Shown: one piece after another, positions 1 to 39,619 of the stretch
How the letters are laid out: each line of letters begins with the position of its first letter
Position numbering within the stretch: the stretch's first letter is position 1
Assembly (NCBI GenBank): GCA_021295735.1
Contig: JAGWBU010000102.1
Location: 1-39,619 of the forward strand
Source: Candidatus Poribacteria bacterium
GTDB lineage: Bacteria; Poribacteria; WGA-4E; WGA-3G
Direction of reading: 5' to 3'
Length of the DNA stretch: 39,619 nt
Notes under the pieces: generated by a model
What the model was told of the DNA's origin: nothing
Seen by the model: only the letters and a program-made list of their open reading frames with translations
The model's database searches: none
Translations under genes and position numbers: made by a program

Positions 1-144
1 TGGTGTCGGTTCTTGGTCACTGGGAACCACGTAATACAACCTTACAACATATTCAAGTGAGTCGTCTTGCGCAAAACTGTTCGGCACAAATGCAAGCATA
101 GCAAAAGTTAGTAGCGTAAGAGTGAGACATAACATCGTTTTCAT
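1..144 (-). CDS. N-terminus of an unidentified secreted protein (cut by window edge)
   Basis: Reading the minus strand from an ATG at 144-142 gives 48 codons without a stop before the window ends. The peptide begins MKTMLCLTLTLLTFAMLAF and continues VPNSFAQDDSLEYVVRLYYV. This is a classic signal peptide: a short positive N-terminus, a hydrophobic core of about 17 residues, and a plausible signal peptidase I site after SFA or FAQ. A strong Shine-Dalgarno AGGAG lies at 154-158, nine bases before the start. The mature part begins with an acidic stretch followed by a beta-strand-like YVVRLYYVV. The function cannot be told from 48 residues. The start lies 109 bases beyond the stop of the preceding minus-strand gene, so the two could be cotranscribed. 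The call as a real, exported protein is fairly secure; its identity is open. Confidence 0.75.
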   Translation of the reverse strand, partial: MKTMLCLTLTLLTFAMLAFVPNSFAQDDSLEYVVRLYYVVPSDQEPTP

Positions 145-252
145 CTTTTGGTACTCCTTTATTGTAAATTGTTTACCATCTATGGCTGCTTGCCAGAGAT
201 TTTGAGTTTATGTAGGCAAGGTCCAGACACCTCACCCGACAGTGCAAAGATT

Positions 253-2685
253 TCATTCACCTTGAATAATCTTAAACTTATGCGCAGCTTCTTCCAAACC
301 GACAAAACGACTATAAATCGCCACGTGACTCAGTTTGCCTTCCCAATTTCTACCACCACTTGCTTCGTCACCGAAAAGGAGTGGGTATAACTCCCAATTG
401 CTGAAATCACCCTGTATTCCGCTGCCAGAGTGGACTAACTCTCCGTCAACATAGCAGTAGACGTTCCCAGCAAAATAACTCACGATAACATGCGTTGGTT
501 TCCCTGATTCAAATTTACCGAAAGAGAATTCGCCGCCCATGCCATTTGTCCCAGTTCGCGGTGTGCGGATCCTAACAGCAAAGCGATTACCATCTTGTCC
601 GAGGGTAAAGTTCCGATGGGTAACATCCTTTGAAAATGAGACGATACGTGCTGGACCGCTCTGATTGAGGTTATCTGTGGTAACAAGACATTCAATCGTT
701 AATTGATTGCTTTGCTGGCAGGCAGCAAGTAGCGTCCCATTCTCATTCTTAACTACGAACGAGCCACCGGTTAGATTCATCTGTCCATCTTCAGTAAATT
801 TTGCGCCACCACGTGTTTCAAGTTCGCTGCTATAAAATGGGTCATAACAGAGAATAATGAGATCATCGCGTGAACCAGGAAATTCTGTGTGAGTCCCTAT
901 ATTAGCGGGAACGGCTGGTAACACATTAATTGTCAGCGCTGTCGTTGACGATATGCCTTCAGCGTCGGTAACCTGAAGCGTGGCTGTGTATTGCCCAAGT
1001 TTTTCATAGATGTGTGTTGGATTCGATTCATCGGATGTTGTGCCATCACCGAAATCCCAGTGCTGTGTTAAATCGCCTGCAGCCGAGAAAGCAACTGTTA
1101 GCGGTGCGCTGCCTTGCAGAACATCAGCGGATGCTTTTGCTTCAGGACGGATTTTCTCACCCGGTGCGTAAGGCGTAAAACGGTATGCAAAATCACTTTG
1201 CGGGGAAGCGAACGTATATTCGCCTGGTTGTGCAGTGCCGATAGGTAGGACCTTCATGTTCCACGTATCAATACCATCAATTTTATAAGGTCGGTCTCCG
1301 GGCAGTTGGACTGTTATCGTTTGCGGTTCGGTAGTGTAAACAAGGTAGTATTCTCCCTGTTTAGCGAGGACGTATCGCCCCGCGTCATCCCCAACCGGTT
1401 CAAGCGTATCAAATGGTGGTGCATCTGCCATGAAATCTTTGAGAAATGCTATCCGAGGTGGACTTTCACCGCGTAGGACACCTCCCTTTGCCCACCACAG
1501 CAGGTCTTCAGGATGTTTGTATGTTTCGCCATGTCCGACGTAGCACCCTGAAACAGTTCCTGCCCAAAAGTGTTGCACCATCTGCCGTGCGGTGATATTT
1601 CCCCATCCGTGCGGAATATCCCCTTCATAACGACATTCATCGTAGATAACAGGTTTGCCGTATTGGGTGCGATAACGGATACCTTGTGCCATATTAGAAG
1701 TTTGGATACTGGTGTGCGTCACCCAAGATTTACTGTGGTCATACCATCCTCTGCAGTTGTGGATGCCACGCAGACGTTGATACGGGTCATGGTCACGGAT
1801 AATCTGGAAAAACCGATCCCAATCAGATTCCTCTTTCGCAGGCATAATGTCATATTCATTTGCCAGTGACCACCAAACATTACGGAAAGCCGCCAAGCGC
1901 GCAACGGCATAACGGATATACCGATCATCGCTTTCAGCATCCATATTCTCAAAATCCCATCGATCATAGGTGTGGAAAAGGATAATATCCGCTTCAATAC
2001 CAAGGTCTAATAGGTCTTGTACGCGTTGCTCAAAATGCTGCCAGAATTCGGGGTTGAATTTTGTGAAATCCCAATCTTTTAGTGGTTTTCCTTCATACGG
2101 GTAGTAGACAGGTTCATTTTTGTTGTAGACGTAATCCTTCGGAAAGATACACATTCGCATCTTGTTGAAGGGGGCTTTAGCGAGGGTTTTGAGGGTCTGT
2201 TCCTCCATCGCCTCTCCCTGATGTGTCCATGCGTAGCACGTCGTTCCAAACTGATGATACGGCGTACCGTCAGCATATTTTAGGTAGAAATCCTTATGCA
2301 CTTGTACCGGTCCGTGGTTTTTATCGGACGGTTCAATGCATGTAAACTGCCCCGTTTTGCCGTTGAGTTCAGCGCTGTTGCTTTTTGTAGTATAGGTCCA
2401 TTCCCCGACTTCATCAGGCATGAATCGGATTTTGTATATTCCGTCTCCATCGTAGAACCCGTGTGGTTCAAAAGTGCGACCCCCTTTTATATCACAGCGT
2501 TTAAATTCTGCTGTTAATTCTACCTCAATAAACGGGTTTTCCGTATTTTGTCCATTCAGTGTCAATTCATATATTCCCCAACGTTCAACCATAGACTCCT
2601 CCTTGTCTTGTGTCAACTGTGCCAAAGTATCCCCAACCAAAATAATTCCGATGAGGGTTACTATAGAAAAAATCTGTTTCAACAT
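253..2685 (-). CDS. secreted glycoside-hydrolase-like protein: DUF5060 + DUF4038-type barrel + PKD + LamG
   Basis: The start is set at the ATG at 2685, which has GGAGG four bases upstream and opens a signal peptide (MLKQIFSIVTLIGIILVGDTLA). An upstream in-frame ATG at 2799 would bury it. The product is 810 residues. Residues about 33-118 look like DUF5060, the beta-sandwich found before family GH140-like barrels (VERWGIYELTL, GFYDGDGIYKIRFMP). Residues about 127-425 look like the apiosidase-type (DUF4038) TIM barrel, with VWWSLANEYD carrying the likely acid/base Glu277 and PVIYDECRYEG carrying the likely nucleophile Glu350. Residues about 513-590 are a PKD domain (HWDFGDGTTS), and about 605-805 a LamG/concanavalin-like lectin domain (VYCYVDGELVHSG). 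Family knowledge suggests an extracellular glycosidase acting on complex polysaccharide, with C-terminal binding modules. The substrate is not determinable. Unlike other secreted proteins here, it lacks the KLTTTWG-type C-terminal tag. Confidence 0.85.
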   Translation of the reverse strand: MLKQIFSIVTLIGIILVGDTLAQLTQDKEESMVERWGIYELTLNGQNTENPFIEVELTAEFKRCDIKGGRTFEPHGFYDGDGIYKIRFMPDEVGEWTYTTKSNSAELNGKTGQFTCIEPSDKNHGPVQVHKDFYLKYADGTPYHQFGTTCYAWTHQGEAMEEQTLKTLAKAPFNKMRMCIFPKDYVYNKNEPVYYPYEGKPLKDWDFTKFNPEFWQHFEQRVQDLLDLGIEADIILFHTYDRWDFENMDAESDDRYIRYAVARLAAFRNVWWSLANEYDIMPAKEESDWDRFFQIIRDHDPYQRLRGIHNCRGWYDHSKSWVTHTSIQTSNMAQGIRYRTQYGKPVIYDECRYEGDIPHGWGNITARQMVQHFWAGTVSGCYVGHGETYKHPEDLLWWAKGGVLRGESPPRIAFLKDFMADAPPFDTLEPVGDDAGRYVLAKQGEYYLVYTTEPQTITVQLPGDRPYKIDGIDTWNMKVLPIGTAQPGEYTFASPQSDFAYRFTPYAPGEKIRPEAKASADVLQGSAPLTVAFSAAGDLTQHWDFGDGTTSDESNPTHIYEKLGQYTATLQVTDAEGISSTTALTINVLPAVPANIGTHTEFPGSRDDLIILCYDPFYSSELETRGGAKFTEDGQMNLTGGSFVVKNENGTLLAACQQSNQLTIECLVTTDNLNQSGPARIVSFSKDVTHRNFTLGQDGNRFAVRIRTPRTGTNGMGGEFSFGKFESGKPTHVIVSYFAGNVYCYVDGELVHSGSGIQGDFSNWELYPLLFGDEASGGRNWEGKLSHVAIYSRFVGLEEAAHKFKIIQGE

Positions 2686-3023
2686 CCAACCTCCAGTTAT
2701 CAAGTTACTGAGACTTAGCGATAAGATAACGAGGTTTCTCTTCCGAAGACAATATCTATTATGCTGCTCAAGTATACTTGAAAAATCAACGTGCGTCAAG
2801 AAATTCTGACGTACCCGATCTGAAGTTAAGACTACTTTTTAAACATACTTGTCCAGAAATTGAACAGTAACCTGATACTCTGTTATACGAATTGGCAAAA
2901 AATCCTGATTTAGACCTGTTTTACCATAACATTATCTTTGGCATAAAAATTGCGCTGTGTTGCCAAGTATAGAACTACGAAATCGTTCCTCTTATTAAAA
3001 AACTATATAGCAGAGGATGAATT
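2686..3023. other. divergent intergenic region
   Basis: This 338-base spacer separates the minus-strand glycosidase from the plus-strand lipoprotein operon. It holds the glycosidase Shine-Dalgarno site and a sigma-54-type promoter at 2939-2953. I see no small gene or convincing terminator, and could not pick out a clear promoter for the minus-strand gene. Confidence 0.6.
2939..2953 (+). promoter_or_regulatory. sigma-54 (RpoN)-type -24/-12 promoter
   Basis: The sequence TGGCATAAAAATTGC matches the sigma-54 consensus TGGCACG-N4-TTGC in spacing, with the invariant GG and GC at -24 and -12. It lies about 70 bases upstream of the lipoprotein start at 3024. The flanking bases (CTTTGG before, GC after) are shared with the second site at 7769-7783. 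Such promoters need RpoN and an enhancer-binding ATPase, neither of which is encoded here. Confidence 0.7.
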
Positions 3024-3425
3024 ATGATTAGATGGAAATACCTACTCTTTATACCGATCTATTTACCGGTTATCGGCTGCGCTGCACTTTTTACAGAACA
3101 GGAATATGTCTTGATTGAGCAGCCAGTTGACGAAAAGGCGGTATTCTACGGGATGATTTTTTCTATGCCAGAAAAAGCAGATGTGCGCAAAATTGTGCTG
3201 CTCGGCAGGGGAAAGACCCAAAACATTGAGATTTATGTGCGTGACAAACGCAATCGATGGGAACCGAAGAAGAAAATACCAGGGGGAATTAGGTTTCCGT
3301 ATGAAATTTTTCTTATTGCTGAGACAGACGCTATCAAAATCATCAAACCTACAACGACGGGGACGGGCCATATTGATACAGTCCAGTTTTACACGATTAC
3401 AGACAAAAAGGAGGAAAATAAATGA
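3024..3425 (+). CDS. small predicted lipoprotein of unknown function
   Basis: The product is 133 residues. It starts with a hydrophobic signal (MIRWKYLLFIPIYLPVIGCAAL) containing a credible lipobox VIGC, so Cys19 would be lipidated and the protein anchored in an envelope membrane. An AGAGGA ribosome-binding site precedes the ATG. The mature part is beta-rich and unrecognised: KIVLLGRGKTQNIEIYVRD followed by a lysine-rich turn could be a discoidin-like beta-sandwich describing ligand contact, but I cannot assign a family. It is the first gene after a sigma-54-type promoter, and its stop overlaps the next start by four bases (ATGA at 3422-3425), so translation is coupled to the LamG and propeller genes downstream. 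The three probably work together in the envelope. Confidence 0.75.
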   Translation: MIRWKYLLFIPIYLPVIGCAALFTEQEYVLIEQPVDEKAVFYGMIFSMPEKADVRKIVLLGRGKTQNIEIYVRDKRNRWEPKKKIPGGIRFPYEIFLIAETDAIKIIKPTTTGTGHIDTVQFYTITDKKEENK

Positions 3426-4303
3426 TATATCTACGTATATTTACATGTGTACTATTTCTTACATTGATGATTCCGTTCCGTGCCAAAGCAGCACCACCTT
3501 CGCCGGCAGGTGGCAACTATTTAGTTCTTGACGGTGTAGATGATTACGCTGAATTGGACTTTGAAACATTTGGTATACTTTTACCTGCAGACACAGATGA
3601 ATTCACCGTTGAAGCGTGGGTTTATCCGACAAAGCCCCCTGACGACAATATTACCGCAATCATCCTCAGTCAACAGGTCCGAATGCGCGTTGTAAGCGAT
3701 GATTATGCCGGATATCAGTTCGTAAAGAATCGTATTGATTGGAAGAAAGGGGACCTGCTCCTAATAACCGATGCACATGTTGCCGGATGGGGTGGGGATG
3801 CAGTAACACCGTTTTTTCCGATCACCCTCAGTTTGAATCAGTGGCATCACATCGCTTTTCAGGCAAAAGGAAAACGGACGTCGACCATCGTTAATGAAGT
3901 TGTCAAAACGATGGGACAAGGAACAATTATTGGAGATGATTTATCAAAATTCTGGCGTCCAAAGGACTTTACGCTCGGTGGTTTTGGGAAGCAAATTCAA
4001 CCACCCAATTTAGGTGGCTTCTTTTGGCATTCCTTTACAGGATATATTGATGAGGTACGCATTTCAACTGATGCTCGTTACGACATTGACAAAAAGAGAT
4101 TTTTACCTGAAGAAAAGTTTAGAAATGATGGAAAGACTGTCGCGTTATGGCATTTTGATGAACCGAGTAGGGAGCGGATGTTCTTAGATTCATCGGAAAA
4201 TGGGTATCATCTGATGGGTAAAAATGGCGCAAAGACTACTATCCCGCTTGCAGTTAATGCACAAGTCAAACTCACAACTACATGGGGACAACTTAAAAAA
4301 TGA
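3422..4303 (+). CDS. secreted LamG / concanavalin A-like lectin-domain protein with C-terminal KLTTTWG tag
   Basis: The product is 293 residues with a signal peptide cleaved near AKA-A (residues 1-23). A LamG-like jelly roll follows: NYLVLDGVDDYAELDF (the usual first strands), FTVEAWVYPTKP, LNQWHHIAFQ and FTGYIDEVRIS, then a second short segment VALWHFDEPS that often marks LamGL proteins. Such domains bind carbohydrate or other surface ligands outside the cell; no catalytic residues are visible. The extreme C-terminus reads VKLTTTWGQLKK, a tag shared by six other proteins in the window. The start overlaps the stop of the upstream lipoprotein by four bases and the stop overlaps the next start by four bases, so it is the middle gene of a tightly coupled operon. 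The fold is confident; the ligand is unknown. Confidence 0.85.
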   Translation: MIYLRIFTCVLFLTLMIPFRAKAAPPSPAGGNYLVLDGVDDYAELDFETFGILLPADTDEFTVEAWVYPTKPPDDNITAIILSQQVRMRVVSDDYAGYQFVKNRIDWKKGDLLLITDAHVAGWGGDAVTPFFPITLSLNQWHHIAFQAKGKRTSTIVNEVVKTMGQGTIIGDDLSKFWRPKDFTLGGFGKQIQPPNLGGFFWHSFTGYIDEVRISTDARYDIDKKRFLPEEKFRNDGKTVALWHFDEPSRERMFLDSSENGYHLMGKNGAKTTIPLAVNAQVKLTTTWGQLKK

Positions 4304-5241
4304 AATCTTCAAAAAGAATCCTTCTAACAGTTATATTTTGGTCTGTAATCGGTTGTTTACTCATTGCCAATTTATCTTGGGCAAAAGACTATATAATCTA
4401 TACTATCGGAGGCGACGGTGTCTATGCAATCAAGACTAACGGAACCAAACCCACCAAGTTGTTTGACGCACCTGCCGCCCGACCATCACATGATGGTCGA
4501 TATTTAGCCGTGTGGCGACCGGGACAGGTACTTGAGATATGTGAAACAGGAACTGGCAAGCGTATCAAAGAAATAAGACTTGATGTTCAACTATATTGGG
4601 ATTTCGCATGGTCTCCTGATGGAAAGTGGATTGCGTATCTCGGCCTTAGCCCTGGGATTTCTGAAATCTTTCTTATCTCCGTTCAAAGTGGAGAAGTCCG
4701 CCAATTAACATCCCATCAACGACGTCTACGACGGCTCGTATGGGCACCAGATTCACGTTCGATTTTTTATATGGATTTTAATACGAGTCGGACAAAATAT
4801 TGGGAGGTTGATATTCCAAAACCAAGAAGGCCCAAAGAGTATAATCTATTTCACAAAGGTGCCGCATTCCTCGGCACACCCGGTGCTTTCTTTAGCTTTT
4901 CACACGATGGTAAGCATATTGCATACGGTTCAGCAGCAGGTGATGGGGGTGTTTACGTTGCCAAGGCGAATAGCACCAATCATCGTAGGTTAAATCCAAA
5001 TGGTTCATATCGAACGTATCGTGTAGCGTGGTCACCTGATGATAATTATATCGCATTTTTTTCCTATTACCATGAAACTCGGTCAAGCGTCCTATATACT
5101 ATTTCTCGACACACTTCTAAAATGCGACGCCTCGTTGAAATACCTAATGCCGCTTATGGTTTGACTTGGGCAGATGTTTCTGCACTTTCTGTTGAGCCAG
5201 TGGGGAAACTTACAACTATATGGGGAGAGCTTAAACGCTGA
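4300..5241 (+). CDS. secreted TolB/PD40-type beta-propeller protein with C-terminal tag
   Basis: The product is 313 residues, starting with a signal peptide (MKSSKRILLTVIFWSVIGCLLIANLSWA). The body carries repeated propeller strands of the PD40/TolB kind: PSHDGRYLAVWR, FAWSPDGKWIAYLGL, LVWAPDSRSIFYMDF, FSFSHDGKHIAYGSA and VAWSPDDNYIAFFSY. These imply about six blades. No catalytic module follows, so it is probably a binding or scaffolding propeller rather than a peptidase. It ends SVEPVGKLTTIWGELKR, one of the seven tagged C-termini, and this segment aligns with the hinge VEPKGKKFVTLGQIKR of the large WD40 proteins. It is the third gene of the operon that starts at 3024 and overlaps the LamG gene by four bases. 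No terminator is evident before the next gene, which begins 66 bases on. Confidence 0.85.
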   Translation: MKSSKRILLTVIFWSVIGCLLIANLSWAKDYIIYTIGGDGVYAIKTNGTKPTKLFDAPAARPSHDGRYLAVWRPGQVLEICETGTGKRIKEIRLDVQLYWDFAWSPDGKWIAYLGLSPGISEIFLISVQSGEVRQLTSHQRRLRRLVWAPDSRSIFYMDFNTSRTKYWEVDIPKPRRPKEYNLFHKGAAFLGTPGAFFSFSHDGKHIAYGSAAGDGGVYVAKANSTNHRRLNPNGSYRTYRVAWSPDDNYIAFFSYYHETRSSVLYTISRHTSKMRRLVEIPNAAYGLTWADVSALSVEPVGKLTTIWGELKR

Positions 5242-5307
5242 ATTCTTCAAATAGACAGTTAGATTCATCCGATACGAAATCAGACATCAAAGTAATTTGT
5301 AGACATC

Positions 5308-7569
5308 ATGAAAACATTTACCGCCCTTTTTAAACAAAACTTGCTGGCTTTTCTTATCCTTATTAGCATTGCAGGGATTCCGCCTGTTACATTTGGTATT
5401 GAACCTATTGGCACAATTGGACAACCGATTCCAGAACAGCACGCGTTTCTTAACAATGAAACGATTGTACGCGTTGTACCAACACATATTCAGGTCATAA
5501 ATGTCAAAACAGGTGCGGTCACAGACGAATTCGGTGAGCGGACGCGTTATAGCAGTGTAGTATTTAGTCCGACTGCGGAACATTTAGCAATTTTGAATCG
5601 CACGATAAATTCATTGATGACCACCGTAAACATCTGGGATGTCAATAACAGGCAACTTATAGCCCGATGGGAGATAGCAGCTCGCATATCTGATGATGAA
5701 ACAGCGTTTAGTCCTACACAACCTATATTTGCGACTGCTATCGCTCGTGAAATACATCTATGGAACTGGCAAAATGGGGAAACTATTGGAAAGTTGATAC
5801 GTGAGGATTTGCCATCAGATCGGGCAATGGTTTTTAGTAAAGACGGTCGTCATCTCATTGTTGCTGCAAACAATTCTAAGCTTGAGTTATGGAACATTGA
5901 AACACGCAGCTTAGAGGCACAGTTTGTAGGGGAAAACGTTAGCAGTGCTGAAGAATTAGTCATCAGTCCTGATGACACGACCATTGCAATGTACACGTTA
6001 AATTCAGGTTCATTTTATGCATGGGATTTTAATACGCAACAGATGTTATGGCACAAAGGAGGTGGCACGGGGCATGTTGTTGCTATAGCATTTAGTTCTG
6101 ACAGTAGACATTTATATGTTGCGAACCGGACAAGTGCGTTACAAGGAAATGGCAAGGGTGGTTGGCGAGGATGGGACGATCAGGTGCGCGTCTGGGATGT
6201 CAAATCAGGACAACAGATTGATACATTCGGTAGCGAGTTTCGGTCGTTAAAGTCAATGACGCTATCGCCAAACGGGAAAACAGCGATCCTGCATTATCAA
6301 GATGCTGTTGTATTATGGGATGTTGAAAAAAGGAAGCAGTTGAAAGTGTGGACTGATTATATCAGTGGCTGGGATAATGCTTTAACACCTGACGGTAGGT
6401 CCTTAGTCTCTGTATCTCGAAACTCAATAAAGGCATGGGACATCTCTTCACAACAGATGCGTCTATTCACTTCTGTTGAAAATAGCCTATTCCGAGAATT
6501 TTCCATCTCTCCTGACGGGCAAAAACTGGCGGTTGGTCGGGACCCTTGGATTGAGGTGCGCGATCTACAGACAGGGAAAGTTGTTACGCAATTTAAGTAC
6601 CACCAAGGAATTACTGACATTACATTCAGTTCATCTGGTAAATGGGTGGCAGTAAGGAGGCATAGCAATATCCAACTCTTCAATGTTGAAAATCCAGAAA
6701 TGAATCAGATAGTTTCTACGGGCGATGCACCTGATATTGACATCAGCTCATATTTTACCTTCAGTGAAAATGACGAATATTTGGCAGCTTCAACACGCAC
6801 GTACAACAATCAAGGTTGGCAATATTGGATATTATTATGGAAACGCGAGGGAGATATTTTCCACTTTCAATATACATGGCAGGCACCTAAACTTGATAGT
6901 TTTTCATATTCAAGAGCAGCGTTTGTATCTGACGCAAATGGTTCAATAGTTTTGGCAGTTCCCAGACGAGAAGAAATCCAAATTTGGGAACTACTACCAG
7001 ATAATCCACAACTTGCGACAACTTTAGAAGTAGGTTTTCCAGTACACTTTAGCCCAGATGGTTGGTATCTATTAGGTGAACAAGATCGCATCCTTCAAAT
7101 CTGGAACTGGCAGACAAATACACAAATTGACCACCAGCCGATATCCGAATATTTTGACCTCAGTCAGAATGGCGCTGTTCTGGCATCTTACGATGATTCG
7201 GGACAAATTCAGATATGGGATGCAACAAAACTCTTACCTCCACAACCTCAACCTACCGCTGTTGAACCTAAAGGTAAGAAGTTCGTTACACTCGGACAAA
7301 TAAAGCGTAACCAGCTGCTACAAAACTTTCCTAACCCATTCAATCCAGAAACTTGGATTCCGTTCAGACTCGCAGATGAGCGCCATGTCACAATTCGCAT
7401 CTATACCCCAACAGGTAAGTTAGTCCGCTCACTATCCCCTGGAATCTTGTCTGCGGGGGATTGGGATGGACGCAATGATAAAGGCGAACCGGTGAGCAGT
7501 GGTGTTTATCTCTATACCATCAATACAGGTGACTTCTCCGCTACACGCAAAATGCTAATTCGGAAATGA
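5308..7569 (+). CDS. secreted WD40-like beta-propeller protein with FlgD-like / type-A sorting C-terminal domain (paralog 1)
   Basis: The product is 753 residues. Residues 1-30 form a signal peptide (FLILISIAGIPPVTFG). Residues about 31-645 contain WD40-like repeats, recognised by recurring [IV]WD/[IL]WN ends (NIWDVNNRQL, HLWNWQNGET, ELWNIETRS, RVWDVKSGQQ, KAWDISSQQ, QIWDATK). There are enough for about two seven-bladed propellers. After a hinge VEPKGKKFVTLGQIKR (from about residue 652), the last 80-90 residues (FPNPFNPETWIPF ... SSGVYLYTINTGDFSATRKMLIRK) form the FlgD-Ig-like domain used as a type-A sorting or anchoring domain in Bacteroidota-like secretion. It probably acts on the cell surface in binding; no enzyme motif is visible. 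The ATG has no strong Shine-Dalgarno, unlike most neighbours. Paralogs lie at 7889 and 13751. Confidence 0.85.
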   Translation: MKTFTALFKQNLLAFLILISIAGIPPVTFGIEPIGTIGQPIPEQHAFLNNETIVRVVPTHIQVINVKTGAVTDEFGERTRYSSVVFSPTAEHLAILNRTINSLMTTVNIWDVNNRQLIARWEIAARISDDETAFSPTQPIFATAIAREIHLWNWQNGETIGKLIREDLPSDRAMVFSKDGRHLIVAANNSKLELWNIETRSLEAQFVGENVSSAEELVISPDDTTIAMYTLNSGSFYAWDFNTQQMLWHKGGGTGHVVAIAFSSDSRHLYVANRTSALQGNGKGGWRGWDDQVRVWDVKSGQQIDTFGSEFRSLKSMTLSPNGKTAILHYQDAVVLWDVEKRKQLKVWTDYISGWDNALTPDGRSLVSVSRNSIKAWDISSQQMRLFTSVENSLFREFSISPDGQKLAVGRDPWIEVRDLQTGKVVTQFKYHQGITDITFSSSGKWVAVRRHSNIQLFNVENPEMNQIVSTGDAPDIDISSYFTFSENDEYLAASTRTYNNQGWQYWILLWKREGDIFHFQYTWQAPKLDSFSYSRAAFVSDANGSIVLAVPRREEIQIWELLPDNPQLATTLEVGFPVHFSPDGWYLLGEQDRILQIWNWQTNTQIDHQPISEYFDLSQNGAVLASYDDSGQIQIWDATKLLPPQPQPTAVEPKGKKFVTLGQIKRNQLLQNFPNPFNPETWIPFRLADERHVTIRIYTPTGKLVRSLSPGILSAGDWDGRNDKGEPVSSGVYLYTINTGDFSATRKMLIRK
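7312..7460 (+). repeat. copy 1 of a near-identical sorting-domain DNA block
   Basis: Bases 7312-7365 and 7382-7460 are identical to 9941-9994 and 10011-10089, with a short divergent stretch between them. The blocks encode the start of the FlgD-like C-terminal domain. The rest of the two genes is far more diverged, which points to gene conversion or strong constraint on this segment. Confidence 0.85.
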
Positions 7570-7672
7570 GATGGATTTGGCAGCGTACCAATACATCTTT
7601 GCACTCAATGGTTGCAACATCACCCGTTTGGTTGATTGAGAATTGGCGGGTGGTCAGTGGATGCCCAAAATT

Positions 7673-7696
7673 GTGCAATGTCAGGTGCCGTTGCAC
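7673..7696. promoter_or_regulatory. inverted repeat upstream of the sigma-54-type promoter, candidate activator site
   Basis: GTGCAA and TTGCAC form a perfect 6-bp dyad separated by 12 bases, about 75-95 bases upstream of the -24 element. A further TTGTGCA follows at about 7701. Enhancer-binding proteins usually bind dyads in this position, so it is a candidate site. The evidence is positional only. Confidence 0.3.
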
Positions 7697-7768
7697 GTTC
7701 TTGTGCAGGCTATTCGTATTCAATCCTTCCTGGCATTGTATTTCTGCGCTTCTCCCGTCAATTGTCTT

Positions 7769-7783
7769 TGGCACAAAAATTGC
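7769..7783 (+). promoter_or_regulatory. sigma-54 (RpoN)-type -24/-12 promoter
   Basis: TGGCACAAAAATTGC fits the sigma-54 consensus almost perfectly (TGGCAC at -24, TTGC at -12, correct spacing). It differs from the site at 2939-2953 by one base over the core, and shares flanking CTTTGG and GC. It lies about 105 bases before the ATG of the second WD40 gene, leaving an untranslated leader of about 90 bases. Confidence 0.75.
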
Positions 7784-7888
7784 GCCTGTTATCAATACAT
7801 GTAACAACAAAGAACTCTTTTCAGCCAAGCTTCTCAGCAGATGAAATTGGATTGTGTTAGATGTTAATCTACAAATTTGGAGATACAC

Positions 7889-10117
7889 ATGAACATGAAA
7901 ACACTTATTGCTCATTTCAGACAAAACCTTCATTTCTATGTTGCTCTGATTTGCATTGCTTGTGTTCCCTGCTTGGTGCAAGCGATTGAACCTATCGCCA
8001 CGCTTGGGCAGCGACCTCCAGAAAAACACGCCTTTCTCACTGATCAGACCATTTTGCGTGTTCCATATTTAGGTCCAAATTTCCAGATTGTTGACCGTGA
8101 AACGGGAAAAATAATTGACGAGTTCGGTAACCGCACCAGAGGTAGCGATATTGTGTTTAGTCCAAATGCTACACATTTAGCCACCCTGGACTACTCTTCT
8201 GCTTCAAAATCAACTACCGTAAACATTTGGGATGTCAATACACAAGAACAAATATCCGAATGGGAAATAGGACACAGAACGGAGATAGCAGCATTTAGCC
8301 CCACTCATCTCTTGTTTGCCACCACCTATAATAATGAGATTCATTTATGGAATTGGCAAACCGGAGAACTTGTTGGAACAATGGCAGGCAATCGACGCAA
8401 GCGCGAACCTTGTTATGTGGTTAAGGAATTAAACGGGAACGGTATTGCTAAGTATTGTTCAAGACCTGAAACGAATGATGATATGGTGTTTACTCCAGAC
8501 GGAAAGCACCTCATCGTCGCATCCAAACGGCCAGATATAGAATTATGGGATGTTGAAGCACGTCAATTGGTAGGACATTTTGAGGGACATACAGGTAATT
8601 GGGTTGATGGATTGGCTATCAGTCCAGATGGAATATACCTCGCTTCATTTGAAAGCAAATCGGACCTTGTGTATATGTGGGATATCGCGACAAGACAACT
8701 GTTATGGAGAGAACCGATTGATGAAACCAGAATTTCAGATGTGGTATTTAGTGCAAACAGTCAACACCTATATGCTGCGGATAAAAATGTATATATATGG
8801 GATGTTAAATCAGGTCAACAAATTGACACATTCGGAAACGATTTTATGGCATTGCAACAGATGATATTATCACCAGACGGAAAAACCATGCTTCTTCAAT
8901 ATGACGGGAGTTTTTGGTGGGGAGGCGTTATTGAACTCTGGAAAACCGAAACCAGACAGCAGTTGAAAGTATTCACTGATTTTGTGGGTGGGGTACCTAA
9001 GCTAAGTCCTGACGGTCAAACAATGGTCACTGTTGATTCCAATTTTATTAAAGTCTGGGATATTCCCTCACAACATATACGTTTTTTGATTTCTGGATTT
9101 TATTTTTTTGAAAAAGGTGTTGCCATTTCTCCAGATAGCAAACGAATTGCTTATAGCAAATATCCTTGGGTTGAAGTGGCAGATATTCAAACCGGTAACG
9201 TTGAAGCGCAATACCGAGATCACTTTGGTCTTCTTGATCATGCTTCCTTCAGTTCCTCTGGAAAATGGCTTGCAGGAGTGAATGAATGGGGATATCTGTT
9301 TCTTTTTGACGTGGGTAATCCAAAGGAAATTCACAGAGTCCGCATAAATTTCCAACTTAATTGGCCTAATGATTTCTATCAGGTTGCTTTCAGTGAAAAT
9401 GATGAATATATGGCTGCTTCTGCTCGGACAGGGGCACGTAATAACTATCAGTACTGGATACTATTATGGAAACGCAAAGGGGACAATTTCGAATTTCAAT
9501 ACAAATGGGAGACTCCAGAACACAGCGGTTCTTCATATTCCTCACTTGCCTTTGCCTCTCCAGATGATGGCTCAACGGTGTTGGCAGCATCATCAAAAAA
9601 TTCAGAAACCCGAATATGGAAAATTCTACCTCAGAATGCTCATCTTGTAAATACACTGATGGCTGCAGCCGAGCCGATACATTTCAGTCCTGATAATAGG
9701 TATCTCTTTACTGATCGATATCGCGAACTTCAGATATGGGATTGGCAAACAAGTAGACCGATAAAATATCCGTCAATTCCAGATTATCGTGGTATTAGTC
9801 AAGATGGATCAATTTTAGTATCCGAGGACGAAATTGGACGATACCTTATCTGGGATGCCAAAAACTTATTCTTAACCCTACCTTATCCTGTTGAACCTAA
9901 AGGCAAGCAGTTTGTTACACTCGGACAAATCAAACGGAATCAGCTGCTACAAAACTTTCCTAACCCATTCAATCCAGAAACTTGGATTCCGTTCCAACTT
10001 GTGGATGAAAGCCATGTCACAATTCGCATCTATACCCCAACAGGTAAGTTAGTCCGCTCACTATCCCCTGGAATCTTGTCTGCGGGGGAGGACGCAATGA
10101 TAAAGGTGAACCTGTGA
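7889..10117 (+). CDS. secreted WD40-like beta-propeller protein, C-terminal sorting domain frameshifted (paralog 2)
   Basis: The start is set at ATG 7889, six bases after GGAG; a further in-frame ATG follows at 7895. The product is 742 residues. A signal peptide (FYVALICIACVPCLVQA) is followed by WD40-like repeats across residues about 30-650 (NIWDVNTQEQ, HLWNWQTGEL, ELWDVEARQL, YMWDIATRQL, YIWDVKSGQQ, KVWDIPSQH). The hinge VEPKGKQFVTLGQIKR and FPNPFNPETWIPF then open the FlgD-like sorting domain. Compared with the paralog at 5308, seven bases (TTGGGAT) are missing after position 10089. The frame therefore shifts and the protein ends GEDAMIKVNL instead of the usual last strands. The lost part remains readable in another frame up to 10191. 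The product may be secreted but not properly sorted, unless the deletion is a sequencing error. It is probably transcribed from the sigma-54-type promoter at 7769. Confidence 0.82.
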   Translation: MNMKTLIAHFRQNLHFYVALICIACVPCLVQAIEPIATLGQRPPEKHAFLTDQTILRVPYLGPNFQIVDRETGKIIDEFGNRTRGSDIVFSPNATHLATLDYSSASKSTTVNIWDVNTQEQISEWEIGHRTEIAAFSPTHLLFATTYNNEIHLWNWQTGELVGTMAGNRRKREPCYVVKELNGNGIAKYCSRPETNDDMVFTPDGKHLIVASKRPDIELWDVEARQLVGHFEGHTGNWVDGLAISPDGIYLASFESKSDLVYMWDIATRQLLWREPIDETRISDVVFSANSQHLYAADKNVYIWDVKSGQQIDTFGNDFMALQQMILSPDGKTMLLQYDGSFWWGGVIELWKTETRQQLKVFTDFVGGVPKLSPDGQTMVTVDSNFIKVWDIPSQHIRFLISGFYFFEKGVAISPDSKRIAYSKYPWVEVADIQTGNVEAQYRDHFGLLDHASFSSSGKWLAGVNEWGYLFLFDVGNPKEIHRVRINFQLNWPNDFYQVAFSENDEYMAASARTGARNNYQYWILLWKRKGDNFEFQYKWETPEHSGSSYSSLAFASPDDGSTVLAASSKNSETRIWKILPQNAHLVNTLMAAAEPIHFSPDNRYLFTDRYRELQIWDWQTSRPIKYPSIPDYRGISQDGSILVSEDEIGRYLIWDAKNLFLTLPYPVEPKGKQFVTLGQIKRNQLLQNFPNPFNPETWIPFQLVDESHVTIRIYTPTGKLVRSLSPGILSAGEDAMIKVNL
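9941..10089 (+). repeat. copy 2 of a near-identical sorting-domain DNA block
   Basis: This is the second copy of the block at 7312-7460. The identity of the second run (79 bases, 10011-10089) stops exactly at the edge of the seven-base deletion that frameshifts this gene. Confidence 0.85.
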
Positions 10118-10191
10118 GCAGTGGTGTTTATCTCTATACCATCAATGCCAGGGATTTCTCTGCCACACGCAAAATGCTAATTCAGAAATGA
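10090..10191 (+). pseudogene. out-of-frame remnant of the sorting domain
   Basis: Read from GGA at 10090, this stretch encodes GRNDKGEPVSSGVYLYTINA followed by RDFSATRKMLIQK and a TGA at 10189-10191. This is the end of the FlgD-like domain found intact in the paralogs at 5308 and 13751. It is separated from its gene by the frameshift. The preserved reading frame shows that the lesion is recent or is an assembly error. Confidence 0.75.
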
Positions 10192-10297
10192 GAACTGGTA
10201 ATTGGCGCTGAAATCCACAAACTGAAAATTTGCCCTACGAAATCAACACAATTTTTGACACATCCCAGTTCTTCGTTGCTAAGGAGGGACAAAGCTA

Positions 10298-13200
10298 ATG
10301 AACAAGTTAAAACGAGCGATTTATCCTCTGCTTGTAGCGACTTGCATCCTTAGCGCGTCTATGTTCTATGGTTGTGGCGCGGATAGCCTCGGACCGTATG
10401 AACCCCTCTTACCTGCAATTGAATCGGAGGAAAAATTCTCTGATAGATTCCAATTAGAAGAAGAACCACAAGTCTTCTATGATTTGTATGGTAAAGGAAT
10501 TGTGGAAGGTAACGAACTCAGCAAATATATTGACCGGAAAGAATTTGACAAGAATGGTAAATTAATTGTTGGTTGGGGAGGTCAGCTTGATAGTCTACGC
10601 TTCACAGCGCAACTGGACCGGACAATCTTGGTTGAAGAGACCTTTCTCGGCAGACATACTGAGTTTGTTATTGGCGATCATCTAAGATTCAAACCCGACT
10701 CCCTGTTTCCAAACCGATATATTATATACAAAACTGAGTTTGATGGGCTTCGATGGGATATTTCTTTTGCCCAAGAGCACCATCTCTTTACGCTCATTCA
10801 CTCACGTATTTCTAACCCTGTTAGGATAACAGATGCTCCTGCGCAAAATGAAAGACTCGGACTGGAACTTGGACGACGAAACGGGTTGAACCAAATTAGC
10901 GGCGTCAGGAACATTGAAAACGCACGACTCATCGGCTTTCGCGGTCAGGGGCTTTTAGGTGAAAATTTCCGAGTCGGATATACTTATGTAAATTTGCATA
11001 AAGAACATCCGGAACGCCTGATAAATTCGCTAATGGGGACCGTGCCCAATACACCGCCTGAAACAATCTCTATTGTTTTCCGTGATGACTCACCTGAGGA
11101 CAATCACACGAGTGCATTCACTGATTTCGAGGCTTATGATCCTGACGTACATAGCGATAATATCCAAGGTGGTGTCGGTGCAGCTTTTAAAAGTATGAAG
11201 ATTACCATCGTTACACAAGAACTTGAAGAATTAATCCCTCAAGACATAGAAGAAGGCATTGAACCTGCCCTGCTACCTGAGCAGACTCGCCAATTTGAAG
11301 TTTATGCCAACCAAGTTGTACCAATTGATCACGCTGGAGGTCCATCCGAGATACGTAATTCTGTTGACGGGAAGTGGAAAATCGTCAACGGTTTCAATAA
11401 AATGAAATTTGACCTTATTCTTACTGATGAAAAGATTAACATTGACCCAAGAACAGTCAAATCTATCGTCCTTGACATGATTGTTGCTGGTGATTACAAC
11501 ATTGCTGTAATTGGTTTCAGTGAAGCAAATAAAGCATCGTCAAATCCCGAATTACAAGAGTGGATTAAAACTGAAGATGGCAACATTCAGATGCCGTATC
11601 GCGACATAATTGAGGCGCCGGGGAATTACGGGCAATCTCCAGATTACATCCAAAACAGGAAAAAACTTAAAGACAACCCCAGTGAATGGAAAGGTGAAGG
11701 GAGACCTCGGAAAGTCCGATACCGTTATGGTGCTGCACGTGCTGCAACACTCTACGGAATTGACCTTGAAGGGACTATCGGTAATGTTCGCGTCAGGGTA
11801 CAATACTCTATAAACGGTAAATACAAACAGTATCCTACAATCCCGAAAGATAAAGTAGGATTTAGTCGAACCCAAACCACTGTTAAAACCCCCAATGGTG
11901 AAGAACTATCCGGTGTTTCTATTGATCGCAGGACTGGACTGCCTGTAGACACAAATGGCATCCCGACTTATTCGGAAACCGAAGGCGAACGATTTGAAGT
12001 TTTTTTAGGCGGGGACGGAACAGATGAAGATGGCAACGGAAAACTTGGCAGAGAAAAAGCATGGTTCGTCCAACTTGAAACTCGCTTTGAAAAACTTCAC
12101 TTAGAAGGTGTTTTGTATCATATTGACCCAGGCTACACGACCAACTATCTGAATTTCGGTGCACATCCTGAACGTGGTGAAATTTTTACGCTTGAAAAAG
12201 GCAGACCTGGTATTCCTTTGGAAGACCGAATTGCAGAAGAACAAATTCCATGGGATGATATCAATTACGCACTCATTGAAGATGACGATGATGGCGATGA
12301 TTGGCCCGATGATGATGACTTTGATGGGGTAATTCCACGCGCTGATGACCGAGATCAGAATGGGATATTAGACTTTCAAGAAGATTTTCTTATTTTTTAT
12401 GCTGACCCACCCGTGTTTACCAACCTTTCCGATCTCAATAATAACGGCACTATTGATTCAATTGAAGATGATTTTGAACCACAATACGAATATGGGATAG
12501 ACCGTCAAGGGTATCACCTCAAAGCGGAATATGACGTGCTTGCTAACTTGTCTGTCCAAGTTGGTTGGTTAAACGAAAGCGAAATTTCAAGCAGGCGTAA
12601 GAATAACTCCAAATACATATATGTCACTTATAAACGCGACATCCCCGATTTTGGTAACTTTCTCTTCCAAAATCAATTTGTCCGTGTGCAGGACGATATT
12701 CCGGATTACACAATTACATTGCCTGTTGGAGAATTGGAACCGATTCACATTAATGATGAACTTGATTTCTACAACGCACGTTCAAATACAACAACGCTCC
12801 AATGGCTTTATACTGCAGTACCAAACTTGACACTCGAAGCTAAATGTCTGGTTGTCATGCAAAAACAGTTTGAACAGGATAAAGAAAGGGCACTTTTCAC
12901 GGATGTTGAATACGACCCGGCATCGCAGAACTTTGAACCTGATGAACGCGTTGACTTTATGGTGCCCATTGAACAGGTTCGGACCTCCGGGCAAAGACGA
13001 GAATATCCGTTCTATCCTGATCATGGAATTAATGCGCATGACCCAACTGACACCGGTTTAATCTATGACGATGCAAACTGGAAAAAACGCCGTTACGCCG
13101 AACGAAACATTCGTAATCAATTAACCATTCTGAAGGCGAGTTACGAAATACCACTGGGGAATCTCCCATTTGTTAACAGATATGCTGAAGATTTCGCACT

Positions 13201-13654
13201 AACACCTATGGTTAAGTATGTCTGGGACCGAGCTTTTGACCGAACGGCAGATGAAATTCCAAAAATGCTCAACCCAGTATTGTTTCTCCCAACCGACGAC
13301 CAACCGTTTGAATATTTGCGATTCAATCGTCGAAGTCGAGAGGATATACTCGGTGTCCGGCTTGATTACCAGTTTGCCCCGAGCGTAAATATCCTTGGAG
13401 GATTCCAATATAGGAAGTTTACGAACCGGGATAATAACTTCAAGAACTACTTGCGAAATTTCTCATCTGACGTCAGCGTTCCAATCCTATACCGTCCTGA
13501 CTTGCGAACTCGTATTTTGGAAATTCAAGCTATCAATCAAGGTGAGTGGCGCGGCTTCTATATCGTCATTCTCGCGGGTCACCGTAGAACCACTCACTTA
13601 TTCCAGAATACGATTAGTAATATAACGTATGTGCAAGCGATGATAGGTTTCTAA
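10298..13654 (+). CDS. large outer-membrane beta-barrel-like protein with calcium-binding-type acidic segment (paralog A)
   Basis: The product is 1118 residues, preceded by a strong AAGGAGG. The N-terminus is a signal sequence ending MFYGCGADS. Cys26 could be a lipidation site, though the lipobox is weak. Residues about 660-735 are rich in Asp/Asn repeats (DDDDGDDWPDDDDFDG, DRDQNGILDF, DLNNNGTIDSIEDDF), resembling EF-hand-like or thrombospondin-type-3 calcium loops. The remainder has alternating aromatic and charged strands and ends TYVQAMIGF; a C-terminal Phe is the usual signature of BAM-assembled outer-membrane barrels. Homologous order and motifs appear in the 650-residue protein at 25883 (GLRWDISFAQEH against GVRWEVRSNHS; both have the Asp/Asn segment and a final Phe). 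I infer an outer-membrane, calcium-stabilised surface protein. The transported or bound molecule is unknown and I cannot name the family. It sits between two WD40 paralogs. Confidence 0.7.
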   Translation: MNKLKRAIYPLLVATCILSASMFYGCGADSLGPYEPLLPAIESEEKFSDRFQLEEEPQVFYDLYGKGIVEGNELSKYIDRKEFDKNGKLIVGWGGQLDSLRFTAQLDRTILVEETFLGRHTEFVIGDHLRFKPDSLFPNRYIIYKTEFDGLRWDISFAQEHHLFTLIHSRISNPVRITDAPAQNERLGLELGRRNGLNQISGVRNIENARLIGFRGQGLLGENFRVGYTYVNLHKEHPERLINSLMGTVPNTPPETISIVFRDDSPEDNHTSAFTDFEAYDPDVHSDNIQGGVGAAFKSMKITIVTQELEELIPQDIEEGIEPALLPEQTRQFEVYANQVVPIDHAGGPSEIRNSVDGKWKIVNGFNKMKFDLILTDEKINIDPRTVKSIVLDMIVAGDYNIAVIGFSEANKASSNPELQEWIKTEDGNIQMPYRDIIEAPGNYGQSPDYIQNRKKLKDNPSEWKGEGRPRKVRYRYGAARAATLYGIDLEGTIGNVRVRVQYSINGKYKQYPTIPKDKVGFSRTQTTVKTPNGEELSGVSIDRRTGLPVDTNGIPTYSETEGERFEVFLGGDGTDEDGNGKLGREKAWFVQLETRFEKLHLEGVLYHIDPGYTTNYLNFGAHPERGEIFTLEKGRPGIPLEDRIAEEQIPWDDINYALIEDDDDGDDWPDDDDFDGVIPRADDRDQNGILDFQEDFLIFYADPPVFTNLSDLNNNGTIDSIEDDFEPQYEYGIDRQGYHLKAEYDVLANLSVQVGWLNESEISSRRKNNSKYIYVTYKRDIPDFGNFLFQNQFVRVQDDIPDYTITLPVGELEPIHINDELDFYNARSNTTTLQWLYTAVPNLTLEAKCLVVMQKQFEQDKERALFTDVEYDPASQNFEPDERVDFMVPIEQVRTSGQRREYPFYPDHGINAHDPTDTGLIYDDANWKKRRYAERNIRNQLTILKASYEIPLGNLPFVNRYAEDFALTPMVKYVWDRAFDRTADEIPKMLNPVLFLPTDDQPFEYLRFNRRSREDILGVRLDYQFAPSVNILGGFQYRKFTNRDNNFKNYLRNFSSDVSVPILYRPDLRTRILEIQAINQGEWRGFYIVILAGHRRTTHLFQNTISNITYVQAMIGF

Positions 13655-13750
13655 ATGTCAACCATGAGAATAATATAATTCAGTGAATTTTCAATGTAAA
13701 CGATCTTTGGACAGTGAAAATGTTCATCTATAAGAAATAGGAGACTTGTC

Positions 13751-16033
13751 ATGAAATCACTTACCACCCATTTTAGACAAAGCTCGAAGATTCATATCGC
13801 ACTAATTTGCATTTTCTGCATACCACATATTGCATTTGCGATTGAACCTATTGCTACGATTGGGCAGCCGCTGCCTGAAAAACATGCGCTTCTGAACAAT
13901 GAAACGATCTTACGCGTTGTTCCTACACACATTCAGATTGTTGATTTCACTACAAATGAGGTAATGGAAGAATTTGGTGAAAGAACAGTTTACAGTGATG
14001 TAGTAATCAGTCCAAATACTGATCATTTAGCTATTCTGAATCACTCCTTTGATCCGAAAATGACCATCGTGAATATCTGGGATGTCAATCACCAACAACT
14101 TATTTCGCAATGGAAGATAGCATCAATTATTGATGATAATGACGCAGCATTTAGTCCTACACAGCCTATATTAGCGACCTATTTACCAAGTGAGATACAT
14201 TTTTGGAATTGGAAAACTGGAGAATCTGTTGGAAAACTGCCACGTGAGAATTTTCCATCTCTTCGTTCTATGGTTTTTACTCCTGATGACGAACATCTTA
14301 TCGTTGCCTCACAGCATAATCTTGAGTTGTGGAATGTCGAAACGCAGATCTTACAAGGAAATTTTGCTGAACAGAATCTTGACGGGATTGAAGATATGGC
14401 TCTCAGTCCTAATGGTAAGATGGTAGCAGCATTTGAATACGATTCAACCTTAGTACATCTATGGGATGTTGAAACACGCCAAAAGTTATGGCATCGAACA
14501 AGTGGTATTGGTAGGATTTCAAATGTGGTATTCAGTCCAGATAGTCAACGCCTGTATGTTGGCACAAGTACAGCTGGATTGCATCGGTCTGGGGCTACTC
14601 CCTATACTGGTTGGGATGACAAAGTGCGCGTCTGGGATGTTATGTCTGGAGAAAAAATAGATACTTTCAGCACTGATTTTCGTTTTTTAGAATCAATTAT
14701 ACTTTCTCCAAATGAGAAAACAGCAATCTTAGAATATTGGGATGGTGATGTAGTGTGGGATATCGCTAATAATCGAGAGCACGATGTGTGGGCAGACTAT
14801 GTCAGAAACCGGTTCATTTATGATGTTGCATTGAGTCCTGATGGAAAATCCTTAGTTACAGTATCATGGTCATTCATTAAGACATGGGATGTAACTTCAC
14901 AGCAAATGCAAGCACTTGTTCCCTCCGAAGGCTATGCATTTGATGGTTTAGCGATCTCTCCAGATAATAAAACATTCGCTGTTGGCAAGGATCCATGGGT
15001 TGAGCTACGCGACATTCAGAGCGGTAGAGTGAAAATTCAATTTCCGCATTACGTTTCAGGTGCTCTGGAAATCGCCTTTAGCCCCTCTGGAAAATGGCTC
15101 GCAGTGGTGAATGATTGGAATGATCTGTTGTTTTTAGACACAAATAATCCCGATAAAATCCAGAAAGTCAACACAAAAATTGAAAATGATTCACCCGACT
15201 TTCAAGATATTGCCTTCAGTGAAAATGATAAATATTTGGCAGCTTCCTGTCGCACTGGGAAAAACAATACATATAAATACTGGATTGCACTTTGGAAACG
15301 CGAACACGAGACATTTATCCTTCAATATGTATCACAAGTTCCAAGAATTTATTCATCACCTGCCTTTTCTATAGGAGGAGATGGTTCAATAGTGTTAGCA
15401 GCTTACGGAGGTAGAGAAATCCACATTTGGAAAGTTCTGTTAAATGGGTTACAACATTTAACTGCGTTTGATGGAGATGACCCGGTGCAATTTAGCCCAG
15501 ATGGTCGTTATCTCTTTGCAAATCAAGACAATAACTTCCAAATCTGGGACTGGCAAAGAAACAGGCCTGTCAAACATACACCTTTTCCAGGAATATCTGT
15601 TCTCAGTAAAGATGGTTCTGTTCTGTTATCGCCTGATAGGAGTGGTCAATACATGGTTTGGGATATAAAAGAACTGCTTTCTTTTCTACCCTATCCTGTT
15701 GAACCTAAAGGCAAAAAATATGTCACACTCGGACAGATAAAGAAAAACCAACTGCTACAGAACTTCCCTAACCCATTCAACCCAGAAACATGGATTCCAT
15801 TCAAACTTGCGGACAAGAGTGATGTAACAATTCGTATCTATACCCCAACCGGCAAGTTGGTGCGATCTCTTTCACCGGGAATCATGTCAGCCGGGGATTA
15901 TTCCTCACAAGCGCAAGCAGTGCACTGGGATGGACACAATGATGAGGGCGAGGCGGTCAGTAGTGGCATTTATCTCTATACTATCAATGCTGGCGACTTC
16001 TCTGCCACACGCAAAATGCTTATCACGAAATGA
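13751..16033 (+). CDS. secreted WD40-like beta-propeller protein with FlgD-like / type-A sorting C-terminal domain (paralog 3)
   Basis: The product is 760 residues, with AGGAG seven bases before the ATG. It has a signal peptide (IHIALICIFCIPHIAFA) and then WD40-like repeats (NIWDVNHQQL, HFWNWKTGES, ELWNVETQIL, HLWDVETRQK, RVWDVMSGEK, KTWDVTSQQ, QIWDWQRNRP). The hinge VEPKGKKYVTLGQIKK follows, and then the complete sorting domain FPNPFNPETWIPF ... VSSGIYLYTINAGDFSATRKMLITK. It has an insertion (DYSSQAQAVHWDG) in the loop that is shorter in the paralog at 5308 and deleted in the one at 7889. It resembles the protein at 5308 throughout, including GQPxPEKHALLNNETILRVVPTHIQI near the N-terminus, so the three arose by duplication. 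The inferred role is surface-located ligand or protein binding. No enzymatic motif is visible. Confidence 0.85.
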   Translation: MKSLTTHFRQSSKIHIALICIFCIPHIAFAIEPIATIGQPLPEKHALLNNETILRVVPTHIQIVDFTTNEVMEEFGERTVYSDVVISPNTDHLAILNHSFDPKMTIVNIWDVNHQQLISQWKIASIIDDNDAAFSPTQPILATYLPSEIHFWNWKTGESVGKLPRENFPSLRSMVFTPDDEHLIVASQHNLELWNVETQILQGNFAEQNLDGIEDMALSPNGKMVAAFEYDSTLVHLWDVETRQKLWHRTSGIGRISNVVFSPDSQRLYVGTSTAGLHRSGATPYTGWDDKVRVWDVMSGEKIDTFSTDFRFLESIILSPNEKTAILEYWDGDVVWDIANNREHDVWADYVRNRFIYDVALSPDGKSLVTVSWSFIKTWDVTSQQMQALVPSEGYAFDGLAISPDNKTFAVGKDPWVELRDIQSGRVKIQFPHYVSGALEIAFSPSGKWLAVVNDWNDLLFLDTNNPDKIQKVNTKIENDSPDFQDIAFSENDKYLAASCRTGKNNTYKYWIALWKREHETFILQYVSQVPRIYSSPAFSIGGDGSIVLAAYGGREIHIWKVLLNGLQHLTAFDGDDPVQFSPDGRYLFANQDNNFQIWDWQRNRPVKHTPFPGISVLSKDGSVLLSPDRSGQYMVWDIKELLSFLPYPVEPKGKKYVTLGQIKKNQLLQNFPNPFNPETWIPFKLADKSDVTIRIYTPTGKLVRSLSPGIMSAGDYSSQAQAVHWDGHNDEGEAVSSGIYLYTINAGDFSATRKMLITK

Positions 16034-16079
16034 GAAGGTTGACGAAGTTGCAAACTCTCACATATTAGGAGTCAATGAT

Positions 16080-17171
16080 ATGAATAATCTGATCTCAACA
16101 CTAAAGCGAATTGCATTTATTTTGGTAGTGTTTTTGCTCATATCTACTGTCCAAAGTCCCAGTTACGGACAGGGAAGAGGAAAGATATACTGGACAGAAT
16201 TTGATTCAGACACCAAAAAGGGTAAAATTAGACGTGCTAACCTTAACGGGTCCTCCGCTGAGAACGTTTTAACGGATATACCACCGATAGTAGATTTTGC
16301 TTTGGATTTACGCAACCGTAAGATATATTGGTCGGAAAACTACACAGCTAAAATCCAACGTTCGAACCTTGATGGTTCGAATGTCGAAAACATCGTCACA
16401 GGATATGATCTACCACCTGGAGGAGGAGGGATGAGTATTCGATGCCGCAATTGGAAATGTGAGGGCACGGCGACCCCAAAAGATGGAGCCCCGATTAATC
16501 TAACGCACGAACAGTTAATTGACCCAAACTGCATTGCCATAGATTCCGATGCAAACAAAATATATTGGGGAAACGGACACTTAGATATATTTCAGCGTGC
16601 GAACTTTGACGGATCTGATATTGAAGATATTATTATTAAAGAACGGATTTTGCCTTTTGAAATTAAGTTTAAACAGTGGCTTCAGCCCCTGAGTATTGAA
16701 TTGGATTTAGAAGCAGGTAAAATTTACTGGACTGACGCATACGGTCGTAAAATCCAACGTGCAAACTTTGACGGTTCTGACGCTGAGGACCTTGTTACGG
16801 ATATGCGTACAGCATACGGTTTAGCATTGGACATGAGCGCGCGTCAGATGTACTGGACAAACACTGTTACAGGGAAAATTCAGCGCGCATTTCTTAATGG
16901 TAATAAGGTTGAAGAACTCGTCACAGGATTACGTTTTCCATCCGACATTGTCTTAGATATACGAGCACGTAAGATGTACTGGATAGATATAGATTTGGAT
17001 ACAGATATAGGCAAGATGCAACGTGCAAACCTTGATGGTTCCAATGTCCGAGATATTCTTACGGGATTGGATTATCCATCGGATATCGCTTTGGACCCTA
17101 ACGGATTTTACGATGTTTCTTCCGATACAGATAAGTTGACAACGACTTGGGCAAATATGAAAAGCCAGTAA
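16080..17171 (+). CDS. secreted YWTD (LDL-receptor class B-type) beta-propeller protein 1, tagged C-terminus
   Basis: The start at ATG 16080 has AGGAG at 16067-16071 and opens a signal peptide (RIAFILVVFLLISTVQSPSYG). Earlier in-frame starts would overlap the preceding gene. The product is 363 residues made of LY repeats: KIYWTEFDS, KIYWSENYT, KIYWGNGHL, KIYWTDAYG, QMYWTNTVT and KMYWIDIDL. Each is followed by the typical KIQRANLDGS strand, giving a six-bladed propeller like that of LDL receptors and nidogen. A segment of about 28 residues containing two cysteines (IRCRNWKCEG) is inserted after blade 2 and is absent from the two paralogs downstream. The protein ends DKLTTTWANMKSQ, a variant of the shared C-terminal tag. 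The inferred role is extracellular protein or glycan binding. It is the first of three tandem copies and is separated from the next by 24 bases. Confidence 0.88.
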   Translation: MNNLISTLKRIAFILVVFLLISTVQSPSYGQGRGKIYWTEFDSDTKKGKIRRANLNGSSAENVLTDIPPIVDFALDLRNRKIYWSENYTAKIQRSNLDGSNVENIVTGYDLPPGGGGMSIRCRNWKCEGTATPKDGAPINLTHEQLIDPNCIAIDSDANKIYWGNGHLDIFQRANFDGSDIEDIIIKERILPFEIKFKQWLQPLSIELDLEAGKIYWTDAYGRKIQRANFDGSDAEDLVTDMRTAYGLALDMSARQMYWTNTVTGKIQRAFLNGNKVEELVTGLRFPSDIVLDIRARKMYWIDIDLDTDIGKMQRANLDGSNVRDILTGLDYPSDIALDPNGFYDVSSDTDKLTTTWANMKSQ

Positions 17172-17217
17172 TGTTTACAAAACAGGAGTATTGACATGAA
17201 AAATCAAGTTTTAACAC
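17091..17217 (+). repeat. tandem-duplication boundary, copy 1
   Basis: Bases from 17091 (end of YWTD gene 1, spacer, and start of gene 2) recur from 18111 with an offset of exactly 1020 bases. The first 64 bases or so differ at one position, and the spacers, Shine-Dalgarno sites and first codons also match closely. This marks duplication by a 1020-base unit. Confidence 0.8.
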
Positions 17218-18191
17218 AAAAGCGGATCATGTTCATTTTAATTGCAGTTTTGTTGGTTTTTGTCATTCAAAATATAAGTTACGCGCAAGGAAGAGGTAAA
17301 ATATACTGGACAGAAACAGCATGGAATTGGAGATCTAATATAGGAAAAATCAGACGGGCGAACCTTAATGGAACCGCTGCCGAGGACCTCGTAACGGGAC
17401 TGTTCGGACCGGTAGATATCGCTTTGGACTTACAAAACCGTAAGATGTATTGGACTGACCGCACCTTAGATAAAATCCAACGTTCAAACCTTGATGGGAC
17501 AAATGTTGAAGTTATTGTCAAAAAAGACACTTTAACAATTTCGCCGAACTGTATCGCTTTAGATGTCAATTCAAATAAGATTTACTGGGGAAACTGGCGT
17601 AGAGAGATTATTCAACGTGCGAACCTTGACGGATCCGATGTTGAGAATCTTACTATAGAAGAACGGATTTTACCACAGAATTTAATTATCGATCAATTGA
17701 TTTCTGCACAAAACATAAAATTGGACTTGAAAGCGGATAAGTTGTACTGGACTAATGTATTTGGCGGTAAAATAGCACGCGCGAACCTTGATGGATCCAA
17801 CGCTGAAGACCTTGTTACTAAAAACAAAGGGGTGTATGGTTTAGCACTGGACATACAAGCGGGTCAGATGTACTGGTCAAATGCGGCTACAGGTAAAATA
17901 CAACGTTCAAATCTTAATGGATGGAATGTTAAGGACATCGTTACAGGATTGAGATATCCGCACGGTATTGAATTAGACATGCGTTCACGTAAAATATACT
18001 GGGTAAATTGGGATTGGGAAACTTTTACAGGTAAAATACAACGCGCTAATCTTGATGGGTCCAACGTCACAGATATACTTACAGGATTGGATCGTCCTTC
18101 TGCTATCGCTTTGGACCCTAACGGATTTTACGATGTTTCTTCCGATACAGATAAGTTGACAACAACTTGGGCAAACGTAAAAATTCAGTAA
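17196..18191 (+). CDS. secreted YWTD (LDL-receptor class B-type) beta-propeller protein 2, tagged C-terminus
   Basis: The product is 331 residues. AGGAG lies at 17184-17188 before the ATG. A signal peptide (RIMFILIAVLLVFVIQNISYA) precedes six LY blades (KIYWTETAW, KMYWTDRTL, KIYWGNWRR, KLYWTNVFG, QMYWSNAAT, KIYWVNWDW), each with an RANLDGS/RSNLDGT strand. It ends DKLTTTWANVKIQ. It is the middle of three tandem paralogs; its 5' and 3' junctions are near-identical, so it is probably the product of the most recent tandem duplication. It lacks the cysteine-containing insertion of the first copy. YWTD propellers are best known from animal receptors and basement-membrane proteins, and bacterial ones occur in several environmental phyla. 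A host-interaction role would fit a symbiont but is inference. Confidence 0.88.
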   Translation: MKNQVLTQKRIMFILIAVLLVFVIQNISYAQGRGKIYWTETAWNWRSNIGKIRRANLNGTAAEDLVTGLFGPVDIALDLQNRKMYWTDRTLDKIQRSNLDGTNVEVIVKKDTLTISPNCIALDVNSNKIYWGNWRREIIQRANLDGSDVENLTIEERILPQNLIIDQLISAQNIKLDLKADKLYWTNVFGGKIARANLDGSNAEDLVTKNKGVYGLALDIQAGQMYWSNAATGKIQRSNLNGWNVKDIVTGLRYPHGIELDMRSRKIYWVNWDWETFTGKIQRANLDGSNVTDILTGLDRPSAIALDPNGFYDVSSDTDKLTTTWANVKIQ

Positions 18192-18237
18192 TGTATACAA
18201 AACAGGAGTACTGACATGAAAAATCGGGTTTTAGCGC
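18111..18237 (+). repeat. tandem-duplication boundary, copy 2
   Basis: This is the counterpart of 17091-17217 at an offset of 1020 bases. It covers the end of YWTD gene 2, the 24-base spacer with AGGAG, and the start of gene 3. Confidence 0.8.
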
Positions 18238-19226
18238 AAAAGCGTATCGTGTTAATTTTCGTTGCGATATTGCTGGCTACTGTTGTCCAAGGTTTAAGTT
18301 ACGGGCAAGGAAGTGCCAAAATATATTGGACAGAATCAGATAAAATCAGACGGGCAAACCTCGATGGGTCCAATGTGGAAGACATCTTAACAGAATTGGA
18401 GTCGCCGAGAGATATTGCCTTGGACCTGCATAACCGTAAGATGTACTGGGTTACCTATAACTTTGACCACTCAAAAATATACCGTGCAAACCTTGATGGG
18501 TCAAATATTGAAGTGATTTTCAATCGCGAAGCACAGATTGCAGAACAGAAAAAACGCCTACATTCTCCCGTCTGCATCGCCATAGACACCAATGCAAGTA
18601 AAATATATTGGGGTAATTGGATAGCACCATGGGGAATTTCGCGGGCAGATAATGACGGTTCCAATATTGAGGACATTATAATTAAGCCTGTGGAGGGCGC
18701 CGTATTTGGACCAAGAGTTGATGCCGAGAATATCCGACTTGATGTGAAGGAGGGTAAGATGTATTTTGTAGACTCTTTAAATGATAATATCGCCCGTGTG
18801 AACTTTGACGGTTCTAATTACGAAAAACTTGGTATTAGTATAATTCATCACGTCGGGCTTGCGCTTGACCTACACAACCGCAAGGTGTATTGGACCCACA
18901 TCTCCTTAAACCAGATTAGAAGGACATCATTTGATGGCGATAATACTGAAACCCTATTAGAAGAGTTGAGTTTTCCAAATAATATTGCATTAGACCTCCG
19001 TTCACAGAAAATGTACTGGGTAGAAAGGGATACACAAAAGCAGAATGGGAAAATAATACATACGGGTAAAATTCAACGGGCAAACCTTGATGGAACAAAT
19101 GTTACAGATATTCTGACGGAATTGAAAGGGGTGTCTAGCATCGCTTTGGACACCGAGGGAGTTTACGATGTTACTCCTGATACAGATAAGTTGACAACAA
19201 CTTGGGCAAATGTGAAAAGCCGGTAA
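18216..19226 (+). CDS. secreted YWTD (LDL-receptor class B-type) beta-propeller protein 3, tagged C-terminus
   Basis: The product is 336 residues, with AGGAG twelve bases upstream of the ATG, in the same arrangement as the previous copy. A signal peptide (RIVLIFVAILLATVVQGLSYG) is followed by LY blades (KIYWTESDK, KMYWVTYNF, KIYWGNWIA, KMYFVDSLN, KVYWTHISL, KMYWVERDT). It ends DKLTTTWANVKSR. It is more diverged than copy 2: several YWTD motifs have drifted (MYFVD, VYWTH), and longer loops are present. It is the last of the three, and a hairpin plus an intrinsic terminator follow. The fold and secretion are well supported; the ligand is unknown. Confidence 0.88.
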   Translation: MKNRVLAQKRIVLIFVAILLATVVQGLSYGQGSAKIYWTESDKIRRANLDGSNVEDILTELESPRDIALDLHNRKMYWVTYNFDHSKIYRANLDGSNIEVIFNREAQIAEQKKRLHSPVCIAIDTNASKIYWGNWIAPWGISRADNDGSNIEDIIIKPVEGAVFGPRVDAENIRLDVKEGKMYFVDSLNDNIARVNFDGSNYEKLGISIIHHVGLALDLHNRKVYWTHISLNQIRRTSFDGDNTETLLEELSFPNNIALDLRSQKMYWVERDTQKQNGKIIHTGKIQRANLDGTNVTDILTELKGVSSIALDTEGVYDVTPDTDKLTTTWANVKSR

Positions 19227-19280
19227 TTTTACAAATCCATGCTACGATATTATAGTAAAATTCACAATTACCTTTACATT

Positions 19281-19302
19281 GGCGAGGTTAGGAAACCTCG
19301 CC
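19281..19302. repeat. short palindromic hairpin element
   Basis: GGCGAGGTT and AACCTCGCC form a perfect 9-bp stem around the loop AGGA, and the palindrome CGCATGCG follows shortly after. There is no T-tract directly after it, so it looks more like a dispersed intergenic palindrome than a terminator by itself. Confidence 0.6.
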
Positions 19303-19335
19303 AGCGCATGCGTGTGGGAATTGCTTACTATAATT

Positions 19336-19365
19336 CGGTACGGTGCTACAACCGTACCGTTTTTT
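19336..19365 (+). terminator. intrinsic terminator after the YWTD genes
   Basis: CGGTACGGT and ACCGTACCG form a perfect 9-bp GC-rich stem with the loop GCTACA, followed at once by six T residues (19360-19365). It lies about 110 bases after the stop of the third YWTD gene and ends that transcription unit before the oxidoreductase gene. Confidence 0.85.
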
Positions 19366-19435
19366 ATTGCACTATCGTTCTGATGTTGATATGATAATCG
19401 CAAACGAGGATTTTTTGTCAACTTCGGAGACATGC

Positions 19436-20575
19436 ATGAAAAAATACCGTATTGCGATTATTGGCTTGGGAGGTATGGGGGGTCATCATGCCCAGGCAGC
19501 AGCGTTAGAGACAAACTGTGAACTTGTGGCAGGCGCAGAAATCAACCCAGAACGAGCGAAAGCATGGGGTGAACGATTCGGTGTCAAAGCCATCTATGAT
19601 GATTATGAAAAGATGCTTGATAAACAAAAACCGGATATCGTTATTGTGCCAACACAAGCACCGATGCACTACCCTCCAACGATTGCAGCAGCAAAACGCG
19701 GTATCCATGTCTTCTGTGAAAAACCGATTGCGCTCAACCTCATTCAAGCCGATGAAATGGTCGAAACCTGCGACAAGTATCACGTCAAGTTTGCCATTAA
19801 CCATATCAAACGCGCTAGTCTCTACAATCGTTATGTCCTTTCCTTGATTGAAAAAGGGGAAATTGGGGATGTTGTCTTGATGAAGGCAACCGACAAAGGC
19901 GGACGTAAAGCAGGCAACTCACTGATGGAAATGGGAACACATCTTTACGATTGGGTGCGACTTTTTGGTGGTGATGTGGAATGGACACACGCACATCTCG
20001 TGCAGATGGATGGACGCGAATCAGTCTTTGATGACATCAAACATACACAAGAAGTACACCCTCACGACCGCGATTCTGGACTGGTGCTGGGTGAACGTGG
20101 TCATGTCTCCTTTCGGTTTAAGAACGGTATCCATGCAGATGTGCAATTCCTTGCGCAACCCCAAACCAATGATAACGCCTACGGCATAGATATTATCGGC
20201 ACTGAAGGACGTATCGCTATCCGAGAGAGCGTTGGCACAACAATGTTCATCTATAGAGGACAACATCAAACACCCGCACAAGCGTGGGAACCGGTGCATC
20301 TGCCTGATGAAGACATTGATGAGAAAGGGAATCAACGGGACCAAGGTTCCAGAAGGTTGTTTTTGCAACGTCTCATGCTGCGCGATCTCATGGAAGCGAT
20401 TGAAGAAGACCGAGAACCGTTCGCAAGTGGTAGAGACGGTCGCGATTGTCTTGAAATGATTCATGCAACGTGGGAATCGCATCGGCAAAAGGGTCGGGTG
20501 TCCATGCCCTTAACACCACGCGAGCATCCGCTGGAAAGATGGAAAAAGGACGCATCCAGCAATGCAATCAATTGA
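19436..20575 (+). CDS. Gfo/Idh/MocA-family NAD(P)-dependent oxidoreductase
   Basis: The start is set at ATG 19436, with GGAG six bases upstream, because the Rossmann fold begins immediately (MKKYRIAIIGLGGMGG, with G10, G12 and G15 forming GxGxxG). The product is 379 residues, typical for the family. The signature FCEKPIAL (E95-K96-P97) and the catalytic-type GTHLYDW (H169, D172) are present. Family members oxidise or reduce sugars, inositols and related polyols with NAD(P) in the cytoplasm. The exact substrate cannot be read from the sequence. No signal peptide is present. It is separated from the YWTD genes by a terminator and lies 47 bases before a small zinc-ribbon gene. The nearby enolase-superfamily and aldehyde dehydrogenase genes suggest sugar or sugar-acid catabolism. 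Confidence 0.9.
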   Translation: MKKYRIAIIGLGGMGGHHAQAAALETNCELVAGAEINPERAKAWGERFGVKAIYDDYEKMLDKQKPDIVIVPTQAPMHYPPTIAAAKRGIHVFCEKPIALNLIQADEMVETCDKYHVKFAINHIKRASLYNRYVLSLIEKGEIGDVVLMKATDKGGRKAGNSLMEMGTHLYDWVRLFGGDVEWTHAHLVQMDGRESVFDDIKHTQEVHPHDRDSGLVLGERGHVSFRFKNGIHADVQFLAQPQTNDNAYGIDIIGTEGRIAIRESVGTTMFIYRGQHQTPAQAWEPVHLPDEDIDEKGNQRDQGSRRLFLQRLMLRDLMEAIEEDREPFASGRDGRDCLEMIHATWESHRQKGRVSMPLTPREHPLERWKKDASSNAIN

Positions 20576-20622
20576 ATGCAAAAAATGCTGTTAATCAAAT
20601 ATTGAGACAAGGAGACAACCAC

Positions 20623-20877
20623 ATGGCTGCACTGAAATGTCCACGGTGCGATTCTGAGAATATCATGCCCAATTTGACAGTTGTTGATCGTGTTGAGACA
20701 ATGCATGATGATTATTTGGCAATTGAAATTGATAGAAAACCTGATGCGTTGGTTTTCAAAGGGAGTCACAGGGAGCTTTTGAGAGCAAATGTTTGTGGAG
20801 AATGTGGAAACGTTGATTTCACAGTTGACAATCCAAAGGAATTATGGGAAACCTACTCCCAAAGAGAGAATTCTTAG
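20623..20877 (+). CDS. small double-CxxC zinc-ribbon protein
   Basis: The start at ATG 20623 is preceded by AAGGAG at 20609-20614. Longer in-frame versions would run into the oxidoreductase gene. The product is 84 residues. It has CPRC at residues 6-9 and CGEC about 50 residues later, the layout of a zinc ribbon with a long insert between the knuckles. No other domain is visible. The protein has no signal peptide and is probably cytoplasmic, perhaps a nucleic-acid- or protein-binding module. Its stop is 19 bases before the start of the next unknown gene, so the two are probably cotranscribed. Confidence 0.75.
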   Translation: MAALKCPRCDSENIMPNLTVVDRVETMHDDYLAIEIDRKPDALVFKGSHRELLRANVCGECGNVDFTVDNPKELWETYSQRENS

Positions 20878-20896
20878 CGTTTATATGGAGGCAAAA

Positions 20897-21523
20897 ATGA
20901 AAAAACGCAAATCTATTTTCGGTCCTTCCAAAGACGAAATTTGGTCACAAATTGCAACAGATATCGGCGGTGAATATGTTGACGGTGGTTTTTGGGGCAA
21001 AGATGTTCTCCTCTACAAACACGGTGAGTGGCAAATTTTGCTTGATACTTACACAGTTACAACTTCTACCGGAACAACAACGACATCAACAACATATACC
21101 CGAATGCGTGCACCTTTCATTAACAAAGACAGTCTTTATTTCAAAATCTATCGCCAAGGCTTTTTCAGTTCAATTGGCAAATTCTTTGGTATGCAGGATA
21201 TAGAGATAGGTGACCGTTTTTTTGATGACCAGTTTGTAATCAAAGGCAATAATCCTGAGAAAATCAATATGCTGCTCGCTGATGCTAAGATAAAGGAGTT
21301 GTGCCAAAAACAACCGAGAATCCACTTCACGATAAAAGATGATGAAGGTTGGTTTGGTACTGATTTTCCCGAAGGCGTTGATGAGTTGAGTTTTCAATGT
21401 GTCGGTGTTATCAAAGAGACAGTATTGCTTAAGTCACTATTTGAATTGTTTTCTGTAACTTTAGAACGTCTGGTTCAAATAGATTCCGCCTATGAAGACG
21501 ACCCGAAAGTTAGATTGAAATAG
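20897..21523 (+). CDS. conserved-looking protein of unknown function
   Basis: The start is set at ATG 20897, five bases after GGAGG; an in-frame ATG at 20885 is less well placed. The product is 208 residues, soluble by composition, with no signal peptide or membrane segment. It starts basic (MKKRKSIFGPSKDEIWSQIA). It has a Thr/Ser-rich stretch (TYTVTTSTGTTTTSTTYTRM), a beta-strand-rich centre (YFKIYRQGFFSSIGKFFG, DRFFDDQFVIKGNN) and a C-terminal helix (LLKSLFELFSVTLERL). I do not recognise a named family with confidence. It follows the zinc-ribbon gene by 19 bases and probably belongs to the same transcript. Confidence 0.7.
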   Translation: MKKRKSIFGPSKDEIWSQIATDIGGEYVDGGFWGKDVLLYKHGEWQILLDTYTVTTSTGTTTTSTTYTRMRAPFINKDSLYFKIYRQGFFSSIGKFFGMQDIEIGDRFFDDQFVIKGNNPEKINMLLADAKIKELCQKQPRIHFTIKDDEGWFGTDFPEGVDELSFQCVGVIKETVLLKSLFELFSVTLERLVQIDSAYEDDPKVRLK

Positions 21524-21605
21524 TTTGACATAATCAAGGAAATATGATAAACTCTTGCAGACATTCAAAAGTTTTCTCATTATTGGAAAGCGCGGAGACG
21601 CATTT

Positions 21606-22058
21606 GTGAAACAAATTGATTCTAAACAATCTGGATTAACACTGATACAAGTTTTAGTTGTTGTAGTTGTTCTTGGTGTGATTGCTGCTGTTCTTTTGGC
21701 ACCACGGTTGCTCGGACAAGCAGGGCGTGCATTACAAACACGTGCAGCTGAAGACATTGAAACGCTTGGCATCGCCCTTGATAGGTATGCCAAGGACAAT
21801 GGAGACTATCCTTCAACTAAACAGGGATTGAAAGCACTTTGGGAAAAACCTGAAGAACCACCACTTCCTATAAATTGGTTAGTCCCATACATTCAAATCC
21901 CAATTACAGAGGACCCGTGGGGCAACCCATACATTTACATCCGTCCGGGTGTGCATGACCGATACGGATACGACCTTATCTCATTTGGAAGTGATGGCGT
22001 AGAAGGTGGAACAGGTGAAGCGGAAGATGTTGTCAGTTGGATTAGACGTGATGAATAG
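21606..22058 (+). CDS. GspG-like type II secretion / type IV pilin-fold pseudopilin, orphan
   Basis: The start is set at GTG 21606, eight bases after GGAG. This gives a short basic leader and a prepilin cleavage site (MKQIDSKQSG/LTLIQ). The product is 150 residues. The hydrophobic N-terminal helix (LTLIQVLVVVVVLGVIAAVLLAPRLLGQ) is followed by the GspG core: DIETLGIALDRYAKDNGDYPSTKQGLKALW, then DPWGNPYIYIRPG and YDLISFGSDGVEGGTGEAEDV. The last of these carries the calcium-site residues of major pseudopilins. Mature residue 5, normally Glu, is Gln here. No other secretion-system gene is in the window. It would be processed by a prepilin peptidase and assembled in the inner membrane. It could serve export of the many secreted proteins nearby, which is inference. 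Confidence 0.85.
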   Translation: MKQIDSKQSGLTLIQVLVVVVVLGVIAAVLLAPRLLGQAGRALQTRAAEDIETLGIALDRYAKDNGDYPSTKQGLKALWEKPEEPPLPINWLVPYIQIPITEDPWGNPYIYIRPGVHDRYGYDLISFGSDGVEGGTGEAEDVVSWIRRDE

Positions 22059-22108
22059 CAACTTATAACATCAACACAAGATCATTATTCGGATACGGGA
22101 GGGGAATC

Positions 22109-23113
22109 ATGAAAATTACCCAAATTGAAGTTATCAAGGTCAGAGTGCCTTACCATGATGGCATTTATGAACTGATGACGCGTCGTAATCTTTATCAAAT
22201 TGACCATGTTTACAAGGTGCATACGGATGCTGGGATTATCGGTATTGGCGATGGATCGTTTCAATCGGACGAAGCAGTTCAGCGATATATCGGTAGGAAT
22301 CCGTTTGAGTTTATGAGTGGTTGGGCACCGACACCACTACAGCAGGCATTTTATGACATCATGGGCAAGTCACTCGGTGTGCCAGTACATCAACTCTTAG
22401 GTGAAAAGGTTAATGACAAAACATCGTTCGGATATTGGTCTATAGATATGACTCCAGATGAGTGGGCTGCGGAAGCAAAGCATGCATACGCACTGGGCTA
22501 TCGGCTTCATAAAATCAAGGCACGTCCGTGGTTTGAAGTGCGTGAACAGGTAGAGGCAATCACAGAGGTCGTACCAGATGATTTTCAACTTCGCGTAGAT
22601 GCCAATGACTCTTTTGAGACTCCAGAACGCACGCTTGAAGTTGCGAGACAACTTCAAGACCACAATATTGAATCGTTTGAAACACCGATTCCACAGTCGG
22701 ATATAGCAGGATACCAAGAAATCAAACGGCACACAGATATGCCGATAACAATTCATTTTGGAAATCCGGATCCAGTTGAAGCGATTCGGGGAAAAATGAA
22801 CGATTCGTTTATTATCGCTTACCCGGACTCGCGCGCTGCCAATGCCAAACGTGAGGCAATTATTTCAGATGCTGCACATCTTCCTGTATGGATACAGATT
22901 GTTGGTCTCGGCATCACGACTACTTACGTGATGCACCTTGCTGCAGTCATGCGGAATGCGACTATGCCAGCGATTACCTTAAATGCACTGCGTGCCTTTG
23001 ACATTGTTACGCCTTCAACTATTCCACTTGTTGATGGATATGCGACTATACCGGACAAACCCGGATTAGGCGTTGAATTGGATGAAGACGCGCTTGATAA
23101 TTGTCGCGTCTAA
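22109..23113 (+). CDS. enolase-superfamily (mandelate racemase / muconate lactonizing-like) protein
   Basis: The product is 334 residues with GGGAGGGG just upstream of the ATG. The N-terminal capping domain (MKITQIEVIKVRVPYHDG ... TDAGIIGIGDGSF) and the barrel (LHKIKARPWFEV, LRVDANDSF, IESFETPIPQSDI) are typical. K135 and K137 form the KxK motif, and D164 and E191 are the first two magnesium ligands. The third ligand, normally the acidic residue of an ADE-like motif, falls in ITIHFGNPDP, where no Asp or Glu occupies the expected place. The protein may use a different ligand set or be catalytically altered. Typical members act on sugar acids in the cytoplasm. It sits between the pseudopilin gene and a LamG gene, near an oxidoreductase and an aldehyde dehydrogenase that could share a catabolic route. 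Confidence 0.85.
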   Translation: MKITQIEVIKVRVPYHDGIYELMTRRNLYQIDHVYKVHTDAGIIGIGDGSFQSDEAVQRYIGRNPFEFMSGWAPTPLQQAFYDIMGKSLGVPVHQLLGEKVNDKTSFGYWSIDMTPDEWAAEAKHAYALGYRLHKIKARPWFEVREQVEAITEVVPDDFQLRVDANDSFETPERTLEVARQLQDHNIESFETPIPQSDIAGYQEIKRHTDMPITIHFGNPDPVEAIRGKMNDSFIIAYPDSRAANAKREAIISDAAHLPVWIQIVGLGITTTYVMHLAAVMRNATMPAITLNALRAFDIVTPSTIPLVDGYATIPDKPGLGVELDEDALDNCRV

Positions 23114-23146
23114 ACTCGTATTTGCAACCTCAAGGAGGAAAACATA

Positions 23147-23914
23147 ATGAAAACGACTATTTTGTGTTTGACAATACTTATCATCGGGGCAGTCTTTTCT
23201 GCTCATGCGGCGAAACTGGATTTAGCAAGTGCATGGTTGTTTGAAGAAAATGGTGGAAAAGTGGTTAAAGATGTCGTCAGTGGACACGATGGGGACATCA
23301 AAGGCACTCTAAAGTGGGTAGGTGATGGCAAATTCGGTGGTGCATTGGAATTCCCTGGCAAAGGTGACAGCTACGTCCGTGTTGACCATGATGACGTTTT
23401 CAACGCAGACCCATATACTTTTGTCGCTTGGGTAAAATTGAATGCTGCATCATGGCAGTACGTCGTTTGGCGGAATGGAGATGTCTGGCCCGAACCAACA
23501 AATGTACGCCATCTTGATATATGGATTCACGACGCTGACTATCCGGTGTTTATGTGGCACGTCAAGGGTCAAGTCGGTCGTATTGATGGTAAAACCATTG
23601 TTGCGGATGGTCAGTGGCATCATATCGCTAAAATCTATGATGGCAGCAAGGTTCAGATGTTCGTTGATGGCAAGTTAGAAGGTGAAAAGGCGAGTGGTGG
23701 AACACTTGATACCAGTAAATCCCCCATCTGGATAGGTGCACGCCCTGGCAATGTAGCGGCAACAGGGCTCTTTGATGAAGTGGGGTTCTTCACTAAAGCA
23801 CTTACTGAAGCACAAGTCAACGATGTCATGGATACAGGCTTAGCAGATTATGCCGCTGTTGAGGCATCAGGAAAAGCAACCACCACTTGGGGTTTACTAA
23901 AGTCCAAAAAGTAA
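23147..23914 (+). CDS. secreted LamG / concanavalin A-like lectin-domain protein with C-terminal tag
   Basis: The product is 255 residues preceded by AAGGAGG. A signal peptide (MKTTILCLTILIIGAVFSAHA) is followed by a full LamG domain: LASAWLFEENGGKVVKDVVS, GKFGGALEFPGKGDSYVRVD, YTFVAWVKLN, DGQWHHIAKIYDG, VQMFVDGKLEG, GLFDEVGFFTKALTEAQV. This is the arrangement seen in many single-domain secreted LamG proteins. It ends VEASGKATTTWGLLKSKK, carrying the shared C-terminal tag. The inferred role is extracellular carbohydrate or surface binding. It lies 33 bases after the enolase-superfamily gene and 48 bases before the aldehyde dehydrogenase gene, in the same direction. It is similar in plan to the LamG protein at 28031. 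Confidence 0.88.
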   Translation: MKTTILCLTILIIGAVFSAHAAKLDLASAWLFEENGGKVVKDVVSGHDGDIKGTLKWVGDGKFGGALEFPGKGDSYVRVDHDDVFNADPYTFVAWVKLNAASWQYVVWRNGDVWPEPTNVRHLDIWIHDADYPVFMWHVKGQVGRIDGKTIVADGQWHHIAKIYDGSKVQMFVDGKLEGEKASGGTLDTSKSPIWIGARPGNVAATGLFDEVGFFTKALTEAQVNDVMDTGLADYAAVEASGKATTTWGLLKSKK

Positions 23915-23962
23915 AATTAGCACGCACATTGCGTGTTGAAATAGAAATGGAGAAAACGCACT

Positions 23963-25381
23963 ATGCGAATGCACGTTGGTGGAGAATGGGTTGACAAATC
24001 TAATAAAATAGATGTCCTGAGTCCTTTTGACGGTTCAGTTGTTGATACCGTACCGAAAGGGGACGCGAACGACGTTGAAAATGCTATCCAAACCGCAGAA
24101 CGCGGGGCAAAAATCATGGCGGGGTTGACCGGCTATGAACGTTATGAAATCTTGCGGAAAGTCGCGGATTTGATGGTCGAAAAAGCAGAAGAACTTGCTG
24201 AAGTTATCACCCGTGAAGAGGGGAAGATATTAGCTGAGGCGACCGTTGAAGCAACGCGCGCTTCCGAAATTATTGCGCTCTCAGCAGAGGAAGCAAAACG
24301 ATTAACTGGTGAAACGATCCCTCTTGAAGGCGCGCCCGGTGTAAAAAACAGACTCGGTTTTACGGTACGTGTACCGTGCGGTATTGTTGCTGGTATTAGT
24401 CCTTTCAACTTCCCATTGCACCTTGTTTGCCATAAAGCTGGTCCTGCGATTGCTGGCGGAAATGCTATTATCATCAAACCCGCAACGGATACACCGCTCT
24501 CCGCACTGAAATTGGTAGAACTTTTTTTAGAAGCAGGCACGCCACCAGAAGCGATTCAGTGTGTGACGGGGCCCGGTGGTGAAATCGGAGATACGCTGTG
24601 CGCGGATCGTCGCATCCGAAAGATTACTTTTACTGGCAGCCGTGATGTTGGTGAACATATCTGTAAGGTCGCAGGGCTGAAACGCGTCACAATGGAACTC
24701 GGTTCAAATTCACCCCTTATCGTTATGCCCGATGCGGATCCAGAGAAGGTAGCACGTGCGGCGGCAGCGTCCGGCTATTCCAATGCGGGACAGGTATGTA
24801 TTTCCACGCAGCGTGTCATCGCACATGAAAAAATCTACGGTGATTTCTTAGATGCGTTCCAAGCGGAAGTTTCCCAAATTGGTATCGGCAATCCGTTGGA
24901 ATCTGGGGTTCGGATGGGACCGATGATTCGAGAAGGGGATGCTACCCGTGTTACCGAATGGATTAAAGAAGCCGTATCAGACGGTGCGGAACTTCTTACA
25001 GGTGGTGAAAAACAAGATCAGTTTGTTACGCCTGCTATCCTTGCTAACGTTAAACCTGAGATGAAAATCTCTTGTGATGAGGTGTTCGGACCGGCTGTCG
25101 GTGTGACGCGTGTCAACGATATTGACGAAGCAATCACCCTCGCGAACGATACAAACTACGGACTGAGTGCTGCGATTTTTACACAGAACGTCGATTGGGC
25201 AATGCGGTTTGTACGTGAGGTTGAATCTGGTAATTTGATGGTGAACTGGGGCACGCAGTGGCGTGCGGATTTAATGCCGTATGGTGGTGTTAAAGAGAGC
25301 GGTATGGGTAAAGAGGGTCCCAAATACGCTATTGAAGAGATGACTGAGTTGAAGATGGCGATCTTCCATTTGGACAGTTAA
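23963..25381 (+). CDS. NAD(P)-dependent aldehyde dehydrogenase
   Basis: The product is 472 residues, a normal length for the aldehyde dehydrogenase superfamily. GGAG lies ten bases before the ATG at 23963; a second in-frame ATG is two codons later. Key residues are present: N149 in SPFNFPLHL, K172 in IIIKPATDTP, the TGS loop (224-226) in ITFTGSRDVG, general base E245 in MELGSNSP, and nucleophile C279 in NAGQVCISTQR. It therefore oxidises an aldehyde to an acid in the cytoplasm. The GQVCISTQR context resembles lactaldehyde- and semialdehyde-type members, but the substrate is not certain. A very strong hairpin terminator follows 19 bases after the stop. Confidence 0.93.
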   Translation: MRMHVGGEWVDKSNKIDVLSPFDGSVVDTVPKGDANDVENAIQTAERGAKIMAGLTGYERYEILRKVADLMVEKAEELAEVITREEGKILAEATVEATRASEIIALSAEEAKRLTGETIPLEGAPGVKNRLGFTVRVPCGIVAGISPFNFPLHLVCHKAGPAIAGGNAIIIKPATDTPLSALKLVELFLEAGTPPEAIQCVTGPGGEIGDTLCADRRIRKITFTGSRDVGEHICKVAGLKRVTMELGSNSPLIVMPDADPEKVARAAAASGYSNAGQVCISTQRVIAHEKIYGDFLDAFQAEVSQIGIGNPLESGVRMGPMIREGDATRVTEWIKEAVSDGAELLTGGEKQDQFVTPAILANVKPEMKISCDEVFGPAVGVTRVNDIDEAITLANDTNYGLSAAIFTQNVDWAMRFVREVESGNLMVNWGTQWRADLMPYGGVKESGMGKEGPKYAIEEMTELKMAIFHLDS

Positions 25382-25399
25382 GTGTGAAATTAACTTGAT

Positions 25400-25446
25400 T
25401 TCAGACAGAAAAGGCGCGCTAACAAAGCGCGCCTTTTCTGTCTGAA
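25400..25446. terminator. bidirectional hairpin terminator
   Basis: The left arm 25400-25420 and right arm 25426-25446 are perfectly complementary over 21 bp with the five-base loop AACAA. The core GGCGCGCT/AGCGCGCC is flanked by an A-tract on the left and TTTT on the right, so it can terminate in both directions. It follows the aldehyde dehydrogenase stop. Confidence 0.92.
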
Positions 25447-25611
25447 TATCGGATTGTCTGAACCAGGATTATAGGATTTAGAAATTTGATATTTTGCTGG
25501 ATTTGTGATATGCTTCAAATCACATTGTTAAGTAGGAATAGGTTACCTCCTGCTGTCTGCGATGTTTTTGACAGATTATAGTAAATTATGTAAATAAGTT
25601 CACATATATTC

Positions 25612-25637
25612 TGTAGGAGCGATCTCCGAATCGCGAC
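25612..25637. repeat. REP-like palindromic element
   Basis: TGTAGGAGCGAT followed by CTCCGA and ATCGCGAC contains a GCGAT/ATCGC stem (25619-25634) with a 6-base loop. The TGTAGGAG start recurs at 33891. Confidence 0.5.
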
Positions 25638-25710
25638 GAAACCACTGTTAGTCAGTTAATTGTAGAATCCACTATAAAAGTAGCAGGCACACTCCGCGTA
25701 CCGTCCGCAT

Positions 25711-25732
25711 CTTGTGGGAGGGGTTTCAACCC
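25711..25732. repeat. REP-like palindromic element
   Basis: CTTGTGGGAGGGGTTTCAAC is followed by CC. GGGTT (25721-25725) and AACCC (25728-25732) form a tight stem, and the TGTGGGAG lead resembles TGTAGGAG at 25612 and 33891. Confidence 0.4.
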
Positions 25733-25807
25733 TGATTTCACGCATTCGTAGTCGCGCAATTCATTGCACCTCTTACATTTGCCTGAATGGCGGATTTTCT
25801 CGGATTT

Positions 25808-25838
25808 TTGTTGGATAGAGCGAAGCGAAACCCAACAA
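25808..25838. repeat. palindromic element
   Basis: TTGTTGG (25808-25814) and CCAACAA (25832-25838) form a 7-bp stem around a loop containing GCGAAGCG. It lacks a T-tract, so it is probably a dispersed intergenic element. Confidence 0.5.
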
Positions 25839-25882
25839 TTAACGGACTAAAAACCTATAGCCGATGACTGCGAAAATTAAAT

Positions 25883-27835
25883 ATGGACATAAACACAGGC
25901 ATCCGAAAGTGCCTGATCCCTTGCGTTCTCCTTTTACTGTTCAACTGCTCTCTTGTGTTCCACGCAGAAGCCGAGGATGTATACAGTCTATTCGGTAAAT
26001 TGTTCCTGTCTGGACGCGTCGAATACGATTTTACAAACAGACGAAACTTCCTCGCTGATACAGAGGAAGAACGAGTCCGGCAAGATAACTTTGATTTCGA
26101 CCGCCTCTTTCGGCGCGGCTTCCATAGCGTCCTTGTGATTGAGGAAACTGCTGGTAGTGTCAAAAATATCCTGAGTCTTGGCGAAGTGCCGACAACGTTT
26201 ACAAAGTTTACATTCGATCAGATTGATCTAAACGGTGTCCGCTGGGAGGTGCGTTCTAATCACAGCGATTGGACAATCTTAATGGTTCCAGGCACACTCA
26301 ATCGCCTGAACGGTCAAGAAGGTCAAACGGAAGGTTCGGGCATCGGCTTACGCGAAGTAACAAAATTCGGTAAATCGCAGTTAGGACTCTCTTGGTATTT
26401 CCGAGAAACGCCTGTTTGGGCAGTCGATATGGAAACCAATTTTGCCAATTATGGATTGAAAGCCGAATTAGCAGTAACGCCAAAAAACGCACTCCAGAAA
26501 AACTTGGGCTCACGTTTTGATGCCACGACAACCGTGTTCAAAGCATTCCGAACGGTTGGAGATACGCTCTTTCAAGCGGAGGCGTTTCGCGTCGGTCCAC
26601 GATTTGACGCCTCCCGCTCTGTCGGAGATAACGATGACCAGGACAGATACTCCGATAATACATTTCCTGACCCGCCATCCCTGATTATTCCTGGTGACCT
26701 TGATAAAAATAACAACGGCACCTTCGACTACGAGGACGATATTCTGCTGTTTGATGTTGATGAAGATTTCCTTGATGAAACAGATCGAAACAACAACGGT
26801 ATACGGGACGAAGAAGAAAACGATCAGAATCCGAATTACGAATTTGATGTCGGATTGGAAGGCGTCCGGCTTTTCATGAACCAAACGATGAGCCGAGAAA
26901 AAAGCGTAATTGACCTGGACCTTGGGCTCCAAGTCGAGAAAAACCTAAAATTCCGCAATATTCCAACCTCCAGGAAAGCGTTCGCTAACATGGTTTACAA
27001 GAAAGAATTGCAGCGCGCATCTTCGCTTATTTTTGAAAATGAACTCAAATTAGTGAAGGACAATATTCCTGACGAAACATGGTATTATGCAGGATTTTTG
27101 GGCAGACAAGATGAAAGAATCTATCGGTCACAACCGGAAATCCAAGAGATGGTGCCGGAAGGAGACCTGCTGTTTTTTTATGTTGATGGTGGGGCAGAAG
27201 TCGAAAAACGCCGCAAAGATCCCTTGCTGATGCAGAACGATCTGATTAACACTGCCAAAATCACGTGGGAATATAACGGTATAGACCGCATGATTACAAC
27301 GGCTCGTGCCAAGCTGCAATACGATATTGATTTTGACGGTAATAATGAACACTACGAAGTCGGCATTTTCAAAACCCTTTACCGGCTACGACCCTCCAAA
27401 TCGCTGGAAATCAGTCCAATGTTCAAATATACCATCCGTAACGGTTTCCGTATGGCGGAAGACCGACTCGAATACCTCAATCTACACGCGAGGATTGATG
27501 ATAGGGACGTCTCGCGTGAACTCCGATTGCGCCAAATTGAACAAGCACATGTCCGTGATATGACTCCTGCACTTATCCTCAAGGTCGTGTACCAGTTCAC
27601 AAAAACGATCAAGATCACAGGTGGTGGACAGATTCTTTTGTTCAACGATCTACTTAAGGATGATAACGATTTTGTTCGTCAAGCGCTATTAGCGGAAATG
27701 GAAAAGAGTTTTTTCGCCTATCGGAAGCAGCTTTTTCTACATATCGGGGCGCGATACATAGACCAGCGAGCAATTGGAGATGTGAACGATCAAAATTTCA
27801 TGGAAATATTTGTACGGGTCTTCGGAAAATTTTAA
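25883..27835 (+). CDS. outer-membrane beta-barrel-like protein with calcium-binding-type acidic segment (paralog B)
   Basis: The product is 650 residues, beginning with a signal peptide (RKCLIPCVLLLLFNCSLVFHAEA). Residues about 272-323 are an Asp/Asn-rich segment (DLDKNNNGTFDYEDDILLFD, DRNNNGIRDEEENDQNPNYEF) like EF-hand-type calcium loops. The rest alternates in beta-strand fashion (YRKQLFLHIGARYIDQRA), and the chain ends FVRVFGKF with a terminal Phe, as in BAM-assembled barrels. The order and motifs match the C-terminal and N-terminal parts of the 1118-residue protein at 10298, so the two are paralogs and this is the shorter form. The ATG has no clear Shine-Dalgarno. Its location in the outer membrane is inferred, and its function and family name are unknown to me. 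Confidence 0.7.
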   Translation: MDINTGIRKCLIPCVLLLLFNCSLVFHAEAEDVYSLFGKLFLSGRVEYDFTNRRNFLADTEEERVRQDNFDFDRLFRRGFHSVLVIEETAGSVKNILSLGEVPTTFTKFTFDQIDLNGVRWEVRSNHSDWTILMVPGTLNRLNGQEGQTEGSGIGLREVTKFGKSQLGLSWYFRETPVWAVDMETNFANYGLKAELAVTPKNALQKNLGSRFDATTTVFKAFRTVGDTLFQAEAFRVGPRFDASRSVGDNDDQDRYSDNTFPDPPSLIIPGDLDKNNNGTFDYEDDILLFDVDEDFLDETDRNNNGIRDEEENDQNPNYEFDVGLEGVRLFMNQTMSREKSVIDLDLGLQVEKNLKFRNIPTSRKAFANMVYKKELQRASSLIFENELKLVKDNIPDETWYYAGFLGRQDERIYRSQPEIQEMVPEGDLLFFYVDGGAEVEKRRKDPLLMQNDLINTAKITWEYNGIDRMITTARAKLQYDIDFDGNNEHYEVGIFKTLYRLRPSKSLEISPMFKYTIRNGFRMAEDRLEYLNLHARIDDRDVSRELRLRQIEQAHVRDMTPALILKVVYQFTKTIKITGGGQILLFNDLLKDDNDFVRQALLAEMEKSFFAYRKQLFLHIGARYIDQRAIGDVNDQNFMEIFVRVFGKF

Positions 27836-27908
27836 TAAAAAAGTGAGTTCCTCAAATTATACAATTTTTTACAGAATTTTCGCAAATTCTGCTTTTTTCA
27901 AAATTAAC

Positions 27909-27937
27909 TTGACATACATACATATATATATTAACGT
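27909..27937 (+). promoter_or_regulatory. candidate sigma-70-type promoter of the LamG gene
   Basis: TTGACA at 27909-27914 is a perfect -35. With a 17-base spacer the -10 would be TAACGT, a weak match that falls inside the left inverted repeat. The -35 and upstream AT-rich sequence resemble the promoter at 28998. Confidence 0.45.
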
Positions 27938-28006
27938 GAGTTCGGAAAAAGATGTAGGGTTCTAATGAAATTTGTGGAACCGGTTTTGCCCGGTCCTAAC
28001 GACCAA
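27931..28006 (+). repeat. left arm of a long inverted repeat framing the LamG gene
   Basis: This 76-base arm starts TTAACGTGAGTTCG and ends CCTAACGACCAA. Its reverse complement matches 28850-28924. Counting by eye, 60 of 76 columns agree with one gap, including both ends and AATTTGTGGAA in the middle. The arm ends 25 bases before the LamG start codon. Confidence 0.85.
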
Positions 28007-28030
28007 TACTGGACAAAAAAGGAGTCCAAA

Positions 28031-28807
28031 ATGTTTAACAAAATGTTGGTCATAGTTTTTGCTGTTATTGCAACTATTTTTATGTGTACAAATATGGCGA
28101 AAGCTCAAGTGATTACTAAAGGTTTGGTTAGCTACTGGACTTTTGATAAGGCTGATGTAGATGGCGATACTGTTAAAGACGTATTTGGGAAAAATGATGG
28201 AACCATGAAGGGCGACCCCAAAGTAGTTGAAGGTAAAGTCGGTCAGGCACTGGAGTTTGATGGTGATGATTATGTGGATTTCGGAGTTCCCGAAAGTTTG
28301 AATATAGATCCACCACTTACAGTTTCGATGTTTATTAATAATAAGGATCAGTCTGCCAGTTTCATATGGCAGGGCGGTGAGAAGAGTGGATCGACTAAGA
28401 ACTATATTTATATGAGGAATGATGGCGGGATGAACGTTGGTCAATGGCCACCTGGCGGCGGAGATTTGAATTCTCCTGGGGGGATTCTTGAAACACGCGG
28501 TGATTGGTATTATATCACTGCTGTTTTTGATGACCAATATCTTCTTTATGTCGATGGAGCTTTAAAGGGGGAACTCAAAGCAGAAGTTTACTCAGGTCCG
28601 ACCCCTACAGCTTGGCTACTTGGAACAAGGCTATTCCCTGCTAATGCTGCCTATTACTTCATAGGTCTCGTTGACGAACTTGGTGTTTATAATCGAGCGC
28701 TAAGTGAAGACGAAATCAACCAAAACATGGATGCAAAAGGGTGGGCTGACGTAAAGCCTGCTAATAAGTTAGCGCTTACTTGGGGAGATCTAAAAGCTTC
28801 AAGATAA
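28031..28807 (+). CDS. secreted LamG / concanavalin A-like lectin-domain protein with C-terminal tag
   Basis: The start is set at ATG 28031, six bases after AAGGAG, giving a clean signal peptide (MFNKMLVIVFAVIATIFM ... AKA). An ATG at 27965 would lie inside the inverted-repeat arm and spoil it. The product is 258 residues: GLVSYWTFDKADVDGDTVKD, GKVGQALEFDGDDYVDFGVP, LTVSMFINNKD, GDWYYITAVFDDQYLLYVDG, FIGLVDELGVYNRALSEDEI. This is a complete LamG domain. It ends VKPANKLALTWGDLKASR, a divergent version of the shared tag. It is the only gene between two inverted-repeat arms (27931-28006 and 28850-28924), suggesting it may have been acquired or moved as a unit. No transposase is present. The inferred role is extracellular ligand binding. 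Confidence 0.88.
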   Translation: MFNKMLVIVFAVIATIFMCTNMAKAQVITKGLVSYWTFDKADVDGDTVKDVFGKNDGTMKGDPKVVEGKVGQALEFDGDDYVDFGVPESLNIDPPLTVSMFINNKDQSASFIWQGGEKSGSTKNYIYMRNDGGMNVGQWPPGGGDLNSPGGILETRGDWYYITAVFDDQYLLYVDGALKGELKAEVYSGPTPTAWLLGTRLFPANAAYYFIGLVDELGVYNRALSEDEINQNMDAKGWADVKPANKLALTWGDLKASR

Positions 28808-28849
28808 CCTCAACTTAGCTAACACATAATCACGAAGTGAAAACTAAAC

Positions 28850-28924
28850 TTGGTCGTTAGGCCTGGGCATAAAACCTTCCACAAATTACACCTGATATCT
28901 AAATCTTTTTCGAACTCACGTTAA
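28850..28924 (-). repeat. right arm of a long inverted repeat framing the LamG gene
   Basis: This arm starts TTGGTCGTTAGG and ends CGAACTCACGTTAA. It is the inverted partner of 27931-28006. TTAA is at the outer end of both arms. The sequences inside the arms are unrelated, so the similarity stops sharply. Confidence 0.85.
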
Positions 28925-28997
28925 AAAATAAGCGAATTCCAAAAATTATATATTTTTGCAAAATTCTCGTAAAATAACGAACTTTTTCTATTTTAAC

Positions 28998-29026
28998 TTG
29001 ACAAACATATCTATAGGATGTATAAT
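28998..29026 (+). promoter_or_regulatory. consensus sigma-70-type promoter of the BlaI/M56 operon
   Basis: TTGACA (28998-29003) and TATAAT (29021-29026) are both perfect consensus hexamers with the ideal 17-base spacer. The site is about 130 bases before the BlaI-like start. The -10 overlaps a candidate operator half-site, the usual arrangement for autorepression. Confidence 0.85.
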
Positions 29027-29067
29027 ACTATTACTCCGTATTTAGAAATAGTATTTTAATATAGTAT
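29025..29067. promoter_or_regulatory. candidate BlaI-type operator
   Basis: ATACTATT (29025-29032) and AATAGTAT (29047-29054) form a perfect 8-bp dyad with a 14-base spacer. A third half-site ATAGTAT lies at 29061-29067. The dyad overlaps the -10 box and the start of transcription. BlaI/MecI-family repressors bind dyads in this position, so this is the best candidate site for the adjacent repressor. Confidence 0.6.
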
Positions 29068-29155
29068 TTAAAACACTTAATTGAGAACATTCGCGTTGAT
29101 GTTTGTCTGAATGAGTTAAAAAATTCACCCATAACCTCCAGATGAGGAAAATCAG

Positions 29156-29566
29156 ATGAAAAACAATAAATTACACCATTTAGAACTTGAGGTGATGAAA
29201 GTGGTGTGGAAACTGACGCGCGCCACAGTCAATGATGTTCTTGAAAACATTGATAGGAAACTCGCGTATACCACTGTCGCCACCACCATGAAAAGCCTTG
29301 AAAAGAAGGGTTTTTTGTCGCATCAAGTGGATGGTCGAACATTCGTTTACCAGCCTTTGGTCAAAGAAACAGAGATTACACATTCCATGCTTAACGATTT
29401 ATTGGAACGTCTCTTTGACAATTCGGCAGAAAAACTGGTGAACACGCTACTTGAGGTTCGACAAACCACTCCGTCTGAACTTGACCGTTTACAAAAATTG
29501 ATCAATGACTACCAGCCGGAAGAAATATCTGGAGTTCAACAACCCAAAGGAGTAACCGATGACTAA
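29156..29566 (+). CDS. BlaI/MecI/CopY-family transcriptional repressor
   Basis: The product is 136 residues, preceded by a GAGGA ribosome-binding site. It has the family winged-helix layout: LHHLELEVMKVVWKLTRATVNDVLENI, then the recognition helix region LAYTTVATTMKSLEKKGFLSHQVDGRTFVYQPLV, then a dimerisation helix (HSMLNDLLERLFDNSAEKLVNTLLE). Such repressors bind a dyad over their own promoter and are inactivated by proteolysis triggered by a membrane metalloprotease. That partner is encoded directly downstream, overlapping this gene by eight bases (29559-29566). A perfect dyad over the -10 box at 29025-29054 is the likely operator. The signal sensed need not be a beta-lactam, given the unusual sensor. 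Confidence 0.93.
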   Translation: MKNNKLHHLELEVMKVVWKLTRATVNDVLENIDRKLAYTTVATTMKSLEKKGFLSHQVDGRTFVYQPLVKETEITHSMLNDLLERLFDNSAEKLVNTLLEVRQTTPSELDRLQKLINDYQPEEISGVQQPKGVTDD

Positions 29567-32500
29567 GCAAATCCTGCTTTCTTTACTTAACTGTTCATGG
29601 CAATGGGGATTATTGGGCTGTTTAACATGGCTTGTGACCAGACGTTTTCGCCGCACCAACAGCACAACCCATCTGCTTTCGCTACTGCTTCTACTCAGTT
29701 TGCCAATCCTATTTGCTCTGAATCAGTTTGTGCCAACAATTTCAATCGGTAGCACGGCACCTGAATTGATGAAAGCACAACCCGTAGAAATTTCAGGTTT
29801 AATGACACAAACTGTAGACCTGCCGGAGATCACGACAACTGAAAGCGGCATGCAATCCCAAGCACACACGGTTGCTGGAAGCCAGTTTTCCTTTAATTGG
29901 ACTACAACCAATCTAATACTTTGTATTTGGGCTGTTGGGACACTTGCTATGTTGATTCGCGTTGCTTTTGGTTTGTATCGAATCCATCGACTCCGCCGTA
30001 CTGCAATAGTAGCGGATGATTCATATCAGGCAGTCTGTAAACGCTTGGCTCAAAAGCTGAACATAGATCGTCCAGTCACCGTTTGCTTCTCAGATCGGGT
30101 CGTATCACCTATCTCATTTGGTTGGTTATCACCTTACATTCTAATTCCGATAAAGATGAATTTAGATCAGTTTGAATTGGTAGCAGCGCACGAATTAGCG
30201 CACGTGCAAAGATTGGACTGGTTAACTAATCTCTTTTCTCATATAGTTGGTGCTATTTTCTTTTTCCATCCAATTTACTATTTTCTCAACCGAAAACTTG
30301 TCCATCTCCGGGAACGAATCTGTGATGATTGGGTCATCCAATTGACAGGCGCAAGGAAAAATTATGCCCAGTGTTTGTTAGATATGGTTCACCATAAAGA
30401 ACAGGCTATTCCTCTAACTTTGGGGTTAAATGAGCCGTCAGAATTGGAATCTCGAATTAACTCCATTTTGAAAAATAATAGACAACTTGACTTAAAACCA
30501 AGACGACGTTTGCGTGTAGTAGCAGTAACCTTACTCCTAACCTGTCTCCCTTTGCTTGCGATGGCACAGCTGGTTCCGCTGAGAACTGTTCAACTTTCAC
30601 TATTCGCTCAGACGCCACAGGAATCGGAAAAAGCGGTTGAAAAAGTTGAAAAGAAACGTGGTGAGCAGAAAAAACTTGCTGAAATGAAGGATAAGAAAGA
30701 ATACAAGGAAGACAAATCCATAAAGGTTTTGGACCCTTCAGCGTTTACTAAATCACAGGAAAACCGTTTGTTCTCCGGACCGCAACCCGGAGAAAAACTC
30801 CCGGCATTGATGGTGACCGGCACTGACGGCGAACTTGACGGTCAGATATTTGATATCACCGCTGAGGCGGATGGGAAACCGCTTGTATTGTTCTTGCAAA
30901 ATACCAATGGCGTCGGCGTAAAAGGGCTTGTTGGCGTGTCCCAGTTGCTCCTTAAAATTAATGCTTTCCAAAAAAGGAATAGCACGGCAACGGGTACCGA
31001 AGTGTCTAATCAAGGACTCCAGATAGGTGTTGTGTTCCTTACAGATGATCTTGATACTCTACCTATGTTAAAAAAAGGGATTCCAAATAAGGTATTAACA
31101 GGGATATCTCCTGATGGACGTGAAGGACCAGGGAGTTATGGATTGAACCGCAATGTGGCACAGACAATTATTATTGCCAAAGATGGGAAAGTACTACACA
31201 ATTTTGCTTTCACACAACCGATGCTCTATACTGATCCACATCTCCTCGGTGCCATCGCACAAGCGATTGAAGTAGAACCCGCAGCGTTGGAGAAGTGGCT
31301 GAATGATAAAGAATTAAATCGCTACATGACAATGGTTGCTGAATCTAACGCAAGGTTACTCGCCCTAAATTTTGAGAATCTACGCGCAGAACTCAAGCAG
31401 GGGAGAATATCAAAGAAAAAGGCAGCGGAAAAACTCAAAAAACTGGGTATCACTTGGGAAGAAGGCGAACAACTTCTCAAGAAGACCAACGATGATGCTC
31501 AGATGATGCACAGAGAACGCCAATATGAAAATCGCCGTCAAGTAGAAGTTGCTGACCCAGCAGATTTCGGTACGTCCGATGAAAAACGGATATTTTCTGG
31601 ACCGCAACCGGGCGAAAAACTTCCACCATTGAAGGCAACCGGGATAAGCGGTGCAGCAAAAGGTAAAACATTCGATTTTATTGCCAAAGCTGGTGGACAA
31701 CCGCTCGTGCTTCTGTTGCAAGACGAAAGTGGTGTAGGTTTGCGTGGGTTGTACGATATTTCCCGTATAGTTGATAAAATCTCCAATGAATCTAAGCAAG
31801 AACTACAGATAAGTGTTGTGTTTCTCAGCGATGATCCCGCAGCGTTGAAACAAATTACACAGCATGTGCCAGAGAACGTGTTAGTTGGTATTTCTCCGGA
31901 TGGTCGGGAGGGACCGGGGAGTTATGGGTTAAATCGCAATGTTTCACAGACAGTTATTATTGCTAAAGAAAGTAAGGTTTTTTATAACTTTGCTTGCACA
32001 CAACCTTTGCTCTTTGCCGATCCACATGTCCTTGGTGCCATAGCAGATGTAATTCAGGAAAAACCGGAAACAGTAGCGAAATGGCTGAACGAAGCGCCTG
32101 CTGAAGGTGAACGGATGCAGCGCGGCGGCGGACAGGAGAATGTAACAATACCTGATGCCAACTTAGCCGCCGTTGTGCGGGATGCACTCGGTTTGGATCC
32201 AAGTGCTCCAATTCCAAAAAAGAAGTTGGAAACATTAGAGACACTTCGTGCTTTGAAAAAAAACATAGGAGACTTGACAGGGTTGGAAAAAGCAACGGGG
32301 TTAAAGACTTTAATAATTCGTGGGGATTATAGTCAGAATCAAATCAAGGATATAACGCCACTCGCTGGATTGACGCAGCTAACGGAGTTATCTCTTTCAG
32401 AAAATCGGATTACAGATATCAAACCACTTGCTGGATTAGCGCAGTTGAAAAAGTTAAGGTTAAACAATAATGGACTTATTCGCGACATCACGCCTCTCGG

Positions 32501-33821
32501 CGGACTAAGACAACTTACACAGTTATCACTCTACAACAACCTAATCCGTGACATCACACCGCTTACTGGGTTGACACAACTTAAAAGTTTACGGATTTTT
32601 ATGAATGAAATTAGTAACATTACACCGCTCGCAAACTTGAAACAGTTGACAGAGTTAGACCTTAGTATAAATCAAATCCACGACATCACACCGCTTACTA
32701 ACTTGAAACAGCTGACAAATTTAAAACTCCAAGCTAACCAAATTCGCGACATCACGCCTCTCAGCGGACTGAGACAACTTACATGGTTAGCGCTTTCCAA
32801 CAACCCGATTAAGATTCAGGATATGAGGCCCCTCCGCATGTTGCTAAAGCAGCAGCCGGATTTGGAAATAGACATTGCCCTACCACCTGCTGAAGAACGT
32901 AACCGATATCGTAGGGATCGTATTGAAGTAAAAAATCCTGCTGAGTTCAAGAAGACTCAGAAAAAAGATCTTTTCTCTGGACCGCAACCCGGCGAAAAAC
33001 TCCCACCTCTGATGGCTACAGGTATCAACGGTGAAACTAAAGACAAAACTTACGATGTCATCGCCAAGGCAGAGGGAAAAACACTTGTTCTCTTCCTACA
33101 GGACGAAAGCGGTCTCGGTTTGCGTGGGTTGGTTGGTTTTTCACGTTTACTCGCTCAAATCGCCGAGAAATCTAAACAGAAAATGCATATAAATGCTGTG
33201 TTTTTAGGGGACACACCAGATACCTTGAAGGATCAAGCCAGTAAGTTAGTCCCGCATATTCCAAGTGGTGTCTTACTCGGTATTTCTTTGGACGGTCGTG
33301 AAGGACCTGGCAGCTACGGACTGAATAGAAGTGTCGCGCAGACAGTTATTATCGCCAAAGATGGAAAAGTGCTTTATAACTTTGCTTTCACGCAACCGAT
33401 GCTCCGTCCCGACCCTCATTTACTTGGTGCTGTCGGAGAGGCAATTGGGGTGAAGCCTGCCACGCTGGAAAAATGGTTGAACCTAAAAAATCCTGTTATC
33501 GAAATTAAAAATCCTGCTGAAGGTGAAGAAGCTGGTAAAATGCTCTTAAACGGAACGTTTGTATTAAACGGATCCGTTGTACACTTAGATGGAACCGTTG
33601 TACAGTTTGATGGATTGCTTACGTTCCTTCGTAACTTACCTGAAGAACAAAAATCTATGCTTATTATCCAATCAGAACGAGATGTGCCTCACGAACAGAT
33701 CGTCAAGGTAATGGATATCGCAAAAGAGGCAGGTATTGATAAAATTGGGCTCGGAATTAGTGAGGCTGAAAATAAGCCTATGGAAAGCGGTAGTGAACAG
33801 ATGCGACGTGGTGAAGATTAA
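29559..33821 (+). CDS. giant M56 (BlaR-like) membrane metalloprotease fused to redoxin-like modules, LRRs and an ExbD-like tail
   Basis: The product is 1420 residues, more than twice the usual BlaR1 length; AAGGAG precedes its ATG. Residues 1-340 form the M56 membrane protease, with hydrophobic segments near 12-28, 38-56, 117-138, 222-243 and 317-337. The zinc motif is HELAH (211-215) in AAHELAHVQRLDW, with a downstream RERICDDWV (251-259). A Lys/Glu-rich stretch (355-388) leads to the extracytoplasmic part. Redoxin-like modules at about 389-585, 661-845 and 1121-1307 share SGPQPGEKLP and GISxDGREGPGSYGLNR. A helical linker lies at 587-655. Internalin-like leucine-rich repeats (LTELSLSENRITDIKPLAGL and similar) lie at about 859-1110. 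An ExbD/TolR-like end (MLIIQSERDVPHEQIVKVMD, AGIDKIGLGI) lies at about 1327-1402. It probably senses an envelope signal and cleaves or inactivates the BlaI-like repressor. No penicillin-binding domain is present. The modules lack a CxxC pair, so redox catalysis is unlikely. Confidence 0.9.
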   Translation: MTKQILLSLLNCSWQWGLLGCLTWLVTRRFRRTNSTTHLLSLLLLLSLPILFALNQFVPTISIGSTAPELMKAQPVEISGLMTQTVDLPEITTTESGMQSQAHTVAGSQFSFNWTTTNLILCIWAVGTLAMLIRVAFGLYRIHRLRRTAIVADDSYQAVCKRLAQKLNIDRPVTVCFSDRVVSPISFGWLSPYILIPIKMNLDQFELVAAHELAHVQRLDWLTNLFSHIVGAIFFFHPIYYFLNRKLVHLRERICDDWVIQLTGARKNYAQCLLDMVHHKEQAIPLTLGLNEPSELESRINSILKNNRQLDLKPRRRLRVVAVTLLLTCLPLLAMAQLVPLRTVQLSLFAQTPQESEKAVEKVEKKRGEQKKLAEMKDKKEYKEDKSIKVLDPSAFTKSQENRLFSGPQPGEKLPALMVTGTDGELDGQIFDITAEADGKPLVLFLQNTNGVGVKGLVGVSQLLLKINAFQKRNSTATGTEVSNQGLQIGVVFLTDDLDTLPMLKKGIPNKVLTGISPDGREGPGSYGLNRNVAQTIIIAKDGKVLHNFAFTQPMLYTDPHLLGAIAQAIEVEPAALEKWLNDKELNRYMTMVAESNARLLALNFENLRAELKQGRISKKKAAEKLKKLGITWEEGEQLLKKTNDDAQMMHRERQYENRRQVEVADPADFGTSDEKRIFSGPQPGEKLPPLKATGISGAAKGKTFDFIAKAGGQPLVLLLQDESGVGLRGLYDISRIVDKISNESKQELQISVVFLSDDPAALKQITQHVPENVLVGISPDGREGPGSYGLNRNVSQTVIIAKESKVFYNFACTQPLLFADPHVLGAIADVIQEKPETVAKWLNEAPAEGERMQRGGGQENVTIPDANLAAVVRDALGLDPSAPIPKKKLETLETLRALKKNIGDLTGLEKATGLKTLIIRGDYSQNQIKDITPLAGLTQLTELSLSENRITDIKPLAGLAQLKKLRLNNNGLIRDITPLGGLRQLTQLSLYNNLIRDITPLTGLTQLKSLRIFMNEISNITPLANLKQLTELDLSINQIHDITPLTNLKQLTNLKLQANQIRDITPLSGLRQLTWLALSNNPIKIQDMRPLRMLLKQQPDLEIDIALPPAEERNRYRRDRIEVKNPAEFKKTQKKDLFSGPQPGEKLPPLMATGINGETKDKTYDVIAKAEGKTLVLFLQDESGLGLRGLVGFSRLLAQIAEKSKQKMHINAVFLGDTPDTLKDQASKLVPHIPSGVLLGISLDGREGPGSYGLNRSVAQTVIIAKDGKVLYNFAFTQPMLRPDPHLLGAVGEAIGVKPATLEKWLNLKNPVIEIKNPAEGEEAGKMLLNGTFVLNGSVVHLDGTVVQFDGLLTFLRNLPEEQKSMLIIQSERDVPHEQIVKVMDIAKEAGIDKIGLGISEAENKPMESGSEQMRRGED

Positions 33822-33833
33822 GACTCAGGAACT

Positions 33834-33865
33834 TTTTGGGATGGTAACAACATACCGTCCCAAAA
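33834..33865. other. hairpin between the M56 gene and the DUF1501 operon
   Basis: TTTTGGGATGGTA and TACCGTCCCAAAA form a 13-bp stem with one G-T pair and the loop ACAACA. No T-tract follows on either strand, so termination is uncertain. A TGTAGGAGGG motif like the REP-like elements lies at 33891-33900. Confidence 0.6.
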
Positions 33866-33966
33866 GCGTCAAATTAGCGATTCACATTCTTGTAGGAGGG
33901 CTTTGTCTGACCGAATGAGCATCTTGAGTTTTGTGAATCAAAGCATATATTGTATGAGGAGAATAA

Positions 33967-35367
33967 ATGAACGCAGTAAAACGATGTGATGGTATTAGCC
34001 GCCGTGATTTTCTACGCGTCGGTGGATTGGCAGCACTCGGATTAGGATTAGGCGACTTTTTTCACCTGCAACGCGCCTTTGCTGGCAACAGTCCACTCAC
34101 AGCGAAAGCAAAATCCTGTATCCTGATATGGCTCGATGGGGGTCCCAGTCATCTGGAAACTTTTGACCCAAAACCGGACGCTCCGCAAGAGGTTCGCGGA
34201 CCCCTAAAGACTATTCCCACGAATGTGACAGGCGTGCGTATCAGTGAATGTTTGGGGCGAACAGCAGCCATTATGGATAAAATCGCCATCATTCGCTCAA
34301 TGACCTCGCCGCTTGGTGAACACAGCCTCGGCACCCAATATTTGATGACAGGATACAAACCTACACCTGCTTTGGAGTATCCGACTTTTGGTGCAACGCT
34401 TGCTTTTATCAGGTCTCAAAGTAGCAAAGACTCTCCGATTACTGCTACTGAAAATAACGCTGTGACCACTGCTTTGCCACCCAACATTGCAGTTCCTAAC
34501 TTCACCCGTGAAGTATCAGGTAACGGATATCTGCCAAGTGCCACACGTCCGTTTTCTGTTGGTGGCAATCCTAATAAAGATGACTTTAAGGGGAGTAATG
34601 GCGGCTTTAAGGTGCGCGACCTTGATTTTTATCAAGGTATTGATATCGATCGTCTTTCGCGACGAAGACAATTTGTCAACGCACTTAACGAATTTAGTAG
34701 TGCTAAAGACGCTGGCGCACTGACAGTTTCGGATCCAGAGTTGGAACGCGCCTATAATCTGATAACATCTCCCGAAGCAAAAGCGGCATTCTCGCTTTCC
34801 GAGGAACCTCAAGAGGTGCGCCATCGATATGGCACAGGTGGCGTAAACGGAATAGGACTGAGTTGTTTGTTGGCACGAAGGCTTGTTGAGAGAAGTGTGC
34901 CATTCGTAACTGTCAATCATGCAGGGTGGGACACGCATCAGGATATCTTCACACTTAAAGAACGTTACCCGACAGACCGAAATGCACATCTACCATCACT
35001 TGATAAGGCACTGAGCGCGCTAATCCAAGACCTTACTGACCGACGTATGTTAAATGAAACACTTGTGGTAGTTATGGGTGAGTTTGGTCGCACACCGAAA
35101 ATTAACTCGCAAGGTGGACGTGATCATTGGCCTAACGTGTTCAGCGTGATGTTGGCTGGGGGCGGCGTGCAAGGCGGACAGATCGTCGGCAGCAGCGATG
35201 TGCTCGGCGAATTTCCAAAGGAACGTCCGGTGACACCTTCGGATCTGTCAGCGACAATCTATACACTACTCGGTATTGACCCTGGCTTGGAGCTGCATAC
35301 CAGTGATGGTCGCCCTGTCCGCGTCGCACCTGATGGGGCAAACGTCGTTTCAGAATTAATTGCTTAG
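33967..35367 (+). CDS. DUF1501 (sulfatase-like alkaline-phosphatase fold) protein with Tat signal
   Basis: The product is 466 residues, with GAGGAG before the ATG. A twin-arginine signal (ISRRDFLRVGGLAALGLGLG, RR at 12-13) indicates export in folded form. The DUF1501 core follows: KSCILIWLDGGPSHLETFDPKPDAP, LDKIAIIRSMTS-like (MDKIAIIRSMTSPLGEHSLGT), VTVNHAGWDTHQDIF and VVVMGEFGRTPKINSQGGRDHWPNVFSVMLAGGG. These match the family's sulfatase-related architecture. Its role is not biochemically established, but it is nearly always encoded beside a DUF1549/DUF1553 cytochrome-type protein, as here. The next gene follows after 17 bases. Together with the cytochrome-WD40 gene it forms an operon typical of Planctomycetota and related phyla, thought to act on extracellular polymers. 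Confidence 0.92.
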   Translation: MNAVKRCDGISRRDFLRVGGLAALGLGLGDFFHLQRAFAGNSPLTAKAKSCILIWLDGGPSHLETFDPKPDAPQEVRGPLKTIPTNVTGVRISECLGRTAAIMDKIAIIRSMTSPLGEHSLGTQYLMTGYKPTPALEYPTFGATLAFIRSQSSKDSPITATENNAVTTALPPNIAVPNFTREVSGNGYLPSATRPFSVGGNPNKDDFKGSNGGFKVRDLDFYQGIDIDRLSRRRQFVNALNEFSSAKDAGALTVSDPELERAYNLITSPEAKAAFSLSEEPQEVRHRYGTGGVNGIGLSCLLARRLVERSVPFVTVNHAGWDTHQDIFTLKERYPTDRNAHLPSLDKALSALIQDLTDRRMLNETLVVVMGEFGRTPKINSQGGRDHWPNVFSVMLAGGGVQGGQIVGSSDVLGEFPKERPVTPSDLSATIYTLLGIDPGLELHTSDGRPVRVAPDGANVVSELIA

Positions 35368-35384
35368 ATTTATGGAGCGTTAAA

Positions 35385-37568
35385 ATGAAAGTAATCCGAT
35401 TTACTCTCAACGTATTCGCGCTGTCAGCCGTGCTATTCTTGTGCGGTCAAATCTACCAGAATGTATCCTTTGCAAACAACGATCAGACTAATTTTGCTGC
35501 ATCACAATCGTCTGACCGTGTTGACTTTGAAAATGACTTGATACCGATTTTTACAAAGTTTGGGTGTAATTCGGGGGCATGTCATGGTTCAGCGGCTGGT
35601 AGAGGAGAGTTCAAGTTATCGCTCTTTGGCGGTAACCTACAAGCGGACTATAAGGCAATTGTTCGACAACTCGCGGGCAGGCGTATCAATCTGATGCACC
35701 CAGAAGAGAGCCTTGTGATTCTAAAACCGACAGCGCAAACTAACCATGGCGGTGGTCATGTGTTGGACGAAAATGGGGAAGGTGCGTTATTACTCCGCAA
35801 CTGGATCCAACAAGGTGCATCCTATGAAACGCTGCGTCGTTTGGAACGCGTTGAAATATCACCACAAAAACAGGTGATAGCGAATCTTGAGAGTCCCATT
35901 CAATTGCACGCAGATGCTCATTTTTCAGATGGAACGAAAAGAGATGTAACACGATGGACTGTTTTTACGCCAGCTACTGCCGTAGCCAAATTGCATCGCC
36001 GTGGTCGGCACATCATTATTGCTCGCTATCTCACGGAGGTAGTCCCGATTGAACTCATTGCACCTTTAAACGAAGTTCCCATACAAAATAACAAAAAAAG
36101 TGGCGAAACGCACACGCCTCCAAATATTGATAGTGAAATCCTCAAATTGCTATCAACGCTTCGGCTGCCTGTGTCACCAACTGTTGATGATGCCACTTTC
36201 CTACGTAGAGTGACGCTTGATCTCACAGGACGCATTCCCACACCAGACGCAGCAACCCGATTCCTCACAGATTCAAATACAGATAAACGGGAAACATTGG
36301 TTGATACCTTACTTCAGTCAAATGAATTTAACGAGTACTGGACACTGCAATTAGCAAAACTGCTGCGGATAGGCGCACGTGATAGAAACACACAAGGCGC
36401 GTTTGTCTACCATCAATGGCTTTCCCTACAGATTCGGGACGGTATTGGATATGACCAAATGGCGCGCTCGGTTATTTTGGCAATAGGTGATTCTCACGAA
36501 GTTGGTCCGGCGAATTTTTACCGCACCGTCAATGGTCCGCGTGAACAAGCAGAATTCATGAGTGAACTCTTCATGGGAGCACGGCTGCGATGCGCCAATT
36601 GCCATAGTCATCCACTTGACAAGTGGACACAGGACGATTACCACGGGTTAGCAGCGATCTTTGCCAAAATAGAAGGCGATCAGATCGTCAAAGTAAAACC
36701 TTCTGGTGAGGTTCTCCATCCAGCCACACGCGAAAAAGCAGTGCCGCGGATTCCCGGCAATCGGTTTCTGCCTACCGATGTCGCTGATGGTCGTCTCGAA
36801 TTGGTGGACTGGCTAACAAGTTCCGATAACCCATATTTCGCCAAAGCGATTGTCAATCGGTTATGGAAGGCAATGATGGGGCGTGGGTTAGTTGAACCTG
36901 TTGACGATTTTCGGTCTACTAATCCTGCTACGCATCCTGAATTGCTGACAACGTTAGCGGACGATTTTGTGGCGCACGGCTACGATCTGCGTCGCACACT
37001 CAAGCGCATCGCGCTTAGTGAGGCTTACGCGCGTAGTTCAAATGCGCTTCCGCAAAACAAGGCAGATGATCGCTTCTATTCTCATGCACTACAAAAACCG
37101 CTTGCGCCAGAGGTGTTGGCAGATGCTATATCAGATGTGCTCGGTGTACCTGATATTTATGGTGATGAACCGGAAGGCACCCGTGCTATCTCTCTGTTTA
37201 ATCCGAATACTGAATCCGACGCACTGGATATTCTTGGCAGATGTTCACGTAAAACTTCATGCGAGAGTTCTACTGAAGCAACGGATGGACTTCAACGTAA
37301 ACTGCACCTGTTCAATGGCGACCTTCTCAATGCCCGCATCGGTGTTCCGGATAGTCGACTTGATAAACTGATGTCGGATAGGAAATCCCCGATGGAAATT
37401 GTGAATGAATTTTATCTCGCAGCGTTAAGTCGGCAGCCAACGGATACTGAGCAGCAGTTTTGGAAACAGCACATTGATGTCAACACATCCGCCAATTCAC
37501 AACGAGCAGTCCTTGAAGATATGGTATGGAGTTTGCTAACCTGCAATGAATTTGTGAATAATAATTAG
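35385..37568 (+). CDS. PSD1/PSCyt-type protein (DUF1549 + DUF1553) with haem-binding motifs
   Basis: The product is 727 residues, with GGAGC near the start. A signal peptide (FALSAVLFLCGQIYQNVSFA) is followed by a cytochrome-like segment: DLIPIFTKFGCNSGACHG has a Cx4CH pattern (C61, C66, H67), frequent in this family. DUF1549 (FLRRVTLDLTGRIPTPDAATRFL) spans about residues 240-420 and contains RCANCHSHPLDKW with a true CxxCH (C403, C406, H407). DUF1553 follows (NPYFAKAIVNRLWKAMMGRGLVEPVDDFRSTNPATHPELL) up to the end. These proteins are periplasmic or outer-surface components of large planctomycete-type operons and probably act with the adjacent DUF1501 protein. The reaction is unknown. It starts 17 bases after the DUF1501 gene and ends 19 bases before the next. 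Confidence 0.92.
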   Translation: MKVIRFTLNVFALSAVLFLCGQIYQNVSFANNDQTNFAASQSSDRVDFENDLIPIFTKFGCNSGACHGSAAGRGEFKLSLFGGNLQADYKAIVRQLAGRRINLMHPEESLVILKPTAQTNHGGGHVLDENGEGALLLRNWIQQGASYETLRRLERVEISPQKQVIANLESPIQLHADAHFSDGTKRDVTRWTVFTPATAVAKLHRRGRHIIIARYLTEVVPIELIAPLNEVPIQNNKKSGETHTPPNIDSEILKLLSTLRLPVSPTVDDATFLRRVTLDLTGRIPTPDAATRFLTDSNTDKRETLVDTLLQSNEFNEYWTLQLAKLLRIGARDRNTQGAFVYHQWLSLQIRDGIGYDQMARSVILAIGDSHEVGPANFYRTVNGPREQAEFMSELFMGARLRCANCHSHPLDKWTQDDYHGLAAIFAKIEGDQIVKVKPSGEVLHPATREKAVPRIPGNRFLPTDVADGRLELVDWLTSSDNPYFAKAIVNRLWKAMMGRGLVEPVDDFRSTNPATHPELLTTLADDFVAHGYDLRRTLKRIALSEAYARSSNALPQNKADDRFYSHALQKPLAPEVLADAISDVLGVPDIYGDEPEGTRAISLFNPNTESDALDILGRCSRKTSCESSTEATDGLQRKLHLFNGDLLNARIGVPDSRLDKLMSDRKSPMEIVNEFYLAALSRQPTDTEQQFWKQHIDVNTSANSQRAVLEDMVWSLLTCNEFVNNN

Positions 37569-37587
37569 CAGGTTAAAGGAAATTAGT

Positions 37588-38928
37588 ATGAATCTTGAAA
37601 GGTGTCTGAATTTAGTAGCTTTTATATTTATCCTGATGTCTGCGGCACCTGCTATCTCGGCAGATCCTAAAACTGAAATTGATTTTGAGAAACAGATTTT
37701 GCCTATCCTTCAGAATCGTTGCTTCAGTTGCCATAGTGCGCCAAAGACAGATTCCGATGGGAACGTCACGAAGCCGAAAGGTGATGTCCAACTGGATAGC
37801 GTGAAAGGTATTGAGGAGAGCAGGAACGGAGAGGTAATTATCGCAGGTGAACCTGATGATTCCCTTCTCTACCAACGTATTACCTTACCTGAAGGTGAAA
37901 CCGGTATAATGCCACCGTCAGAAGAAGCCAACCCCTTAACAGAGCAGCAGATTGACCTTATCCGAAAGTGGATTAAAGGTGGAGCAAACTACGGTAATTG
38001 GAAAGGAAATCAATCGCAGCACAAACCATCAAGTGCCAATAGCAATCCCCACCAACCTCCCATCATGCCACCAATTACCTCTCTTGCATTTTCTCATGAT
38101 GGAAAATCTGTCATGGCATGTTCGCAAGCAGGGTTGCACGTTTACGATTGGCCAACACTCAACCTACAGAAGATGATTAAAGTGCAAGCCAAAAACGTTC
38201 ACGATCTTGCTTTTTCGCCGAGCGGCGATAGATTGGCAGTTGGTGGCGGGAATCCTGCAATTGAGGGTATCGTAGAGATTTTTTCGTGGCCTGAAGCAAA
38301 ATCGCTCCGTGTTCTTAAAAAGCATCGTGATTCAGTCACGGCAGTGGCGTGGCGAGATGTATCAGTCCTTGCATCAGCGAGCTTAGACCGGCGCATTATT
38401 CTTTGGGACTTACACACCGGAACTCCGATTCAAGACCTGCAAGGGCATTCAAAAGGGGTATCATCTCTCTGTTTCCTGAATGATAAAGATATGCTCGTAA
38501 GCACAGGGATAGATCAGAGTGTCCGCGTTTGGGATTTGACATCGGGGGAGTTAATCCGAAGTATGAACAATCACACGCTGCCCGTGCATGACCTTGCGCT
38601 GCGTCCGGGTGAGGCAAGGCTTCCCGTGATAGTCTCTGCAGGTGACGACCGTACCGTTCGCTTCTGGCAGCCAACTATTGGTCGTATGGTAAAGTTTGCA
38701 CGGTTCAAGGTAGCACCACTGGACGTGGCATGGTTGAATGACGGATCAAAGGTTGTTGCCTCCTGTGCCGATGGGCGTATCCGTATCATTGACCCAGATT
38801 TGGTAGAGGTTACAGATGAAATTCCTGCCTTAAACGGTTGGGCATACTCACTAACCGTCCATCCTACAGACGGTAGCATCGTTATTGGTGGAGCAAACGG
38901 TCAAGTTCTGCGGATTACTCCTAAATAA
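37588..38928 (+). CDS. secreted protein with c-type cytochrome (PSCyt1-like) domain fused to a WD40 propeller
   Basis: The product is 446 residues, with AAAGGA before the ATG. A signal peptide (LVAFIFILMSAAPAISA) is followed by a small cytochrome domain: ILQNRCFSCHSAP with CxxCH (C45, C48, H49), then GEPDDSLLYQRITLPEGETGIMPP (Met as likely axial ligand) and LTEQQIDLIRKWIKGGANY. Residues about 155-446 form a WD40 propeller (LAFSHDGKSVMACS, LAFSPSGDRLAVGG, VAWRDVSVLASASLDRRIILWDL, SVRVWDLTSGELI, VSAGDDRTVRFWQP). Both halves are typical of planctomycete-type proteins. It is the third gene of the DUF1501/PSD1 operon and may give electron-transfer and docking functions to the complex in the periplasm or on the surface. 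It does not carry the KLTTTWG tag. Confidence 0.92.
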   Translation: MNLERCLNLVAFIFILMSAAPAISADPKTEIDFEKQILPILQNRCFSCHSAPKTDSDGNVTKPKGDVQLDSVKGIEESRNGEVIIAGEPDDSLLYQRITLPEGETGIMPPSEEANPLTEQQIDLIRKWIKGGANYGNWKGNQSQHKPSSANSNPHQPPIMPPITSLAFSHDGKSVMACSQAGLHVYDWPTLNLQKMIKVQAKNVHDLAFSPSGDRLAVGGGNPAIEGIVEIFSWPEAKSLRVLKKHRDSVTAVAWRDVSVLASASLDRRIILWDLHTGTPIQDLQGHSKGVSSLCFLNDKDMLVSTGIDQSVRVWDLTSGELIRSMNNHTLPVHDLALRPGEARLPVIVSAGDDRTVRFWQPTIGRMVKFARFKVAPLDVAWLNDGSKVVASCADGRIRIIDPDLVEVTDEIPALNGWAYSLTVHPTDGSIVIGGANGQVLRITPK

Positions 38929-39214
38929 CTGAAATAGTATTGTGAAACAGACCGTCAAGTACAACAACTGCAGGTTCCAATATAGGTAGAGGTGGATGTT
39001 CCCCCAATTCCTCGCGCTTCCAAGGTGCGACGGGTCAACGCATTTTAGTAACCTGCTTTCTATATATGACGTGTTAATTATACGATAAAACTTAGAAAGA
39101 TGTTTGTTGAATATTCTATAGTTTGGATAATTTTTCAAACGTGAGTTGATATAAGAAATTGGTTCACGACTTATGTTGCTAAATCAACGCACGACAAGCA
39201 AAAGGAAACTCTCT
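38929..39214. other. intergenic region with no recognised feature
   Basis: After the cytochrome-WD40 stop I see no terminator with a clear T-tract, no open reading frame with a ribosome-binding site, and no RNA gene. Confidence 0.5.
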
Positions 39215-39231
39215 TTGCTCCAGCGGAGCAA
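39215..39231. repeat. palindromic repeat 1 of 4
   Basis: TTGCTCC, the loop AGC, and GGAGCAA form a perfect 7-bp hairpin. The core CTCCAGCGGAG is shared with the next three elements. Confidence 0.85.
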
Positions 39232-39262
39232 TATGTTTATAGCCCATTATGAACCGACATAT

Positions 39263-39279
39263 CCGCTCCAGCGGAGCGG
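39263..39279. repeat. palindromic repeat 2 of 4
   Basis: CCGCTCC, the loop AGC, and GGAGCGG form a perfect 7-bp hairpin with the same core orientation as repeat 1. The outer stem differs but still pairs. Confidence 0.85.
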
Positions 39280-39298
39280 TCCGTGATTTCGACACATA

Positions 39299-39315
39299 GC
39301 ACTCCGCTGGAGTGC
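39299..39315. repeat. palindromic repeat 3 of 4
   Basis: GCACTCC, the loop GCT, and GGAGTGC form a perfect 7-bp hairpin. The core CTCCGCTGGAG is the reverse complement of that in repeats 1 and 2. Confidence 0.85.
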
Positions 39316-39348
39316 GAGAATGTGTGTATACCGTTTTCTATAGACATA

Positions 39349-39365
39349 ACACTCCGCTGGAGTGT
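39349..39365. repeat. palindromic repeat 4 of 4
   Basis: ACACTCC, the loop GCT, and GGAGTGT form a perfect 7-bp hairpin in the same orientation as repeat 3. From 39366 to the window end (39619) I see AT-rich sequence and no supported gene. Confidence 0.85.
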
Positions 39366-39619
39366 GGCATTTTCGCGGTGTTCCACTGATATGCGAAACT
39401 CGTCCAAAAATAGATTTTCTGTTGAAACTCAACTTCCACGAGACAAGAATTTCTCAAATTATAGTGAATATAAACAATACAATTTAAGGGTTCGTATAGT
39501 CTGTGAAAATTATAGGATTAGCAAGAACTTCGGTTTTATCTATAGTAAAACCTATAATTAATGGGACACTTCTGTAGCGCAAACTTTATGAAGTTTAAGA
39601 AAATAATTCGGTAATTTAG

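Follow-up and report, generated by a model that had tools for sequence, protein, structure and literature searches.

How a gene for a LamG-domain protein has come to stand alone between two long inverted repeats is the question raised by a contig of a sponge-associated bacterium of Candidatus Poribacteria (JAGWBU010000102.1 of assembly GCA_021295735.1; its whole stretch of 39,619 nucleotides is called the window below). A first-pass annotation, made from the sequence alone, had read the locus either as a passenger-carrying MITE-like or cassette-like element, or as a small mobile repeat present twice in opposite orientation. The features relevant to the question are collected in Table 1.

Table 1. 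Features of the LamG locus and its surroundings, in window coordinates
Feature	Position	Strand	Remarks
Conserved upstream neighbour, 650 aa	25883..27835	+	Matches no Pfam or NCBIfam family
Direct copy 1 of the blaI upstream/promoter region	27838..27930	+	Stops at the left arm
Left arm of inverted repeat	27931..28006	+	5' of the LamG start codon; repeat search, BLAST
Outer left arm, IS982-family terminus (AACGTGAGTTCGGAAAAAGATGTAGGGTTCTAATGAAA)	27933..27970	+	Resembles the IS end 3' of the transposase; consensus matches, alignment score
Inner left arm, specific to LamG loci	27971..28006	+	Strong matches elsewhere only at the LamG loci of G003, G005 and G008
LamG gene, 258 aa	28031..28807	+	Apparent signal peptide; Laminin_G_3 (Pfam PF13385, E 1e-15); C-terminal LALTWGDLKASR
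Right arm of inverted repeat	28850..28924	-	3' of LamG; repeat search, BLAST
Outer right arm, IS982-family terminus	28887..28924	-	Score 21 against IS982 end, shuffled maximum 13
Unit ends, outer edge of both arms			AACGTGAG
Direct copy 2, blaI's own upstream/promoter region	28925..29015	+	Begins at the right-arm end
BlaI-operator-like dyad at the blaI promoter, AATACTATT-N13-AATAGTATT	29021..29058	+	Inverted repeat I7
BlaI/MecI-type repressor (blaI), downstream neighbour	29156..29566	+	PF03965, E 6.8e-32
BlaR1-like M56 peptidase fused to LRR and ExbD-like C-terminus	29559..33821	+	Profile search
C-termini with KLTTTWGQLKK / LALTWGDLKASR-like motif	4303, 5241, 17171, 18191, 19226, 23914, 28807		

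Composition of the inverted arms

When the left arm was compared by BLAST with the whole genome (5.07 Mb), the only matches were the arm itself and the right arm, on the minus strand (81% match, E 8.5e-12). A mechanical repeat search likewise recovered the arms, as adjacent ungapped blocks (I1, 62 nt, 76%; I3, 25 nt, 88%), and the inverted repeat described in the first-pass annotation is thus confirmed. The unit that it delimits (27931-28924, 994 bp) is present once in the genome. As had been stated, the arms enclose the LamG coding sequence alone, without a transposase; a ribosome-binding site, GGAG, precedes the ATG at 28031. The sharp arm ends that had been noted hold only in part: the inner edge, GACCAA, is sharp in this genome but not in G003 and G005, where similarity extends some 10-15 nt further inward. 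Relative to these two genomes, the LamG 5' leader lacks about 60 nt at the inner arm end.

Two simple views of the arms were discarded. They are not one dispersed 76-nt repeat, as the full arm is found only at the LamG locus in this genome. Nor are they two solo MITEs in opposite orientation, because neither arm has a terminus at its inner end; the suggestion of two opposite copies of a small mobile repeat fails on the same point, the arm terminus lying at the outer end only.

Over its outer ~37 nt, each arm is a terminus of the IS982 family. Alignment of the outer left arm with an IS982 end gave a score of 34 (shuffled maximum, 15), and both arms resemble the same end of the insertion sequence, that lying 3' of the transposase gene. 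Matches to a consensus arm away from LamG cover its first 28-37 nt only: 37 nt in G002 (95%) and twice in G010 (92%), 28 nt in G005 (100%) and in G004 and G030 (96%). In G004, a congener, an arm-type end adjoins the stop codon of a 299-aa transposase that belongs to the IS982 family (NF033520, 243.9 bits, cut-off 130), and intact elements of ~1.0 kb with related ends are found in G024 (1008 bp, with a 6-bp target duplication) and G035 (1023 bp). A transposase with similar ends, the search for which had been proposed, is therefore available in relatives. The assembly under study holds no intact IS982 element with arm-type ends; a full-length IS982-like copy with one stop (C37:619-1308) and several fragments, without such ends, were considered and rejected as the parent. 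At one locus of this set, C226, an unpaired related terminus lies nearby.

The terminus family is abundant, as a genome-wide search for the arm sequence made clear. With up to one mismatch, ACGTGAGTTYGAWAA occurs at 153 sites of the genome, compared with 5 for the reversed pattern; with up to three mismatches, AACGTGAGTTCGRAAAAAGAT occurs at 16 sites, compared with 0. In 20 stretches sampled from this genome, most paired sites delimit gene-free elements of 120-600 bp, that is, MITEs, with terminal repeats of 18-27 nt and target duplications of 4-7 bp. Paired sites in relatives are likewise mostly MITEs with short target duplications. Because the family has many copies, forms MITEs with target duplications and has an IS982 transposase with matching ends, the proposal that the outer arm is a mobile-element end is supported. 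The LamG unit itself is not a MITE in the sense of a non-coding element below ~0.6 kb with many near-identical copies.

Terminus pairs spaced further apart were inspected in G010, G024 and G035, and no second passenger-carrying element with such ends was seen there: most of these pairs are intact or decayed IS982 copies. Two candidates were dismissed. A 3.1-kb element of G035, with a 5-bp target duplication, contains two open reading frames that by appearance look like nested insertion sequences, and a 2.5-kb pair in G010 has no target duplication and encloses unrelated genes.

The inner ~38 nt are of another kind. The left and right stretches match each other as an inverted pair (score 21; shuffles reached at most 12), and alignment against shuffles gave no significant match between them and IS982. 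Besides the strong matches listed in Table 1, part of the inner arm lies beside LamG in G001 and G021. The inner halves thus travel with LamG, and each arm consists of an IS982 end joined to a LamG-specific inverted stretch.

Distribution and descent of the LamG gene

LamG orthologues are present in 7 of 59 genomes of the family, in two genera, and four of the seven carriers (G001, G002, G008 and G021) hold the gene without the outer ends, so that full arms are absent from them. Compared with G021, this genome has a synonymous divergence (dS, NG86) of 0.40 in LamG, against 1.81 in the upstream gene and 1.30 in blaI. Compared with G008, LamG stands at 0.46, while the upstream gene is saturated and the M56 gene reaches 1.81. 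In the closer pair formed with G003 the ratio is milder (0.39 for LamG against 0.66), so the dS of LamG is in itself somewhat low. In the distant carriers, however, the values lie so far below those of the neighbouring genes that both distant pairs require horizontal transfer of LamG. The segment shared horizontally in G008 and G021 spans about -100 to +790, little more than the gene, and in G021 the genes flanking LamG remain diverged. Not all of the history is of this kind: the LamG genes of G001 and G002 (dS 0.86, and 0.77 for the next gene) look vertical to each other. The view of LamG as a patchy and horizontally mobile gene is therefore borne out by both distribution and dS.

In the LamG tree, G005 groups with G001 (100/98) and G003 with G008 (86/89), and the carriers of full arms are not one clade. 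Since they are not, the outer arms are most simply regarded as old and as lost in some LamG copies.

Many secreted proteins of the LamG type are encoded in poribacterial genomes, and their spread calls for an explanation. The gene described here is one of them: it has passed between species and between genera, and is framed by ends of an insertion-sequence family with well over 100 termini in the genome.

The LamG site and the duplicated blaI promoter region

Sites without LamG exist in relatives, where the first-pass annotation had proposed to look for empty ones: the upstream gene and blaI are adjacent without LamG in G008, G025, G027 and G035. Elsewhere the gap between the two genes is filled differently: by a MITE in G031, by a different LamG-type gene in G029, and in G012 by a longer stretch that includes a hicB-like coding sequence. 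As its contents differ among genomes, the gap is a variable slot. LamG adjoins the same upstream gene in this genome and in G002, G003, G005 and G021, and adjoins blaI in three; it occupies other genomic positions in G008, at an unrelated site, and in G001. No target duplication of 4-7 bp was detected at 27931/28924, and none was seen in G003.

Several minor features of the slot deserve mention. The right IS982 end is interrupted at the same place by a second element in G003 (locus L059) and G005 (L061); in G003 this element, TATACCATTTCTA...TAGAAATGGTAT, is MITE-like. Such a nested insertion would block the use of that IS982 end. The hicB-like sequence, named by eye, lies on the reverse strand at L059 (106 aa) and in G012 (L068), and is probably part of a hicBA module. 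A different LamG-type gene is found downstream of the same upstream gene at L074 (G029) and L075 (G023). On the other side of the slot, the M56 peptidase is of the BlaR1 type, with long extracytoplasmic LRR-bearing regions, and lies beside the BlaI repressor, and no gene for a beta-lactamase was noted in the vicinity.

The least expected part of the locus, absent from the first-pass annotation, is a duplication of the blaI promoter region. The sequences that flank the unit (~27838-27930 and 28925-29015) are direct copies of about 92 bp (score 57; best of 1000 shuffles, 33), and copy 1 provides a -35-like TTGACA (27909-27914) upstream of LamG. The core pattern of the operator-like dyad occurs once in the genome, so that autoregulation may be the main control of blaI. 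Beside the left arm of G003 and G005, the promoter-like sequence keeps ATACTATTAT, which is part of the blaI operator-like motif, and the LamG promoter of G008 is similar to the blaI promoter (score 38; shuffles reached at most 31). Taken together, the ~92-bp copies, the retained motif and the G008 promoter suggest that the LamG unit gained a promoter of the blaI type, either by insertion and duplication or by homologous integration. A more specific version, which we regard as quite improbable, is that a LamG cassette with IS982 ends picked up a copy of the blaI promoter, and that this shared sequence guides its integration next to blaI by homology. If this were true, promoter capture could place a surface-lectin-like gene under BlaI/BlaR1-type control.

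Origin of the LamG unit

The explanation that we favour, with slightly better than even confidence, is that the unit is an old, degenerate passenger cassette derived from IS982, in other words a mobile insertion cassette (MIC). The LamG gene has an IS982 terminus on either side, in inverted orientation. Its movement would depend on an IS982 transposase that acts in trans and recognises the outer ~18-37 nt of each arm. Integration at this site probably involved or produced the ~92-bp duplication, as the blaI promoter region recurs in the promoter-like sequence beside the left arm. That the arms, long and both of the transposase-3'-end type, carried LamG's move is inferred. The unit now looks fixed, since its arms are ~80% alike, no short target duplication is present and the assembly shows no intact IS982 element with such ends.

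MICs are non-autonomous derivatives of insertion sequences that, unlike MITEs, carry coding sequence (PMC5444012); MIC231 of Bacillus cereus is cited as one in PMC6542083. Like the LamG unit, MIC231 and the qnrS2 MICE of Aeromonas plasmids hold a passenger gene but no transposase between IS ends in inverse orientation. The LamG unit differs in its IS982-type ends, in its ~76-nt degenerate arms (22-bp repeats in the qnrS2 MICE), of which merely ~37 nt are IS-like, in the missing target duplication, in its chromosomal LamG passenger and in its ~92-bp direct flanks. MITEs derived from IS982 are known from Cardinium cOegib, where one of ~240 bp is related to ISCca4 (PMC9769881), and abound in the genome studied here. 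They too have IS982 termini without a transposase, but they are gene-free, and the terminal repeats of those in this genome measure only ~18-27 nt. Composite transposons also place a gene between inverted IS-related sequences; the LamG arms, however, are termini only, not whole IS copies, and no transposase is present. MICs and IS982-derived MITEs being known kinds of element (PMC5444012, PMC6542083, PMC9769881), the unit looks like a known kind of cassette and not a new element type. By its ends, which match the terminal repeats of an insertion sequence with an IS982 transposase, it is an IS982-derived element. It functions in the manner of a MIC and probably stems from one, but its membership is established in part only, because the target duplication, which may have decayed, is missing and mobilisation by the cognate transposase is putative.

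The first-pass annotation was thus right in large part. Of the cassette-like element that it suggested, the mobile outer end and the mobility of LamG have stood, while the missing target duplication and the four carriers without outer ends speak against it. Those four carriers imply that LamG can occupy its place without the ends. Other observations count against a cassette as well: the inner ~38 nt show no significant match to IS982, the MITEs sampled in this genome have much shorter terminal repeats, no second passenger-carrying element was recognised among the pairs inspected in G010, G024 and G035, and the G008 LamG promoter is blaI-like, even though such sequence lies outside the left arm here.

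Rather unlikely, though the best placed of the alternatives, is spread of LamG on transferred DNA that recombined homologously, aided by flanks held in common, namely the upstream gene and the blaI promoter copies. The IS982 ends would then be bystanders that landed on the gene or were duplicated around it. The recurrent position of LamG beside the same upstream gene and blaI, the ~92-bp direct copies that bracket the unit, the lack of a short target duplication, the carriers without outer ends and the partly vertical history in G001 and G002 all agree with this alternative. It is harder to reconcile with a shared segment that barely exceeds the gene in G008 and G021, with the diverged flanks of G021 and with the unrelated site in G008; moreover, two independent IS ends inversely and exactly framing one gene would be a coincidence.

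An inverted duplication of LamG's own flank, in which the inner arm is old flank copied inversely and the IS982 ends were added later, seems very improbable. Inner right-arm sequence does lie beside LamG in G001, and more weakly in G002, without an IS end, and both arms resemble the same IS end. Nevertheless, inner and outer parts are inverted jointly, as a single block, in this genome, G003 and G005, and the left and right inner parts of G002 are not significantly alike.

Least probable by far is a functional RNA or DNA structure in which the arms, both in the transcript and the left one beginning beside promoter-like sequence and thus in the 5' leader, would pair across the untranslated regions and protect or regulate the LamG mRNA: an Rfam scan of the whole window gave no family at gathering thresholds, most changes among this genome, G003 and G005 fall in a single arm, 67 of the 231 aligned cells are unpaired, the pair is kept through two-sided change in only four columns, three of them innermost, and arms conserved at the locus in all relatives, the case named at the outset against a mobile element, were looked for and not found.

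If the IS982 ends did move the gene, passenger cassettes of this family would offer sponge symbionts one way of shuffling their surface-protein genes. The IS982 family also provides a concrete, testable parent transposase.

The LamG product is also one of seven predicted secreted proteins of the window, LamG and beta-propeller-like ones among them, that share a C-terminal motif (Table 1), which looks like a sorting or anchoring signal. Three WD40-like proteins (C-termini at 7569, 10117 and 16033) have LGQIKRNQLLQNFPNPFNPETWIPF in common, and after it comes a C-terminal module similar to a type IX secretion sorting domain.

Follow-up and report, generated by a model that had tools for sequence, protein, structure and literature searches.

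Facing tandem-hairpin repeats in a Poribacterial MITE, probably the cognate repeats of an HUH/Y1 transposase with subclass 1.2 motifs

What are four small hairpins with the same core, two facing one way and two the other, and which enzyme do they answer to? They lie at 39215-39365 of the window (the whole stretch of 39,619 nucleotides of Candidatus Poribacteria DNA analysed here, from a sponge-dwelling bacterium), and each of them is 17 nt long, with a 7-bp stem and a 3-nt loop (Table 1). The preliminary description had reported four palindromes with 7-bp stems, outer stem pairs that vary and yet always pair, and a flip in orientation between repeats 1-2 and 3-4, and on all three counts it was right. 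Positions and stems are as it gave them, all four 11-mer cores are exact, and the hairpins form two direct pairs, H1-H2 and H3-H4, that face each other in the order + + - -. Shuffled windows, with up to one mismatch allowed, held 0.18 cores on average and two at most, and none of the 100 reached four.

Table 1. Coordinates of the hairpins, of the element that carries them and of neighbouring features, in positions of the window.
Feature	Position	Strand	Remarks
Hairpin H1, TTGCTCC-AGC-GGAGCAA	39215-39231	+	Outer pairs TTG/CAA
Conserved tag, TATGT + TTATAG	39232-39242	+	Follows the first hairpin of a pair (core-N9-ATAG)
Hairpin H2, CCGCTCC-AGC-GGAGCGG	39263-39279	+	Outer pairs CCG/CGG; direct pair with H1, 48 bp
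Hairpin H3, GCACTCC-GCT-GGAGTGC on + (AGC loop on -)	39299-39315	-	Outer pairs GCA/TGC
CTATAGACATA	39338-39348		Directly before H4
Hairpin H4, ACACTCC-GCT-GGAGTGT on +	39349-39365	-	Outer pairs ACA/TGT; 50 bp from H3
Family A MITE, 351 bp	39115-39465		All four hairpins, no transposase gene; defined by the ends of 20 copies, the G003 empty site and full-length genome copies
Left terminal inverted repeat, TCTATAGTTTGGATAATTTTTC	39115-39136	+	Family form ACTATAGTTTGGACAATTTTT
Right terminal inverted repeat	39444-39465	-	Reverse complement starts ACTATAATTTGAGAAATT
Target site duplication, left, GAATAT	39109-39114		7 bp counting the adjoining T
Target site duplication, right, GAATAT	39466-39471
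DUF1501, PSCyt2/PSD1 and PSCyt1-WD40 genes in a row	33967-38928		Planctomycete-type cytochrome cluster, just left of the MITE
Family-D-like inverted repeats (TAACGTGAGTTCG...)	27931-28925		Around a single 280-aa LamG/ConA-domain ORF (27965-28807), no transposase

Further copies in the genome and conservation in relatives, to which the preliminary description had pointed as the means of checking its reading, were both found. The core CTCCAGCGGAG occurs at 78 sites in the genome of the window, G000, against one for the reversed pattern; the 11-mer is present in 19 of 21 genomes, with 274 cores in one of them (G013), and DNA of the element was matched in 36 of 59. A search of plasmids gave only two records, both below 60% identity. 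Context was analysed for 77 of the 78 sites, all but the one on C211. These 77 sites make up 38 clusters, all but two of which lie outside ORFs of at least 150 aa in a simple ORF scan. Same-strand spacings below 120 bp (25 listed) are strikingly uniform, with 24 at 48-50 bp and one at 45 bp, and the stem is followed by TATGT at 56 of the 77 sites, most commonly within the longer forms TATGTTTATA or TATGTCTATA.

The changes in the outer stem had been taken as covariation, implying that the folded form matters. Indeed, all three outer pairs are Watson-Crick at 65 of the 77 sites (shuffle mean 22.8, maximum 35) and in 38 of 50 distinct contexts (shuffle mean 12.8, maximum 22), far above shuffled expectation. 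Among the window's hairpins, H4 departs from GCA/TGC by a double change (ACA/TGT) that leaves every pair intact, and the half-changed ACA/TGC exists at two other sites. But the apparent covariation reflects mostly a few founder hairpins that were copied often, rather than many independent compensatory events, because three stem types (CCG/CGG at 30 sites, GCA/TGC at 21 and TTG/CAA at 12) account for 63 of the 77 sites, and each type keeps its own position within family-A elements, as judged by eye.

The likening of the repeats to REP or BIME elements has to be amended. The repeat of the window is not free-standing, a point that the preliminary description missed: it sits within a MITE that is bounded by terminal inverted repeats (TIRs) and flanked by a target duplication, and whose site is empty in a relative. 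A query of 311 bases found long copies in G000 and its relatives, mostly 75-90% identical, and the ends of 20 copies gave the TIR as ACTATAGTTTGGACAATTTTT / AAGAATTGTCCAAACTATAGT. AT-rich target duplications of about 6-8 bp were recognized by eye in nine of these 20, four being judged to have none and seven left unscored; examples are AATACTAT in L010, AAAGTATT in L012, AAATTCCT in L050 and GAATAT in the window. G003, a relative, shares the WD40-type gene (86% identical) and the intergenic sequence up to base 39114, where GAATAT stands once and no element follows. The segment 39115-39465 was therefore inserted as one unit. TIRs, target duplication, want of a transposase gene and empty site are joined by an autonomous parent with the same TIR, a 1.39-kb element in G010 whose open frame of 463 aa is closest to IS701 transposases (168.1 bits against the IS701 model, slightly below its cut-off of 170). 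Relatives of this protein at 49-51% identity occur in G042, where the three copies checked have similar TIRs and duplications of 7-8 bp. G000 itself holds only fragments of an IS701-like transposase, and such an enzyme is likely the mover of the window's MITE. In G010, family-A hairpin MITEs also occur in head-to-tail arrays (L232 and L233), with a unit of 300 bp and ends that nearly touch.

A tyrosine transposase had also been proposed as a partner to look for, and a Y1 gene with the same hairpins on both sides is present in relatives. At the PF01797 genes of both G010 and G007, pairs that share the AGC core and the 49-bp spacing lie on the + strand upstream and on the - strand downstream. 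In G000 the Y1 gene next to hairpins is broken (on C165, where the match is split into overlapping pieces and interrupted by a stop), and its intact relative, at C41, shows no pair in scans with 6-bp arms; intact copies are few in each genome. We scanned GTDB genomes with the G010 protein and studied the best 80 of 485 loci, 19 from Poribacteria and 61 from other phyla, mostly Bacteroidota and Ignavibacteriota. Within this set, direct pairs with 5-bp arms are found no more than 500 bp from the gene at 17 of 19 Poribacteria and 28 of 61 other loci, and with 6-bp arms at 10 of 19 and 7 of 61. Control flanks 2000-2500 bp out, scored at the 14 of 19 and 36 of 61 loci that offer no less than 900 bp of flank, hold none under either setting, and 15 other Y1_Tnp genes have none. 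Another 30 order loci, of which 27 have a pair, overlap in part with the 19 from Poribacteria, and we do not treat them as independent.

The layout of these pairs is shared as well. Their spacing has one maximum at 48-53 bp and a second near 100, no pairs occurring in the controls, and the order hairpin-N9-ATAG-~20 nt-hairpin is common across phyla. A hairpin followed by 8-10 nt and DTAG occurs upstream 87 times in forward and 29 times in reverse orientation, and downstream 97 times in reverse and 41 in forward (best 80 of 485 loci); 66 of the 80 loci have such a tagged hairpin in the expected orientation, against 2 of 47 control flanks, taken from those of the 80 loci that are at least 6400 bp long. 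Of 37 genomes, 22 contain the pattern GCYCCNNNGGRGC-N9-ATAG; three Poribacteria hold 39, 42 and 76 copies, counts elsewhere are 0-11, and the reversed control gave 0 in all 37. The loop triplet goes with the protein lineage better than shuffled labels do: it changes 18 times over the 40 of 80 loci that have a 3-nt loop label (20-26 times in 500 shuffles), on a quick tree with 37 of 76 inner branches weak. Poribacteria alone show five changes on 17 loci, equalled in 7 of 500 shuffles, and the remaining phyla 13 on 23, equalled in 20 of 500. Downstream of the Y1 gene at L113 and L196, at least seven hairpins follow one another in exact 50-bp steps, as a tandem-hairpin array.

As for the protein, it scores 94.4 bits against Y1_Tnp and can be aligned, across its HUH and Y regions, with IS200/IS605-type transposases of solved structure. 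Among the best 80 of 485 loci, Y---Q--HH is found in 76 and W[QE] in all 80, the median length is 154 aa, and 56 have DH[IVM]H, the others DHLH, NHVH and the like. In the portions of the study by Quentin et al. (2018, PMC6006769) drawn on here, Y---Q--HH, WQ, DH[IV]H and a median of 148 aa mark TnpA-Y1 subclass 1.2, which is mostly from Cyanobacteria and Bacteroidetes and is given as having no REPs. Judged by this published description rather than by reference sequences, our protein carries subclass 1.2 motifs. The pairs at 45 of the 80 loci (best 80 of 485) contradict the description of the subclass as lacking REPs, and not the placement of the protein.

The explanation that we favor, and consider quite probable, is that the window holds a MITE of an IS701-like DDE insertion sequence with two facing tandem-hairpin REPs, the cognate repeat of an HUH/Y1 transposase with subclass 1.2 motifs. 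By tandem-hairpin REP we mean two GC-rich triloop hairpins in the same orientation, about 49 bp apart, the first followed by N9-ATAG. On the side of the carrier, this draws directly on the boundaries of the MITE, its target duplication, its empty site and the autonomous element with the same TIR; on the side of the repeat, it draws on the architecture of the pairs, their association with the gene across phyla and their specificity for this type of Y1, which make the pair the likely cognate repeat of the transposase. From these observations we infer that the Y1 protein binds and cuts the hairpins, and that pairs at some point made a first entry into MITEs.

GTA and GGA loops closed by C-G form unusually stable d(GNA) mini-hairpins, and hence suit a single-stranded DNA substrate. 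The process could run as follows. In relatives, the pairs that lie inverted to each other on both sides of the Y1 gene constitute, with it, a REPtron-like locus. Once in single-stranded DNA, each hairpin would fold and be bound by the Y1 protein, which would cut near the conserved tag and could join the cut end elsewhere. Such activity may have seeded pairs beside the gene and into several unrelated MITEs; in most phyla the pairs remain beside the gene, and in Poribacteria the DDE-moved MITEs would then have done most of the spreading. In the better-known relatives, TnpA-REP cleaves REP DNA in single-stranded form close to the hairpin and carries out strand transfer, according to the passages of PMC8266576 relied on here, and by analogy the subclass 1.2 protein probably recognizes the folded hairpin together with its tag. 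Spreading driven by Y1 is put forward as a proposal, since the tagged hairpin is so scarce (0-11 copies) in most genomes outside Poribacteria. Also speaking against our explanation, 33 of the 61 loci from other phyla (best 80 of 485) have no pair at the settings used, the Y1 gene beside hairpins in G000 is broken, and the number of hairpins does not track an intact gene: G013, with all its cores, has only partial matches to it.

A simpler account would make the hairpins the passive interior of MITEs moved by a DDE enzyme, their likeness to the flanks of Y1 genes being a matter of ancestry with no present link. The mobility of the MITE is well supported by TIRs, target duplications and the empty site of G003, and the Y1 gene beside hairpins in G000 is broken, both as this account would have it. 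However, at least four TIR families carry the hairpin core in this Candidatus Poribacteria genome, and the same pair architecture recurs at Y1 genes. By script, 13 of the 38 clusters have the family-A TIR, 14 that of family B (ATACCAAATT; a loose test, with a 10-mer and one mismatch), three that of family C (CCCAAGTTGCTACCTA) and three both arms of family D (TAACGTGAGTT); L062 and L070a are D-like at one end by eye, L065 lies at the broken Y1 gene, L045 inside an ORF, and L067 was placed in no family. A search with a 26-mer found 13 family-B left ends, 12 of which coincide with hairpin clusters, the pattern that copying of a single founder would leave. Against this, other elements with the family-A TIR (L219, L222, L226, L228, L229, L234 and L236) hold a different pair, GCCCCAGCGGGGC or close variants, about 50 bp apart. 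With several families and two types of pair, a single passive capture does not suffice and repeated capture is needed, which leaves mere hitchhiking rather unlikely. In L228 there are two pairs, along with further inserted repeats. The D-like repeats at 27931-28925 of the window, to judge by what they enclose, may bound a MITE-like unit with a passenger gene.

Families A and D have the hairpin block and the left arm in common and differ in the right arm, and L042 (on C53 of G000) is a chimera, with the left arm of A, the right arm of D and a four-hairpin block between them. This may point to exchange at the block, although ordinary recombination would explain it equally well. An extension of our explanation, which we offer tentatively and would not expect to hold, is that the tandem hairpin is a general exchange module for single-stranded DNA, at which, in Poribacteria, the subclass 1.2 TnpA swaps arms between unrelated MITEs by cutting and joining. 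If true, a Y1 enzyme would build new elements that a DDE enzyme moves. Losses of single units within family-B copies have ragged ends, which suit slippage better than excision by a transposase and weigh against our main explanation. As a candidate for a hairpin-free family B, one element with B ends (L267) came up, but its interior differs and no insertion junction can be read from it; no insertion of a hairpin pair with an empty site of its own was found, which likewise weighs against that explanation.

It is very unlikely that the hairpins are the subterminal ends of an ordinary Y1 insertion sequence of IS200/IS605 type and of its internally deleted copies. The protein does exceed the NCBIfam cut-off for IS200/IS605 (73 against 55 bits) and falls below that for REP-associated transposases (32.6 against 80 bits). 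But at IS200/IS605 ends the hairpins point the same way, whereas here the flanking pairs are inverted to each other, the hairpins are paired on each side of the gene, and intact gene copies are few per genome. A structured RNA, the other reading suggested beforehand, or a transcript-level element (terminator, mRNA stabilizer or small RNA) found no support and is the least probable of all: folding is strong (RNA z of -7.4 for the 351-bp element) and the clusters are largely intergenic, as noted, but a palindromic MITE folds well anyway, the predicted form being long and cross-paired and not four hairpins, no Rfam family reaches its gathering threshold in the window, L049, L061 or L065, the neighboring genes show no convergent bias (4 convergent, 17 tandem, 6 divergent, 9 not classed, 2 inside ORFs), and the lack of a T-run after the hairpins dismisses a terminator. 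The same cross-paired fold contradicts the idea that differing outer stems would prevent pairing between hairpins that face one another.

The tandem-hairpin reading has consequences beyond this locus. The literature examined, as far as the portions consulted go, names no DNA partner for TnpA-Y1 subclass 1.2. A pair of triloop hairpins about 49 bp apart, with N9-ATAG, now offers a ready substrate with which the activity of the enzyme can be tested directly. Also, REP-like repeats that are spread by a second, unrelated transposition system bear on the dispersal of REPs, a question still open. In the CC0, CC BY and CC BY-SA literature of PMC, we found no report of REP-like hairpins with subclass 1.2, nor of REPs in MITEs of Poribacteria.

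Compared with known systems, the closest in kind are REP, REPIN and BIME repeats with their TnpA-REP (RAYT) proteins, as in E. coli and the REPtrons of Stenotrophomonas. They share short, GC-rich, intergenic, multicopy hairpins, a Y1/HUH gene flanked by repeats, and a repeat sequence that goes with the gene lineage, so that the REP/RAYT idea of the preliminary description was right in kind. It fails in the particulars: the canonical foot GT[AG]G is absent, the tag being a 3' TATGT, which reads as a 5' ACATA on the opposite strand; a REPIN or BIME unit is an inverted pair, whereas here the pair is direct, about 49 bp apart at the gene, and pairs face each other in the MITE; and RAYTs are class 2, with Y---NP, whereas this protein is class 1, with Y---Q--HH. 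Subclass 1.2, in what we drew on of PMC6006769, agrees in HUH, WQ, Y---Q--HH, a length of about 150 aa and few copies, and differs in that here tandem hairpins accompany the gene, in Poribacteria, Ignavibacteriota and others. IS200/IS605 elements (IS608, ISDra2) have a homologous transposase and use hairpins as substrates, but the flanking hairpins here are paired and inverted. In the parts of Di Nocera et al. (2013, PMC3733652) used here, TIRtrons (TIRYT) link Y1 transposases with TIRs as well as with REPs; there the TIRs flank the Y1 gene, whereas here they belong to DDE-type MITEs that carry the hairpins. With MITEs of IS701/IS4-like insertion sequences, finally, the window's element shares TIRs, an AT-rich target duplication of about 6-9 bp, the lack of a gene and a related autonomous element, and differs in having REP-like hairpin pairs as its core. 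What is new is a REP-like layout that goes with a Y1 subclass listed as lacking REPs, and that is carried by MITEs of IS701 type and others.
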